Of a stretch of 64,000 bases of DNA, positions 1-64,000 are shown piece after piece. The notes below the pieces were generated by a model. It worked only from the letters and a program-made list of their open reading frames with translations. It was not told where the DNA came from and searched no databases. Source of the DNA: Actinomycetota bacterium (GTDB lineage Bacteria > Actinomycetota > Geothermincolia > Fen-727 > Anoxymicrobiaceae). Position 1 is the first letter of the stretch, and every line of letters begins with the position of its first letter. The stretch spans positions 17,755 through 81,754 of the forward strand of contig JAHIMR010000038.1 in assembly GCA_018896525.1 (NCBI GenBank), read 5' to 3'. A program made the position numbers and the translations under genes.

Positions 1-257
1 CCGGGCGCGTTGAACACCCCCCAGCCGGTGCTGTGCGCCTTGAACCGCACGTGGTGCCTGTTGCACACCTTGACTATCCCCTGCACCTCCTCGGTACTGC
101 AGGGCAGCGCCACCGCCGCCGGCCTGTTGAGCCACGGCGAGGGGGTGGGGTTGAACACTATCTGGTAGGTGTAACCGTCCAGTATCGCCGGCTCCCTGGA
201 GATGTTGTCAGGACCGACAACCTCCTCGAACTCCCTGTATACGGCATCGTCAAGCAT
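1..257 (-). CDS. FAD-binding (GlcD-type) oxidoreductase, N-terminal part, truncated by left window edge
   Basis: Minus-strand reading from ATG at 257: MLDDAVYREFEEVVGPDNISREPAILDGYTYQIVFNPTPSPWLNRPAAVALPCSTEEVQGIVKVCNRHHVRFKAHSTGWGVFNAP..., a FAD_binding_4-like N-terminus; overlaps the stop of the upstream Fe-S gene. Confidence 0.7.
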   Translation of the reverse strand, partial: MLDDAVYREFEEVVGPDNISREPAILDGYTYQIVFNPTPSPWLNRPAAVALPCSTEEVQGIVKVCNRHHVRFKAHSTGWGVFNAP

Positions 258-1524
258 CCGGCTCACTTCCCAGCGATCTTGCCAGTAGTTCCATCAGGTC
301 CAGGACCTCCAGGTCCTCGTCTCTCTCCTCGAGGGCGTCGGTAAAGCTCCTCTCGCACCATGGGCAGGCGGTCACTATCGCCTGCGCGCCGGTCGCCAGC
401 GCCTCGTCCACCCTCTCGTTTGCCGACCACGAGTTGAACTCCGGGTACGCCTCCATAACTCCACCCCCGGCGCCGCAGCACCAGGCGTACTCCCGGATGC
501 GCTCCATCTCCACGAGTTCGACCGCCGGCAAGCGGGAGAGGATCTCCCGCGGCGCGTCGTAGACCCCACGTGTTCCGGACATCTTGAACGCCGAAGGCCT
601 CTTCAGCTTGTCCTCCCCTTCCCACTCACGGTACGGCTCCCCCCGCCTCCCCAGGTGGCAGGGGTCGTGATAGGTGACCTTGAGCGGGACCTTGACGGTC
701 GGCCTTATCCGGCCCTGCCCCATCAGCATCTCCACATACTCGACCACGTGGAGGACCTCTACCCCAAGCTCCTTTCCCACCATCGGGTACAGCTGCTTGA
801 ACGCCCCGTAGCAGTCGGAGCAGGGAGTGACCAGCTTGCTGCAGCCTGACGCCTTGACCCTGCTGGCGAAGTCCTCGGCGTACTTCTCCAGCTCGCCCCG
901 GTACCCGACCTCGAAAGCCCGGCCGCCGCAGCAGGCCTCGTCCGCCCCGGCGATCCCCAGGTCCACGCCCGCGTCGCTCAGGATGCTCGCCGCCCCCCGG
1001 ACCACTCCCCTCAGCCCTTCGTCGTAGGAGAGCCGGCACCCCGCGTGGAAGAGGACGTCGGCTTTCTCCTTGTTGATATCCTTGAGGCCGAGGTCCTTCG
1101 CCCAGTCGCCCCTGGCCGACTTGGGCTCGCCGAACACGTTGTCCTCCTGCTTCATCGCGTCGACCATCATCATGTGCTCGGGCAGCATCATCCCGTTCTC
1201 CACGCAGGCGAACCGCAGTTCCTCGATGACCCGAAGCACGTCGATGTCGTCCCGGTAGATTTTGCAGGAGACCTCACAGGCGCCGCACATGACGCACTTG
1301 TATATGATATCCGCGACTTCCTCGGTGAGCTCCACCCTGTCCTCGAGAAGCGACAGCCCCAGGATGAGCCTTCCGCCCCCGGAGTAGGAGTGAAAGTTGT
1401 ACCTGGAGATGCTGGGGCACACGGTGGCGCAATCGACGCTCTTTATCTGGGCGAACGGCACCCACTTGCAGATGGAACAGCGGGAGCATCCCCGAATATC
1501 TCTTTCGTACTCTCGAAGAGCCAC
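250..1524 (-). CDS. (Fe-S)-binding protein, heterodisulfide reductase/GlcF-like with CCG domains
   Basis: CSRCSICKW..., CVMCGACEVSC clusters plus two CCG-type motifs (EACCGG..., WCCGAGGG...CPWC). Confidence 0.85.
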   Translation of the reverse strand: MALREYERDIRGCSRCSICKWVPFAQIKSVDCATVCPSISRYNFHSYSGGGRLILGLSLLEDRVELTEEVADIIYKCVMCGACEVSCKIYRDDIDVLRVIEELRFACVENGMMLPEHMMMVDAMKQEDNVFGEPKSARGDWAKDLGLKDINKEKADVLFHAGCRLSYDEGLRGVVRGAASILSDAGVDLGIAGADEACCGGRAFEVGYRGELEKYAEDFASRVKASGCSKLVTPCSDCYGAFKQLYPMVGKELGVEVLHVVEYVEMLMGQGRIRPTVKVPLKVTYHDPCHLGRRGEPYREWEGEDKLKRPSAFKMSGTRGVYDAPREILSRLPAVELVEMERIREYAWCCGAGGGVMEAYPEFNSWSANERVDEALATGAQAIVTACPWCERSFTDALEERDEDLEVLDLMELLARSLGSEPDA

Positions 1525-1525
1525 T

Positions 1526-2995
1526 TCAAACCACCCGGTACGGTATTTTTCCGGGATTCAGTATCCCGTCGGGGTCCAGCATCTTCCCGATCTTGCCCAG
1601 GAGCATCGCCGTGTCGGGGCACCTGTCGAACGGGAGCTCGCACCAGGGCCCGAACGGGCGCGAGAAGAACCCGCCACTGTCCATGAGCCGCCTTATCGCG
1701 GAGTCACACAACCCCCTGACCTTCTGCCTCTCCCCTTCATCCCCCTCGTCGTAGTACAGGGTAAACTCCACGTGGCAGGACCTTCCCTGTTGAATCGGCT
1801 GCACGTACATCCCTATGTTGCCGGAGGGATACTCCGCCTTCTTCGCCTCCTCCTCCATCAACTCCAGGAAGGAAGGGACCATCTCCAGCGTCGCGATGAG
1901 GAAGATGTCGGCGAAGCCCCCCAGGTACCCGAACTTCCAGTACGGCTCGCCTGAGGTCCCATCGAGCACGCCCCCGATGTCCTCCTCGCTTACGCCCGCG
2001 AGCGACCGGCACGGCTCCAGCCCCTCCGCCCCGGCAAGGTCCCCGATGTCGTTCACCTGGTAGGAGACCCTGTCCGAGGGAAAGTACTTGAAGCCCGCCA
2101 CGCGGTAGATGAGTGACCACGGCGGCAGTCGCCCCTTCAGCTCCTCGATCTCTTCCCTGTCGCCCCCCACGATGGCCGCGAGGTCCGTTCCGTTGAGCAC
2201 CAGGAACTCCTCGCCCAGCTTTCGCCGAAGCATCGAGTACACCAGGCCAAGGAGCTCTCCAAAGCTGTCGGCGGCAACGATGAACGTCCTGCTGGCCGAT
2301 GGGAGCGGCTCCAGGCGCACCGAGGCCCAGGTCACGAGCCCCACGGTTCCCCTGGCCCCCTGTACGACCCTTATCAGGTCGCTCTGGCCCGGCCCCATGG
2401 GGTTCTTCTGGTATCGCTCGGATGCCCACTGGTCCTCCAGGTCTCCCGGCCCGGCGGCGGACCCGGTCCTGAACATATCGCCGGTGCCGAAGATGACTTC
2501 CGCGCACAGGAGAGGGTCGGTAACGTCCCAGTGGTACTTGGGTATGAGTATCGGCTCCCTCTCCAGGTAACTCCCCACCACCGACTTCCCCTCCCGGGGC
2601 AGCAGCGGCATAAGGACCTTCAGGCCTTCCTTTGCGACCTCACGGGCGAGCCGTCCGAAAGTGACCCCCGGCTCGATCAAGGCGACCTTGTTCCTCCGGT
2701 TTATCTTTATAATCCGGTCCATCCCGGTTAGGTCCACGACGACGCTGTCCTCCCGCTCCGGGACGGTATCGCCCCTGAACCGGGGGGGCGCCGAGGAGGA
2801 GGGAACCAGGCCCGCCTTCTCCCGAGCGGCGAGGTTGATTATCTCCACGACCTGCTCCGCGTTCACGGGAGAGACTATGGCGGACGGCGCGCAACCTTCG
2901 GTGAAGCTGTTGTCGCTCGCGTACGCCTCCAGGGACGCCTTCTCTTTGGAGACCCGGTCGGCGCCTACTATTCCCGAGAGTTCCTCGATCATCAA
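1526..2995 (-). CDS. FAD-binding oxidase (GlcD/lactate-glycolate dehydrogenase-like)
   Basis: N-terminal 'PSAIVSPVNAEQVVEIINLA' FAD_binding_4 pattern; C-terminal 'LLGKIGKMLDPDGILNPGKI' typical of GlcD family; coupled to the Fe-S gene. Confidence 0.85.
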   Translation of the reverse strand: MMIEELSGIVGADRVSKEKASLEAYASDNSFTEGCAPSAIVSPVNAEQVVEIINLAAREKAGLVPSSSAPPRFRGDTVPEREDSVVVDLTGMDRIIKINRRNKVALIEPGVTFGRLAREVAKEGLKVLMPLLPREGKSVVGSYLEREPILIPKYHWDVTDPLLCAEVIFGTGDMFRTGSAAGPGDLEDQWASERYQKNPMGPGQSDLIRVVQGARGTVGLVTWASVRLEPLPSASRTFIVAADSFGELLGLVYSMLRRKLGEEFLVLNGTDLAAIVGGDREEIEELKGRLPPWSLIYRVAGFKYFPSDRVSYQVNDIGDLAGAEGLEPCRSLAGVSEEDIGGVLDGTSGEPYWKFGYLGGFADIFLIATLEMVPSFLELMEEEAKKAEYPSGNIGMYVQPIQQGRSCHVEFTLYYDEGDEGERQKVRGLCDSAIRRLMDSGGFFSRPFGPWCELPFDRCPDTAMLLGKIGKMLDPDGILNPGKIPYRVV

Positions 2996-3378
2996 GGCAA
3001 GGACCTCCCCCCGGGTGCCGGAGCGGCCGCTTCCTCCTGCTCGAGGACCCTGCCCAGGAACCAGTAGATGCCGGAGCCCGTCATCCGCCTTACCAGCGCC
3101 ACGTCCAGGAGGCGCGAGAACACGGCCGCGACGATATCGAACGCCAGGAAGTTCAACAGGAAACCAAACCTTGCGAGATATCTTTCCATCTTCCCGATAG
3201 TGGCGGGTCCTACTTCGTTCATCCCGTTAAGTATCCGCGCCAGGCTGATGGCCTTTTCGTCCTCAAGGCGGGTGATGGCTTCCGCCGCCACCGGCAGCAC
3301 CTTGTCCAGCGCCCCGTGGCGGTAGAACATCTCCAGCAGCTTATAGATTTTCTCCGGGTTGAACTTCAGCCACTCCAT
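2992..3378 (-). CDS. Hypothetical protein, 128 aa
   Basis: Overlaps start of the FAD oxidase gene by 4 nt on the same strand; no family recognised. Confidence 0.6.
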   Translation of the reverse strand: MEWLKFNPEKIYKLLEMFYRHGALDKVLPVAAEAITRLEDEKAISLARILNGMNEVGPATIGKMERYLARFGFLLNFLAFDIVAAVFSRLLDVALVRRMTGSGIYWFLGRVLEQEEAAAPAPGGRSLP

Positions 3379-3424
3379 GCCCGCCTTGAAATGCCCTCCC
3401 CTGATGCCGCCGGCAACGCCGTGC

Positions 3425-4255
3425 TTACCTGCCCTTGTACTTCGGCGGTCTCTTCTGTATGAACGCCTGTATACCTTCGGTGAGGTCCTCGGTCCCCACC
3501 AGCTCCGCCATCGCCTCCCGCTCTATCAAGAGCCCACTCTCCAGGTCGGTCTCCATCCCCTCGTTGATGGCACGCTTGGCCATCGCCAGCGACTTCGTCG
3601 CCTTCTGCGCAACTTCGCGTGCGAAGTTCATACTGCCCGATTTCAGTTCCTCCATCATGAACACCCGGTTGACCAGGCCTATCTCCAGGGCCTCGTCGGC
3701 GGTGAGACGCCTGCCCTCGAGAATCAGCTCCGTCGCCCTGCCCTTCCCTATGAGCCGGGGAAGCCGCTGGGTCCCTCCCCCTCCCGGGATAAGCCCCAGG
3801 TTCACCTCGGTCAGGCCGATGGTCCCGGTCCCCCTGGCCATGAAACGGTAGTCGCAACAAAGCGAGAACTCCAACCCCCCGCCCAGGGCGTGGCCGTTTA
3901 TCGCGGCTATGGTGGGAAACGGCAGTCTCTGTACCGCCAGCAGGCTCTCGTTCAGGATGGAACTCATCTCGAACAGTGCCTTCCGCATCAGCTCCATGGG
4001 TTCCACCGGCTCCTTCTCGGACTCCATGAGCTTGCCGATGAGCACAGGGAGGTCCTTGAGGTCGAGCCCCGACATGAAGTACTTCTCCAGGGCGCTGGAG
4101 AACACCACCGCCCGCACCTCCGGGTTGCCCTCCAGTTCCCGGGCGACCTCTCCTATCTCCTCGAAAACGCTAATGCTCATGGCGTTTGCCGGAGGCCTGT
4201 CCATCACTACCTCGGCTACGCCATCGCTGACCTCTATCGAGAAGAACTCGGCCAT
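3425..4255 (-). CDS. Enoyl-CoA hydratase/isomerase family protein
   Basis: Crotonase fold signature 'AAINGHALGGGLEFSLCCDYRFMA...GLTEVNLGLIPGGGGTQRLPRLIG'. Confidence 0.93.
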   Translation of the reverse strand: MAEFFSIEVSDGVAEVVMDRPPANAMSISVFEEIGEVARELEGNPEVRAVVFSSALEKYFMSGLDLKDLPVLIGKLMESEKEPVEPMELMRKALFEMSSILNESLLAVQRLPFPTIAAINGHALGGGLEFSLCCDYRFMARGTGTIGLTEVNLGLIPGGGGTQRLPRLIGKGRATELILEGRRLTADEALEIGLVNRVFMMEELKSGSMNFAREVAQKATKSLAMAKRAINEGMETDLESGLLIEREAMAELVGTEDLTEGIQAFIQKRPPKYKGR

Positions 4256-4634
4256 ATCGCCCGCCCTCCACTCTCCCGGCCCGACAATTTCCGGCGGCAG
4301 GGATAATATTTTAGATGTACATATTTAAGATATAATAGTTTCTCGCCAAACAATTTGCAAGCCCCTTTTCCAAATACGTTGACGGCCCCTTTCTCCGTTC
4401 CGGCCACTCACGGAAATGAATCACACCAGCAGGCAACTCCACTGTGAAAGGTCGATGAATCCACCAGGTTCCAGGACATTTTGCATGTAAACTATTGATA
4501 CCATAAAATATAATTGCTATTATGCCCTTACGGTCGGCGGAAACCGGTACGTTCGGCATCAGGTCCCCGGTTCCCCGCCGTTCGTAGTCAGGCGATTTAG
4601 AGGTATCAAACTGTCAGTTGACGCCGGAGGAGTT

Positions 4635-5801
4635 ATGAAAGCTGGAGTGATAGGGGTATCAGCGCTGCCGGTAGGCAGGCACCAGGGGGAGAACGCGGAC
4701 TTACTCCTGTACCGACTGTTACGGGACGCACTGGATGACGCCGGTGTGGATAAGTCCGAGGTCCAGGCGTTATTCACCACGCCCGAGGGTTTCACCGTAA
4801 GGTGCACCAAGATAAGGGCGGCCCGCCTCGCCGAGTACATGGGTTTGGAGCTTCGCTCGGCCCTGGTGGTGGAGAACGGGGGCGCCTCCAGCGCGCTGGG
4901 GGTCAAGTCGCTGGTACGAGAGATCGAGGCGGGACGGGTGGACGTGGGCGTGGTCTTCTCCTCAGAGGTGGAGAAGTACAAGTTCTCGCCCCCCGAGGAC
5001 CTTCACGCCATCATGGACATCAACGCCCTCTACCTCCCCCACGACTGCCTCTACGGCCTTATGACCGCCACCCCCTACTATGCCCTGAGCATGCAGAGGT
5101 ACATGTGGGAGTACGGGATATCCCACGAGGAGATAGCAAAGGTCGCGGTCCTGCTGCGGGAGAACGCGGGCAGGAACCCGCTGGCGCAGTACAGGGACCC
5201 GATCACGGTCGAGGACGTACTCGCCTCCAGGCCCGTCTCCCCTCCCATCCGGCTCCTCGACTGCAGCCCGGCATCCGACGGGGGAGCGGCGGTGGTTATC
5301 GCCTCGGAGGAGTACATCAAACGCAGGCGGAAAGACGCGGCCTACATCACAGGCATCGGGGAGTGGCACGACGACTCTCACTTCATCCCGCCGACAGACG
5401 GCATCACCCACTTCCCGGCCATCGCGAAGGCAACGGCCGAGGCGATGGATGCCGCCGGGAGGAAGATCGAGGACGTGGACGTGGCCGAGGTCTACGGCGT
5501 GTTCACCTCCTCGGAGCTCATCACCTACGAGGACGTTGGCTTTTTCTCCAGGGGCAAGGCGCCCGAGGCGGTGGCTGCAGGTGAGACCGCGATAGGCGGG
5601 AGCATCCCCATCAACCCCAGTGGGGGGAGGCTATCGTTCGGACACCCGTTCTACGTGACCCCACTGCTGGAGATCGCCGAGATCTACTGGCAGCTTACCG
5701 GGAAGGCAGGCGAGAGGCAGGTCAGGGACCCCCGTGTGGGACTGGCGGAGGCCGAGCACGGGATGATGAACGGAAGCATAGTACTCGTACTGGAAGTATA
5801 G
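4635..5801 (+). CDS. Thiolase family protein (acetyl-CoA acetyltransferase/SCP-x-like)
   Basis: 'ALVVENGGASSALGVKSL', 'NPSGGRLSFGHPF' thiolase motifs; GGAGG upstream of ATG 4635; followed by a DUF35/OB-fold gene. Confidence 0.88.
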   Translation: MKAGVIGVSALPVGRHQGENADLLLYRLLRDALDDAGVDKSEVQALFTTPEGFTVRCTKIRAARLAEYMGLELRSALVVENGGASSALGVKSLVREIEAGRVDVGVVFSSEVEKYKFSPPEDLHAIMDINALYLPHDCLYGLMTATPYYALSMQRYMWEYGISHEEIAKVAVLLRENAGRNPLAQYRDPITVEDVLASRPVSPPIRLLDCSPASDGGAAVVIASEEYIKRRRKDAAYITGIGEWHDDSHFIPPTDGITHFPAIAKATAEAMDAAGRKIEDVDVAEVYGVFTSSELITYEDVGFFSRGKAPEAVAAGETAIGGSIPINPSGGRLSFGHPFYVTPLLEIAEIYWQLTGKAGERQVRDPRVGLAEAEHGMMNGSIVLVLEV

Positions 5802-5819
5802 CAAGACGGAGGGCAACTG

Positions 5820-6236
5820 ATGACGCAACCAATGGGATGGCCCGACTGGCGCGACGTCGATGGGCGCATGCTGGAGTTCCTGGAGCGGTTGAAGGAGAGA
5901 GAGTTCGCCACCACCTTCTGTGACGACTGTGAAACCTGCTTCTTCCCGCCGCAGGGTTTCTGCCCGGAGTGCTTCTCGGAGAAGGTGAGCTTCAAGGAGC
6001 CGGAGGGGAAGGCGACGTTGTACGCTTTTACCCAGATCGACCGGAGCTTCCGCTTCGCCGCCCCCGACGTGATAGGTGTAGTCGAGATCGAGGGGGTCAG
6101 GGGCAGGGTGCTCTCCAGGATAGACGCGCCGATTGAGGAACTGGAGATAGGCATGGACCTCACGCTCGATTTCATCGACGTCGGCGAAGGGTACCTGCTG
6201 CACCAGTTCCGTCCCGCCATGCCTGCGGGCGCGTAA
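5820..6236 (+). CDS. Zn-ribbon/OB-fold (DUF35-type) acyl-CoA-binding partner protein
   Basis: CDDCETCFFPPQGFCPEC zinc ribbon then OB-fold; canonical neighbour of thiolase. Confidence 0.88.
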   Translation: MTQPMGWPDWRDVDGRMLEFLERLKEREFATTFCDDCETCFFPPQGFCPECFSEKVSFKEPEGKATLYAFTQIDRSFRFAAPDVIGVVEIEGVRGRVLSRIDAPIEELEIGMDLTLDFIDVGEGYLLHQFRPAMPAGA

Positions 6237-6422
6237 GGTACGGGCCAACAGCGTAAGGACCCGGTTGAAGGAGTGCACCGAGGTGACCCCGGATAAGATA
6301 GAATTGGAGCTGGACCGGGAGAGACTCGAGGCCCGGCTGTTCGAGAAGACGGGGATAAAAGCCGAGTACGTAGTCGAGCAAAGGCCGGTGTACCTATAGC
6401 CGTACCCTCCCTTAAGGACTGC

Positions 6423-7169
6423 TTGGATTTGAGCGAGAAAATGAACCAGGAGATGGCCCGGAGGCTCGTTGAACTCCTGGACCTTGCCTCCGAACCGGTA
6501 GCGATAACTTACTCCGATCACCCCGACGACGAAGGCGGGCGCGAGGGCAGATACGTCTGCGTAGCGGTTAAGCACGCGTTCAAGGGAAAGACGGTGAACC
6601 TCTCGCGCAAGAGCGTCGTGTGCGTGGGGGGGATCCACTGGCTGGGTTTCATGGACCTTCAGGAGATGCTTGTCGCGTTCTTGGTCTGGCTGGAGCAGTC
6701 GTTCGTGGACAGCGACGCCTGCCGCCGCTGGTTCCGCTCGACACCCACCCCACCGTTCGGCAAGGCGGAGTACGTGGTCTTAAAGCCGCTTGCCCGGTGC
6801 GAGGAAACCCCCGACCTCGTCGCCCTTCTCGTCAACGCGGGGCAGGCGGAGGCCGTCCAGGGCCTGCTCACGTTCCGTGACGCCGAGTTCATCATGCCCC
6901 AGAGGTTCGCGTCCACCTGCCAGGGAACCATCACCAACCCGCTGGCGACCGGCGCTCCATCTTTCTGCCTCCCCGACGCCGTCTCCCGCAAGTTCGCGAA
7001 GTTTACCGACAACGACATCATCATCAGCATGCCGTACCCGTTCGCGGAAGAGATGGTTAACAATATCGACGGGTGGGACGTTGATATCGACGCCCTCTTC
7101 CGCCAGATAGTAAAACTCAACCGCGGCGGCAGGGTCCCCGAAGGCAACGACGGCGCAGCCACCCCTTGA
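6423..7169 (+). CDS. DUF169 family protein
   Basis: 'LVELLDLASEPVAITY...', 'GGIHWLGF', 'CQGTITNPLATGAPSFCLPDAVSRKFAKF' pattern. Confidence 0.7.
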   Translation: MDLSEKMNQEMARRLVELLDLASEPVAITYSDHPDDEGGREGRYVCVAVKHAFKGKTVNLSRKSVVCVGGIHWLGFMDLQEMLVAFLVWLEQSFVDSDACRRWFRSTPTPPFGKAEYVVLKPLARCEETPDLVALLVNAGQAEAVQGLLTFRDAEFIMPQRFASTCQGTITNPLATGAPSFCLPDAVSRKFAKFTDNDIIISMPYPFAEEMVNNIDGWDVDIDALFRQIVKLNRGGRVPEGNDGAATP

Positions 7170-7286
7170 GCCGGCACTCTCAGTCCCGGGTCTTTCTACC
7201 ACGGGCGGACTGGAATCCACCCTCAAACGGGGGCCTGCGTCGGGCTGGATGAGAGCCCGCCCTCAAGTAACTTTAGGGAAGGGCCA

Positions 7287-8093
7287 CTATCCTATGCTGG
7301 TCCTCGCTTCCAGCCGCCGGAAGAGCTCCCCCCGGGTATCCACTGCAGGGTCACACTCGACCCGTATGTTCCCCCTGGGGCATACAATGGCGCACCTCCC
7401 GCAGCATTTGCAGAAATCGGAGAACTCCGGACCCTCATCACCGAGTTCGATAGCGCCCAGGCAGCATGTCCTCGCGCACTGCCCGCACCCGGAGCAATCG
7501 CCACCGGCCACCATCGAGAGTCCGGGGAGCCGCAGGATTCGATTGCGATAGGCGACTGGGCCCCCCCTCATGTTTACCCGAACGGTACAGCAGCAGTCGC
7601 AACAGAAGCAGACGACCAGCATCCTTCGATACTCTTTTATGCCGAAGAGAAACGCGTCAAAGGAGGCGTGGAGAACCAGGGGGAGAAGACCATGGTTTAT
7701 TGCCAGCGTTGCGTGTTCCTTTCCCTCTTCCTTTGAGGCGGGCTTTCCAAGCCATGGATTGATGTCGCGAACCCCCTCGCCAAGGACGAGACACCCGATC
7801 TCAGCGGGGAAGTTGGAACAGCCGGCCGTGGAACGACACAAGCAACTGTCCGCGATGAAGCAGAGGCTAGCGCGGTCAACTAACTCGAAGAGCAACTGCA
7901 TGGGCAGAGCGCTCTCCGGCGGGACCTCGATATCCTCTCCCACGGGTATCCAGGTGCAATCGGTGTTCCGCTCGTTTACTAGCCTGGTACCGAGGTACTT
8001 GTCGACAAACGGAATGCGGACGATACTCTTCAGGGGGCCGCCGATGGGCCAGAGCTTCTCCACGACTTTATAGAAGGCAACGGACCGGCTCAC
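7287..8093 (-). CDS. 4Fe-4S ferredoxin-type protein with additional Cys-rich cluster
   Basis: CSGCGQCARTC...CKCCGRCAIVCP ferredoxin motifs plus CFCCDCCC cluster. Confidence 0.8.
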   Translation of the reverse strand: MSRSVAFYKVVEKLWPIGGPLKSIVRIPFVDKYLGTRLVNERNTDCTWIPVGEDIEVPPESALPMQLLFELVDRASLCFIADSCLCRSTAGCSNFPAEIGCLVLGEGVRDINPWLGKPASKEEGKEHATLAINHGLLPLVLHASFDAFLFGIKEYRRMLVVCFCCDCCCTVRVNMRGGPVAYRNRILRLPGLSMVAGGDCSGCGQCARTCCLGAIELGDEGPEFSDFCKCCGRCAIVCPRGNIRVECDPAVDTRGELFRRLEARTSIG

Positions 8094-8270
8094 GGGCTAT
8101 ACTCCCGGGATTGCTGTCTCGAAATCATTCCCTGATATCCAGCGTTCGGCGTCTTCGCCCCCGGACAACAGCATTGTATCATGCCACGGGCCGGCCTTCC
8201 GCTCCCGGGACGGATTTGGTGTGCAAAGGGGGGACCGACCATCAAACGTACGACGTTTCCTCAAGAGGTA

Positions 8271-8675
8271 CTACTCCTGTGGTTGCTCCCGCTTCTGCCG
8301 TGCCACGGCCAGCATCAGCGACGTCCGGTCGAAGTAGACCTCGTTCCTGGTTATCTTTCCGTCTTCGATTTCCACGATATCAAGGCCATACTCCGTGATC
8401 ACGTCATCCCCGACGGGAATCGTGGCTTTCCACTTCAAGGTGAAACCTCTCATGGTCGGGAACGCCTCGACTGCTTCCCACTCCCACTCCGGGTTGGCGT
8501 CAAGTAGACCGGTGAAGTAGTCGAGGAGCCTGTCGCGGCCCTGTATTCCGTCCCTCACCGCAGGGTCGGAGTAAAAGGCGTCCTCCCCGTAGAAGTCAAT
8601 CAGCCCCTCGGGATCGTTCCCGGTCCAGGAACTCAACCACCTGGAGCAGAACTCGAGTATCTTCCCTTCATTCAT
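8271..8675 (-). CDS. SnoaL/NTF2-like nuclear transport factor family protein
   Basis: 'WTGNDPEGLIDFYGEDAFYSDPAVRDGIQGRDRLLDYFTGLL' SnoaL-like pattern. Confidence 0.75.
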   Translation of the reverse strand: MNEGKILEFCSRWLSSWTGNDPEGLIDFYGEDAFYSDPAVRDGIQGRDRLLDYFTGLLDANPEWEWEAVEAFPTMRGFTLKWKATIPVGDDVITEYGLDIVEIEDGKITRNEVYFDRTSLMLAVARQKREQPQE

Positions 8676-8915
8676 TCACGCCTCCATTGTCCACGAAGGT
8701 CCATACGCGATCCATCACCTGATAGTACCTTATCCAGAGCGCACCGCGGGGGCAGGGGGATAAAAACGCAACAATGGGGCCAGGCCCCAAACGCAACAGG
8801 TTTAGCGGTTAATCATTTACATTGAGCGGAAATGTTAACAACGTGCAAAAGGGGCCAGGTCCCTTTTGCGCAGAAGCAAACGCACAGAAATAAACCTGGT
8901 GAGAAACATCGAAGC

Positions 8916-8961
8916 TGGTAGCGGGGGCCGGATTCGAACCGGCGACCTCTGGGTTATGAGC
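8916..8961 (-). pseudogene. Truncated 3' half of initiator tRNA-Met (putative att duplicate)
   Basis: 46 bp matching 10547-10592 with a single mismatch (8942 g vs a); identity stops within the anticodon arm. Confidence 0.85.
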
Positions 8962-9013
8962 ATTAGTGATTTCTGAATTCCAGATTCAAGACGTGACCGG
9001 GGGGAGTGCGGCA

Positions 9014-10273
9014 TTATGAAAGGAGCACGCTTATGGGGACCGCCCATATCTTTCTTCCCAGACTTACCATCTCAGTGCCGTTGTAGGCGAGAATCCCCGC
9101 CCTGGCATTCGGAGTGGCCTCAAGGAAAGCCCTCAAGTTGCGTATGTCCGACGATCCAAATGAGGAGGAGGCCTTCACCTCTATCCCCACTACTTCCCTC
9201 CGGTTGTCCACCACGAAATCCACTTCGCGCTCCCCCGCGGTTTTCCAGTAGAAGAGCTCCCACCCCAGCGTGTGTGCCTCGAGTATTCCAAGAAGGTTCT
9301 GAGCCACAAAGGTTTCGTAGATGTATCCTTTCAATGGATCACGGGAAAGGTCTTCAATCCCGGCCAGGTGGCAGGCAAGGCCTGAATCGGCAAAGAAGAC
9401 CTTGGGCTTCTTTCTTATCCGGCTTGCCCTGCTCCCCCTGAAGGCCTGAACCCTGTAGATCAGGAAGAGGTCCTCGAGCCAACCCAGGTAGCGCATGGTC
9501 GTGTTGTAATTTAAGTCCGCGTCCCTCCCGATGTTGCTCACGTTCAGTAGTTGACCGGTACGACCGGCCACCAGCCTGACCAGGTTGCTGAACCCTATTA
9601 TATTGTTGACCCTGGATATAAAGCGTATGTCTCTCTCCAGATAGTTCTGCTCGTACCCGATGAGCCAGAACCGGGCGTCCTCTTTCTTTGCCAGAACTAC
9701 GGGGGGGAGCCCTCCTGTCATGACCTCGGCGTCTGTTATGGGTTCAACCTCACCCGCATTTCGTTTTCCCGGCTTGGAGAAGAACTTCAAGATGAAAGGT
9801 TTCCCCCCGGTCTCTTCCCTTATCTCCCGCCTGGTCATGGGCATCATCTTGAGGTTAATGGACCTCCCGGTGAGCGTCTCCGCCGCAGCTTTCTTCAATG
9901 GGAGGGTTGCCGAACCGGAGAGTAGAAACCGCCCCGGCCTCCTGTCCTTCTCCAGAACCCTCTTGATCCCCATGAAGAGAGTGTCCGATCTCTGTGCCTC
10001 GTCAATGGTGACAGCGTCGTGGTACGAGAGTGTTTGATCGGTGTTTTCTTCCAGTGCTTTTAGATAAGCCATATCATCAAGGCTTACGTATTCTCTCTTC
10101 GAGAGTTCAGGGTCGTTCACCAGCATGGAGGTCTTTCCAACCTGGCGCATGCCGGTCAGCACAACCGTCGGCAGGCTTCTGAGAGCTCTCGCTATCTGCC
10201 CTGATAGCTCTCTGTCCAGATAATTCTTAACGATATTGGCTTTCGCCTGAAGTGACCGTTGCATTATCACCAC
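9014..10273 (-). CDS. AAA+ ATPase with DUF4143-like C-terminal domain
   Basis: Walker A 'LTGMRQVGKTSML', 'SLDDMAYL', 'VDFVVDNRREVVGIEVKASSSF' nuclease-like C-terminal motif. Confidence 0.88.
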   Translation of the reverse strand: MVIMQRSLQAKANIVKNYLDRELSGQIARALRSLPTVVLTGMRQVGKTSMLVNDPELSKREYVSLDDMAYLKALEENTDQTLSYHDAVTIDEAQRSDTLFMGIKRVLEKDRRPGRFLLSGSATLPLKKAAAETLTGRSINLKMMPMTRREIREETGGKPFILKFFSKPGKRNAGEVEPITDAEVMTGGLPPVVLAKKEDARFWLIGYEQNYLERDIRFISRVNNIIGFSNLVRLVAGRTGQLLNVSNIGRDADLNYNTTMRYLGWLEDLFLIYRVQAFRGSRASRIRKKPKVFFADSGLACHLAGIEDLSRDPLKGYIYETFVAQNLLGILEAHTLGWELFYWKTAGEREVDFVVDNRREVVGIEVKASSSFGSSDIRNLRAFLEATPNARAGILAYNGTEMVSLGRKIWAVPISVLLS

Positions 10274-10510
10274 TTGATTGTAGACATTACCTTACATTGT
10301 ATGATAAATATACCAAGTCCCTTGACTGCCGTCAATCGATACTCTCTTGCTCTCCAGCCGTGGTTGAGTCATCCCGAGCTTTCCGGCGATGTCTCCCTGG
10401 GATTAATACATCCTGTCATCAAGGCCCATTTACCACTCGTAGGCCAGGAACATGGGATTTGGGTACTGCTTGGTTGGCTTGGTCGGTTTCCGCTTGATTT
10501 CGGGAAAATC

Positions 10511-10537
10511 AAAGGTGGAACTGAAGGTTCCACCTTT
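10511..10537 (-). terminator. Intrinsic terminator downstream of tRNA-fMet
   Basis: Perfect 11-bp stem aaaggtggaac-tgaag-gttccaccttt; minus-strand continuation TTTGATTTT. Confidence 0.6.
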
Positions 10538-10546
10538 TAACTCGTT

Positions 10547-10623
10547 TGGTAGCGGGGGCCGGATTCGAACCGACGACCTCTGGGTTATGAGCCCAGCGAG
10601 CTTCCAAACTGCTCCACCCCGCA
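10547..10623 (-). tRNA. Initiator tRNA-fMet (CAT), CCA encoded
   Basis: Reverse complement TGCGGGGTGGAGCAGTTTGGAAGCTCGCTGGGCTCATAACCCAGAGGTCGTCGGTTCGAATCCGGCCCCCGCTACCA; GGG/CCC anticodon stem and unpaired position 1-72 typical of initiators. Confidence 0.93.
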
Positions 10624-10850
10624 CCGTTCGTGATTTCCATTCTGTTGTATCCGTCGCTGGAATGCAAGCGCGCGTTGGGGAATCGCGCCAATCAACACGA
10701 CAACGCAAGACAAGACCGGGATCGTAACCTCATCTTCAACAATAACAACAGCATCATCATTCAACAATAAGATCACTAAACAAAATTCGCAACAACGCCG
10801 ATATAAAGAGTACGACTGTATATATTATTAACAGTAATTGACAATAACTA

Positions 10851-10880
10851 TTGACTGTTAACAGTAGAAAGCGGGATAAT
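10851..10880 (+). promoter_or_regulatory. Sigma70-like promoter for the NlpC/P60 gene
   Basis: TTGACT (10851-10856), 18-bp spacer, GATAAT (10875-10880) in an AT-rich island before ATG 10930. Confidence 0.55.
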
Positions 10881-10929
10881 AGTAGCAATGCAACACGCTG
10901 TAACGTATATACGTCTATAGAGATGAGCC

Positions 10930-12015
10930 ATGAAACGGAAGAGCATAACACTGGGTAGAATAAGATTTATTACTGTGGTCGGGGTAATTGCCGCGGTCAC
11001 CCTCCTTCTGGTGCCCACGACCGGCGTTATCGCTGTCCCGACCGGGGATGATATCGCAAGCAAGAGCCAGCAGGCCGCGGAGGTATCGCGCGAGATAGAC
11101 GCCCTGGATAAGGAACTGGGTGTCGCCGCCGAGGCGTACGACCGCGTCAAAGTGGAGCTCGACGAGATAACCGACGAGGTCAACGAGACCCGCCAGCGCC
11201 TCTCCGATATCAAGCAGAGTCTGAGGGACCGCAGGGATATCCTGAACGAGCGCGCCGCGGCGATGTACAAGAACGGCAAAACGTCGATGCTGGAAGTCCT
11301 GCTGCGTACCAAGGACTTCGTTGACTTCCTGGAAAGGGCGGATTACGTTTCCAGGGTAGCTCAGAGCGACGCCAAGCTTATCACGCGGATCAAGAGCAAC
11401 CGTGACTCCGTCAGCCAGTTGGAAAGGGATCTCGCCGAGCAGCAACGCCAGAAGGAAGGCCTCGTCCAGCAGTCGATCGCGAAGAAGCAGCAGGTCGAGG
11501 GAGCTCTCGCTCAGCGCGAGGTACTGCTCACCAGTCTCAACCAGGACATACAGAGGATGCTGGCGGAGCAGACCGCGCAACAGCGGGCGGTGGACACTGT
11601 CCTCAACGATGAGGCGTTGGACCAACTCGCCGACGCTCCCGAGGGAGGGCTGGCCAAGACCGCCATGAAGTACCTGGGGGTTGACTATCACTGGGCCGGT
11701 GCCGGGCCGGGCAAGTGCCCGACCGGGGTGCACCGGATCTGCTTCGACTGCTCCGGCCTGACACAGTACGTATACAAGCTGCACGGCATAAGCATCCCGC
11801 ACAACGCCGCGCTCCAGTTCAACCGGGGGATCAAGATAACACTCCAGCAGGCACGCTCCGGAGACCTGGTCTTCTTCGGGACGCCCCCGCACCACGTTGG
11901 CATGTACCTCGGCAACGACATGTTCCTCCACGCTCCCAGCACCGGGGACGTCGTCAAGGTCAGCAGGCTCTCATCCAGGAGCGACACATCAGGGTTCTGC
12001 CGATTCAAGAGGTGA
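10930..12015 (+). CDS. Coiled-coil NlpC/P60 peptidoglycan hydrolase, secreted
   Basis: N-terminal hydrophobic segment, coiled coil, then 'CFDCSGLTQYVYK...SGDLVFFGTPPHHVGMYLG' catalytic motifs. Confidence 0.92.
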   Translation: MKRKSITLGRIRFITVVGVIAAVTLLLVPTTGVIAVPTGDDIASKSQQAAEVSREIDALDKELGVAAEAYDRVKVELDEITDEVNETRQRLSDIKQSLRDRRDILNERAAAMYKNGKTSMLEVLLRTKDFVDFLERADYVSRVAQSDAKLITRIKSNRDSVSQLERDLAEQQRQKEGLVQQSIAKKQQVEGALAQREVLLTSLNQDIQRMLAEQTAQQRAVDTVLNDEALDQLADAPEGGLAKTAMKYLGVDYHWAGAGPGKCPTGVHRICFDCSGLTQYVYKLHGISIPHNAALQFNRGIKITLQQARSGDLVFFGTPPHHVGMYLGNDMFLHAPSTGDVVKVSRLSSRSDTSGFCRFKR

Positions 12016-12073
12016 GCCCGGACCGTGGACGGCACCTATACCGTAGACGTTCTCTGACACCTTTTCGCCGGCT

Positions 12074-12919
12074 TTGCGAGGTACAATGAAACGCCACATT
12101 GTATTAACAGCTATCCTCGTGGGGGTACTTCTTACCCTTCTCGCCGTCGCCCCCGGTTGCGGCAAGGCCCCGCGGGAAAACCCGCCGCCGACGCCCGCCA
12201 CCACTCACGACCAGGTGGAAAGCGGTCCCCGGTTCAGCTTTATCGTCTGCGGCGACCCCCAGAACAACTACGAGGTCCTCGGCAAGGTCCTCGAGGCCGC
12301 GACCTCGGTGGACTTCCTGGTTATCGCCGGGGACGTGACCGGGAGCGGCACCGCCACCGAGTTCGCCAACTTCGTGGACGCGATGGAGCGAAGCGGGGTC
12401 CGCTACTACTGCGTGCCGGGCAACCACGACGTGGCGACCTCGCCGGTCGACGAGAACTACCGGCGGTACCTTGGCGCGCCGTACCAGTCGTTCAACTACG
12501 AGAACTGCCACTTCGCGCTGATCGACAACGGCACCCCCGGCCGTGGGTTCTACCCGGCGGAGGGCCAGTGGCTGAAAAGCGACCTCGAGGCGGCGCGGGA
12601 CGGTGGCTTCGATCACGTCTTCGCGGTGTGTCACGTGCCGCCCGGATATCCGTACTCCCCGAGGCCGGACCCCGAGCAGGCGGCCGGGATGGAGGCGAAC
12701 GAGAACCTTATCCCAATCCTTGCCGAAGGGGGCGTCGAGAAGCTCTTCTGCGGGCACTTCCATGCTTACAGGCAGTTCGAGGAGGACGGGGTCCTGGTAA
12801 CCATCACCGGCGGCGCCGGTGCGCCGCTTCACGCCGGCGAAGCGTACGGGGGTTACTTCCATTACATCCTGGTGGAGATCGCCGGAAAGCAAAGAACGCA
12901 AGAAGTCGTTAGAATATAG
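12074..12919 (+). CDS. Metallophosphoesterase, lipoprotein
   Basis: Signal with lipobox 'LLAVAPGCGK'; 'CGDPQ', 'IAGDVTGSG', 'VPGNHDV', 'CGHFHAY' motifs. Confidence 0.88.
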   Translation: MRGTMKRHIVLTAILVGVLLTLLAVAPGCGKAPRENPPPTPATTHDQVESGPRFSFIVCGDPQNNYEVLGKVLEAATSVDFLVIAGDVTGSGTATEFANFVDAMERSGVRYYCVPGNHDVATSPVDENYRRYLGAPYQSFNYENCHFALIDNGTPGRGFYPAEGQWLKSDLEAARDGGFDHVFAVCHVPPGYPYSPRPDPEQAAGMEANENLIPILAEGGVEKLFCGHFHAYRQFEEDGVLVTITGGAGAPLHAGEAYGGYFHYILVEIAGKQRTQEVVRI

Positions 12920-12940
12920 AGAAAGACACAGTGGAGGAGC

Positions 12941-13333
12941 ATGGCAAAGAAGAAGCCGGCCGTGGAGACAATCGACCTCCTGGTGAAGATGTTCCAGGAG
13001 TACCCGGGGTCTGTTGTCGTCGAACGCCTGAGGGACGGTGCCTGCCTCGAGGCTACGGTTGACGGGCAGGAGTTCGGCCTGGAGAAAACCGACGGCGTGC
13101 TGATGATATCCGAGGGGGCGCCGGTGTCCCCGGACATCTCGGTTGAACTGAACCGGGAGGCATGTGATTACCTTGCCGGCTCCGAGACTCCTGACGACGT
13201 TATCACCCGTACCCGCGAGTGTATCAACGGCACACACGACGACTGCACGATGACCTACAGTATCGATGCCGGCCCTCCGCGAATGCTGCTTAAGGGGTAC
13301 CTCGACTTCGCCCGAAAGATGGGGCTCCTGTAG
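12941..13333 (+). CDS. Small protein, possibly SCP2 sterol-carrier-like
   Basis: ORF length, spacing after upstream gene; weak SCP2-like C-terminus. Confidence 0.55.
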   Translation: MAKKKPAVETIDLLVKMFQEYPGSVVVERLRDGACLEATVDGQEFGLEKTDGVLMISEGAPVSPDISVELNREACDYLAGSETPDDVITRTRECINGTHDDCTMTYSIDAGPPRMLLKGYLDFARKMGLL

Positions 13334-13365
13334 CGCCGGCAACAACCAGCATCCGTTATTCCCTG

Positions 13366-13425
13366 GTAGCGCTGGCATCTTGCCGTCTTCTGTTCCGGCG
13401 AGAGCCGCCTGGAAGGCGGCGCTAC
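13366..13425. repeat. Imperfect palindromic intergenic repeat with inner hairpin
   Basis: gtagcgctggcatcttgcc...gccgcctggaaggcggcgctac; inner 6-bp stem 13404-13420. Confidence 0.55.
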
Positions 13426-13441
13426 AAGTCCCGGAGAGCGC

Positions 13442-16282
13442 CTACTGGACTTCGCTCAACTGCTTGAGCACATTCTCCAACTGTTCGAGGTAGCTGCCGT
13501 AGGCGGCCCAGTCCCCCGACTTCTGCGCCTCTATCGCCTTGTTGTACAGGTCGAGCGCCTGGGCCGCGAGGCTCGTAGGCTCCTCGGTGGGTTCCTCCTC
13601 GACCGGCTCCTCGGTGGGTTCCTCCTCGGTGGGTTCCTCCACCACCGGCTCAACGATGATCTCCGTCGGCGGCGCCCCGGCAAACAACCGGGCAACCGCC
13701 TGTTCGAGAGTAGGCTCCATCACCACCTGCTGCCCGTAGGCGACCACTACCCGCTTTATCTGGGGTATCTTTATCTCGGTCGCCTGCAGGTACAGGGGCT
13801 CCACATATATCAACGACTGCTCGATGGGGATTACCAGCAGGTTGCCCCTTATCACCTGGGACCCCTCCTGCCTCCATAGTGACAGTTGCTTGCTTATTTC
13901 AGGCTGCTGCTCTATTCGCCCCTCAATCTGCTCCGGCCCGTATATCAGCTTGCCGCTGGGGAACATGTAGTTGATCATCTCGCCGTAATGCTCCCCGTCC
14001 ATACGCGCCCCCAGCCAGGCGATCATGTTCTGCTTCTTGTGGGGAACGAACGGCATCATCAGCACCATCTCTTCGGCGTCTTCCCCGGGGAGACTCATTA
14101 TCACGTAGTACGGCGACATCGGCTCTTTCCCGCCGTCGAATATCTCCTGGGGGAAGTCCCACTCGTCTTCCTTGTTGTAGAACTCCCGGACGTTGGTCAT
14201 GTGGTAGGTCCTCTGCATGTTAGACTGGACGAGGAAGATGTCCTCCGGGTACCGTACGTGCTTCTTGAGGTCCTCCGGCATCTTGTCGAACGACGTGAAT
14301 ATCTGCGGGAATATCTTCCGGTACGTCTCTATGACCGGGTCATCCGGGTCCACCACGTACAGCCATACCTCCCCGTCGTAGGCGTCGACCACCACCTTGA
14401 CCGAGTTGCGAATATAGTTGCCGAAACCATCGGTGGGCTGGGAGTAAGGAAAGTCGTCGCTTGTCGTGTAAGCGTCCGCTATCCAGTAGAGCTTCCCGTC
14501 GTCGGAGAGCACCATGTAGGGGTCGCGGTCGAACTGCAGGAACGGCGCGCACTTCCGGACGCGCTCGGAGATCGTTCGGTAGTACATGACCTGGGAGTTA
14601 CCCTGTATCTGGCCGCTGAACAGGAAGTTGATGTCGCGGAACAGGACCGTGAACAGGAACTTGCGCCAGAACGACTTCACCTCAACTCCGGCCTTGCCCT
14701 CGTACTTGCTGTAGATCTTCTCGTTGCCCCTGGGGTAGTCGAACTCCTCCTCGGTGGTATCCACAACCACGTGGTTGTCGGTCTTCTCTCCGTAGTATAC
14801 CTCCGGCCTCTTCACCTGGAGGTTGGTCGGCCCCTGCGGGGGAAGGTCGCTCAACAGGTAAACGGGGTTCCCCTCGCTCGAGATATCGTTGCTGGGGTTT
14901 ATGCAGACGCCGTAACCGTGTGTGTAAACCAGGGTTGTATTGACCCAGGTGCTCGCTTCCTCAGGAAGGTTGGACTGCTGCATCTCGCGCGCCCCGATCA
15001 TTGTCTGACGGTACTCGCCGTCAACTGTGTACCGGTCGACGTCCACGTCGTTGAAGACGTAGTACTGCCGGATCGACTGCATCTGTTCGTAGGTGTTGAG
15101 CAGGGGCCTCGGGTCCCACAGCCGGATGTTCTTGATGGTGGCCCGGTTCGCCTCGATGCCGGCAAGGTCCAGGCTTTCGTCAGCGGCGAACGTCTCCTCC
15201 TTTATCTCCCCCAGGTTGTAGGCCTCCCGGGTATACTCTATGTTGTAGCTCAGGTACTCGGACTCCATCTCTCGCTCGTTCGGTTTTACCCGGAGGTTCT
15301 GGATGATGACCGGGTAGAGCGTGCCCGCCAGGACCGTCACCACCACCATGGAACCTATGGCCAGCGCCGGAAGGAACCATCCCTTGTACTTGATGTTGAC
15401 TATCAAGACCACCGCCGCCACCAGCGCCAGGATGGTGAGTATCCAAAGTGCTGGCAGGCGCGCGTGGGTATCGGTGTAGCCCGCCCCGTACACCGCCCCA
15501 TCCTTGGTCATAAGAAGCTCGTACATGTTCAGCCGGTACGACCACGCCTTCACCAGGAGAATGACCCCGGCGAGGACCGACAGGTGGGCCTTCACGTGAG
15601 GGGCCAGCATATCGGGGCCCCGTTTCAGGCGGATGCCGCCGTCAAAGACGTATACTATCGCGGTAATCACCAGGATGAAAAACAGGCTCGAGATAAGCCA
15701 GTTCACCAACTCCTTCTGGAAAGGGTAGGAGAAAAGGTAAAAGCCGATGTCCTTGCCAAACAGGGGGTCCGTCTTCCCGTAGCTGGCGTGATTCAAGAAC
15801 TTGAGAACGAGTTCCCACTTTCCCCCCCAGCCCAGGCCGGCCAGGAGCGCCGCTACAGCCGAGAAGGCGACCAGCCCCCAGGTGACAGCCTTCGACCCCA
15901 CGCTCCGTACTCTATTTATCACTTCCTCCAGCGGTGACCCCTCGAGGTCGATCTCCTGGTCCGGCGGGATCTTGTGCGCGAGAAGGATGTTACCGTACAT
16001 CAGGACGAAGAACGTGGCCCCAAACGCCACCACCATCAGTATCTTGGCCCAGAACATCTTCCAGAACAGGTTCTGGAACCCGATGTGGTTATACCAGAGC
16101 GCGTCGGTGTAGAAGGCGGCGAACGGCGCGATGATGGCGATAAACAGGAACAGCGCGATGATGGCGATGATGATCAGGATCCTCGGCTTAGTCATGCCGG
16201 ACTTGAACCTCTCCTTGATGACTGAGAAATCCAGCTCCTCCAGCTTCTTCGACCAATCCTCGTTCTCTGGGCCAGATGACAT
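13442..16282 (-). CDS. UPF0182 family large integral membrane protein
   Basis: 946 aa, N-terminal multi-TM, 'WDPRPLLNTYEQMQSIRQYYVFNDVDVDRY' and 'YVEPLYLQA...' family signatures; acidic PTEE tail. Confidence 0.92.
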   Translation of the reverse strand: MSSGPENEDWSKKLEELDFSVIKERFKSGMTKPRILIIIAIIALFLFIAIIAPFAAFYTDALWYNHIGFQNLFWKMFWAKILMVVAFGATFFVLMYGNILLAHKIPPDQEIDLEGSPLEEVINRVRSVGSKAVTWGLVAFSAVAALLAGLGWGGKWELVLKFLNHASYGKTDPLFGKDIGFYLFSYPFQKELVNWLISSLFFILVITAIVYVFDGGIRLKRGPDMLAPHVKAHLSVLAGVILLVKAWSYRLNMYELLMTKDGAVYGAGYTDTHARLPALWILTILALVAAVVLIVNIKYKGWFLPALAIGSMVVVTVLAGTLYPVIIQNLRVKPNEREMESEYLSYNIEYTREAYNLGEIKEETFAADESLDLAGIEANRATIKNIRLWDPRPLLNTYEQMQSIRQYYVFNDVDVDRYTVDGEYRQTMIGAREMQQSNLPEEASTWVNTTLVYTHGYGVCINPSNDISSEGNPVYLLSDLPPQGPTNLQVKRPEVYYGEKTDNHVVVDTTEEEFDYPRGNEKIYSKYEGKAGVEVKSFWRKFLFTVLFRDINFLFSGQIQGNSQVMYYRTISERVRKCAPFLQFDRDPYMVLSDDGKLYWIADAYTTSDDFPYSQPTDGFGNYIRNSVKVVVDAYDGEVWLYVVDPDDPVIETYRKIFPQIFTSFDKMPEDLKKHVRYPEDIFLVQSNMQRTYHMTNVREFYNKEDEWDFPQEIFDGGKEPMSPYYVIMSLPGEDAEEMVLMMPFVPHKKQNMIAWLGARMDGEHYGEMINYMFPSGKLIYGPEQIEGRIEQQPEISKQLSLWRQEGSQVIRGNLLVIPIEQSLIYVEPLYLQATEIKIPQIKRVVVAYGQQVVMEPTLEQAVARLFAGAPPTEIIVEPVVEEPTEEEPTEEPVEEEPTEEPTSLAAQALDLYNKAIEAQKSGDWAAYGSYLEQLENVLKQLSEVQ

Positions 16283-16294
16283 TGTTTTCCTCTC

Positions 16295-17137
16295 CTATTC
16301 TGTCCCGGTGCAACCTTCCGAAAGGCCACGGTATACCTCCACCACGCGGGGGAGTGTCTCCCCCGCCTTGCCTACTATAATAACATCAGCGACACTGTCG
16401 AACGCGGTTGTGGCGATATTGAAGAATACCAGCCGGGCGTTGCCCCTCCTGGCGTAATCCGGCAGGGACGCCGCGGGAAACACCTCCAGCCCACTCCCCA
16501 CGACTATCATCAGGTCGCATCCGGTCGCCAGTTCCACCGCCCGCTGAAGGACCCTCGCGTTCAGCGGCTCTCCGAAAAGGACCACGTCGGGCTTTATCGA
16601 CCCTCCACACGACATGCAAACCGGTACTACCCGGCCTGCCGCGGCCTGCTCTATCTCCTCGTAGGTGTGCTTCATACCGCACTTCAGGCATGTCCCGCAG
16701 CGAAACGTCCCGTGCAGCTCCAGGACATCGGAGCTGCCCGCCCGCTGGTGGAGGTTGTCTATGTTCTGGGTTATCACCGTGTCGCACTTCCCCAGGCGCT
16801 CCAGTTCCACCAGGGCCAGGTGCCCCGGGTTGGGCTCCGCGCCTTCCAGGAGCGGGTTGAGCTCCTCTGCCATCTCCCAGAACTTCGATGGATCGTTCAC
16901 GAACGACTCGAAGGTGGCGTATATCGAGGGGTCGAACCTGGTCCAGAGTCCCCCCGGGGAGCGGAAGTCGGGAATTCCGGATTCCACCGATATCCCCGCT
17001 CCGGTGAGCGCTACTACCGAGCCCGCCGACTCGATCATCCGCGCCACGTTTTCAAACTCGTCACTCACTGCCAGCCTCCAGGGTGCCCTTTTTTTCGAGT
17101 TCAGGGAACACTCCACCGGACGAATAGACGTAACCAA
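16295..17137 (-). CDS. cobB: Sir2-type NAD-dependent deacetylase
   Basis: 'ALTGAGISVESGIPDFRSPGGLW', 'TQNIDNLHQRAG', 'ELHG', CxxC x2; true start may be the internal GTG giving VSDEFENVARM. Confidence 0.92.
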   Translation of the reverse strand: MVTSIRPVECSLNSKKRAPWRLAVSDEFENVARMIESAGSVVALTGAGISVESGIPDFRSPGGLWTRFDPSIYATFESFVNDPSKFWEMAEELNPLLEGAEPNPGHLALVELERLGKCDTVITQNIDNLHQRAGSSDVLELHGTFRCGTCLKCGMKHTYEEIEQAAAGRVVPVCMSCGGSIKPDVVLFGEPLNARVLQRAVELATGCDLMIVVGSGLEVFPAASLPDYARRGNARLVFFNIATTAFDSVADVIIVGKAGETLPRVVEVYRGLSEGCTGTE

Positions 17138-17260
17138 CCCTTAACCCGCCTCGTTTCTTGCGCGTGAAGCCACCGGGATCAGGACCCAAACGGTTTTGAT
17201 TAGTCTAGCATTAACCGATATCCGGCTCAACCGACCAATTCGCCAACCGGTGGTGCCTTT

Positions 17261-17480
17261 GCCTTTAAACGGTGGCCGACAGTATACGTAATGGCTAGAA
17301 GGCCTGGCACCTCACGTCACACAAGCGGCGGTCAGACAAGGTACGCCATCCCCGGGCTGGAACCGCCAACCAGTGGGGTCAGCGCCTTTAAGCGGCGGAC
17401 GAGATCATACGTTATGGCTAGAAGGCCTGACCCCTCATGTTAGACAAGTGGCGTCAGACAAGAACGCCATCCCCGGGCAT
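17261..17480. repeat. Tandem pair (period about 123 bp) of a dispersed repeat family
   Basis: gcctttaaacgg...ggctagaaggcctggcacctcacgtcacacaagcggcggtcagacaaggtacgccatccccgggc at 17261; second copy starts about 17384. Confidence 0.75.
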
Positions 17481-17587
17481 GTGACGTTCAATACTTTACT
17501 TGAACCCACGCCCCACAATGCATATGCCCTGGGGCGTGCAACAGCCCCGGGGACGAGACCCCTCCCTCACAAATAAACAAAAGCCAC

Positions 17588-17626
17588 AAAATGACGCATT
17601 GGTGCCAGGCACCAATGCGTCATTTT
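17588..17626. repeat. Perfect 39-bp palindrome (REP-like), GGTGCCAGGCACC core
   Basis: aaaatgacgcattggtgcc-a-ggcaccaatgcgtcatttt, 19-bp arms. Confidence 0.85.
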
Positions 17627-17661
17627 CTCAACAGCCCGGGGGCACAAGGCCTGACTCCGGG

Positions 17662-18108
17662 TCAGTCGCGTGGGTCGGTGAGGTATATTACCGGGAACTC
17701 CCTGTCTTCCTGCCCGGCCTCCTGGTCGAACAACGGTACTTCGTTCGTGGACAGGGCGGTCACGCTCCCATCTCCGACGCCTGATAGCTCCAGTTCCGCG
17801 AGGCGAACCGCCATCCGCGCGTTATCGCGGTACAGCCGGGTCATCGTTACCGAGAAATGAAGGAGTAGCGCGAATGATAACGCCATGCCCAGCAGGAACA
17901 GGGCGGAGGGCGCGTAGTAGATGCCCAGCGCCTCGGATATCCACTCCAGCAGTGACCTCCAGGAGGCCAGGACGATCATCAACACGCATACCCCTATCCA
18001 TACCAGGGCGTACTGCTCCCTCAGCTTCTTCCTGTGTATCAGGTAGAGAACCGTCGCGCCCATGATCAGGCAGATGCCTACTGTTACGATATGGCTCCTG
18101 ATGCTCAC
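17662..18108 (-). CDS. DUF2304 family membrane protein
   Basis: TM helices and 'LREQYALVWIGVCVLMIVLASWRSLLEWISEALGIYYAPSALFLLG'; coupled to GT2. Confidence 0.85.
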   Translation of the reverse strand: MSIRSHIVTVGICLIMGATVLYLIHRKKLREQYALVWIGVCVLMIVLASWRSLLEWISEALGIYYAPSALFLLGMALSFALLLHFSVTMTRLYRDNARMAVRLAELELSGVGDGSVTALSTNEVPLFDQEAGQEDREFPVIYLTDPRD

Positions 18109-18866
18109 CTCTGCTCACCTCCTTGGACCACGGGCCTCGGGGACTTAACGTGAGAAGCGTCCAGCAGGATACAGAACATCACCTTTATCATGTAATAGAC
18201 GGAAGACAGGCTCCTTATAGACGAGGTTCCTCCGCTGCGGCTCCTCATCATTACCGGGACCTCCTTCCACCGGATACCCGCCATGTGCATGAGCACCAGG
18301 GACTCGCTTTCCGGGTAATCCTCCGGGTAGTTCTCCGCGAGGAACTGAAGCGCGCGGCGGTTCATCGCCCTGAACCCGGAGGTGGTGTCGGTGGCCTTCG
18401 ACCCGGTAGCCGCCCGCACCATGGCCGAGAGCAACAGTGTCCCCAGTCGCCTGTGCCAGGGGGGCTTGTAACCCCCGGTCCCGAGGAACCGGGAGCCGAT
18501 GGCTACGTCCACCTCACTAGATCGTAGCGGCTCCAGCAAGCGGTGGACCTGGGAGGGATCGTGCTGGCCGTCACCATCGACCTGCAGGGCCATGTCATAC
18601 CCGCGCTCCAGCGCGAAAGACATGCCCGCCTTCATGGCGCACCCGATGCCAAGGTTGGTGGGAATAGAGAGGACCGTCGCGCCGGCCGCCCCGGCCTCCT
18701 TCACGGTGTTGTCCAGGGAGCCATCATCCACCACCAGGATATCCAGAAACGGCGCCTGGTTGGTGAGTTCCCTGACGACCGCGCCGACGCTTGCCTCCTC
18801 GTTATACGCGGGAATTATAGCCAGGATCCGTTCGGGCGCGTTACCGGTAGTCACTGTCGCCTCCAT
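18105..18866 (-). CDS. Glycosyltransferase family 2 (dolichyl-phosphate mannose synthase-like)
   Basis: 'AIIPAYNEEASVGAVV', 'VVDDGSLDNT', 'QVDGDGQHDPSQV'. Confidence 0.92.
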   Translation of the reverse strand: MEATVTTGNAPERILAIIPAYNEEASVGAVVRELTNQAPFLDILVVDDGSLDNTVKEAGAAGATVLSIPTNLGIGCAMKAGMSFALERGYDMALQVDGDGQHDPSQVHRLLEPLRSSEVDVAIGSRFLGTGGYKPPWHRRLGTLLLSAMVRAATGSKATDTTSGFRAMNRRALQFLAENYPEDYPESESLVLMHMAGIRWKEVPVMMRSRSGGTSSIRSLSSVYYMIKVMFCILLDASHVKSPRPVVQGGEQR

Positions 18867-21000
18867 TTCCCGGGCCCGGCCGGGTCGCTTCCGGTACTAC
18901 TCCAGCTTCCCTGTTTCCATCCCCGGCCCGTTTCCTGGCCGCGAGCGGGTGTATGGGCCGGACCCAGTCGATGATGATGACCGCGATGGCGAGCCCCAGT
19001 AACGGAAACACCAGCACCCAGGGGATGACCGTGCCCGGGCCGACGGTTCGCACGTCGGCGGCGGCCGGGTTCAGGTACAGGGCGTACTTGCCCGCGGTCC
19101 CCACGTACTCCAGGGAGTCCAGGTCAACCCCCTCGATCTCCGGCAATCCCCGCCGCGCGCCAGTGGATGTCGCCGACGGCACCGCATCGTCCAACGGCTC
19201 GAGCGGCCCGATCCCCACGGGAAGGATGAGGAGATAGGCGTCCTCCATGCCGCTTACCATGCCCTTCCCCTTGCCCCCGGATCCCTCCGACTGGACCTCC
19301 TTGAACATCCCCCCGGTCGTAGGTCGGCCGGTAAGGCCCGTCATAAGGTTCCCGAACGGGCCGTCGGTGGTGAAGACCACCTGGTCCTCCTCACTGTTCT
19401 CCTCCACCAACCTGGCCAGCTCCTCTGTTTCCTCGTTAAGCATCGGCTCCTCCTCGAGCGAATGCATCCCACCGCCGCCACCCTCTCCGGTGATAAGGTA
19501 GAACAGCGTCGAGGACCTCGCGTAAAGCGAGTCGCCACCCTGTCCCCTTTTCCCCGGCGCGGGCCCGCCGTCCGGACCACCCGGGATAGAACCGGTAGAG
19601 CCACCGGATTCAGGCGTTGCCATGCGATGGTTCGGGAAAGAACGTGGCTCGTTCCCCACTTCATCCCGGGGAGTGCCCCCCGACTCCTCCTCGAGACTCC
19701 ACGGAGGTATGTCGCCCATCTCCGGCGGCTCCCGCCGGTCGTAACCTATCAATATGCTCTGCCCCGGTGGCCCCTCACCGGGCACACCGTCGTCCATTCT
19801 CGGTGGAACCGTTCCTCCCGGAGGCGGTTCACCGTTCCCATCCCCCATGAACGGTTTCTCTCCTGGGGGAGGCCGCATGCCGTCAGGCATGGCCTTCATG
19901 TTCTTCGTGCCGTTTCCGGGATCTGCGTTATTCCTGGTGGAGAAAACGGGGTCCACCAGCAGTAGCAGGGCTACCGGTACCGCCATCACCGCCAGCAGCA
20001 CCACCCTGTACGATTGTCTTTCACCCATGTACGCCACCGATCTCTCCTTGATGAACCCGTGCAGTCCGGACAGCGCCACGCCTCCCAGCATCGCCAGGGG
20101 TACAAACGCGTGCCCGTCCCAGAAACGGTTAGGGTAGAAAAACAGTATGGGTACCATTCCCAGCAGCAAACTGGTGGGGATATAGTACCGGCCTTTCTTG
20201 AAGTAACAGTAGATGAACCCGGTGATGGCCACCACCCAGACAAGAAGGTGAAGACTCATCCACGTGCCCCCCCCCATGGGGCTGGACAGGTCGAGAGTTC
20301 CGAAGTTGACCAGAATATGGATGCCCCACGGCAGCCACAGCAGGTAGGCGCCAAAGAGGACCAGGAACGTGCCCTTGAACATCTCCCGGCGGTGCAGCAC
20401 GTAGATGAAAATACCCAGCGCGATGAGGTGTCCGAGCACCAGGTGGCTGTAAAGCGCCATCGCCAGCAGGACGCACGCCGCCACCTTTCGGTCGGCCTCC
20501 AGTGCTATGAAGATAAAAGGTGTCAGGATGAGCACCAGCGAGGCCGCGCTGGTGACCGCTGTCGCCCAGAAGAACATGAAGCAGGAGGAAAGCACGATTA
20601 CTGTGTAGAGTGCCGCTCGGCTGGAGAACAGCCGGCGCATGCCGTACCAGGTCGAGAGCAGGATGAGGTGAAACGCCGAGAAGCTTACCAGCGTTCCGAT
20701 GGCGCTCATCGACATGCCCGTCAGGTTCATGACGTACATGATTATGTGCAGCATCGGCGGGTAGAGGTGTGGCCTCCCCGCCGGCGCGTACTCCCAGAAG
20801 TCGAACAGGGAAACTCCCCCGGCGCTCCCGAACGCCTTTGCCGTCCCCATGTGGTAGTAGATGTCCTTGAACACCGGGAACCGGCTCAGGTGCACCAGCG
20901 CGAGTATGAACAGTACGGCGATGAGTCCCAGCGACAGCGCGTCGAACAGGTCAAGTCGCCGGAAAAAGTTACGTGCCCTCTCCAACACTCCCCCTTCCAT
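18841..21000 (-). CDS. Multi-TM membrane protein with long Gly/Pro-rich extracytoplasmic insert
   Basis: about 10 hydrophobic segments, GT-C-like N-terminus ('YYHMGTAKAFG'), low-complexity insert, C-terminal TM. Confidence 0.75.
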   Translation of the reverse strand: MEGGVLERARNFFRRLDLFDALSLGLIAVLFILALVHLSRFPVFKDIYYHMGTAKAFGSAGGVSLFDFWEYAPAGRPHLYPPMLHIIMYVMNLTGMSMSAIGTLVSFSAFHLILLSTWYGMRRLFSSRAALYTVIVLSSCFMFFWATAVTSAASLVLILTPFIFIALEADRKVAACVLLAMALYSHLVLGHLIALGIFIYVLHRREMFKGTFLVLFGAYLLWLPWGIHILVNFGTLDLSSPMGGGTWMSLHLLVWVVAITGFIYCYFKKGRYYIPTSLLLGMVPILFFYPNRFWDGHAFVPLAMLGGVALSGLHGFIKERSVAYMGERQSYRVVLLAVMAVPVALLLLVDPVFSTRNNADPGNGTKNMKAMPDGMRPPPGEKPFMGDGNGEPPPGGTVPPRMDDGVPGEGPPGQSILIGYDRREPPEMGDIPPWSLEEESGGTPRDEVGNEPRSFPNHRMATPESGGSTGSIPGGPDGGPAPGKRGQGGDSLYARSSTLFYLITGEGGGGGMHSLEEEPMLNEETEELARLVEENSEEDQVVFTTDGPFGNLMTGLTGRPTTGGMFKEVQSEGSGGKGKGMVSGMEDAYLLILPVGIGPLEPLDDAVPSATSTGARRGLPEIEGVDLDSLEYVGTAGKYALYLNPAAADVRTVGPGTVIPWVLVFPLLGLAIAVIIIDWVRPIHPLAARKRAGDGNREAGVVPEATRPGPGNGGDSDYR

Positions 21001-21188
21001 CGCAAACGGCGGTCGTCTTCTGTCCCGTCTTACCTGGATTATCGGGGAGGCCGGTTAACGCCAAATGACACGCTGGTTAAAAACAGGTTAAAAACCGCGT
21101 TCTTGCGTTTTGGTAGATATTGGCAGGAATCTTGCGTCTTGTACCCGGTACAATCTTGCGTTTTTGTGGGGTGGAGGGGTGAGGTACC

Positions 21189-22478
21189 TCAGTCCCTGGG
21201 GTCTATCCTGGAGGACTCGGTCTCGCCACCGTATAGAGGAAAGGAACCGATCAGTTCTTTCACCTCGGAGCGAATCGAATTAAGCGCGCTTTCATCGTCC
21301 ATGTTCTTGAGGGCCGTCACTATCATCCGCCCGATATCTTCCATGTCCACCGGCTGCATCCCCCGCGTAGTGATGGCCGGGGTGCCGATCCGGATGCCGC
21401 CGGTCACCGTCGGCGGGGTCTCGTCGTACGGGACCTCGTTCTTATTGACGTTTATGCCCACCGATTCGAGGACGTCCTGCGCCTCCCTCCCGGTTATCCC
21501 GGTCGGCCTCAGGTCCACCAGGAACAGATGGGTGTCGGTACCGCCGGTTACAATCCGGAATCCCTCCGAGGCCATCTTGTCGCACAAAGCCCGGCAGTTT
21601 GCCACTATCCTCTCCTGGTACTCCTTGAACTCCGGACTCATCGCCTCCTTGAAGCAGACCGCCTTGGCCGCTATGGCATGCATCAACGGGCCTCCCTGCA
21701 TCCCCGGAAACACCGCCGCGTCAACGCGCGGGCCGTACGCCTCGCGGCAGAGAATAAACCCGCCCCTGGGACCTCGCATCGTCTTGTGGGTGGTACCGGT
21801 CACGAAGTCGGAGTACGGCACCGGGTCCGGGTGTACACCTCCCACCACCAACCCCCCGAAGTGGGCCATATCCACCATCAGGGCGGCCCCCACGCTGTCG
21901 GCTATCTCCCGAAAAGCGGCGAAATCGATGGACCGAGGGTACGCGCTGGCACCGGCGACTATCAGCCGGGGCTTCTCCCGGGCAGCGATATCGGCTATCC
22001 GGTCGTAGTCCAGCCGTTCCGTCTCCCTGTCCAGGCCGTAGTGGACCGTCCTGTATAGCATGCCGGAGAAGTTGAATGTCGCCCCATGGGTCAGGTGGCC
22101 CCCGCACCTCAGGTCCATCGCCATCATCGTCTCGCCCAACTCGAGCGCGGTCATGTAGACCGCCATGTTGGCCTGTGACCCGGCGTGCGGCTGGACGTTG
22201 ACGTGCTCGCAGCCGAACAGCTCCCTGGCCCTGCCCAGCGCCAGGTTTTCCACCATGTCCACCGGGCCGCAGCCGGAGTAATAGCGCCGCCCGGGGTACC
22301 CCTCCGCGTACTTGTTGGTCATCACCGAGCCCTGGGCCTCCAGGACCGCCATGGATGAGTAGTTCTCGCTGGCGATGAGGTTCACGTTCTCCCTCTCCCG
22401 GTCAAGCTCCATCTCAATCGCCGTACTGACCTCCGGGTCCATCCACACCAACCCGGACTCTTCATATTGAAACTCCAA
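21189..22478 (-). CDS. glyA: Serine hydroxymethyltransferase
   Basis: 'LIASENYSSMAVLEAQGSVMTNKYAEGYPGRRYYSGC', 'VTGTTHKTMRGPRGG'. Confidence 0.97.
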   Translation of the reverse strand: MEFQYEESGLVWMDPEVSTAIEMELDRERENVNLIASENYSSMAVLEAQGSVMTNKYAEGYPGRRYYSGCGPVDMVENLALGRARELFGCEHVNVQPHAGSQANMAVYMTALELGETMMAMDLRCGGHLTHGATFNFSGMLYRTVHYGLDRETERLDYDRIADIAAREKPRLIVAGASAYPRSIDFAAFREIADSVGAALMVDMAHFGGLVVGGVHPDPVPYSDFVTGTTHKTMRGPRGGFILCREAYGPRVDAAVFPGMQGGPLMHAIAAKAVCFKEAMSPEFKEYQERIVANCRALCDKMASEGFRIVTGGTDTHLFLVDLRPTGITGREAQDVLESVGINVNKNEVPYDETPPTVTGGIRIGTPAITTRGMQPVDMEDIGRMIVTALKNMDDESALNSIRSEVKELIGSFPLYGGETESSRIDPRD

Positions 22479-22504
22479 CTGCCCCTCCCGTGACTCCCCC
22501 GGCT

Positions 22505-23020
22505 TTACTTCGAGTACTTCTTCTCTACGTCACTGATCTTATCGAGCCTCCTCAGGTGACGGGTCCCTCCCTCCCGGTCACCCTCGAACGGCGTGTCAAG
22601 AAAAAGTCTAAGGATGCCAACTGCCTCCACGGGCTCGATTATCCGGGCGCCCAGGCTGAGCACGTTGACATCGTTGTGAAGCCGGGTGAACTCGGCTGAG
22701 TACCTCTCGTTACACGCCGCCGCTCTGACCCCGGGAACCTTGTTGGCCACCATGGCCATTCCGGCGCCGGTCCCGCAGATCAGGACCCCCCTGTCCGCCT
22801 CGCCCTCTCTAACCGCTTCAGCTACCTTTATGGCGAAATCAGGGTAATCGCAGGATTCCTCCGAGTCGGTCCCCATGTCCAGTACGCGGCAACCCATCTC
22901 CGACAGCGCACCGGCAACCGCCCCCTTGAGACGATACCCGGCGTGATCGCTTCCTACTGCTATTACCATCCCGTTCTTGCCTGCCAAGCAGGACCCCTTT
23001 CTCCTCACCGTAGGCCGCAA
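22505..23020 (-). CDS. rpiB: Ribose 5-phosphate isomerase B
   Basis: 'IAVGSDHAGYRLK', 'GVLICGTGAGMAMVANKVPGVRAAACN', 'NDVNVLSLGARI'; likely start at internal ATG (MVIAVGSDHAG). Confidence 0.95.
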   Translation of the reverse strand: MRPTVRRKGSCLAGKNGMVIAVGSDHAGYRLKGAVAGALSEMGCRVLDMGTDSEESCDYPDFAIKVAEAVREGEADRGVLICGTGAGMAMVANKVPGVRAAACNERYSAEFTRLHNDVNVLSLGARIIEPVEAVGILRLFLDTPFEGDREGGTRHLRRLDKISDVEKKYSK

Positions 23021-23123
23021 GCCTATATTACTATATCGGAACGGTACCGCAGCCGTAACTATGCCACACCCACCTCAGCTCTCCTCCGGGGAGGTTGAGG
23101 TCCCCTCAAGGCGTGGGTGGGAT

Positions 23124-23714
23124 TCAGGCGAAGGGGCCGAGCAGGCACCTAAGTATGTCGCCTATCGCGACTTCCATAATATCGGCGGCCCGCATGTACC
23201 ACTCCAGCGGCATCCCCATGGGGTCGGCCACCTCGTACTGGTGCAGGGGAAGTTCCCAGGAATCGTTCCGCTCCATGACGGTGGCTACGCTCACAACGCT
23301 CTCGAGCGACTCGAGAGGCCCAACCTGGTCCAGTCCCAGGTCCTCCGCCTTCAGTACCACCTGGACCGCCTCCGCGAGTTTGAGCAGCAGGAAGACGGGA
23401 ACCACAGCGCTCCCGGCCAGCGCCGATACGTGGGCCTTCTGTCTCTCCTCCATAACCATGACCAGGTCGCTTTCCGCCGTCAGGCTGCGGGAAACGGTTT
23501 GTGCCTCGCATTCCCCTATATCAATTCCCCGCTCCTCCATCGCCCGCACCGCCTCAGAGGTCGGATCCTCGCCGTCCAGTCCCGCGATACCGGCGGAGGC
23601 GACCTCCACCGACACCGGCCCTTCCGAATAATTCCTCTCTATCGCCGCCCGGGCGATACCCTCCGCCATCGGGCTCCGGCATATATTACCGGTGCAAACG
23701 AAAAGTAACCTCAA
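23124..23714 (-). CDS. Low-molecular-weight protein (arginine/tyrosine) phosphatase
   Basis: 'LLFVCTGNICRSPMAEGIAR' P-loop; adjacent to Sua5 and rpiB. Confidence 0.93.
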   Translation of the reverse strand: MRLLFVCTGNICRSPMAEGIARAAIERNYSEGPVSVEVASAGIAGLDGEDPTSEAVRAMEERGIDIGECEAQTVSRSLTAESDLVMVMEERQKAHVSALAGSAVVPVFLLLKLAEAVQVVLKAEDLGLDQVGPLESLESVVSVATVMERNDSWELPLHQYEVADPMGMPLEWYMRAADIMEVAIGDILRCLLGPFA

Positions 23715-24349
23715 TCGGATAGCGCACCTCCCCCGGCGATGTCTATTATCGCTTCAGCCGGTATCGCACCCTCCCTGAGTATTCTCAAGCCGTCCGTCAA
23801 GTCCACCACCGTCGAGGGCACCCCTTCCGGGCAGCGACCGCCGTCCACCATAAAGTCGACGCGGTCCATTATCTCCTCCGCTATGTCGGCGGGCAGGGCC
23901 GGGGGGGGGCTTCCGGTAAGGTTCGCGCTCGGCACCACCAGGCATCCCGCACGCCGGAGAACCTCCAGGCAGAACCGGTGGTCCGGGACCCTCAGCCCCA
24001 GCGCGCGAGGCGGCTGTAACGGGATGTCGACCCCGGGGCGCCTCTCCATCACCAGCGTAAGGGGCCCGGGCCAGAAAGCTTCCATCAAGACGTCGCCCGG
24101 CGGTCTGTTGGCAAAGGCCAGTGTGTCGGCTTCACCAGCGGACGACACATGTACCGGCAACGGCTTATCGGGCGTCCGGCCCTTTATGTCAAGCAGGCGC
24201 AGTACTGCCTCCCTGTCCAGCGCCGACGCGGCAAGCCCGTAGACGGTGTCGGTGGGAATTATCCCAACTCCGCCCTTCCCCAGGATCTCGGCGACGCGCT
24301 CCGCGTCTCCCTGCTCCTGGTATCCCGATTCGATCCGCACTGTAAGCAA
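23711..24349 (-). CDS. L-threonylcarbamoyladenylate synthase (Sua5/YciO/YrdC)
   Basis: 'GGVGIIPTDTVYGLAASA', 'KGRTPDKPLPVHV', 'VPSANLTGSPP'. Confidence 0.93.
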   Translation of the reverse strand: MLTVRIESGYQEQGDAERVAEILGKGGVGIIPTDTVYGLAASALDREAVLRLLDIKGRTPDKPLPVHVSSAGEADTLAFANRPPGDVLMEAFWPGPLTLVMERRPGVDIPLQPPRALGLRVPDHRFCLEVLRRAGCLVVPSANLTGSPPPALPADIAEEIMDRVDFMVDGGRCPEGVPSTVVDLTDGLRILREGAIPAEAIIDIAGGGALSD

Positions 24350-24358
24350 CTGACCGCC

Positions 24359-25246
24359 TCAACTCTCCACCGCGCCGGCAAGGCGGGCGCGGACGACCCT
24401 CGGGCGACCCGCCAGGTCGCGGAAGTACTCGGCGTTGGTCCAGGCCCCCCCACCTGTGTTATCCCCCCGCGGGGGGGAGGAAAGGAGGGGGACGACCCTC
24501 TCGGCCTGTGTCTCGTCAACCTCCAGCAGGAGCCAGCCACCTTCCTTGAGGTGCCCGGGCGCGCCCCTGATGATCCTGCGGATCACGTCCAGCCCGTCCC
24601 CTCCCGCCACAAGCGCTTCCATCGGCTCGAACCCCCTTACCTCCAACGGAAGCGACTCCCATTTGTCCATCGGGACATAAGGCGGGTTGGAGATTATCGC
24701 GTCGAACTCCCGGCCCGTCTTCAGTGGCTCGAAGAGGTCACCCTCGAGCGCCCTCACCGCGCCCTCCACGCCGTTGCGCGCCGCGTTCCTCCCGCACAGC
24801 TCAACAGGCAGCCAGTCGTTGTCGATAGCGGTCACCCTGGCGTCCCGCCTCTCCAGCGCGACGCAGACCGCTATGTTGCCACATCCGGTGCCCATGTCCA
24901 GGACCTCCACCGCCCGATCGGGTAACACTTCCAGCGCCTTCTCCACCAGGACCTCCGTCTCCGGACGGGGTATGAACACGCCGGGTCGCACCTCCAGCAC
25001 GGCCGTCCTGAACCCGACCTCCCGTGTCATGTACTGCAGCGGGTACCCGCTCGCGCGCCGTATGAGCAACAGGCGCAGCCTGCCGGCTTCGTCGTCCGAG
25101 AGGGGCCTGTCGAACCCCGTGTATATCTCCAGGCGCCCAATGCCAAGGATATACCCCAGTAGCACCTCCGCGTTCAAGCGAGGCGAAGTGACGCCGTGCT
25201 TTTCCAGGAAAGGGGTGGCCTTTGTTATGGACTCAATGACGTTCAA
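24359..25246 (-). CDS. prmC: Peptide chain release factor N5-glutamine methyltransferase
   Basis: 'FIPRPETEVLVEKAL', 'DMGTGCGNIAV', 'ISNPPYVP'; next to prfA. Confidence 0.96.
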   Translation of the reverse strand: MNVIESITKATPFLEKHGVTSPRLNAEVLLGYILGIGRLEIYTGFDRPLSDDEAGRLRLLLIRRASGYPLQYMTREVGFRTAVLEVRPGVFIPRPETEVLVEKALEVLPDRAVEVLDMGTGCGNIAVCVALERRDARVTAIDNDWLPVELCGRNAARNGVEGAVRALEGDLFEPLKTGREFDAIISNPPYVPMDKWESLPLEVRGFEPMEALVAGGDGLDVIRRIIRGAPGHLKEGGWLLLEVDETQAERVVPLLSSPPRGDNTGGGAWTNAEYFRDLAGRPRVVRARLAGAVES

Positions 25247-26316
25247 ACCTGATCCATGTCCTTTAGCGCCGTGGCCTGAGCGTCCTCGAGAAGTGCCAGG
25301 ATTATCATGTCCAGGTCGCCCTGCAGTACACTCTCCAACTTGTGCACCGTAAGGCCGATTCGGTGGTCGGTCATCCTCCCCTGGGGGAAGTTGTAGGTCC
25401 TGATCTTCTCGCTTCGCCCGCCGCTACCGACCTGGCTCCTCCTCTGCTCCGCCTCCTGGTCACGCTGCTGCTGTCTGGCGGCGTCCTGCAACCTGGCCCG
25501 CAGAATTCGCAGCGCCTTCTCCTTGTTCTGGAGCTGTGATTTCTCGTCCTGGCAGGAGACCGCCATGCCGGTCGGCTTGTAGGTAACGCGCACCGCGGAG
25601 TCCGTGGTATTGACCGACTGGCCACCGGGACCGGTGGAGCGGAACACGTCTATCTTGATGTCGGAGGGCTCGATCTTTATCTCTACCTCCTCCACCTCGG
25701 GAAGGACCGCGACCGTCGCGGTCGATGTGTGTATTCGACCGCTGGACTCCGTGACCGGGACGCGCTGGACCCTGTGCACGCCGGACTCGAACTTCATCCG
25801 CTGGTACACTTCTCGACCCTTGAGGGAGAATATTAACTCCTTGAACCCCCCCATCTCGGAGGGGCTGGAGGACAGTTGGTCCTGCTTCCAGTGGTGACGC
25901 TCCGCGTAGTGGGAGTACATCCGGTGGAGGTCACCCGCGAAGATCGCCGCCTCGTCTCCCCCCGTTCCCGCTCTTATCTCGACTATTACATCTCTTTCCG
26001 CGAACTCGTCCCTGGGCAGAAGGAGAATTTGAAGGCGCTCTCGCAGTTCCTCGAGCGTTTCCTCGAGCGACCCCACCTCAGAGCGCAGGTAATCGGCCAT
26101 CTCCGGGTCCTCCTCCCCTGTCATGAGTTCCCGGGCGTCCGACAGTTGCTCCTCCGTGTTGGTGTACCGCTCGTAGGTTGTGGCCATCTCCTCCAGTGAG
26201 GACCTCTCGCGCACGAGCGTCTGGTACGCTTTCACATCGGCAGCGACCGAGGGATCAGCCATCTCCAGGTTGACCTCGTCGAACCTCTTCTTGATTGATT
26301 CAAGTTTCTCGAACAT
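25243..26316 (-). CDS. prfA: Peptide chain release factor 1
   Basis: 'RSTGPGGQSVNTTDSAVRVTYKPTGM' GGQ motif; 'DHRIGLTVHKLESVLQGDL'. Confidence 0.97.
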   Translation of the reverse strand: MFEKLESIKKRFDEVNLEMADPSVAADVKAYQTLVRERSSLEEMATTYERYTNTEEQLSDARELMTGEEDPEMADYLRSEVGSLEETLEELRERLQILLLPRDEFAERDVIVEIRAGTGGDEAAIFAGDLHRMYSHYAERHHWKQDQLSSSPSEMGGFKELIFSLKGREVYQRMKFESGVHRVQRVPVTESSGRIHTSTATVAVLPEVEEVEIKIEPSDIKIDVFRSTGPGGQSVNTTDSAVRVTYKPTGMAVSCQDEKSQLQNKEKALRILRARLQDAARQQQRDQEAEQRRSQVGSGGRSEKIRTYNFPQGRMTDHRIGLTVHKLESVLQGDLDMIILALLEDAQATALKDMDQV

Positions 26317-26337
26317 GGTTTTTCCGGGGTTTCCCCC

Positions 26338-27336
26338 TCAGGCGCCATCAGCCGCCGCCTGCTTCCCCATGGCGGCGTTCAGCGCGTCTATCGCTACCTC
26401 CAACTTCTCCTGGTCCGGCTCGCGCGTGGTAAGTCGCTGGAGCCAGAGGCCGGGCGCCATTATGACCCTCACCACCAGAGAGTGCTCGTGCTTTCCGGCC
26501 ATCCTTATTATCTCATAGGAGATCGACGCCACTAAAGGAATGATAGCCAGCCGCTCCACTATCCTCAACCACAACGCGGGCCTGCCGAAAAGGGAGAAGA
26601 TGAGAACGCTTATGACCAGGACTACCAGCACGAACGTGGTCCCGCACCGCATGTGGGCGGTGGAGAACCTCCCGGCGAACTCGGGGGTCAGCGGCCCACC
26701 CGCCTCGTAAGCGTGCACGACCTTGTGCTCGGCCCCGTGATACTCGAACACCCGCCTGAGATCGGGGAGGAGCGACATCGCCGCCAGGTACAACACGAAG
26801 ATGGTGATCCTCAAGCCGCCCTCGAACAGGTTGTAGAGGATGGTATTGCCCAGATACCTGTCGAGCGACTTTGCTATGACCGTTGGCACCACGATGAAGA
26901 GTCCCAGGAAGAGAACAACCGCCAGCACGATGGCGATAGCGAACTCCCAGAACCCAAGCCCTTTCTTCTCCTCCTCCGGCCCCTCTTCAGCTTCCCCCTT
27001 CGTCCCCTCCTCTTTTCCCTCCCCCTCGCCGTCCGGCTCCTCAAGGGAAATATTCGCGCTCAGGGAGAGGGACTTGATCCCAATGACGAGTGAGTCCACC
27101 AGTACGAAGATGCCTCGCAGAGGAAACCGGTTTAGCCGCGGGAACCTCTGGGCCAGGGTGGAAGTGGTGTTCACGGTGACGTACATCTCTCCGGATGGCC
27201 TGCGTACGGCGACGGCCCATCTCTTCGGCCCGCGCATGACCACGCCTTCGATTACGGCCTGGCCGCCGACCTGGATTTCATCGGAAGAGTCGGGCTCGCC
27301 CGCGCGATCGGGGGCGGAAGATAATGAGGGAATCAA
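26338..27336 (-). CDS. DUF1385 family membrane protein
   Basis: '[28 protein letters not shown]', '[15 protein letters not shown]'. Confidence 0.93.
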
Positions 27337-27575
27337 CTCTTCGGGGGCTCTTTCCGCTTACCTTCCTTAACGTTCAAGTGAGAGGCAAAACGCTTCTGGA
27401 ACCGCTCGACGCGCCCGCCGGAGTCAATCAGCTTCTGCTTGCCCGAGTAGAACGGATGGCACTCCGAGCAGATCTCCACTCGAAGTTCAGGCCTCGTGGA
27501 CCTGGTCGTGAACTTGTTCCCGCAAGAGCAGGTGACCTCGGTCTCCATATACTCTGGATGTATGTCTTTCTTCAA
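27333..27575 (-). CDS. rpmE: 50S ribosomal protein L31 (zinc-binding type)
   Basis: '[63 protein letters not shown]'; TTG start at 27575 inferred, ORF track extends to 27638. Confidence 0.95.
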
Positions 27576-27740
27576 CTTTCCCCCCACTACAGTTCTCGGG
27601 AAATCATCGTAGATGGTAGCACAGGAGCCTTCGGCCATCTTGTTTAGCCACCTCTTGTCTGACCGGAGGGGTCAGGCCTTGCCGAGAGCGATTCCTCTTT
27701 AGACACCACTATAAGGCCTTACCCCACTTGTTGGCAACGT

Positions 27741-29111
27741 CTAGCGGCTTGCGTCCTTTATCTGGGCCAGGAACTGCGCATTGCTCTTGGTCTTCCGTAC
27801 GCCGCTTATCAGCAGCTCTATCGCGGACGCGGGGTCCAGGGAGTGAATTACCGGCCTGAGCTTCCACACCTGGGCCGCCTCCTTGGGATCCATGATCAGT
27901 TCCTCTTTGCGCGTACCGGACTTCTCGATATCGATAGCGGGGAACACCCTCTTATCGGCGAGTTTCCGGTCGAGATGTATCTCCATGTTCCCGGTACCCT
28001 TGAACTCCTCGAATATTACCTCGTCCATCCGGCTTCCGGTGTCCACCAGGGCGGTCGCTATGATGGTGAGACTCCCCCCGAACTCGATGTTGCGGGCGGC
28101 CCCGAAGAAACGTTTCGGTGGGAACAGCGCGGTGGAATCCACGCCGCCGGACAGGATGCGGCCACTGGCTGGCGTACTCAGGTTATACGCCCTGGCCAGG
28201 CGGGTGACGCTGTCCATGAGAACAACGACGTCGCGCCCTTGCTCCACCAGCCGCTTCGCCCTCTCCAGCACCAGCTCCGCCACCGCGATGTGGTTATCGC
28301 TGGGCTGGTCGAATGTGGAGGACACCACCTCCCCGGAGACCGAGCGCTCCATGTCGGTGACCTCTTCCGGCCTCTCGTCAACCAGGAGCACCATCAGGTG
28401 GACCTCGGGATTGTTCGTGGTGATACTGTTCGCTATCTGCTTGAGAACCGTGGTCTTGCCCGCCTTGGGCGGAGAGATGATAAGCCCCCTCTGGCCTTTT
28501 CCGATGGGGCTTATCAGGTCGATTATTCGCTGGGTAATCTGGTTCTGCTTGGTCTCGAGCCGTAGTCTCTCATCCGGATAGAGCGGCGTCAGCGACTTGA
28601 ACGGCCTGCGCTTCTGGGCCATATCCGGCTTGTCCCCGTTTACCTTTTCAATGCGAAGAAGAGCGTTATACTTCTCGGAGTCCTTGGGAGGACGTATCTG
28701 CCCTCTTACCTCGTCCCCCTTCTTGAGGCGAAAACGCCGGATCTGAGACATCGAGACGTATATGTCATCCTCGGAAGGAAGGTACCCGCCGGTGCGCAGG
28801 AAGCCGTAGCCATCGGAGAGGACATCCAGAATGCCGCTCCCAATCCCATCTTCCTCTTTCTCTTTCTCTTTCTTGGGTTCCTGCTTGGCCTGGGGTTTCT
28901 CCTTCGGGGGGGACTCCTCTTCGGTCATCACTCCCGTTTCCATCAGGATAGCGCCTATCAACTCCTTCTTCCGATACTTCTTGACACCCTCCAGTTCCAG
29001 GGCGAGCCCTATCTCCTGAAGCTCGGGCAGTAACTTCGCCTCGAGTACGCTCCTGTCAGCAACCTCCATTACCTCTCTTACCTCCTTACCACGAGCACGG
29101 CGGTTTGCCAC
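27741..29111 (-). CDS. rho: Transcription termination factor Rho
   Basis: '[24 protein letters not shown]', '[14 protein letters not shown]', '[11 protein letters not shown]'. Confidence 0.97.
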
Positions 29112-29117
29112 GCTCTC

Positions 29118-29765
29118 CTACAGATGCTTTATCTTCTCCCAGTCGGCCAGGAATCGCTCGATTCCGATATCAGTCAGCGGGTGCCTGGCCATCTGCTGGA
29201 ACACCTTGTACGGTATTGTTGCTATGTGAGCGCCCGTGAGCGCCGAGCCTATCACGTGCTGTGGGTGGCGCAGGCTCGCGGAGATGACGGCGGTCTCTAT
29301 CGCGTAATACTCGTATATCTCGACTATCTCGGCGAGCAACCTCAAGCCGTCGTTCCCGATATCGTCCAGGCGTCCCAGGAACGGGCTTGCGAACGTGGCC
29401 CCTGCGGCGGCCGCCAGCATTGCCTGGTTTGCCGAGAACACCAGGGTACAGTTGGTCTTGATCCCCTCCGCCGACAGCTCCTTGATGGCCTTCAGCCCTT
29501 CGGGACACATCGGTATCTTCACGTTCACGTTTGGCGCGATGGCGGCAAGTTCACGGGCCTCGGACACCATCTCCCCTGCGTCGAGCGATACTGCCTCGGC
29601 GCTGATGGGGCCTTCTACTATCCCGGCTATCTCCCGGACACACTCACGGTAGTTCCTGTTTTCCTTCGATGCCAGCGAAGGGTTGGTGGTTACGCCGTCA
29701 AGAACCCCCCACCCGTTCACCTCTTTGATATGTTCAACATTCGCTGTGTCGATGAACAGTCTCAC
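29118..29765 (-). CDS. Transaldolase / fructose-6-phosphate aldolase family
   Basis: '[29 protein letters not shown]', '[14 protein letters not shown]', '[32 protein letters not shown]'. Confidence 0.95.
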
Positions 29766-30005
29766 TACCGTCCTCCTCTAATTCACTACTGACCGCAATT
29801 CCCGCCGGTGAGATTTGAATCGCTTACGGCCCAATAGGAACTGATTTCACGCAGATTTCTTCTCGAGGTCCAACCGCCCTTATTTGATGGACAACATGCC
29901 ATCTACGAGTTTGTGGAGCTTTACAGGAATTCTCGAGGACATTCTAAACATAATCCCCCCCACAAAGCAATAGCACCCCGGCTGACTCGCCCCTGGCTGT
30001 TGCAT

Positions 30006-30040
30006 AATGACGCACTGGTGCCTGTCACCAGTGCGTCATT
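30006..30040. repeat. Palindromic REP-like hairpin
   Basis: aatgacgcactggtg-cctgt-caccagtgcgtcatt. Confidence 0.85.
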
Positions 30041-30131
30041 CTAGCCCTGTGGCAGGGAGGTGCCAGGTGTTCCCGGGGAGTACGTTAGATCTTGGACAGC
30101 TGTCTAACACCTGGCACCACTGGTTGGGGTT

Positions 30132-31193
30132 CTATCTTTTGATGGGGGTGGTCTCGGTTGTGCCGCCGCCGCGCAGCATCTCCATGCTGTTGGCGATCTC
30201 CTTCATCGCCGACACCAGTTCCGAGAACAACGAGAACGGGGACCCACTGGACATGTCTATGAGGTACACATCGCCTTCTATGCCCCCCATGCGCCCCGCC
30301 GTCTCGGCGGCGTCCCGGTAGTTCCCCAACTCGTCTATCAAGCCCAGCTCCAGGGCCTGCACGCCCGGCCAGGTCTGACCGGTGGCCAGTTCCCTTATCC
30401 TGGCCTCCTCCATCTCCCGGCCCTCCGCGATGCCCTTTATCAGGTTATCGTAGGCCACCTTCATCTGACCTTCGATAATGGCATGCTCCTGGGGCGTGAC
30501 CGGCCTGTAAGGGCTCCCGATATCCTTGTACTCCCCCTCGGTGATTATCGTGTAGTCCAAGCCTATCTTGCGGTTCAACTCCTCCAGGTTCGGAATCTGG
30601 ACTATGACGCCTATGCTCCCGACGTCGGAGTCCGGGGACGCCATGATGTAATCCGTGGCGGAGGCGATGAAGTACGCGGCTGAGGCGCCCATGTCCCCTA
30701 TCGACACTACCACCGGCTTCTCTTCCATTGTGCGCCGGATCTCGGTGTAGACCTCCTCGGCCGCGGCGGGGGTCCCACCGGGGCTGTCTATCCGCAGGAG
30801 TACCGCCTTGACCCGGTCGTCCTTCCTGGCCCTGTGCAGCTGCTCCACCAGCATATCCGCCGAGCAACCGTACTCAAACATGCCCGTCCCGCCGCCACTG
30901 GAGGTCAGCACCCCCTGGACCTCGATCAACGCCACTCCGTCACCCTTAAACGAGCGCCCTCCGAGAAACACGCTCAGCACAAAGCACGTGCCGCAGAAAA
31001 ACGTTATCATCAGCAGCACCAGGATCAACGCGATTCCACCTATTATCCAGCCCGTGGAGTGTCTCTGCCCCGCCGGTCGCGCTGCGGGCAGCGGTGGAAC
31101 CGGTTGGCCCGGTTGGCCGGGCGGGTTCTGCTGGCCCGGTTGCGTGAGCGGGCCCGGCGTCCTCGGCCTTTCCGGCGGCGAAACGTTATCCAT
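30132..31193 (-). CDS. sppA: Signal peptide peptidase SppA-type serine protease
   Basis: 'VLLRIDSPGGTPAAAEEVY', 'SIGDMGASAAYFIASATDYIMASPDSDVGSIGV'; proline-rich N-terminus then TM. Confidence 0.93.
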   Translation of the reverse strand: MDNVSPPERPRTPGPLTQPGQQNPPGQPGQPVPPLPAARPAGQRHSTGWIIGGIALILVLLMITFFCGTCFVLSVFLGGRSFKGDGVALIEVQGVLTSSGGGTGMFEYGCSADMLVEQLHRARKDDRVKAVLLRIDSPGGTPAAAEEVYTEIRRTMEEKPVVVSIGDMGASAAYFIASATDYIMASPDSDVGSIGVIVQIPNLEELNRKIGLDYTIITEGEYKDIGSPYRPVTPQEHAIIEGQMKVAYDNLIKGIAEGREMEEARIRELATGQTWPGVQALELGLIDELGNYRDAAETAGRMGGIEGDVYLIDMSSGSPFSLFSELVSAMKEIANSMEMLRGGGTTETTPIKR

Positions 31194-32415
31194 CGCAGTA
31201 TCCTCCTTTGAGCAGCGGTTCCGCGCCTACCAGATAAAACATCATCTTCCATCCATGCTCCAGGTGAACGTTCCCTTTTTCTGCCGTCTTCTCGCAGAAC
31301 GACCTGGCGCCCGAGCCTGGTATCCCGGTCCCGCACAGGGCGAACGGCACCGGCGAGGCGTCGTGAGTGCGCGTGGATATCAACGTCGGGTGGTCCGGGC
31401 AGACCATCAGCCGGTACTCGTCCCCGGCGCCCGACAGGTGACGGAGCACCGGTCCCACCACCATGGAGTCGAAACGCTCGATCGCCAGTATCTTCTCTCC
31501 GGTATCTCCCATGTGAGACGCCTCGTCCGGCGCTTCCACGTGTACGTAGACGAAATCGTCGGTGGCAAGCACCCTGACGGCCGCCTCCCCCTTGCCCAGG
31601 TAGTTCGTGTCCAGAAAACCGGTCATGCCCGGTACGGAAACCGTGCGCAACCCGGCGAGTTTCCCCAGGCCGCAGACCAGGTCCACGGCGCTGATGACCG
31701 CACCACTCATGCTAAACCGCCTGCCGAACGGCTCCAGGGCGATCCCTTCACCCTGGCCCCACGGCCATATCGTGTCAACCACCGGCATCCCCGAGGCCGC
31801 CCGGCGCTCGTTCACCGCGAGCCCGGCGAGCACCTCCCGTGACCTCTCCATGAGATCGATGACTCGTTGTGCACCCCGGCCGGCGGGCATGTGTTCGTCC
31901 AGCCTCTCCCCGGTGATATCGTGTGGGGGCGTACACTCCAACGCCTTGTACTCACCTTTTATCATCAGGATACTTCGGTACGACTTGCCCTCGTGAAACC
32001 TTGTCTCCCCGTCGTCCAACTCCTCGCCCAGCGCGCGGAGTATCTCGCCGGCGTCCTCCTGTCCGATATGGCCACTGCTGTAATCGAGCATCCTCACACC
32101 GTCGGTGGAAACGATGTTGCACCTGAACGCGGTCCACCCCGGCGGGACCTCGAGGCCAAGGTTTGCCGCCTCCACCGGTCCCCGCCCACCGTACGTTGAC
32201 TCGGGATCGTACCCGAGGAGCGAGAGGTTCGCCACGTCGCTTCCCGGGGGCATCCCCCGCGGGACCGACCGTAACGTGCCGGTCACGCCCATCCGGTTGA
32301 TCTCGTCCATGTTGGGGGTCCGCGCCGCCTCCAGCGGCGTCTTCCCGTCCAGGACCTCCAGAGGCAGGTCGGCGGCCCCATCGGGGACCAGGACGGCTAC
32401 TTTCAATCCAGGCAA
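31186..32415 (-). CDS. apgM: Cofactor-independent phosphoglycerate mutase (archaeal-type)
   Basis: 'LVPDGAADLPLEVLDGKTPLEAARTPNMDEINRMG', 'VHVEAPDEASHMGD'. Confidence 0.92.
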   Translation of the reverse strand: MPGLKVAVLVPDGAADLPLEVLDGKTPLEAARTPNMDEINRMGVTGTLRSVPRGMPPGSDVANLSLLGYDPESTYGGRGPVEAANLGLEVPPGWTAFRCNIVSTDGVRMLDYSSGHIGQEDAGEILRALGEELDDGETRFHEGKSYRSILMIKGEYKALECTPPHDITGERLDEHMPAGRGAQRVIDLMERSREVLAGLAVNERRAASGMPVVDTIWPWGQGEGIALEPFGRRFSMSGAVISAVDLVCGLGKLAGLRTVSVPGMTGFLDTNYLGKGEAAVRVLATDDFVYVHVEAPDEASHMGDTGEKILAIERFDSMVVGPVLRHLSGAGDEYRLMVCPDHPTLISTRTHDASPVPFALCGTGIPGSGARSFCEKTAEKGNVHLEHGWKMMFYLVGAEPLLKGGYCDG

Positions 32416-32418
32416 CTC

Positions 32419-33666
32419 TCACCTCCGGGCGGCAAAGTGCCCCGTTCCATAGATACGGTTAAGCACCGAGAGCGTCGAAGCGCCGCTCCGGCAAGGCGCG
32501 CGACCGAGACGTACTCCTGTAGTACTTCGAGGGAGTGGAACGCAGCCGGTGTGGATGCAGCGGCGTTCGAATGCCAGCGTATCTATGGAGCGGGGTACTA
32601 AGATTGTTTCCACTACCTTGTCCGCGCGGGGAGAGATAACTGGTGGTTCACTCGACTCTTCGATCGCTCTTTCCGGGTCCTTGAGTCCATGGCCGGTGAG
32701 AATGCATACCGCCAACCGCCCGCTCTGGATAACCCCGGCTGCCCGCGCTTTCATCAGGCCCGCCACCGAGGCCGCGGACGCGGGTTCGACGAAGAGGCCC
32801 TCCATTTCCGCGAGCATGTGGTAGGCGTCCAGTATCTCCCGGTCGCTCACCATGTCTATCCGCCCGCCGGACTCGTCTGCGGCGTCGGTGGCCCCTTTCC
32901 ACGAAGCGGGGTTCCCAATCCGTATGGCGGTAGCTATCGTCTCCGGGTCGTCAACAGGGTTGCCCAGGACTATCGGAGCGGCTCCCTCCGCCTGGAACCC
33001 CAGCATCCTGGGAAGCGTGTCAATTCGGCCGGCGTCGCGGTACTCGCGGTACCCTTTCCAGTAAGCGGTGATGTTCCCCGCGTTCCCCACCGGTATGGCA
33101 TGAATGTCGGGGGCGCGGCCCAACCTTTCACAGATCTCGAAAGCCCCGGTCTTCTGGCCCTCGATCCGGTTCGGGTTGAGACTGTTTACCAGAACGAACG
33201 GGTTATCGCGCGCGACCTCGCGGACCACCGAGAGCGCGTCGTCGAAGTTGCCGTCCACCGCTATGACCTGGGCACCGTGCATCAACGCCTGGGATAGCTT
33301 TCCCATTGCTATCGCCCCCCTGGGTATCAACACCACGCACCTCATGCCACAGGCCGCCGAGTAGGCAGCCGCTGACGCGCTGGTGTTCCCGGTCGACGCG
33401 CAGATAACCGCGGTGGCGCCTTCCTCCAGCGCCTTGCTGACCGCGACCGTCATTCCCCGGTCCTTGAACGATCCGGTGGGGTTCACCCCCTCGTACTTGA
33501 GATAAACGTCGAGATCGAGTCTCTCGGACAGTTGCCGCGCGTGTATAAGCGGCGTGTTCCCCTCCAGCAACGTCACAACCGGCGTGTCCCCGTCCACCGG
33601 GAGGAACTCGCGGTACTCCTCTATCACCCCGCGCCACCTTGACCTGCCCTTTGAACGTTCCGCCAA
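32419..33666 (-). CDS. thrC: Threonine synthase; final about 59 aa encoded by an inserted repeat element
   Basis: '[12 protein letters not shown]', '[18 protein letters not shown]', '[15 protein letters not shown]'; tail after 'KVVETIL' coincides with repeat 32436-32599. Confidence 0.95.
32436..32599 (+). repeat. 164-bp structured repeat element, copy 1 (inside thrC 3' end)
   Basis: 22-bp terminal inverted arms plus three internal hairpins; about 90 percent identical to 35184-35347. Confidence 0.85.
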
Positions 33667-33726
33667 TTACCTTTCCTTCCGTTCTGCCCGGAGGGCGACA
33701 GGAGTGTTGCCCCTCAAGAGTCTCCC

Positions 33727-35040
33727 CTACTCTGACTCCACCCTGATAACACTGGGTATCTCCAGCACCACGTCCAGGCTCTCGAGCCTCTTCCTTGCCT
33801 CCTGGAAGTTCCGCTCCGTGACCTGGTGGGTTATCATGACGATCTGTGCGTTGTCACCGAATCCTTTCTGGACCACGCTCTCCAGGCTGACCTGGTTATC
33901 CCCGAATACCCCCGCTATCTGTGCCAGCACACCCGGGCGGTCCAGAACCCTCAGCACCATATAGAAACGGGTCAGGGCATCGTCGATGGATTTCACGTTC
34001 GCCGCCCTCGACCAGTAGGAGCGTCGCGAGGTTGGCGGCCGGTCCATGTTGCGCACGATATTGACCACGTCGCCCAGAACCGCGGTAGCGGTCGGCAGCG
34101 AGCCGGCGCCCTGTCCGTAAAACATCAGGTCCCCCACCGACTCGCCCGTAACGAAGATCGCGTTGAAGTTGCCGGATACGCTAGCCAGGGGGTGCTCCAG
34201 CGGAATCATCGTAGGATGGACGCGCGCCGAGATCCCGTCATCCTCGGAGATGGCCACGGCCAGCAGTTTGATCGCGTACCCCATTTCCCTGGCGTTCTCC
34301 AGGTCCTCGGGCCTTACTCCCTGTATGCCCTCCCGGTATACCTGGGTGTCGGTTACACCGGTGTTGAACGCTATCGAGCAGAGGATCGCGAGCTTGCTGG
34401 CGGCGTCCGCCCCCTCCACGTCTGCTCCCGGGTCGGCCTCCGCGAAACCCAACTCCTGGGCCCCGGCAAGCGCCTCGGCGTAGGTGCTTCCCTCGTCGCT
34501 CATGCGGGTGAGTATGTAGTTCGTGGTTCCGTTGACGATGCCCATTATCTTCTGAACGCGGTCCCCGCCCAGCGACTCCTCCAGCGGGCGGATGAGGGGG
34601 ATGCCTCCCCCGACGCTCGCCTCGAACCTGACCTGTGAACCCGAGCGGGCCGCCTCCTCCATCAGTTCACGGCCGTGGCAGGCGATCAACTCCTTGTTGG
34701 CGGTAACCAGGTGCTTGCCCCGGCCGAGCACGTCCAGGGCGAACGAGCGGGCCTGTTCAATTCCGCCTATCAACTCGATAAAAACGTCTATCCCGGGATC
34801 CTGGAGCACGGCGGTGGCGTCGGTGGTCAAGAGCGACCTGTCGACCGGGAACGGCCGGGGTTCGTCAATCTGCTTGACCAGTATGCGCGATATGCGCAGG
34901 GGCCTTCCGGCAGCCATGGTCAGTAACCGTTCGTTCTTCCCGACAAGGTGAAACACCCCCGATCCGATGGTGCCACACCCCAAGAGGCCTATGTTTGCAT
35001 GCTCTCCTGAATCAGCCATCCCAACTCCTTTGGGTCGCAT
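33727..35040 (-). CDS. hom: Homoserine dehydrogenase with ACT domain
   Basis: 'IGLLGCGTIGSGVFHLV', 'GIVNGTTNYILTRM', 'EADPGADVEGADAASKLAIL', C-terminal ACT. Confidence 0.96.
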   Translation of the reverse strand: MRPKGVGMADSGEHANIGLLGCGTIGSGVFHLVGKNERLLTMAAGRPLRISRILVKQIDEPRPFPVDRSLLTTDATAVLQDPGIDVFIELIGGIEQARSFALDVLGRGKHLVTANKELIACHGRELMEEAARSGSQVRFEASVGGGIPLIRPLEESLGGDRVQKIMGIVNGTTNYILTRMSDEGSTYAEALAGAQELGFAEADPGADVEGADAASKLAILCSIAFNTGVTDTQVYREGIQGVRPEDLENAREMGYAIKLLAVAISEDDGISARVHPTMIPLEHPLASVSGNFNAIFVTGESVGDLMFYGQGAGSLPTATAVLGDVVNIVRNMDRPPTSRRSYWSRAANVKSIDDALTRFYMVLRVLDRPGVLAQIAGVFGDNQVSLESVVQKGFGDNAQIVMITHQVTERNFQEARKRLESLDVVLEIPSVIRVESE

Positions 35041-35183
35041 CCACTGATGAGATTATCACAATTGGGGACATCACGCCCCCGCCGCTTCCGCACGGCCTTC
35101 CCCGGACCACCCGCTACCCCTCGAACAGAGAATGGGACACCCGGGAACTGCCGGGTAAGGCGCTCACCCGCTATGGTATACTT

Positions 35184-35347
35184 AGTGCCTCGTTCCATAA
35201 ACACGGTTAAGCACCGAGAGCGTCGAAGCGCCGCTCCGGCAAGGCGCACGACTGAGTTGTACTCTTGGAGTACTTCGAGGGAGCGGAACGCAGCCGGAGT
35301 GGATGCAGCGGCGTTCGAATGCCAGCGTGTTTATGGAGCGGGGTGCT
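35184..35347 (+). repeat. 164-bp structured repeat element, copy 2 (hom-hps intergenic)
   Basis: Same length and architecture as copy 1, with compensatory changes in the outer stem. Confidence 0.85.
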
Positions 35348-35381
35348 TGGCTCCACTTTGCAGAAGGACAGGTGAGTTGGA

Positions 35382-36671
35382 TTGAAACAGATACTTCAGG
35401 TTGCCCTTGATTTCGTGGATCTGGAGCGCGCGGTGGATGTGTGCCGCGAGGCGCTCGAGGGAGGCGCGGACTGGATCGAGGTGGGGACGCCGCTCATCAA
35501 GAGCGAGGGCCTGAATGCCGTTCGGGTCATGCGCCGGGAGTTCCCCGATCGCAAGATAATTGCCGACATGAAGACGATAGACGCCGGAAGGACCGAGGTA
35601 GAGTGCGCCGCCAAGGCGGGCGCGAACATCATAGACGTCCTTGGAACGTCGTCAGACGAGACAATCGCGGAGTGCGTCGACGCGGCCCGTAATTACGGCG
35701 CCGAGATCGCGGTGGACATGATAGAGGTCGCTGACCCGGTGTCCCGCGCCCGGGCTGCCGAGGAGGCCGGCGCCGACTACATTGCGGTCCACACCGCCAT
35801 CGACGTCCAGATGGCCGGCGGCGACCCTTTCGACGTGCTGGAGCACGTTTGCGAGGCCGTTGATATTCCCGTTGCCTGCGCCGGGGGCATCAACTCCGAA
35901 ACCGCCGCCCAGGCGATCTCTCACGGTGCGGGTATTATCATCGTCGGGGGGGCCATCATCAAGTCATCCGACGCCCGTAAGGCCGCCGCCGAGATAAAGG
36001 AATCCATGGTATCGGGGGTTCCAAAGGCAACGCGGCTATACAGGCGCGTAGACGATAGCAGCATCCGGAATGCCCTGGAGATGGTCTCCACCGCGAATAT
36101 CTCCGACGCCATGCACCGGTCAGGAGATCTGTCGGGCCTTCGCCCGGTGTCACCGGGCACAAAGATGGTCGGGCCCGTGGTGACGGTGCGCACCTATCCC
36201 GGTGACTGGGCAAAGCCGGTCGAAGCGATAGACGTCGCCGGTGAGGGTGACGTCATAGTGATCGACGCCTGCGGCTCCGGCCCCGCGATGTGGGGAGAAC
36301 TGGCGACCCACTCTTCCAGGCAGCGGAAGCTCTCCGGCGTGGTGGCCGACGGCGCGGTACGGGACACACCGGAGATAAGGGAGATGGGCTTCCCGGTATG
36401 GACCCGGTTGATCATGCCGACCGCCGGTGAGCCGAAGGGCTTCGGTGAAATCAATGTGCCTATCAAGATAAGCGGAATAAGGATACACCCGGGGGACTGG
36501 GCGGTAGGCGACGATGACGGCGTGGTCATAATCCCCAAGGCCCGCGCCGCGGAGTTTGCCAACCGGGCGATGGACGTCCTCGAGAAAGAGAACCGCCTGC
36601 GCGGTGAGATCAACCGGGGCAGTACTCTCAGCCAGGTCGCTTACCTGGAGAAGTGGGAAAAGAAGAAGTAG
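35382..36671 (+). CDS. Fused 3-hexulose-6-phosphate synthase / RraA-like protein
   Basis: N-terminus 'QVALDFVDLERAVDVCREALEGGADWIEVGTPLIKSEG' (HPS/KGPDC); C-terminus 'VSTANISDAMHRSG...VIDACGSGPAMWGELATHSSRQRKLSGVVADGAVRD' (RraA-like). Confidence 0.93.
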   Translation: MKQILQVALDFVDLERAVDVCREALEGGADWIEVGTPLIKSEGLNAVRVMRREFPDRKIIADMKTIDAGRTEVECAAKAGANIIDVLGTSSDETIAECVDAARNYGAEIAVDMIEVADPVSRARAAEEAGADYIAVHTAIDVQMAGGDPFDVLEHVCEAVDIPVACAGGINSETAAQAISHGAGIIIVGGAIIKSSDARKAAAEIKESMVSGVPKATRLYRRVDDSSIRNALEMVSTANISDAMHRSGDLSGLRPVSPGTKMVGPVVTVRTYPGDWAKPVEAIDVAGEGDVIVIDACGSGPAMWGELATHSSRQRKLSGVVADGAVRDTPEIREMGFPVWTRLIMPTAGEPKGFGEINVPIKISGIRIHPGDWAVGDDDGVVIIPKARAAEFANRAMDVLEKENRLRGEINRGSTLSQVAYLEKWEKKK

Positions 36672-36687
36672 TGAAGACTTGGCGAAC

Positions 36688-37902
36688 ATGACAGAGAATC
36701 ACTCCTACGGCAGGCCTGTGACCTTTCTTGAGGGAATCCTCAACGTGATGGACGTGGTAGCGCGAAGGATCGTTGATTTCATACCGCTGGGTATAGGCGT
36801 CCGCAACGCGGTAAGGTCCACCGGCGGCGGCCTCATCGGGTGGGAACAGACCCGCGAGGTCGCGGTGGCGACACTGAGGCTCCAGCAGGACACGCCGGAT
36901 CCGATCGCCCCCGAGATGATCGAGCAGTACCAGGTCATGCTGAAGAACGCCGGGCGGCTGGTCGCCGAGTACACGGGCCTGGAGGTGTCCGGCCTCCCCG
37001 ACAGGGTGATGGTCTTCAGCCAGGAGGATTGGATCGACGCCAACATCGTGTCTTTCCGCTTCCTGTTCGACCCCATATCCGACAAGTACGTGAATGCGAT
37101 GAAGGAGGCCGAGCTGGGTCAGCCCGGCCGTTCGCCAAACCCCAGGGCCCAACGTATCGCCCACGCGATGCTGACGGTCCAGGTGGGGATCATCATGGGG
37201 TACATGGCCCGGAACGTTCTCGGCCAGTTCGACCTGTCACTCCCGGAGCCGGATGAAGGTGGAAAGCTCTACGTGGTTGAGGCGAATCTACGACGGATCG
37301 ACACGGATCTCGGCCTCCATCCCCGGGAGTTCCGCCAGTGGATAACGCTCCACGAGGTCACCCACTCCTTCGAGTTTCACTGCAACGACTGGTTAAGAGC
37401 GTATATCGCCTCCACCATGCAGGAGTACCTGGACACGATCGACTGGCGCGGGCTTTCCCGGCCCGGATTCCTGGGCAAGATAAGGGAGAACAATATACGA
37501 AAAGACGACGCCCTCAAGGCCGGGGGACTGCTCGCCCTTATAGCCACCCCGGAGCAAAGGGATATCCTGCGCCGCATGCAGGCCGTCATGTCCGTGCTGG
37601 AAGGATACTCCAATCACGTCATGGACCAGGTTGGAAAAGACCTCCTGGCGACGTACGACTCCATGAAGGAACGGTTCGAGCGCCGGAAAGAACACCGGAG
37701 CGGTGCGGAGAAGCTTTTCCGGCGGCTCATAGGCATCGAACTGAAGCTACAGCAGTATAAGATCGGCCAGGCGTTCGTGGACGAGGTCGTCCGGCAAGAG
37801 GGCCTCGCTTTTCTGAACCGGGTCTGGGAAAGCCCCGACATGATGCCCTCTCTCGACGAAGTCATGAAACCGTCCCTGTGGATCGAACGGATGTCCGTGT
37901 AA
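36688..37902 (+). CDS. Zinc-dependent metalloprotease-like protein (DUF2342/F420-biosynthesis-associated type)
   Basis: 'WITLHEVTHSFEFHCNDWLRAYI' HExxH-like motif with family context; start taken at ATG 36688 (ORF open from 36556). Confidence 0.85.
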   Translation: MTENHSYGRPVTFLEGILNVMDVVARRIVDFIPLGIGVRNAVRSTGGGLIGWEQTREVAVATLRLQQDTPDPIAPEMIEQYQVMLKNAGRLVAEYTGLEVSGLPDRVMVFSQEDWIDANIVSFRFLFDPISDKYVNAMKEAELGQPGRSPNPRAQRIAHAMLTVQVGIIMGYMARNVLGQFDLSLPEPDEGGKLYVVEANLRRIDTDLGLHPREFRQWITLHEVTHSFEFHCNDWLRAYIASTMQEYLDTIDWRGLSRPGFLGKIRENNIRKDDALKAGGLLALIATPEQRDILRRMQAVMSVLEGYSNHVMDQVGKDLLATYDSMKERFERRKEHRSGAEKLFRRLIGIELKLQQYKIGQAFVDEVVRQEGLAFLNRVWESPDMMPSLDEVMKPSLWIERMSV

Positions 37903-37914
37903 CACGCCCTCGGG

Positions 37915-38290
37915 CCGTTGCATAGTGGGGTGTGTCTCCCTTGTAGTACGTCTTTTTTGCGCCAATGGTGCCAGGCACCATTGGCGCATTTTGTGGTTTT
38001 TGTTTATTAGGGAGGGAGGGGTCTCGCCCTGGGGCTGTTGCATAGTGGGGTGTTTCTCCCTTGTAGCGCCGGGGGAGAGGTCCCGCCCCTGGGCATATGC
38101 ATTGCGGGGCGTGGGTTCAAGCAGAGTTTTGAACGTCACATGCCTTGGCGTACCTTGTCTGACCGCCGCTTGTGTGACGCGTGGGGTCAGGCCTTCTGGC
38201 CATCAGTTCATTTTCTGACATCGCTATAAGGCCTTACCCCACTAGTTGGCCATCCTACCCCACTGGTTGGCCATCTTTCCCCACCAGGTG
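37915..38290. repeat. MITE/REP-like composite repeat, inverted relative to 17261-17660
   Basis: gggaggggtctcgccctggggctgttgcata..., ggcgtaccttgtctgaccgccgcttgtgtgacg... match reverse complement of the 17.3-17.6 kb repeat; includes 37958-37988 palindrome. Confidence 0.8.
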
Positions 38291-38291
38291 G

Positions 38292-38732
38292 CTATTTATT
38301 ACGCTCAATGGCGTTTTTATAACCTTCAAGCGCGAAGCAGATTGCCCGGTCGAAGTACAGGACTACCTTGTTGTTCAACTCCAGCGCCCTGTAGACCTCC
38401 AGGTTCGTGGTCATGATCCCCTGCTCCAGCAGGTGCAGCCAGAGGTAGCGCTTGATCAGCACCAGGACCATCACCACCTCTTCCATCCGAAAACCCTTAT
38501 TGTACAGGGACTCCCCGAACACCTCGTATGTGTACTTGACATCCTTGTCGCTGGACGGCGTCAGCCAGTAACCAAGTTTTCTGTAGATGTTGGTCGCCAT
38601 CTCCAGGCCCTCTTCCTCGGAGATGTTCTTGAAGCCGGGCGTGTACTGCGAACCCTTGACGTCCCGGTACCACGTCTTGGCAATCGCTTCGGCCCGGCTC
38701 TCGATTATCGCGACAAGCTGTTCCTCGAGCAT
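38292..38732 (-). CDS. RsbRD_N-like sensor domain protein
   Basis: all-helical 146 aa; 'WYRDVKGS...ALELNNKVVLYFDRAICFALEGYKNAI' resembles RsbRD N-terminal domain. Confidence 0.6.
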   Translation of the reverse strand: MLEEQLVAIIESRAEAIAKTWYRDVKGSQYTPGFKNISEEEGLEMATNIYRKLGYWLTPSSDKDVKYTYEVFGESLYNKGFRMEEVVMVLVLIKRYLWLHLLEQGIMTTNLEVYRALELNNKVVLYFDRAICFALEGYKNAIERNK

Positions 38733-38794
38733 TACTCCCCCGTGCTATCCTCGTACCATTACATTCAGATTATCGGCCAGCGGGTGCCTGTCAG

Positions 38795-39316
38795 TCAATC
38801 GCCCGGCCGCTCGACGGCACACTCGGAGACGTCACCGGCGGCGACCTCCAGCGCGTGGGGCACGGCGGCCATTACTGCTTCGAGGCACTCGCGAGCACCC
38901 TTTGGGCTCCCCGGGAGGTTTATTATGAGGGTCCGCCCCTTCAAGCCGCAGACCGCCCTGGATATCATCGCGTGCGGGGTAACCTTGAGACTCTCCGCCC
39001 TCATCGCCTCGGCCATGCCCGGCACCTCGCGGTCAATGACCTCCATCGTCGCCTCCGGCGTCACGTCTCTCGGCGAAACCCCGGTGCCGCCCGTCGTGAC
39101 CACCAGGTTGAATCCCTCCTCGCAAAGGTCGCGGAGAAGTTGCTTCAGTTCCGCGCGTTCGTCGGCCACTATCACAACCCGCGGCACATCAATGCCGGCA
39201 TCCTCCAGAATCTCGCGCAGCGCCGGCCCGCTCTCATCCTCCCTCTCCCCGACCGACCCCCTGTCGGACACGGTCACGACCGCGGCGGTGTACTTCACCT
39301 TCGTACCGTCGGGCAT
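38795..39316 (-). CDS. Molybdenum cofactor biosynthesis protein B/MogA
   Basis: 'AAVVTVSDRGSVGEREDESGPALREIL', 'VVTTGGTGVSPRDVTPEAT', 'IINLPGSPKGARE'; start at ATG 39316 rather than ORF start 39499. Confidence 0.94.
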   Translation of the reverse strand: MPDGTKVKYTAAVVTVSDRGSVGEREDESGPALREILEDAGIDVPRVVIVADERAELKQLLRDLCEEGFNLVVTTGGTGVSPRDVTPEATMEVIDREVPGMAEAMRAESLKVTPHAMISRAVCGLKGRTLIINLPGSPKGARECLEAVMAAVPHALEVAAGDVSECAVERPGD

Positions 39317-39405
39317 CTCAATCCCTCCACCTTCTTGCGTTTGGTGCCTGTCACCGTTGTTGCGTTTTGCACCGATGGTGCCTGGCACCTCTGCGTCATT
39401 TTGGT

Positions 39406-39852
39406 TCAGTCGTGCCTGATTACCTTGATTTCGTCGCCTCTGGCTATCTCCCCGCCCTCCAGCACGCGGGCGAAGACCCCTTCGCCGGGCATAACGCATT
39501 CACCAACCTTGTAGTAGATCGCGCAAGGCTTACTGCATTCCTTCCCCACCTGGGTCACCTCCAGTACGACCGTCTCTCCAACCCCGAGCCGTTTCCCAAC
39601 CGGCAAAGACGCCAGGTCGATGCCCCTGGTGGTCATGTTCTCCCCGAAGGCGCCCGGGCCCACCTCGAGCCCTTTCACCCTCATCCTGTCGATGCTTTCC
39701 TCCGCCAGGAGGCTGACCTGCCGGTGCCAATCTCCCCCGTGCGCGTCCCCCTCCAGCCCGAACCCGGCAACCACCTTTCTCCGGCCGACATCGTGCTTGG
39801 ATTCGCCGGTGTCCTCTGAAACGTTGACCGATATCACCTGTCCGTTCCCCAC
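39406..39852 (-). CDS. MOSC domain protein
   Basis: 'GLEGDAHGGDWHRQVSLLAEESI', 'PGAFGENMTTRGID', 'CAIYYKVGECVMPGEGVFARV'. Confidence 0.9.
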   Translation of the reverse strand: MGNGQVISVNVSEDTGESKHDVGRRKVVAGFGLEGDAHGGDWHRQVSLLAEESIDRMRVKGLEVGPGAFGENMTTRGIDLASLPVGKRLGVGETVVLEVTQVGKECSKPCAIYYKVGECVMPGEGVFARVLEGGEIARGDEIKVIRHD

Positions 39853-39855
39853 TGC

Positions 39856-40356
39856 TCACCCCTCCCTGTTCCAGGTCCCGGACTTACCCCCGGACTTGTA
39901 GACAAGCCGGAGTGACGTTATCTCCACCCCGCGCTCGACCGCCTTGCACATGTCGTAGATGGTCAACGCCGCTATACCTGCCGCCACCAGCGCCTCCATC
40001 TCCACCCCGGTCCTGTCAGTGGCCCGGGCCAGCGCATCGACCCTTACCCGCGACGGGCCCTCGTCAATGTGGAAATCGACTTCCACCGAGTCCAGGCGGA
40101 TCGGGTGGCACAGCGGTATCAGCTCCGCGGTCCTCTTCGCGGCATTGATCCCCGCGATGCGTGCGGTGGCGAAGACATCACCCTTGGGGAGCGACCCTGA
40201 GGTGATGAGCTCAAACGTTTCGGAACTCATCGACACCCACGCTTCCGCCCGGGCCTTCCGCGCGGTCACCTCCTTCTCTCCCACGTCCACCATCCTCGCC
40301 GCGCCCGACTCGTCCAGGTGGGACAGTGAATCGGGTCCGTTCCTCTCTTCAGGCAT
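39856..40356 (-). CDS. moaC: Cyclic pyranopterin monophosphate synthase
   Basis: '[22 protein letters not shown]', '[17 protein letters not shown]', '[28 protein letters not shown]'. Confidence 0.96.
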
Positions 40357-40361
40357 CTCCC

Positions 40362-41369
40362 TTACCCCCCTATCCTGGACATATGGTCACCGGCCCGCAT
40401 CCGGGTACCGCTCTTCGGCTTATTGCCGCCTTCCCTGGCCTTGCGCTCGAGCTCCTCGTCTATTATCTCACGGAGCCGGCCGGCGTTGGCCCCGGCCCTT
40501 ATCTCCCGCTTCACGTCTACGCCGTTTCGGTCAAACAGGCACGTCAGCATCCGTCCGTCGGCGGATATCCGGAGCCGGTTGCACGACGAGCAGAAGTGGA
40601 AGGAAACCGGTGATATGAAGCCGATAGTCCCCGCCGCTCCCGGGAACGTGAAGCAGCTCGCGGTGCTGGCGGGGCCCCAACCCTCGGGGGCTTCGCCTTC
40701 CTCCAGTCGCACGACCTCCTCCAGCCGGCTCTTGATCTCCTCCCCCGGGATGAACCACCTTCCGGGTTCGTTGAAGTAAGGCATGTACTCTATGAATCGG
40801 ACGTGCACCGGCAGTTCCCGCGTCAGGTCGGCGAACGGCCCGGGGTCGTCGTTCACCCCTCTGAGCGTCACCACGTTTACCTTTACCGGCCCGAGGCCTG
40901 CGTCTATCGCAGCGCGGAGCCCGGCAAGCGCGCCGGCAAGGCCCCCCACCCTGGTTATGGCCCGATACCGCTCCGGGTCCAGTGAATCGATGCTGACGTT
41001 GACCCGACTCAAGCCGGCCTCCTTGAGGTCGCCGGCGTAGCGGGCCAGCAGCAGGCCGTTAGTTGTCAGGGAAACCTTCAGCCCGGGGTCTATCGACGTA
41101 AGCATCCGCACGAACTCTACCGCCCCCTTACGCACCAGCGGTTCGCCCCCGGTCACCCTCACCCTGCCGATTCCGGACGAGACCGCCGCCCGGGTGAAGA
41201 GTTCCAGCTCCTCGTAGGTCATTATCTCCCGGTGCGACAGGCAGGAGACCCCATCCGCGGGCATGCAGTAGATACAGCGAAGGTTGCACCTGTCGGTTAT
41301 TGATATGCGAAGGTAATCCACGACCGGACCACCGGCCGCCTCGAACCCCTGCTTCACGCCTGTCGTCAT
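40362..41369 (-). CDS. moaA: GTP 3',8-cyclase (radical SAM)
   Basis: '[17 protein letters not shown]', '[12 protein letters not shown]', C-terminal '[21 protein letters not shown]'. Confidence 0.97.
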
Positions 41370-43300
41370 CGGCTTCCCTCGAGTGATATAATCCGGCCCG
41401 CCTCCCCCAGGTCGTACCCGCCCAGCGCCTCCACCTCACCGCGGTACTCCGTATCGGACAGCACCCTCACCAGCGTCCTGTGTCCCGGCGAACCCTCGAA
41501 TGACCGGAGGACCAGGAGGTCGTAGCGCTCGCGCCCCAGAGGCATGAACTCGAGGCCGAGGGCGCGCGCCGCCGCCAATACCCCCAGGCCGGTGTTGGCG
41601 GTTCCGCCCGACACCGCTGCCGCGACCGCTGTGTGAGTGAACATCTCCCGCTCGTAGCCCCTTACATCGGACGGGCTTATCCCCGCTTTCCCCAGTTCGT
41701 GGTCCAGTAGCAACCTTGTGCCCGACCCTTTCTGCCTGTTGGCGAACAGTACATCCTCTCGCGCCAGGTCCTCCACCCCCTTTATCCCCTTGGGGTTCCC
41801 CGGCAACACCATGAGCCCCTGCTCACGCCAGGCAAGGTGGACGAGCGACACCTCGTCCACGGAGCAACGGCGCAGCACGTAGGAAACGTTATACTCCCCT
41901 GTCTCGGGGTCGAGAAGGTGGATTCCCGCCAGGTGCGCCTGCCCCTGCTTCACCGCCATGATACCGCCCATGCTCCCCACGTTCGCCGATGCCAGGCTCA
42001 GGCGAGGGTCCTCCCGCCTGAGACGGTTTGCCAGCAGGTCCAGCGATATATCGTGGCTGCCAATCGCCAGTATCGTCCCCTCGAGGTTGATATCCCGACC
42101 GTGAAGCAGTACCTCCACCTCCCGCCACCTGGCTACACCCTCCTCGGAAGCAGGTACCCTGATGGCGCCATCCGCCCGCACCAGCGACATCGAAACCCCG
42201 GACCCCCGTGGCAGGGGCACCGCCACGACCTCGCCACCAACCCGTCCGACCTTCACCTGTACGAACTCATCGAAGCCGGGGGTGGAGAAAACCTTCCTGG
42301 CCAGTCGCGCCTCGAGCGTCGCCGACCGGCCGGTTGGGAGGCCCAGCATCGCCTCTATCAGCGGCTTCATGAACTCCTGGGCGCCACGGTAGTTGGCTAC
42401 CGGGAACCCGGGCAGGCCGATCACCGGCTTTCCCCGGGCCACACCGAGCACCACCGGCTTTCCCGGCCTCATGGCTACGCCGTGCACCGCCACCTTCCCC
42501 AGCGACTCGATGGTGGACCTCGTATAATCCTCCCTTCCCGCGGAGGTGCCCGCGTTGATGACGACCACGTCCGCCGCTTCCAGCGCCTTCTCGAACACCT
42601 CGAGGATTACGTCGGGGTCATCGGGGATGAGGTCCATCCTGTCCGCCCGGGCACCCAGCGACCGCGCCAGCGCGGCCAGCGTGAACGAGTTGCTCTCCAT
42701 CACCTTCCCGGCCCTGAGATCGTCCGGGTGCTCCACAAGTTCCGAACCGGTGGGGATTACAGCCACGAGTGGCTCCCCTCTTACCGGTACCTCAATGAAG
42801 CCGGCGTTCAGGAGCGCGCAGATATCCACAGGGCGTATCCGGTGTCCCGCCGGCAGCACAAGCTCGGTCTCGACGATGTCCTCGCCGAGGGGCCGGATGT
42901 TTTGCCACGGGAAGACGGGCTTTATTATCTCGAAGGCGCCTTCAGAGACCTCACTTAAGTCCTCCACCATTATCACCGCGTCGAATCCGGGGGGGAGCGG
43001 CTCTCCGGTGTCAATCCACTCCACCTCCCGCCCAACCGTGAGGCGCACCGGGTTGGTCTCGCTCGCGCCGTAGGTCGCACTCGCCCTGACCGCGACGCCG
43101 TCCATCGCCGACGAGTGGAAAGGCGGAGAGGAAACCCTGGCGAACAGCGGCTCGGACGTGACCCTGTCCGCCGCCTCCCCGGTGGCGGTTGTCCCGGCGT
43201 GAACCGGAAACTCTACGCCCTCCTCCCGGCACAGCGCCATCCACCGCTCCAAAGCCTCGGGAAGCGGTACGTTCTCCAGGTAGATGTTTCTTTTCATCAC
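41366..43300 (-). CDS. MoeA-type molybdopterin molybdenumtransferase fused to PBP-like (LysR-substrate/PBP_like) domain
   Basis: N-terminal MoeA ('PPFHSSAMDGVAV', 'GTSAGREDYT', 'GKPVIGLPGFPVAN') then 'IGSHDISLDLLANRLRREDPRLSLASANVGSMGGIMAVKQGQAHLAGIHLLDPETGEYN'. Confidence 0.93.
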   Translation of the reverse strand: MMKRNIYLENVPLPEALERWMALCREEGVEFPVHAGTTATGEAADRVTSEPLFARVSSPPFHSSAMDGVAVRASATYGASETNPVRLTVGREVEWIDTGEPLPPGFDAVIMVEDLSEVSEGAFEIIKPVFPWQNIRPLGEDIVETELVLPAGHRIRPVDICALLNAGFIEVPVRGEPLVAVIPTGSELVEHPDDLRAGKVMESNSFTLAALARSLGARADRMDLIPDDPDVILEVFEKALEAADVVVINAGTSAGREDYTRSTIESLGKVAVHGVAMRPGKPVVLGVARGKPVIGLPGFPVANYRGAQEFMKPLIEAMLGLPTGRSATLEARLARKVFSTPGFDEFVQVKVGRVGGEVVAVPLPRGSGVSMSLVRADGAIRVPASEEGVARWREVEVLLHGRDINLEGTILAIGSHDISLDLLANRLRREDPRLSLASANVGSMGGIMAVKQGQAHLAGIHLLDPETGEYNVSYVLRRCSVDEVSLVHLAWREQGLMVLPGNPKGIKGVEDLAREDVLFANRQKGSGTRLLLDHELGKAGISPSDVRGYEREMFTHTAVAAAVSGGTANTGLGVLAAARALGLEFMPLGRERYDLLVLRSFEGSPGHRTLVRVLSDTEYRGEVEALGGYDLGEAGRIISLEGSR

Positions 43301-44568
43301 TGTGCCCTTTCGCCCCTCCCTGTTGTGAAGGGATCGTGAAGTTCGACCGTCACCCGCTCTCCGCGCTCGATCCCCTCGCGGCCCTCGGGAATCCTGACGT
43401 TCCCGTCGGCGCGGGCAAGTGTGCCGATAAGGTTGGTCTTCCCCGGTATCGGGGTCGCCTTCAACAGTTCTCCCTCCAGGCCGAGAGACACCGGGACCAG
43501 TTCCAGCCGCCCGGTAGCCGACGCCACCGACCTGTCAAGGACGGCCTGGACCGTACGGGGCCCCCCTCTTTTATTCTCCCCCCTCAGCGCGGCCAGGACC
43601 GGTACCATGACCTCCCCAAAGACGGTCAGGGCCGAGGCGGGGTTGCCGGGAAGCCCCAGCGCCGGTTTCCCGTCACAGACCGCGATCAGCGTCGGCTTTC
43701 CCGGCTTCAGATAGATACCGTGCGCCAGCGTGCCCGGTGGGCCCAGTTGATCCAGGATGTCCACGGTCAAGTCGCGAACCCCCATCGAGCTGCCCCCGCT
43801 GATGACCAGCGCATCGCACTCAGCGAGGGCCCGGCGTGACGCCTCCAGGAGAAGGCCGAACTCGTCGGCCACTATCCCGTAGGGGCGCGCCAGGCATCCC
43901 GCCCTCACCACCGACGCCGCGAGAGCCGTCGAGTTCACGTCTCTGACCTGTCCCGGTCCCGGCGTTTCAGATGGGGGCACCAGCTCGTTCCCGGTGGAAA
44001 TGATCCCTACAACCGGCAGGCGGTAGACGCTCACCTTTGTTATCCCCAGCGCCACCAGGGCTCCCGCCTGGGCCGGCCCCAGCACCCGCCCCCGGGAGAA
44101 GAGGAGCGCGCCCCTGGCGATATCCTCGTCCTTCCTTATGACGTTCTCCCCCGGCGCGACCCCCTTGACCACCTCAACGGTCTCCCTGGAGACCTCGGTA
44201 TTCTCTACCATCACCACCGCGTCCGACCCCTCCGGCATCACACCGCCGGTGGATATCCGTACCGCCTGCTCCTGCGCGACTTCAATGGCGGTGGCTCTTC
44301 CCATGGGCACCTCACCGGTTCGTTCCAGGTACACCGGCAGGCCCTCACTGGCCGCGAACGTGTCCGAAGCGCGCACCGCGAACCCGTCCATGCCGGACCG
44401 GTCGAAGCCGGGGACGTCCTCCGGTGCTATTATGTCCCCCGCTATGACCCTTCCCAGCGCACTGGAGACCTCCACCTCCTCGGTGGCGACGCCTCCCTCC
44501 GGCAGCCCCTCCAGCAACAGGCGGACCGCCTCGTCAAGGTGCACCAGGTTCAAGAACTCCTCAGGCAA
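43297..44568 (-). CDS. moeA: Molybdopterin molybdenumtransferase MoeA
   Basis: 'VPGFDRSGMDGFAVRASDTF', 'VISGGSSMGVRD', 'GKPALGLPGNPASAL'. Confidence 0.95.
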   Translation of the reverse strand: MPEEFLNLVHLDEAVRLLLEGLPEGGVATEEVEVSSALGRVIAGDIIAPEDVPGFDRSGMDGFAVRASDTFAASEGLPVYLERTGEVPMGRATAIEVAQEQAVRISTGGVMPEGSDAVVMVENTEVSRETVEVVKGVAPGENVIRKDEDIARGALLFSRGRVLGPAQAGALVALGITKVSVYRLPVVGIISTGNELVPPSETPGPGQVRDVNSTALAASVVRAGCLARPYGIVADEFGLLLEASRRALAECDALVISGGSSMGVRDLTVDILDQLGPPGTLAHGIYLKPGKPTLIAVCDGKPALGLPGNPASALTVFGEVMVPVLAALRGENKRGGPRTVQAVLDRSVASATGRLELVPVSLGLEGELLKATPIPGKTNLIGTLARADGNVRIPEGREGIERGERVTVELHDPFTTGRGERAQ

Positions 44569-44657
44569 TGGGTTTTACCTCCCCTCTATTGACGATCTTG
44601 TTCAACCTCCGTTTGTTTGCGAGATAGGGGTCAGGCATTGCCCCTGGGCCGTTGCAT

Positions 44658-44692
44658 AATGACGCACTGGTGCCAGGTACCAGTGCGTCATT
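44658..44692. repeat. Near-perfect palindromic REP-like hairpin
   Basis: aatgacgcactggtgcc-a-ggtaccagtgcgtcatt, one mismatch. Confidence 0.8.
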
Positions 44693-44699
44693 TTCGCCT

Positions 44700-44845
44700 T
44701 ATCGACATCGCTATAACACCTTACCCCACCTGTTGGCGGTCTTGTTTAACCGCCGTTTGTCTGACAGAAAGGGGTCAGGTGTTCTTGCCATCACGCTTCT
44801 GTTCCTGACATCTCTATAACACCTTACCCCACTTGTTGGCGATAA
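44700..44845. repeat. MITE-like dispersed repeat copies (…gctataacaccttaccccacttgttggc)
   Basis: Two half-copies; shared with 27655-27740 and 38155-38290. Confidence 0.65.
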
Positions 44846-45932
44846 TGTGTACCGCGGTAGCCTTGAAACGCAGGCCCACCATCTTCCCCTCGGCTATACC
44901 CATATCCTCCAGTGAGCGCCTGGTTATCAGCGCCACCACCGGGAACGGGCACAGGGCGGTCACCCGGGCCGTAGGTCCGGCGAGTTCCACCCCGACAACG
45001 CGCCCCTTGAACGCGTTTCTGCTGCTCGCCGGGGCCTCGATCTGCTCCGGCGGCACCAGCGTCACGTCCTCGGGCCTCAAGCCCGCGGTCACCCGTTCAC
45101 CGTTGCCGGCTTCACAGGTACTCTCCAGAAACTTTCCCTGGACCTCGACCCGCGTCAGCCCGTTATCGCTTCCGGTAACCACGCCCTTGTACAGGTTCTC
45201 CATCCCAACGAACAGGGCGGCGAACTCACTCGAGGGTCGGTGGAACACGTCGCCCGCCGCACCCTCCTGGACAATCCTCCCCTGATCGAGAATAACGATC
45301 CGGTCCCCGATACGCCCCGCCTCCTCCTGGTCGTGGGTCACGAAGATGGCACAGAGGCCATTCTCCTTCAGTATCCTCTTCACCTCACCCTGCAGAGCGG
45401 TACGGTTCAGGCGGTCGAGGCTGGCGAACGGTTCGTCAAGGAGGAGCAGTTCGGGCTCCACCACCAGGGCCCGGGCCAGGGCAACCCTCTGGGCCTCACC
45501 CCCCGACAGGGTGGAGACGTGTTTTTCCTCGAAGCCGGAAAGGCGCACCATCTCCAGGGCGGAGGCGACCCTCCCCTCTCTTTCGCTCGCCGGCACCTTA
45601 CGGACCTTCAGCCCGTAGGCCACGTTGTTCCTTACGGTGGTGGAGAACAGCAGGGGGTCCTGGAAGAGCATCGCCATCCTTCGGGAGACGGCGACCATTT
45701 CCTTTCCTCTAAGCCCCTGGACCTCCCCGCCCTCGAACAGGATCCTTCCCGCGGTTGGCGCCTCCAGGAGGTTCAGGATACGAAGGAGCACGCTCTTCCC
45801 GGCACCGCTCGGGCCCAGGCAGGCCAGTATCTCTCCGGGCCCAACCGAGACTGTCTCGATGTCAAGCACCGTTCGCTCCCCGTACTTTTTCCTCAAGCCG
45901 ATCGCTCTTATTACATCTTCCAACTTGCTCAA
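44814..45932 (-). CDS. Tungstate/molybdate ABC transporter ATP-binding protein with TOBE
   Basis: 'LGPSGAGKSVLLRILN', 'LSGGEAQRVALARALVVEPELLLLDEPFASLD', C-terminal TOBE; operon with permease and SBP. Confidence 0.93.
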   Translation of the reverse strand: MSKLEDVIRAIGLRKKYGERTVLDIETVSVGPGEILACLGPSGAGKSVLLRILNLLEAPTAGRILFEGGEVQGLRGKEMVAVSRRMAMLFQDPLLFSTTVRNNVAYGLKVRKVPASEREGRVASALEMVRLSGFEEKHVSTLSGGEAQRVALARALVVEPELLLLDEPFASLDRLNRTALQGEVKRILKENGLCAIFVTHDQEEAGRIGDRIVILDQGRIVQEGAAGDVFHRPSSEFAALFVGMENLYKGVVTGSDNGLTRVEVQGKFLESTCEAGNGERVTAGLRPEDVTLVPPEQIEAPASSRNAFKGRVVGVELAGPTARVTALCPFPVVALITRRSLEDMGIAEGKMVGLRFKATAVHIIANKWGKVL

Positions 45933-46615
45933 GCAGGGTATCCGGTTACCCTCTTCTCCACCTCCTCCCGTCCCTTGTCAGCCTGGAGCCGGGTAAGCAT
46001 CGCGTTGACCAGTACCGCCACAAGTATAAGGACCAGGCCCTCCGCGATGGCGTACTCATACTGCCCCTGCCGGGTCTGGAGAACGATATCGGTAGTGAGA
46101 ACCCGTGTGTAGCCCTTTATATTGCCTCCCACTATCATGACCGCTCCCACCTCGGCCAGGACCCTGCCCAGTCCCGCTATCAAGGCCGCCACCAGCCCGG
46201 CCCGCGCCTCCCTCATCTTCACCAGGACCGCCTGTAACCGGGTAGCGCCGAGACTCATCGCCTGGAGCCCCAACCGCGGGTCGACCCCCCGCATCGACGC
46301 GTGGGTGAAACCGGCCACTATCGGTGTCGCCAGTATCACCTGGACTATGACCATCGCGGTTGGGGTGTAGACCAACTCAAGAAACCCCAGCGGGCCGCTG
46401 CGGGCGATCACCAGGAACGTGAACAGGCCCACCACCACCGGGGGCAGCCCCATGAACGCGTGCACCATCGTAAGGGCGGCATTGCGCCCGCGGAAGGAGA
46501 ACTCCGAAAGCGCGACGCCTATTGGGATTCCTATAGCAGCGCCGATCAACGCGGCGGTACCCGACACCGCGAGGGAAAGGAACAGGACCCGGTAAAACTC
46601 CGGATCGAAGCTCAC
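45929..46615 (-). CDS. tupB: Tungstate/molybdate ABC transporter permease (TupB-like)
   Basis: 'FMGLPPVVVGLFTFLVIARSGPLGFLELVYTPTAMVIVQVILATPIV', 'RVLAEVGAVMIVGGNIKGYTRVLTTDI'. Confidence 0.93.
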   Translation of the reverse strand: MSFDPEFYRVLFLSLAVSGTAALIGAAIGIPIGVALSEFSFRGRNAALTMVHAFMGLPPVVVGLFTFLVIARSGPLGFLELVYTPTAMVIVQVILATPIVAGFTHASMRGVDPRLGLQAMSLGATRLQAVLVKMREARAGLVAALIAGLGRVLAEVGAVMIVGGNIKGYTRVLTTDIVLQTRQGQYEYAIAEGLVLILVAVLVNAMLTRLQADKGREEVEKRVTGYPA

Positions 46616-46711
46616 TATAAGGAGAAGCGCCTCCTTGAACCCGTTCAGTATTGTACCTATGCGATCACCGTCTTCCCCAATCCAATGGCGTGCTGCGCCC
46701 TCAAGGGGGAG

Positions 46712-47581
46712 TTAATCACCCGTGCCCCCGGTCTCCCCAATGGCGTTGGGGTGGAAGAGCACGGTGCCGTACTTCTCGTACGAACCAATCAACTCCTGTC
46801 CTTCATCACTTGTAAGGAACTCCACGAAGTCACCGGCCCCCTCCACGTTGAGATCGAGGTCCGGGTGCTTCTCCGGGTTAATCACTATGGCGCTGTACTG
46901 GTTGAACAGGGCCTTGTCACCCTCTACCACCGTAACCAGGTCAACTGTCTCCTTCTTGGAAAGATAGGTGGCGCGATCACTTAACGTGTACCCCTGTTTC
47001 TCGGCGGCCACAGTGAGGGTGTTGCCCATCCCCTGGCCGGTCTCCACGTACCACTGTTGCCAGGCGGGGTCCACCCCGGCCTCGGCCCATATCGTCTTCT
47101 CTTTCTTGTTGGTGCCCGAGTCGTCGCCCCGGCTGACAAAGGTGGAACCGGTCTCCGCTATCTTCCCCAGCGCGTCGGCGGCGCTCTTCTCTCCTTTTAT
47201 CCCCGCGGGGTCGGCCTCCGGACCCACGATGATAAAATCGTTGTACATGATCTCGACCCGCTCGAGGCCGTAACCGTCATCGACCAGTTTCTCCTCCGAG
47301 TCCTTGGCGTGGACCAGCAGGACGTCAGCGTCCCCCCGCTCCCCCATCTTTAGCGCCTCGCCGGTGCCAACGGCGATGGTCTTGACCGTTACCCCGTACT
47401 TCTTCTCGAAGTCAGGGATAATCAGGTCCAGTAGCCCCGAGTCCTGGGTGCTGGTAGTGGTGGCAAGGACGAAGGACTTCTTCGACTCCTCCTTCTTCTC
47501 ACCGCATCCCGCCAGCGCCGGCAGCGAGGCGGCCAGCATCAACATGACAGTAAACACAATGAGTTTCTTTCCCATGTCCAT
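46712..47581 (-). CDS. tupA: Tungstate/molybdate substrate-binding lipoprotein (TupA-like)
   Basis: Lipobox 'ASLPALAGCGEKKE'; 'LATTTSTQDSGLLDLIIPDFEKKYGVTVKTIAVGTGEALKMGERGDADVLLVHAKDSEEKLVDDGYG'; start at ATG 47581, ORF open to 47668. Confidence 0.94.
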   Translation of the reverse strand: MDMGKKLIVFTVMLMLAASLPALAGCGEKKEESKKSFVLATTTSTQDSGLLDLIIPDFEKKYGVTVKTIAVGTGEALKMGERGDADVLLVHAKDSEEKLVDDGYGLERVEIMYNDFIIVGPEADPAGIKGEKSAADALGKIAETGSTFVSRGDDSGTNKKEKTIWAEAGVDPAWQQWYVETGQGMGNTLTVAAEKQGYTLSDRATYLSKKETVDLVTVVEGDKALFNQYSAIVINPEKHPDLDLNVEGAGDFVEFLTSDEGQELIGSYEKYGTVLFHPNAIGETGGTGD

Positions 47582-47613
47582 AAAACCCCTTTCAACTATG
47601 AAGCCTCTTGCTC

Positions 47614-47643
47614 GACAAAAAACCTGCCTTCGGAAAGGCAGGT
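47614..47643 (-). terminator. Intrinsic terminator/attenuator in tupA 5' leader
   Basis: Minus strand ACCTGCCTT-TCCG-AAGGCAGGT followed by TTTTT, 33 nt upstream of tupA ATG. Confidence 0.75.
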
Positions 47644-47982
47644 CACTCTTTGTCCCTCTCCTTTCCAATCACGGGAGGCCCGCCGGTTTCCCACCGGACC
47701 CTATCGCCCTGGGGCCGTAGCTTATCGCTTTAGGCCCTTCGGGTCGGAGAACAGTATTAAGTTGTGTCGGGATTAAACCATGTACGGCAACCCGCGGTCA
47801 ACGGGCGGGCGGGGCGGGCGGGCACAAGCGCACCGTATACCGCCGCCCGAGACAGTACCGGCGGCGGCCACGTACGCCAGAGGCGCGGCTTGGAGATGTG
47901 CCCTTTACGGACGGACTTCTCCCGCGATGCCCCGGTCCCGATCGCCTCAATCGGCAGGCGATCCTCAATCAATCGGAGGTCG

Positions 47983-48375
47983 TCACTCAGGAGAGCCGCC
48001 TCGCTCCAGGAGTGACCTTGCCTCCCGTACAAACTCACGAGCCTGCTCAATAATAGCCGTAGCGGATTCAGCATCAATCAGAGGCTCGAAATCGTAGTCG
48101 CCCCTGAGTCGCTGGTCAAAAGCATCCAACAGCCAACGATGAAACTTCATATCCATTACTCCCGTCTTCGCGAACTGTTTTCCAAAAGCGCCGTGCACGC
48201 CGGCGTGCTTGCGGTACTTCAAACCTTTTTCTCTCAGAAGCGCCTGCGCCGCGTACAGCATTGCGTAGTATGCCCGCCCGGAAGCGAATTCGGCATCGTT
48301 TTCCCGCATGAGTGTCTCCGCGGCACTCACTGCGCGCTCTGCCTTCTCGAGCAGTCCGCGAGCTTCGTCTTTCAT
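47983..48375 (-). CDS. HEPN domain protein (HepT-like)
   Basis: 'SGRAYYAMLYAAQALLREKGLKYRKHAGVHGAF' HEPN pattern; start at internal ATG 48375 (MKDEARG), overlapping MNT stop. Confidence 0.88.
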   Translation of the reverse strand: MKDEARGLLEKAERAVSAAETLMRENDAEFASGRAYYAMLYAAQALLREKGLKYRKHAGVHGAFGKQFAKTGVMDMKFHRWLLDAFDQRLRGDYDFEPLIDAESATAIIEQAREFVREARSLLERGGSPE

Positions 48376-48692
48376 GCTGGAATGGCCTCCTCCCTGGCAT
48401 TCAGGAAAAATAGTGTCTGAGCTCCCCTCCATTGCTCTTCCGAAGCAAAGACACGGCTGATCGTTATCCCATGGCTCAGGGAGAGTTCAGAGATCAATTC
48501 GCTTGTCCGGCCGATCTCGCGCGAATAGTTCTCTAATCGATCAAGCACGATGAGCACGTCCACGTCGGATTCTTCATCGGCCTCATTTCTAGCGTGAGAG
48601 CCGAATAGGTAAACGCCCTTCAACCTACCGCCATAGAGGCGCTCGAGGCGCTCTTTGAGTTCCGTCAAGGCGTGGCTGACGCTGTCAGTCAT
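48372..48692 (-). CDS. Minimal nucleotidyltransferase (MntA-like)
   Basis: GSX10DXD motif: GSHARNEADEESDVD. Confidence 0.9.
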   Translation of the reverse strand: MTDSVSHALTELKERLERLYGGRLKGVYLFGSHARNEADEESDVDVLIVLDRLENYSREIGRTSELISELSLSHGITISRVFASEEQWRGAQTLFFLNAREEAIPA

Positions 48693-48710
48693 CCGATCCC
48701 TCCTTCTGCT

Positions 48711-48992
48711 CTAGAAACTCTTTCCGCTCGTCCTAGCGTTTGATGCCGACGATGGCCCTGGCGAAGCCGAGTTGGATTCACCTCCGCCACTGTTTGTTAC
48801 CCACTCATCGACCTCCGAAAGCCTCAACCGCAGAAGACGACCTACCCGGTGAGCTGGCAAGCCTTTTGCTTCTATCCATCGGTAGACGGACTCCCTGGAC
48901 ACCCGGAGATGAGCGGCCACCTCCTCCACACCGACCCAACCTTCTTCAGCAACCATTTCCGTGCCTACCTCGTTCTTGTGAAGAGCGTTCAC
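48711..48992 (-). CDS. Excisionase-type helix-turn-helix protein (HTH_17)
   Basis: 'VGVEEVAAHLRVSRESVYRWIEAKGLPAHRVGRLLRLRLSEVDEWV'. Confidence 0.88.
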   Translation of the reverse strand: MNALHKNEVGTEMVAEEGWVGVEEVAAHLRVSRESVYRWIEAKGLPAHRVGRLLRLRLSEVDEWVTNSGGGESNSASPGPSSASNARTSGKSF

Positions 48993-49113
48993 TCTTGTCT
49001 ATGAGGTACAACGAGAGTATATGAGAATAGGCTCACGCTGTCAACTGGCGGCATGTTCTGGTAATGCGGGCGGGAGGAATAATCGCTTCCGGAAGGTGGT
49101 CAGGTCGGAAGAT

Positions 49114-50214
49114 TCAGGCGCCGCGGCGGGCCGGGCGGCGGGCGGGCGGCGTGCTCGAGAGCTGCAGCCGGATTGGGGGCGGGCGGAACGCAATGACGAA
49201 CGCCACCAGGCCCGCTATCAGAAAGAACATCATCCAGAGCGAAAAGAAGTTTCTCCCGTAACTTGAAAGCGCCTCGTCAAATAGAGTGCCAATACTCAGC
49301 TTGAGCGGTATCACGCTATTGAACCGTACGTCCAGCATGAAGTACACTATGCGTCCGGCGCTTACGAAGAACATCGCGATCGCGGCCGCTATAAGGCCGA
49401 GTTTCCAGTTGAAATGACGTCCGGACCCAAACGCTACCGCCACCCCCACCGCGAAGCCGATGACCCATCCGAATATCCCCCGGTCCCAGTGCAGCCACCA
49501 GGCAAGCCCGGCGTAGGCGGCAGCGCTGAGAACGCCGGCCAGCAGCCCCCACAACACCCCTTTTATGTAAGACGGGTTTCTCGTCATTTCGCCGTCGTAA
49601 TCCATTGGGACCTGCATCGAAATGCGCTCTTCACCGGGCAGGTGTCGCTCTTTCACCGCGGCGTGCTTACCTTTGCCCTCCGGTGCCCGCTTCTCCTTGT
49701 CGACCGGCCCGGTGGGAAAACCCTCGGAGACCATAACCGCCTGCTGGCGATCCTCGGAGGACAGCGCCCTCCTCTTCTCACCCTCCGGTACCAGTGCCGG
49801 CTCGCCCGCAGTCCCGCCATCCGGCTCCTCCGGGGGTTGAAATCCCTCCTCCGGGTCACGCCTGGCCGCCCGGCGCGGCTCCTTGATATCACCCCAGAAC
49901 TCCTCCTTCTCCCGGGGGGAAATCCCCGGGGGAGGAGGCGGTGGCGCAACGGCCGCTTCCGGTGGCGCGGCAACCGGTTGCTCGGTGGGCTTCTTCAACT
50001 GCTTCTTCTTGACCTTCTCTTTTTTCTCCTTCTTCGCCTTGGCTTTCGGTTCCCGCGGACCGAGCTTGGAGGCGAAGCGCTCTATCTCCGCCTGGTGACA
50101 ATCAGGGCAGTAGTGTGACTCCCGCGTTTCCTGCACGCACTGGCGGCAGAAGCTCTGGCCACAGTTCATGCAGGTGAATGAGGCCTCCTGGCCGGGATGT
50201 CTCTTACACTCCAA
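49114..50214 (-). CDS. Zinc-finger (B-box-like) membrane protein
   Basis: 'CKRHPGQEASFTCMNCGQSFCRQCVQETRESHYCPDCH' then charged/Pro-rich linker and about 4 TM segments. Confidence 0.8.
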   Translation of the reverse strand: MECKRHPGQEASFTCMNCGQSFCRQCVQETRESHYCPDCHQAEIERFASKLGPREPKAKAKKEKKEKVKKKQLKKPTEQPVAAPPEAAVAPPPPPPGISPREKEEFWGDIKEPRRAARRDPEEGFQPPEEPDGGTAGEPALVPEGEKRRALSSEDRQQAVMVSEGFPTGPVDKEKRAPEGKGKHAAVKERHLPGEERISMQVPMDYDGEMTRNPSYIKGVLWGLLAGVLSAAAYAGLAWWLHWDRGIFGWVIGFAVGVAVAFGSGRHFNWKLGLIAAAIAMFFVSAGRIVYFMLDVRFNSVIPLKLSIGTLFDEALSSYGRNFFSLWMMFFLIAGLVAFVIAFRPPPIRLQLSSTPPARRPARRGA

Positions 50215-50287
50215 TTCATTCCCCTCTTTTCGCTACGTCTATGTTATCCAATTATACGCCATCAGGCCTTTTACCGGCGCCGGCGGC

Positions 50288-53200
50288 TCACCTGGCGCCG
50301 ATGGACCCGGTGCCACCCTGCCTGCCGTTCCAGTACATCGCCCTCTCGGCCATCACCGGCTCGGGCGTTGTTATCCTCACCGAGAAACTCGAGGCGGGAA
50401 CGTACTGGGCCGCGTCCAGGCTGGTCCTGCATCGCGGCGGCAATTCTACCTGAACCGGCACCACCGACCCGTCCTGGGTCATGAAAGTCACGGTCGCGGT
50501 CTGCGACTCCTCGCCCGGGTTGTCGATAAGCAGCCACGTTTCGAAACCGTAGTCGGTACACCCCTCGGCCAGGTACCAGGTCGTGCCCGGCCCCGGGGAC
50601 CCCACCGTACAGTGGCCGGCGCCGCGGTTGTTCCAGTACATCGCCCTCTCGCATACGACCGGCACATCGGAGGAGACCTGCGTCGAAACGTCGGCGATGC
50701 CCACCGCGGTCTGCAGGTTCACGGTGTGCCGTGTGTTGCCCCCCACTGTGTAGACCTTCTCCACCGTCTCTCCCCCGGACTCCCGGTAGGTGACGGTTAC
50801 CCTCGCCTCATCGTCCCCCGGGTTCCCGATGAGTAGCCAGGTTTCGAAGCCCCAATCGGTGGAGCCCTCCGACAGGTACCAGGTGTTCGATGGGGCCTTG
50901 CACCCGATGGTGCCGGTGCCGCAGTTGCGACCGCCGTAGTACATCGCGCGCTCGGCCACCACCCCTGGTTCCCCGGACCCGACGTGCACGCTGAACTCCC
51001 CCGGACCGACTTCATCGAGCGCGTCTACGGTCAACCGGGAGTGCGGCTCCAGAAGGTGCTTCGTCGTGTGGACACCTCCATCGTCGAACATGTACCTGAG
51101 AGTTACCTCCACCGGGTCGTCTCCCGGGTTCCCCACCAGGACGTACGTCTCGAACCCGTAGTCGGTGCACCCCTCGGCGAAGTACCAGTCGCGGGAGAGC
51201 GATGTCGTACCGATCGAACCGTGGCCTTCCACCCGGCCGTTCCAGTACATCGCCCTTTCGCATATCACTTCGTGGCCGGCCCTGACCTCCACCGAAATGT
51301 TGGCGCCGGGGACCTCCGCCGCAGCGTTCACGGTGGTACGGCTGTCCGCCGGCAGGTCGCAGGCGTAAGTTTTCGTCTCTCCGGTGTCGTCCATGAACGT
51401 GACGTGTGCCACCGTCGCCTCGCCGGCCGGATTCTGGATGAGTACCCACGTCTCGAAACCGTAGTCGGTGCACCCCTCGGCGAAGTACCATTCCTCCGAC
51501 GGGCGCGGAACCGTATGGTCGACGTACGCCGTAATCTCGTCCTGTCCCTCGCGTCCCACCTCGTCACAGGCACGGGCGGTTAATCGGCGCGCCCCGTCGA
51601 CCTCCGCGTCGGTGTCCCACTGACATTCGTACGGCGCCGTCTTGTCGGTACCAATCAGGTTGTCGTCCACCATGAACTCCATACGGTCAACCTTCTCGTC
51701 GCTCTGGGCCGTCGCCCTGACGGTCAGAAGGCCCGCGACCGCCGAGCTGTCGGCCGGCTCGGTTATCTTCACCACGGGGCCGCCCCCGGGCAGAACTGTA
51801 AACCCTACCGCGTTGGACGCGTGGCCGTTTACATTAGCGGTCAAATCGCCTGTGACCGCGCCTGCCGGTACCCGGACCTTAATCTCGCCATCGGACCAAG
51901 ACTGGTAATCGGAGCCGACCACACCATTGAACGACACGTAACTCGCGCCCAGTTCGTCCAGGAACCAGGAGCCCCTGACCTCCACTATATCCCCCGCGTG
52001 CGCTTCCGGCGGCGAAACCGATGCCACCGACGGTGTTTCGAGCAGCGAGAAGGTTCCGGTGTCGCTCTGGTGTCCCCCAACAGTCACGACAACCGTACCG
52101 CCGGCCGCGCCGCTCGGAACCTCGACCTGCAAGAGGTTATCGGACCAGTATCCGTATGAGGCGACTTCAGCGCCCCCCACCGTCACCTTGCTTCCCCCCT
52201 GCTCGCCGGCGAAGTTCGACCCCCAGATGTAGATGAAGTCGCCCCTGTACGCCTGCTCCGGCTCAACCGTGTCCATGCCGGGCCGTTTCTCCCATGTGAC
52301 GCTCCACTGGTCAACCGTCGGGGTCACGTTAGTGTCGGTGGTGCTCAGCCGGCCCCGGAGCCTCAGGCCGGGGTGCTCCAGGGGGTCGATACCGGATATG
52401 TCACGCGGCGGGCTCTCCATATCCTCATAGCCGGCTATCACCACCCCCGACTCGTCCGTGAGTTCGATGCTCGCCTCGGTGCCCGGTGGGGACTCATCTT
52501 TGATGAACGTGACCTGGTCCCAGGCGAAGCGATAATCGGGGTCAAACCGGACAAGGCGGCACTCCCCTGTGGTGCCAAGGTATAGCTTGCCGAGATCATC
52601 GGTTGTGGCGGCGGTGACGCCGGAGTTCTGATAAGTCACGGGTCCCTTGTCGGTGAACCCCCGGCCCGGCACGAACCGGAACAGGCACCCCGAGTTCCCG
52701 GCGCCCCCGTAGAGGCCGCCTCCCGCGGTCGCAAGAGAAAGAACGGGCCCTTCTCCCTGGTAGGGGAACTCCTCCAGGTTGTCAAACGATTGGCTCGCGG
52801 GATCATAGGAGACCAGCTTCCCGCCCGGGCCGGTCCCGAAGTAGACCTTGCCGTCTCCCACCGACATCGAGTGCGCGCTGTGCTCATCGGAGAACTCAGG
52901 ATTGGTACAGTCCCAAACAATCCCCTGCGTCAAGGGATCGTACTTGATGAATCGGGCCGACGATGACATGGAACCACCGGGTGAGACCCCGGTCCCCCCG
53001 TATATCCACCCGTCCGGCCCCAGGGCCATTGACAGAAGCCTCCCCTGGACGCAGTCGCCTATGCCGGTGAACTCCTCCTTCAACGGGTCGTACCTCACCA
53101 GGCGCGCGGGGTCGCTTCCCTTGTCACCGGTCCCGATGTAAATCTCCCCGCCGTTGCCCTCGATCAACGAGAAAATCCCCTTGGCGTACTCAAGTGGCAC

Positions 53201-56200
53201 ACCGAGATCATCGACACGGAGCGAAACCGGGTCGAAGCGGAAAAGGCGTGCATCCTCCCCACCTTCGTCGTTCCCGGTACCACCATAGATGAACCCATCG
53301 TCACACGCCGCAAGGGAGAGTATCTTCTTGTGTCCCACCAGGGCGACCCCGCAGTCGTACACCTCGCCGGTCGCGGCATGGTATGCGAACAGGCGGGCGT
53401 CTTCCACACTCTCGTCGTTCGCGGTGCCACCGAAAACCACCTTGGCATCCCCGGGGTAGGCGCAAAGCGCGCCCACCGAATCATGACCCGCAAGGGATTC
53501 GGGCATGCCGAGTTCCATCAAGCCCGGCGTGATATCCACCGAGGTGCCGCAGGGACCAACCCCTGTCTTGTAGGGGTCCAGGCGGAAAACGTGGCCGTCC
53601 GCGCTCGTTCCCCCGAAAAGCACGCCGGCCTGGGTGAGCGCCGTGCTGCCCACCAATCTCTCTCCCGGGATGGGCATGCACACATCCCGAAAAGCACCGA
53701 GGGCGGGGTCGTAGGTTACAACGTGACCGTCCGCGGTTTCCCGCGTTCCAAACCAGATGACGCCATCCGGCGCGGCGGTGACGGCGGTCGCCAAACAAGT
53801 CCCGGAGAAGGGCTTCTCCAGGAGATCGTAGCCCGGTCCCGTCACGTCGTACGAGAAGAAATAACCGTTGCCTAAACCCCCGTATATCTTCTGGCCGGAA
53901 TAACAGAGCGAAGCTATGCTCATGTTGAAACGCTCGCCCTCGACCGGTGGTTCGCCGAGGTCCGTAAAATCACCGGGGGCTCCCTCGTACCTGAAGAGAT
54001 GGGCCGATTCATACGTGCCGACCTTCCATGTGCCCCCGTATATCTTGTCGTCATGGCCACAGAGGACCAGGGCCAGTACCCCCTCCCCCTCCACCGGGAC
54101 CTCCAGGTCCGTCTTGACGCCGCCATCGGGGTCGTAGGAGAAAAGGCGTCCCTCGTCCGGCTCGGAAGCGCAGTTGCTGGTGGCTCCGTATATCAGGTAA
54201 TCGGGCTCCGGACCCTCCGCGAGAGCGGAGACCCACCAGTTTTCGTCGGGCGCCGGCGGCCGTCCCAGGTCCGCGAACTCTCCCGTGGCGGGGTCGTACT
54301 CAAACAGCCTCCCGCCCTGGGGATTATGGAACTCCGACGGGTCAGCGAGACCGCCGGTGCCGGCGTATGTCGCGCCGTACACGGTTCCATCGTTAGCGAC
54401 GATTATGTCCTCTATCTCCCGTTCGCCGTTTACGGGTCGGCCCCTGTCCCACACCTGGTTGGTGGCGGGGTCGATTATGAGGAAGTGCGCCTGCCGGTAG
54501 GTCCCGGCGTACACGAGGTCCACGTTGGGGTCATAGACCATGCAGAACAACATCACCTGCTTGTGGACCACCCATCCCCGGTCAGCGAGGAACGCGTCCT
54601 CGTGGGAGAAGAGCTTCCCCCCGGTGGTCCCCCCGAAGACGTGGTCGTTGATGTGGCGAAGGGACCTGACGCCGGTGGACCCCGGTACGGAGCCGAGATC
54701 CCGAAGCACGCCGTCGTACATCCAGAGGTTACCGCCGGAAGTGCCGCACAGTACACCCGCGTCACCGTCGGCAAGGCTCCTGACGGGACTGCCGCAACTT
54801 TCCAGGTCGTGGAAAGAACCGTCAAACGAGAACAGGTTTCCCCCCTCCAGGCCAAGGTACACCACCCCACCCTCAACCGCGAGGGCGTTGATGGCCGTGC
54901 CGTCCGCGAAGCCGTGGCCATGTTCCTCTAGCAGCGAACCGTCCCAGGAGTACAGGTTGCCGTCGGCGGCCGCGATGAACACCTTGCCGTCGTTCCAGGC
55001 GAGGTCGTTTATGGAAACGCCCAACGGCAGTGTATCCAGAAGACTGAAGGAGGAGCCGCTGAAGGAGTGAAGTTCGCCGTCCTCCAACCCCAGGTATACG
55101 GTCGAATCATGGGCCAGCACCGCCCTGATGGGACTGCCGCCGGGTGATCCCAGGGGTTCGAGAGCGTCCTGGTACCTGTAGAGGTGACCATCCTGGCAAC
55201 CGAGATATACTTTCCCCGAAGCGGAATCAATGTCGTTGATGGCGTCCGTAGTGGAACCCAGGGGGTTATAAGTGGCCGGCCCGGCATAGGTGTAGAGCTC
55301 CCCGGCCTGGTTCGCGAGGTAGATCGTCTTTGAGCAATATGTCACGCCGGTAATCGCCGACGGAGGTTCCTCCGGGGAACCGTGGCCCTCGAAACCGGAC
55401 TGGCAGAAAAGGTGGCCCTCGCCGGAACCGTCGTCCCCTGTGCCCCCGTAGACCCTGCCCTCAGCCCCCGGGGAAAGCGCGTTTATCGGCGCTCCACCGG
55501 AGTTGGCCGGTACGCCCTGGTCGCTGAAACCCGCTCCACTTATCACGTGAATGTAAAGGTGTCCGTCATTGGAGCCTATGAACAGGTCGGTACCGGAGAC
55601 CGCCAGCGCGTTGATGGCGTTGGAGCCGGACGGCTGTTCCAGGTCGTTGAACGTGCCCGGCGGGTCTCCTAACGTGTAGCTGTACAGGTGGCCGTCCTCC
55701 GAGCCGATATAGAGCTCCGTCCCTGAAACCTCGAGGGCCAGAACTGCATCAGCGGCACCGCTGGGCTGGAGAAGGTCGTTGAATCCTTCAAGGTCGGTAT
55801 ATGAGAAAACGTGGCCGTTGGACGTACCCCCGTAAACAACGCCCCCGCTAAAGGCAAGCGCCAGTATGCCGCCTCCGCCGGGGGCCGCGTCCAGATCCTG
55901 GCACGGCCCCTGTACGGGGTCTCCCACGCCGTCGTATGGCTCGAAGGAGAAAAGGTGGCCGTCGGGGTCAGTACCCCCGTAGACCAGCGACGATCCGTCC
56001 GTCGTGAGCGCAGTCACCCGCAGCTCGTCTCCTGCCGGCAGCATCGGCTGCCCCCTGCTGTTGGAGACGCCCCAGTGGACCGGCCCCTGGTAACCCTCCT
56101 GGTATAGCTCCTCGGGGTTGTGCTCCACCAGGTGACCCCTGTCGCCGGTCCCGCAGTAGACGTTGGAGTTGGAGTCGCCGAGGGCCGTCCCAAGAACGGC

Positions 56201-56482
56201 ATACACCGTACTCTCCCCGGGGACGGCCACGCCAAGGTCTATGGGATCGGACTCCCGGAGTTTCAGCTTGCCGCCGCCGACCCTGGTGTCACTGAACTCC
56301 CTGATGCCCTCGTTGGAATCAAACGTATCCGACCACGACTCGTCGCCACGAACCGGGAACGCCCCCACCGGTGGGGCCAGCAACGCGAGCCCCAGCCACA
56401 GGATCAAGGCGATGATAACCACGGCGGACACAGTCTTTCTCAAGCTCCGCCTTATCCGCTTGTAGCATCGTTGACTGGTCAT
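50288..56482 (-). CDS. Giant secreted beta-propeller-like / IPT-TIG / Ig-like protein with four C-terminal WYFAEGCTDYGFETW modules
   Basis: 2064 aa; signal peptide; dozens of 'VYGGTxxxGHLFSYDP' blades; two TIG domains; Ig-like 'ITEPADSSAVAGLLTVRATAQSDEKVDRMEF'; four about 101-aa 'WYFAEG[CS]TDxGFET' modules. Confidence 0.88.
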   Translation of the reverse strand: MTSQRCYKRIRRSLRKTVSAVVIIALILWLGLALLAPPVGAFPVRGDESWSDTFDSNEGIREFSDTRVGGGKLKLRESDPIDLGVAVPGESTVYAVLGTALGDSNSNVYCGTGDRGHLVEHNPEELYQEGYQGPVHWGVSNSRGQPMLPAGDELRVTALTTDGSSLVYGGTDPDGHLFSFEPYDGVGDPVQGPCQDLDAAPGGGGILALAFSGGVVYGGTSNGHVFSYTDLEGFNDLLQPSGAADAVLALEVSGTELYIGSEDGHLYSYTLGDPPGTFNDLEQPSGSNAINALAVSGTDLFIGSNDGHLYIHVISGAGFSDQGVPANSGGAPINALSPGAEGRVYGGTGDDGSGEGHLFCQSGFEGHGSPEEPPSAITGVTYCSKTIYLANQAGELYTYAGPATYNPLGSTTDAINDIDSASGKVYLGCQDGHLYRYQDALEPLGSPGGSPIRAVLAHDSTVYLGLEDGELHSFSGSSFSLLDTLPLGVSINDLAWNDGKVFIAAADGNLYSWDGSLLEEHGHGFADGTAINALAVEGGVVYLGLEGGNLFSFDGSFHDLESCGSPVRSLADGDAGVLCGTSGGNLWMYDGVLRDLGSVPGSTGVRSLRHINDHVFGGTTGGKLFSHEDAFLADRGWVVHKQVMLFCMVYDPNVDLVYAGTYRQAHFLIIDPATNQVWDRGRPVNGEREIEDIIVANDGTVYGATYAGTGGLADPSEFHNPQGGRLFEYDPATGEFADLGRPPAPDENWWVSALAEGPEPDYLIYGATSNCASEPDEGRLFSYDPDGGVKTDLEVPVEGEGVLALVLCGHDDKIYGGTWKVGTYESAHLFRYEGAPGDFTDLGEPPVEGERFNMSIASLCYSGQKIYGGLGNGYFFSYDVTGPGYDLLEKPFSGTCLATAVTAAPDGVIWFGTRETADGHVVTYDPALGAFRDVCMPIPGERLVGSTALTQAGVLFGGTSADGHVFRLDPYKTGVGPCGTSVDITPGLMELGMPESLAGHDSVGALCAYPGDAKVVFGGTANDESVEDARLFAYHAATGEVYDCGVALVGHKKILSLAACDDGFIYGGTGNDEGGEDARLFRFDPVSLRVDDLGVPLEYAKGIFSLIEGNGGEIYIGTGDKGSDPARLVRYDPLKEEFTGIGDCVQGRLLSMALGPDGWIYGGTGVSPGGSMSSSARFIKYDPLTQGIVWDCTNPEFSDEHSAHSMSVGDGKVYFGTGPGGKLVSYDPASQSFDNLEEFPYQGEGPVLSLATAGGGLYGGAGNSGCLFRFVPGRGFTDKGPVTYQNSGVTAATTDDLGKLYLGTTGECRLVRFDPDYRFAWDQVTFIKDESPPGTEASIELTDESGVVIAGYEDMESPPRDISGIDPLEHPGLRLRGRLSTTDTNVTPTVDQWSVTWEKRPGMDTVEPEQAYRGDFIYIWGSNFAGEQGGSKVTVGGAEVASYGYWSDNLLQVEVPSGAAGGTVVVTVGGHQSDTGTFSLLETPSVASVSPPEAHAGDIVEVRGSWFLDELGASYVSFNGVVGSDYQSWSDGEIKVRVPAGAVTGDLTANVNGHASNAVGFTVLPGGGPVVKITEPADSSAVAGLLTVRATAQSDEKVDRMEFMVDDNLIGTDKTAPYECQWDTDAEVDGARRLTARACDEVGREGQDEITAYVDHTVPRPSEEWYFAEGCTDYGFETWVLIQNPAGEATVAHVTFMDDTGETKTYACDLPADSRTTVNAAAEVPGANISVEVRAGHEVICERAMYWNGRVEGHGSIGTTSLSRDWYFAEGCTDYGFETYVLVGNPGDDPVEVTLRYMFDDGGVHTTKHLLEPHSRLTVDALDEVGPGEFSVHVGSGEPGVVAERAMYYGGRNCGTGTIGCKAPSNTWYLSEGSTDWGFETWLLIGNPGDDEARVTVTYRESGGETVEKVYTVGGNTRHTVNLQTAVGIADVSTQVSSDVPVVCERAMYWNNRGAGHCTVGSPGPGTTWYLAEGCTDYGFETWLLIDNPGEESQTATVTFMTQDGSVVPVQVELPPRCRTSLDAAQYVPASSFSVRITTPEPVMAERAMYWNGRQGGTGSIGAR

Positions 56483-56573
56483 GTTGCTCCAGTACGCGTC
56501 ATACGTTTCAACTTATATAACGTGTCGGGCTTGCTTGAGGGCCGCACTTGAATCGCTTGAAATACGTGGGGTC

Positions 56574-56638
56574 CAGACCCCGCGTCGTGCATTCAGGCGA
56601 TTTTAAGAAATGCGATAAGACGCACGATGCGGGGTCTG
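56574..56638. repeat. Long-arm inverted repeat downstream of repeat-protein gene
   Basis: cagaccccgcgtcgtgc / gcacgatgcggggtctg, 17-bp arms with one mismatch. Confidence 0.7.
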
Positions 56639-56658
56639 AACATCCTCGTGACTGTTTA

Positions 56659-59175
56659 TCAGGGGTATGGAGGCATATTCATCATGACCGCCTCGTGGAA
56701 CACCCCAAACATGTACGGGGAACTCAAGCTCGAGTTGTCCGACCACAGTTTCATGACAACCCAGGAGAGAGCGTTGTTCGCCATGGGTTGCGCGTTGAGT
56801 TGATTTCTCAAGAAGGTCAGCGCGGCATTGTCGGAAAGCGCTATCATGAGCTGCCGCGACATCTCGATCGCGCCCGGGTCCGCCATGGCATACGCGAGGT
56901 TCTGCAATCCCGTAGGGCTGGCATCAAGGGCGGTCACCACATCGTTGATGAACCTCTTACCGTTCGCGCTGTTCAGGGCGGTCGCGGCCGTAGCCGGGTT
57001 CATGCCCCCCATCAGGTCCGCCAGGAAACCCTCGTTGTTGTTTATTATGTAAGCGATAACGTCCGGATCGAGACCCGCCGGCGGCGGCTTGGTGAGGTCG
57101 TAGAACATCCCAACGGCCGGGGGCCCTTCAGGAGGATAGCTGAGCTTGGTCGCGTTCCTCATGGCAATATTGAGCGCTCCGGCGTCCAGGTGGGAGATGA
57201 GGCCGGTTATGAACGCCTGGTTGTTGTTGACCACGTTCGCCAGGACAGCCGGGTCTATGCCGATGGGGAAAGGCTCCATGATGGCCAGGGTGAACTCGGG
57301 GTTCGCGTTCTGTGCCGCCGCCATCACCGCCGGGTCCATGCCCACCGAGGGGTCGAGCATCTCGTTCAGGAAAGGCTGGGCCGCCGGGTCATTGATGGCG
57401 TTGGTTAAGACCGTCGAGTCGAGATTGCTGAGCAGGCCGCTCACGAACGAGCCGTTTTGGTTTACCACGTAGGCCATCACTACCGGGTCAAGGTGCTGCA
57501 TGAGCTCGCTTGTGGAACCGCTGGTGTTATTCATTACGCCGGCTATGACCTGGGGGTTAAGGCAGGATACCAGGTTTGTTACGAACGAGACGTTCTCGTT
57601 GATAGCCCGAGCGGTGTTGGCGGGGTCGAGCTTGGGCAGGAGCTTTGTCATGAACGCTTCGTTGTTGTTCACGATCCCCGCTATCACCTGCGGGTCCAGC
57701 TTGGCCACCAGTTTCTTCATGAAATCCGGGTCCGCGTTCATCCCCGCGGCCAGCGCGTCGGGGTCCAGCTTGCCCACGAGCTGGGTTATGAACGCACCGT
57801 TGGCGTTGACTATCCCCGCTATCACCGCCGGGTCCAGGTTGGCCACCAACTGGGCGGTCCAGGCCCAGGTGCTGTCCGTCATCTGGTTCAGCTTGTCTAT
57901 GTCCAGGTACCCCAGCAGGGACTTTAAGAAGCCGGGGTTTTCGTTTATGGCGGTTGCCGCCCCCACGGTGCTCATGTTGCCCATGAGCCCGGCCAGGAAC
58001 GTCTCGTTGGCGTTGATGGCGCCCGCTATGGGGCCCGGAGAGAGGATGGCCACCAGGTCGTTCGCCATCTTGGCGTTGTTGGTCACCGCCCCCAGGAACT
58101 CCAGCGACAGGTTGTTTAAGACCCCGCTTATCAGCGGGGAGACGTTGTTGACTATGCCCGCTATCGCCGACGGGTCCAGGTACCCGATAAGCCGGGAGGT
58201 GAAGTCGGTGGTGGCCGACATGTTGGCGGCGACCCCCGCCGGGCTCATCTTGGAGATGAACCGGGTGAGGAACGCCTGGTTGTTGGCTATGGCGGCGATG
58301 AAGTCGGAGCTTATGTTCATGGCCACGTCGTAGGTGAACCCAGCGGTCTGCTGGCTGGTGCGGGCCAGGTCGTCAGGGTTGAGCCTTGCCACCACCTGGG
58401 TGAGGAACGGCCCGTTGGAGTTCACTACCTGCGCTATCACACCGGGGTCGAGCTGACCCATGAGCTCACCTATGAAGGTGGTGTTGTCGGCCAGCCCCGC
58501 GCTCAGGGCCACCGGGTCCAGCTTGCCGATGAGATCGGCTATCCAGGAGCCGTTGTTGTTGACTATCCCCGCTATCGCGGACGGGTCGAGGTATCCCACC
58601 AGGGAGGCGGTCCACTCGGGGTTGGCGTTGACCGCCTGCCCCACCACCTCGTAGTCGGTGTACGCTACGAGCTGGGTAAGGAACTCCCCGTTGGCGTTAA
58701 CCGCTCCCGCTATCACCTCGGGGTCGAGCTCTCCCACCAGCGCGGCCAGGAACGGCCCGGCCTGGTTGATGATGGAGGCGGTCACCTTGGGGTCGGTGTT
58801 GGCCATCATGGCCGAGAGGAACTTCTCGTTTGCGTTTATCGCTTCCGACACCACCGAGGCGTCCACGTAGGAGAGCATCTCGCTCACCCACTCGGGGTTC
58901 TCGTTTAATGCCTTGGCGGTGCCGGCCGGGTCCAGGTAGGCCATCAGCTCGACCAGGAACTCCGGGTTGTCGCTTATGGCCTCTCCTATCGCCTTGGGGT
59001 CCAGGGCGCCTATCATGGCGCTGGTGCTCTCCACGTCGGAGCTCATCTTGCCGATCAGCGGCCCCAGCGGGCTGCGGGTGGGTATGAACCCCACCGCGGC
59101 CACCACCGCGGTACCGACCAGCAGGAATATCACTACTCCGTTTATCAGTATCTGGAGACTTCGGTTATATATCAT
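56659..59175 (-). CDS. Membrane-anchored 23-aa-repeat alpha-solenoid-like protein A (unrecognised family)
   Basis: N-terminal TM (residues about 9-31) then about 28 repeats, e.g. LDPSAIAGIVNNNGSWIADLIGK / LDPGVIAQVVNSNGPFLTQVVAR. Confidence 0.92.
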   Translation of the reverse strand: MIYNRSLQILINGVVIFLLVGTAVVAAVGFIPTRSPLGPLIGKMSSDVESTSAMIGALDPKAIGEAISDNPEFLVELMAYLDPAGTAKALNENPEWVSEMLSYVDASVVSEAINANEKFLSAMMANTDPKVTASIINQAGPFLAALVGELDPEVIAGAVNANGEFLTQLVAYTDYEVVGQAVNANPEWTASLVGYLDPSAIAGIVNNNGSWIADLIGKLDPVALSAGLADNTTFIGELMGQLDPGVIAQVVNSNGPFLTQVVARLNPDDLARTSQQTAGFTYDVAMNISSDFIAAIANNQAFLTRFISKMSPAGVAANMSATTDFTSRLIGYLDPSAIAGIVNNVSPLISGVLNNLSLEFLGAVTNNAKMANDLVAILSPGPIAGAINANETFLAGLMGNMSTVGAATAINENPGFLKSLLGYLDIDKLNQMTDSTWAWTAQLVANLDPAVIAGIVNANGAFITQLVGKLDPDALAAGMNADPDFMKKLVAKLDPQVIAGIVNNNEAFMTKLLPKLDPANTARAINENVSFVTNLVSCLNPQVIAGVMNNTSGSTSELMQHLDPVVMAYVVNQNGSFVSGLLSNLDSTVLTNAINDPAAQPFLNEMLDPSVGMDPAVMAAAQNANPEFTLAIMEPFPIGIDPAVLANVVNNNQAFITGLISHLDAGALNIAMRNATKLSYPPEGPPAVGMFYDLTKPPPAGLDPDVIAYIINNNEGFLADLMGGMNPATAATALNSANGKRFINDVVTALDASPTGLQNLAYAMADPGAIEMSRQLMIALSDNAALTFLRNQLNAQPMANNALSWVVMKLWSDNSSLSSPYMFGVFHEAVMMNMPPYP

Positions 59176-59223
59176 CTTATCGTCTCCCGGCCTTTATCTC
59201 CTCAGCCATGATCACTAATACGG

Positions 59224-61737
59224 TCACCATCTATGTGGATTCCCGGCACTATTGGCCTTCCGGGCGTCCACAACCTGGGACCAGCCCCAACTGTCGAGGT
59301 CCCAGCCCAAAATGGATACTCTCGAACATCCGTACATGATAGTGCGTCGCAACACGTTCTGGTTCGGATTCCCCGCCGGTCCGGCAAGCGCGTTTATGAT
59401 CACCTGGGGGTTCAGCCCGGCGAGGGTGGAGTTGTTCCAGTACAGGAGGTCCGAGATGAAGTTCCCGCTGCTGGTCAACAGGTCCACGGTCCCGCTTGGA
59501 CTCATGTATCCCATGATCTTGGTGATGAAATCTCTTCCCTCGTTGGACTCCAGTACATCGATTATGATTTGTGGATCAATGCCGTCGGGAGGCTCGGCGA
59601 ACATTGCCTCCATCATCCCCGGATCCTGGCTCATCGCCTGGCCGATAACGTCACCATCCAGCAGCCCCACCAGGTCCTTGAGCATGGCCTGAATCGTCCC
59701 GTTATCGTTGATCATCGAGGTAAGGTCCTCGTTGTTACTGTGCAACATCAGCTCCGTTAGGAACGCGCCATTGAGGTTTATGGCGTTCGCCACTCCCTGC
59801 GGGTCGAGGTGCCCGACCAGTTCTGAAATGACCGACCCGTTGGTGCTGATCAGGTTGGCCACCATGTACGGGTCGAGCGCGCCCGGATGCATCAGGCGCT
59901 CACTGAAGTCGCTATCATTGCCGGGGGCCGCGGCTGATTCCGCGTCCATGTTGGCGATGAGTCCGTTCATGAACGCCTGGTTGTTGTTTATCGCGTAGGT
60001 CAGTACGTCCGGCTTGATCCCCGGCTGGACCCCGGGGGTGCCGGGATCCGCGTCCTCGTGCAACAGAAGGGTGAGGAACTGCTTGTTGGCGTTCAACGCC
60101 GCCGCGGTGTTCTGGGGGTTGAGCCTGTTCATCAGGTCGGTCATGAACGCCCCGTTGGCGTTCACCACCGACGCGATGACCGCCGGGTTGAGATCTCCCA
60201 TCATGTCGCTCATCATCTCCGGGTTGGCGTTCATCGCGTTGGCCAGCACCGTGGTGTTGAGGTGCTTCACCAGGTTGGTGAGGAACGTCCCGTTGGAGTT
60301 TATCACCCCGGCGATGACCGTTGTATTCAGGTACTTCATTATATCCGACGTCGACTCCGGGTTGGCGTTCATCGCCGCCGCCAGTACCGCGGGGTCGAGC
60401 TTGCTGATGAGCGCGGTCAGAAACCCGCTGGATGCGTTTATGCTGTCCGCGGCGTTCGCGGCGGACATCGCGTTCGTCAGGTCGGCGATCCACCCGGTGT
60501 TGTCGTTCACGATGGACGCGATCGCCTGTGGGTCCAGGTGGCCTATCAGCCCGGTCATCATCTGGGTGTTTGCGTTCATCGCGTTAGCGATTATCACCGG
60601 GTTCAACCGGGCTATTACGTCTATCAGGTACTGCTCGTTCTTTAGCACGTTTGCGATGATCTCGGGGTTGGTGCTGTCGCTCATGGCCGTTACGAAACTT
60701 ATGTTGTTGTTTAGGACGCCCGCGATGACCGTCGGGTCCAGGGCGTTTATGAGCGCCGCCGCAAACCCACCCACCTGGTTAACCAGGCCACCGATGGAGG
60801 ACGGCGAGAGCTTGTCCATCAACTTGGCGGTCATCGCCTGGTTGTTGGCCATCGCGCTGATGAGCTCGGGAGAAAGGCGCTCGAGAACGCCGGTTACCGT
60901 CGTGGCGCTGCCGTTCAGGATACCGGCGATGACTATCGGGTCCAGCCGGTTCACCAGGTCCACCGTGAACTGCTGGTCCTGGCTCATCGCCTTGGCTACC
61001 AGGCCCGGGTCCAGGCTACCCACCAGGTCGGCCAGGAACGGCCCGTTGGCGTTGATGATGCTGGCCAGGACGCCGACGTTCAGGTAGTTCATGGTCTGGG
61101 CGCTCGTCTCCGCGTTGGCGTTGATCGCGCTGGCCAGCACGTCGGTGGAGAGGTTACCCATCAGCTCGGTCATGAACGTCTCGTTGGCGCTGATCGCGTC
61201 CGCTATCACCCTGGGGTCGAGGAGCGCGGTCACCTTGTTGTTGAAGTCCATGCTCCCTTCCATGCTGGCGGCCAGCGTCTTGGGATCCAGTTCCCCGATG
61301 AGCTCCGTTATGAAATCACCGTTTGCGTTTACCGCCGACGCCACTACCGCCGGGTCCAGGTAATCCAGCAGTTGGACGATGAAATCCACGTTGTCGTTCA
61401 TCCCCGAGCTCATCGCCACCGGATCGAGGTATCCGATCAGCTCGGTAATCCACTCCCCGTTGTTGTTCACGGCCTCGGCCACTATCTCGGGGTCGAGCTC
61501 CTCCAGCAACTCGGACATCATGCCGGGGTCGGCGTTCATCGCGTAGGCCAGGACCTTCGGGTCGAGGGTGGACAGCATGCCCGATATCATGCCTTTCTGG
61601 CTTGCCATCTTTCCCATCAAAATACCCAGAGGGCTTTTCATCGGGAGTACCATTGTGGCGCCCAGGATTACGGTGGCAAGCAGCATCAGCAGCACTACCA
61701 CGTTCACTACTCCCTGCATTCCTCTCGATGTCAACAT
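59224..61737 (-). CDS. Membrane-anchored 23-aa-repeat alpha-solenoid-like protein B (paralog of A)
   Basis: N-terminal TM, repeat 1 begins at residue 58 exactly as in A; repeats e.g. LNTTVLANAMNANPEMMSDMMGD / LNPAVIASVVNANGAFMTDLMNR. Confidence 0.92.
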   Translation of the reverse strand: MLTSRGMQGVVNVVVLLMLLATVILGATMVLPMKSPLGILMGKMASQKGMISGMLSTLDPKVLAYAMNADPGMMSELLEELDPEIVAEAVNNNGEWITELIGYLDPVAMSSGMNDNVDFIVQLLDYLDPAVVASAVNANGDFITELIGELDPKTLAASMEGSMDFNNKVTALLDPRVIADAISANETFMTELMGNLSTDVLASAINANAETSAQTMNYLNVGVLASIINANGPFLADLVGSLDPGLVAKAMSQDQQFTVDLVNRLDPIVIAGILNGSATTVTGVLERLSPELISAMANNQAMTAKLMDKLSPSSIGGLVNQVGGFAAALINALDPTVIAGVLNNNISFVTAMSDSTNPEIIANVLKNEQYLIDVIARLNPVIIANAMNANTQMMTGLIGHLDPQAIASIVNDNTGWIADLTNAMSAANAADSINASSGFLTALISKLDPAVLAAAMNANPESTSDIMKYLNTTVIAGVINSNGTFLTNLVKHLNTTVLANAMNANPEMMSDMMGDLNPAVIASVVNANGAFMTDLMNRLNPQNTAAALNANKQFLTLLLHEDADPGTPGVQPGIKPDVLTYAINNNQAFMNGLIANMDAESAAAPGNDSDFSERLMHPGALDPYMVANLISTNGSVISELVGHLDPQGVANAINLNGAFLTELMLHSNNEDLTSMINDNGTIQAMLKDLVGLLDGDVIGQAMSQDPGMMEAMFAEPPDGIDPQIIIDVLESNEGRDFITKIMGYMSPSGTVDLLTSSGNFISDLLYWNNSTLAGLNPQVIINALAGPAGNPNQNVLRRTIMYGCSRVSILGWDLDSWGWSQVVDARKANSAGNPHRW

Positions 61738-61779
61738 CCTATCCGCTCCTCAAGCATTTTCACGTCGGGAAAACTCCTG

Positions 61780-64000
61780 TCAAGGCCTGTGCGATGGACC
61801 CGGGACCGCGTGTGACGTCCATACCCATGAATCGGATGTCGTCCAACCACCTAAATACCAGGGTAGCTCTGCAAGACCCTTGCACTTAAAGGCTATGTGC
61901 GTCATCCAGTGATTTTCATGTTTCTTCATGGTTTCTGTGAGAACGGTCGTATCCAGTACTGTAAGCAACTGCGGCAGCAGCGTGGGGTTGTTGTTTATGG
62001 CGGCCTGAACGATGGACGCGTCGAGGTTGGCAAGGAGCTGCCCCGTCATCTCCGGGTGAGCGTTCATGGCATTCGCCAGGACCTGTGCATCCAGCCCGCC
62101 GGCCCCCAGCAGATCGAATAACAAGCCGCCGGGATACCCGGAAACGTTCGGCTGGTTGACCACATCGGCCATGACCGCCGGATCGTTGGTGTTCATGAAG
62201 TCGGCCAGGAAGGCGCCGTTGGCGTTTATGGCGTTGGCGAGTACGGGCAATGCGCCCGCCGCGTATACGGCCTCGAGCAAATCCTCCATGAACTCCGGGC
62301 GCTGGTGGTTTATATCCGCCATCTGCGCCGCGTCCATGTTGGCAACCATGATTCGTATGAACTCGGGGTTCACGTTGATGGCGGAGGCGATATGTGAGGT
62401 GTCGATTGTGCTCAGGATACCCACCAGGAAAGACTCGTTTTCGTTGATAGCCCCACCGATGACGTCCTCTTCGAGGTTGTTCATGAGTCCGGTCATGAAA
62501 GCGGTGCTCCCCTCGCTGGCCTGAACCAGGACTTTCGGGTCCAGGTACTTGACCAGGTTCTTGACGAACTCCTTGTTGGCGTTCACAACCGCCGCCACCG
62601 CCGACGGGGAGAGGTAGGTCAGCATCTTGGTGGTCATGTTAGGATCGGAGTTCATGGCCCCGGCTATGACTCTCGCGTCCAGGTACTTCAAGAGTTTCGT
62701 CAGAAACGCCCCGTTAGAGTTGATTATCGACGCGGTGACCGACGGATCGCTCGCCGCCATGACGCCGCTGATAAAGCTCTGGTTTCCGTTCACCACACCG
62801 GCCAGAACCTTCGGGTCCAGCTTGGTGACCAGTTGCGTAAGGAAGGCGCCGTTGGCGTTGATGATCTTTGCGCTCACCTGGGGGTCCATCTTCCCCATTA
62901 TCTTCTGGAGGAACGCGCCGCTGTCGTTTACCACGCCGGCGATTACGTCCGGGCTGAGATTCTGGAGAAGCTCCTGTGTCGCCTGCGGCGCCGCGTCCAT
63001 CGCCCTCGCTATTACCGACGGGTCCAGGTCCCGGATCAGGGAGTTGATGAACGCCACGTTGTTGTTTATTATTCCCGCGGTTATCGCCGGGTCGGAAACC
63101 GACATCACCTTGGTGAGGAACTCCTGGTTGTTCACGATAGAGGCGACGAAGTCCGGTGACACGCCGGCCACTACATCGGCCAGGAACTGTTCGTTATCAT
63201 CCATGCTGCCGGTCATCAACGACGGGTCCATATGCTGAACCAGTGATGTCAGGAACGCTCCGTTGGCGTTCAGCGCCCCGGCGATTGCGTTGGGGTTCAA
63301 GGCCCCTACAACCCTCAGCATGAAGCCCTGGTTGTTTATGATGTCAGCCGCCACCGAGGGGTCCATGGAGTCCATCAACCTGGTCACGGTGCCGGCGTTG
63401 CCGTTGAGGATGTTGGCGAGCACGTTCACGTCGAGGCGGCCTACCAGGCTCGCTATCCAATCACCGTTGGTGTTGACGGCATTGGCAATGGCATCAGGGT
63501 TTGAATTTTGCATTGCCGCCAGCACGAACGCCTCGTTGGCGTTGATGGCGTTAGCGAGCACCCCCGCGTCGAGCCTGCCTACGAGCGCGGACAGAAACTC
63601 GCCGTTTTCATTTATCATCATCGCGCTGTTCGCCGGGTCCATGTAACCCATGACAGCGGTCAGGAACGGCCCGTTCTCGTTTATGACGTCGGCCATCACA
63701 ACCGGCGACAGATACGATATGAGGTTACCGATGAAGACGCCGTTCTCGTTCACGACGTACGCCACGACCTGCGGGTCCAGGTAGTTCATGAGGTCGCTGG
63801 TCAGCTCGGTGTTGTCGTTAATCAGGCGCCCCAGCATGGCGGGGTCGAGGTGCCCGATAAGGTCCGCGATCACGTCCCCGTTCTCGTTGATGGGAATCGC
63901 CAGCGACTTCGCCTCGAGCTCCGCCACCATCTTCGCCGTCATCTCGGAGTTCTTGTTCATCGCTTCGGCGATGATCTTGGCCGGCAGCGCGGCCACGAGC
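61780..64000 (-). CDS. 23-aa-repeat alpha-solenoid-like protein C (paralog), N-terminus beyond right window edge
   Basis: Open frame reaches the window end; the GTG at 63996 used in the ORF track lies inside a repeat (LVAALPAKIIAEAMNKNSEMTAKMVAE). Confidence 0.88.
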   Translation of the reverse strand, partial: LVAALPAKIIAEAMNKNSEMTAKMVAELEAKSLAIPINENGDVIADLIGHLDPAMLGRLINDNTELTSDLMNYLDPQVVAYVVNENGVFIGNLISYLSPVVMADVINENGPFLTAVMGYMDPANSAMMINENGEFLSALVGRLDAGVLANAINANEAFVLAAMQNSNPDAIANAVNTNGDWIASLVGRLDVNVLANILNGNAGTVTRLMDSMDPSVAADIINNQGFMLRVVGALNPNAIAGALNANGAFLTSLVQHMDPSLMTGSMDDNEQFLADVVAGVSPDFVASIVNNQEFLTKVMSVSDPAITAGIINNNVAFINSLIRDLDPSVIARAMDAAPQATQELLQNLSPDVIAGVVNDSGAFLQKIMGKMDPQVSAKIINANGAFLTQLVTKLDPKVLAGVVNGNQSFISGVMAASDPSVTASIINSNGAFLTKLLKYLDARVIAGAMNSDPNMTTKMLTYLSPSAVAAVVNANKEFVKNLVKYLDPKVLVQASEGSTAFMTGLMNNLEEDVIGGAINENESFLVGILSTIDTSHIASAINVNPEFIRIMVANMDAAQMADINHQRPEFMEDLLEAVYAAGALPVLANAINANGAFLADFMNTNDPAVMADVVNQPNVSGYPGGLLFDLLGAGGLDAQVLANAMNAHPEMTGQLLANLDASIVQAAINNNPTLLPQLLTVLDTTVLTETMKKHENHWMTHIAFKCKGLAELPWYLGGWTTSDSWVWTSHAVPGPSHRP

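Follow-up and report, generated by a model that had tools for sequence, protein, structure and literature searches.

The window, meaning the whole stretch of 64,000 nucleotides analysed, contains a gene for a long repetitive protein adjoining an array of solenoid-repeat genes, and this locus raises the question of what the four similar modules at the C-terminus of the protein are, what they do, and whether they tie it to its neighbours. The gene is an ORF of 2064 aa with an ATG start, located, like all its domains, on the minus strand (50288-56482). The layout described in the initial annotation, a propeller/TIG/Ig protein ending in four modules of about 101 aa, was recovered with Pfam, profiles and the translation. 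Residues 1-42 (56357..56482) represent an N-terminal hydrophobic segment, signal-peptide-like according to the translation and a hydropathy script. Propeller-blade repeats, mostly of about 40 residues, are present between residues 167 and 1292 (52607..55984); an iterated blade profile recognised about 21 of them, so that the repeats claimed earlier are real, but their number is nearer two dozen than the many dozens implied. The N-terminal part of the protein matches designed ‘Cake’ beta-propellers in PDB (E 5.8e-21). Two TIG/IPT domains were found, namely, residues 1405-1479 (52046..52270; the best stretch for Pfam PF01833) and approximately residues 1484-1560 (51803..52033; a second PF01833 stretch and an NCBIfam stretch at 1494-1551), as well as an Ig-like Big_7 domain at residues 1569-1636 (51575..51778; PF17957, E 1.2e-17). 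The four modules, delimited by profile, Pfam and fold, occupy residues 1665-1765 (51188..51490), 1766-1867 (50882..51187), 1868-1968 (50579..50881) and 1969-2064 (50291..50578); the last interval reaches the stop codon, with the module itself stopping one residue before the C-terminus. Neither a C-terminal hydrophobic segment nor an LPxTG motif is visible in the protein, as had been stated.

Sequence profile, Pfam and fold all place the modules in the ASRT/ASRAH superfamily, whose fold is an eight-stranded beta-sandwich. The likeness to DUF5719, as originally suggested, was borne out: residues 1834-2048 of the window protein match this family (PF18986) with E 4.7e-14 and 52.7 bits against a cut-off of 26.2, and PF18986 was matched by all 81 of 81 non-redundant four-module tails, 19 of which matched the ASRT Pfam family (best E 3.3e-12). 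A profile of the 81 tails, searched against PDB, found TM1070 (1nc7) with E 7.3e-6 and Anabaena ASRT with E 0.002. The fold computed with AlphaFold2 for the 410-residue tail of the window protein has pLDDT 96.9 and pTM 0.94, and single modules match 1nc7 and ASRT (2ii7/2iia) in Foldseek with probability 1.00 and target TM 0.63-0.81. IL-12 and complement, also among the high-ranking Foldseek matches, were discarded for low probability and TM near 0.1. Asn at the end of strand 2 (N20) is present in 99% of modules, as in the ASRT/ASRAH superfamily, and the module start reads WY in the consensus, fitting the superfamily Trp at the start of strand 1; in one subfamily, the fourth module has F in place of this Trp. 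The SHExxC ligand-pocket signature of the ASRT-like family proper is not conserved in the modules, the aligned residues being of the FETxxL type. Membership in the superfamily was to be expected, because ASRT, the amidase-linked tetrads of Chloroflexi and an actinobacterial surface lipoprotein had already been united as ASRAH (De Souza, Iyer and Aravind 2009, PMC2739507). According to that paper, ASRAH members occurring alone assemble as tetramers, the dimer interface forms part of the wall of their pockets, and the domains are predicted to bind sugars or other small molecules. A literature search returned no paper containing ‘DUF5719’ and none with ‘Candidatus Solincola’.

Exactly four module equivalents were counted in 51 of the 59 complete module-bearing ORFs of the genome to which the window belongs; the ORFs were gathered with a one-module query, so the sample is unbiased towards four. 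Of the remaining eight ORFs, three derive from a single gene with a broken frame and together amount to about four modules, and another is a gene fragment close to the end of a contig; the last four are real exceptions with one to three modules and count against a ring-like arrangement. Apparent totals of five or six modules in L126, L137, L147 and L146 are actually four modules interrupted by inserts or by a permutation. For 237 of 324 modules, the nearest counterpart in a different protein was the one at the corresponding position in its tail; therefore, the four modules are inherited together as a single unit. A propeller homologue in genome G020 (L193:1268-5581) has only two modules and near-identical duplicated Invasin_D3-like and ASRAH segments, which represent either a recent duplication or an assembly effect.

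Among the 110 four-module tails with a real C-terminus, the strand-1 motif WYFAEG was found after module 4 in 25, a share inflated by the use of a permuted tail as the query, and it is absent from module 1 in all 25. The motif is located in module 1 in 77 of the 85 other tails under a strict pattern, the eight misses being truncated loci or variant spellings; the either-or pattern is unaffected by the choice of query. In the AlphaFold2 model of a permuted tail (pLDDT 95.6, pTM 0.93), the last strand (412-417) is formed, with pLDDT of about 97. A second permutation site lies at about module position 61, where L126, L147 and L137 contain half a module, three whole modules and the other half. Judging from these sequences, the module unit is circularly permuted in nature at two sites. 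Three natural versions of the putative ring, opened at different points, would be an unusual record of an oligomer becoming one chain.

In the three proteins with the second site (L126:3731-6136, L147:4008-6413 and L137:3403-6891), the permuted ring is apparently inserted in the middle of a glycosidase-like barrel, with flanks reading ‘...NYELLLAG / IATICDGVAVHPYDY...’. L126 and L147, which lie on separate contigs, are closely related paralogues. The first part of the split barrel gave a weak GH42 match (E 0.006), below the cut-off of that family. Since the ring interrupts the apparent barrel, both of its ends must exit at one loop.

Coupling between neighbouring modules was computed for Glu5 of module i and Arg51 of module i+1, taken cyclically. 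Over 117 tails, both residues were kept in 437 pairs and lost together in 29, and two pairs were discordant; no joint loss was seen in these tails when the two residues were paired within the same module, with i+2 or with i-1. The joint losses are located at the 4-to-1 interface in 28 cases and at the 1-to-2 interface in one (L095). For the 4-to-1 interface in the 81-tail set, the corresponding counts are 52/27/2 (Fisher 1.8e-19, a P-value that overstates independence, as the sequences are related), and independent joint losses are few, at least three (a large subfamily, L148 and L095). The subfamily with an altered 4-to-1 interface comprises about 27 tails, e.g., L121, L131, L160 and L162, and has FYLPDG in module 4, Gln/Asp in module 1 and, in 23 of 27, a TIGGYSD-like C-terminus. 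The contig of L095 is labelled as a PVC group bacterium and encodes a tetrad tail typical of the actinobacterial class, which points to mis-binning or transfer.

The tail is read as a ring because the count is constant, the modules are circularly permuted and the residue coupling is cyclic. On this reading, the C-terminal 400 residues would fold as a single domain, in which four ASRAH beta-sandwich modules of one chain close into a ring with pseudo-four-fold symmetry. Neighbours would be coupled via Glu5 of one module and Arg51 of the following one, with module 4 closing on module 1, and such a ring would be the covalently fused counterpart of the ASRT/TM1070 tetramer. On the same three grounds, the linear beta-sandwich stalk proposed in the initial annotation is probably wrong. 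An open, extended stalk or spacer resembling Ig or Rib repeats would suit tandem beta-sandwich modules placed behind TIG and Ig domains, a common stalk layout, and a tetra-tandem adhesin stalk occurs among the weak Foldseek matches (probability 0.60, TM 0.12). However, it offers no reason for exactly four units, for a circular permutation with the missing strand at the far end or for the coupling of module 4 to module 1, and the pTM of 0.94 for the tail model suggests fixed packing; a stalk is considered very unlikely. The best explanation of the whole, which we hold to be probable, is a single-chain closed ring of four modules, multiplied on exported cargo and acting as an envelope-binding anchor. 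DUF5719, a Pfam family of unknown function, would thereby become a structural unit with a testable shape and a likely job.

The ASRT/TM1070 family (PF07100; PDB 2II7, 2IIA, 1NC7) has in common with the modules the beta-sandwich fold, the nearly invariant Asn after strand 2 and the aromatic residue starting strand 1. Its native state, according to PMC2739507, is a tetramer of single domains, whereas here four domains are fused, exported and attached to cargo, and the SHExxC pocket residues are replaced. The actinobacterial surface lipoprotein, the third ASRAH family of De Souza, Iyer and Aravind (2009), shares the superfamily, export and an actinobacterial host with the proteins considered here and, by our reading, probably represents the same Pfam family and forms the bulk of DUF5719. 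PMC2739507 describes it as a predicted lipoprotein with two ASRAH domains, encoded next to genes for WhiB and a glycosyltransferase; the proteins studied here, in contrast, carry tetrads, number dozens per genome, have a lipobox-like site in only one of 53 and bear varied cargo. The tetrads of the second ASRAH family in Chloroflexi likewise consist of four ASRAH domains in an exported protein, and tetramer formation was already suggested for them in PMC2739507. They always occur with an amidase domain, whereas the present rings are found with many cargo types and show natural circular permutations, which are not reported in the text consulted. An Amidase_3 protein with modules is also present in this dataset (L136:3-1124).

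A point missed in the initial annotation is that the module is not confined to this gene: the DUF5719 module occurs at least 150 times in the same genome, in more than 50 proteins. One tetrad query gave 34-128 matches per genome within the class, and DUF5719 gave 0-4 matches per genome outside it in a phylum-wide sample of 199 genomes; among the genomes sampled, the expansion is confined to the Geothermincolia-like class. The closest named relatives given by the genome scan, which include Candidatus Solincola daggyaiensis and fen_727, are Actinomycetota MAGs and point to this class for the genome of the window. Cargo domains include subtilase, C39 peptidase, FG-GAP, several propeller types, TIG, NlpC/P60, malectin, metallophosphatase and beta-helix. 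The tetrad is C-terminal in 44 of the 51 cases in the genome and N-terminal or internal in seven, with N-terminal rings on PGA_cap, M23 and PD40 proteins. In this class, copies of the ring would have been added to dozens of exported proteins whose functions are unrelated.

An N-terminal hydrophobic segment, signal-like by the hydropathy script only, was found in 49 of the 53 tail proteins of the genome, a C-terminal hydrophobic segment in one and a lipobox-like site in one, while LPxTG was found in none of the 53. No match to sortase (PF04203) or to SLH (PF00395) was obtained in this genome, a fragmented MAG of 140 contigs, for which such absences weigh less than for a finished genome. Sortase anchoring of the tail proteins was rejected on the counts of LPxTG and hydrophobic ends and on the PF04203 result, and SLH anchoring on the PF00395 result. 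The presence of the ring on more than 50 different secreted proteins suggests a shared way to hold proteins at the cell surface, and a general envelope-docking module, probably glycan-binding, would be the simplest account. The ring would bind a common envelope polymer, most likely a glycan, via pockets at or near the module interfaces, and, once bound, could keep its cargo on the cell surface with no need for sortase or SLH. The attachment role put forward in the initial annotation is plausible in view of the signal-like N-termini and the diverse exported cargo, though not in the form of a stalk. Given that the modules do not retain the SHExxC signature of ASRT, the ligand may be other than a sugar.

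In outline, the ring would work like the SLH, sortase and type IX C-terminal domain systems, in which one shared module or signal brings many unrelated exported proteins to the surface; these systems have no sequence relation to the ring. A sorting or export signal for a dedicated secretion machine, of the kind represented by the type IX C-terminal domain, would account for the diverse cargo and for the predominantly C-terminal tetrads. However, the type IX domain is strictly C-terminal, whereas seven of the 51 tetrads are N-terminal or internal, some lying inside a catalytic domain; moreover, the domain is 400 residues long, and a signal-like N-terminus of its own is present in most cargo, so an export signal seems clearly improbable. 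The ring could also be a domain for capture or sensing of sugars or other small molecules, with cargo enzymes acting on the catch and no anchoring involved. The sugar binding predicted for ASRAH domains and their partly interface-walled pockets (PMC2739507) are in line with this, as are the fusions to an apparent glycosidase, M23 and PGA_cap proteins. Much of the cargo (propeller, FG-GAP, subtilase, C39 peptidase) is not glycan-specific, however, and more than 50 copies fit a shared anchor better; ligand capture is regarded as rather unlikely. Returning to the docking role, a wider proposal, to which we give slightly less than an even chance, is that this uncultured actinobacterial class uses a circularly permutable single-chain ring, with its own envelope ligand, as a general docking domain replacing sortase and S-layer anchors, and that in one subfamily the change is restricted to the 4-to-1 interface, so that three sites of the ring are equal and the fourth differs. 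If the docking role is true, it accounts for the way in which dozens of exported proteins are retained throughout the class, and the ring could serve as a sequence tag for listing the surface proteome of the class.

The neighbourhood at 56659-63999 comprises three minus-strand solenoid genes of about 840 aa, built of 23-aa repeats. The first, of 838 aa (56659..59175), lies directly upstream of the propeller gene, the second, of 837 aa, at 59224..61737, and the third, at 61780..63999, is cut by the end of contig C4, of 81754 bases, where the window, at C4:17755-81754, also ends. The array is conserved across seven families of the class; for the solenoid protein, no PDB match and no trusted Pfam match were obtained. 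Homologues of the propeller region (E < 1e-13) were found in eight genomes of the class. In all seven decidable genomes (G000, G002, G005, G007, G020, G023 and G024), a solenoid gene is immediately followed downstream by the homologue on the same strand, after about 10-400 bases; in the eighth, the 3956-base contig carrying the homologue (G021:C94) ends too soon for the arrangement to be judged. The joint cell-surface system with the solenoid operon, as originally proposed, is consistent with this gene linkage, the synteny in relatives being present where it could be judged. A module occurring at least 150 times in the genome does not, by itself, tie the window protein to the solenoids. A joint propeller-solenoid system is plausible as an accessory of a wider solenoid locus, of which the tail is not the defining part.

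Most solenoid triads or loci in the class have no adjoining propeller gene (e.g., in G003, G009, G010, G011, G013, G016, G017, G019 and G028). In the families f5 and f6, a four-module-tailed gene of about 940-970 aa lies directly upstream of the solenoid array (L071, L072, L073, L074, L075, L076, L077, L078 and L080); the three scanned proteins of this type (L071, L074 and L078) are all subtilases (S8), two of them with Big_7. Such flanking by tailed proteins in several families, with the propeller gene downstream or the tetrad-tailed gene upstream, would fit a tail specific to the solenoid system, in which the ring docks on solenoid proteins. At least 50 tailed proteins elsewhere in the genome and the many solenoid loci lacking a propeller gene speak against this, and we consider it extremely doubtful. 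With the ring as a general envelope anchor, the window protein would instead have its long multi-propeller/TIG/Ig arm held beside the products of the co-directional solenoid genes. In the solenoid-propeller intergenic region, no terminator or sigma-70 site stands out, and a single transcript is neither proved nor excluded.

Downstream of the propeller gene, the window encodes a 366-aa protein with a B-box-like zinc-finger N-terminus and membrane segments (49114-50214). At 44814-47668 lies a cluster of ABC transporter genes that includes one for a TupA-like tungstate-binding protein, scored at 239 bits where the equivalog cut-off is 400.
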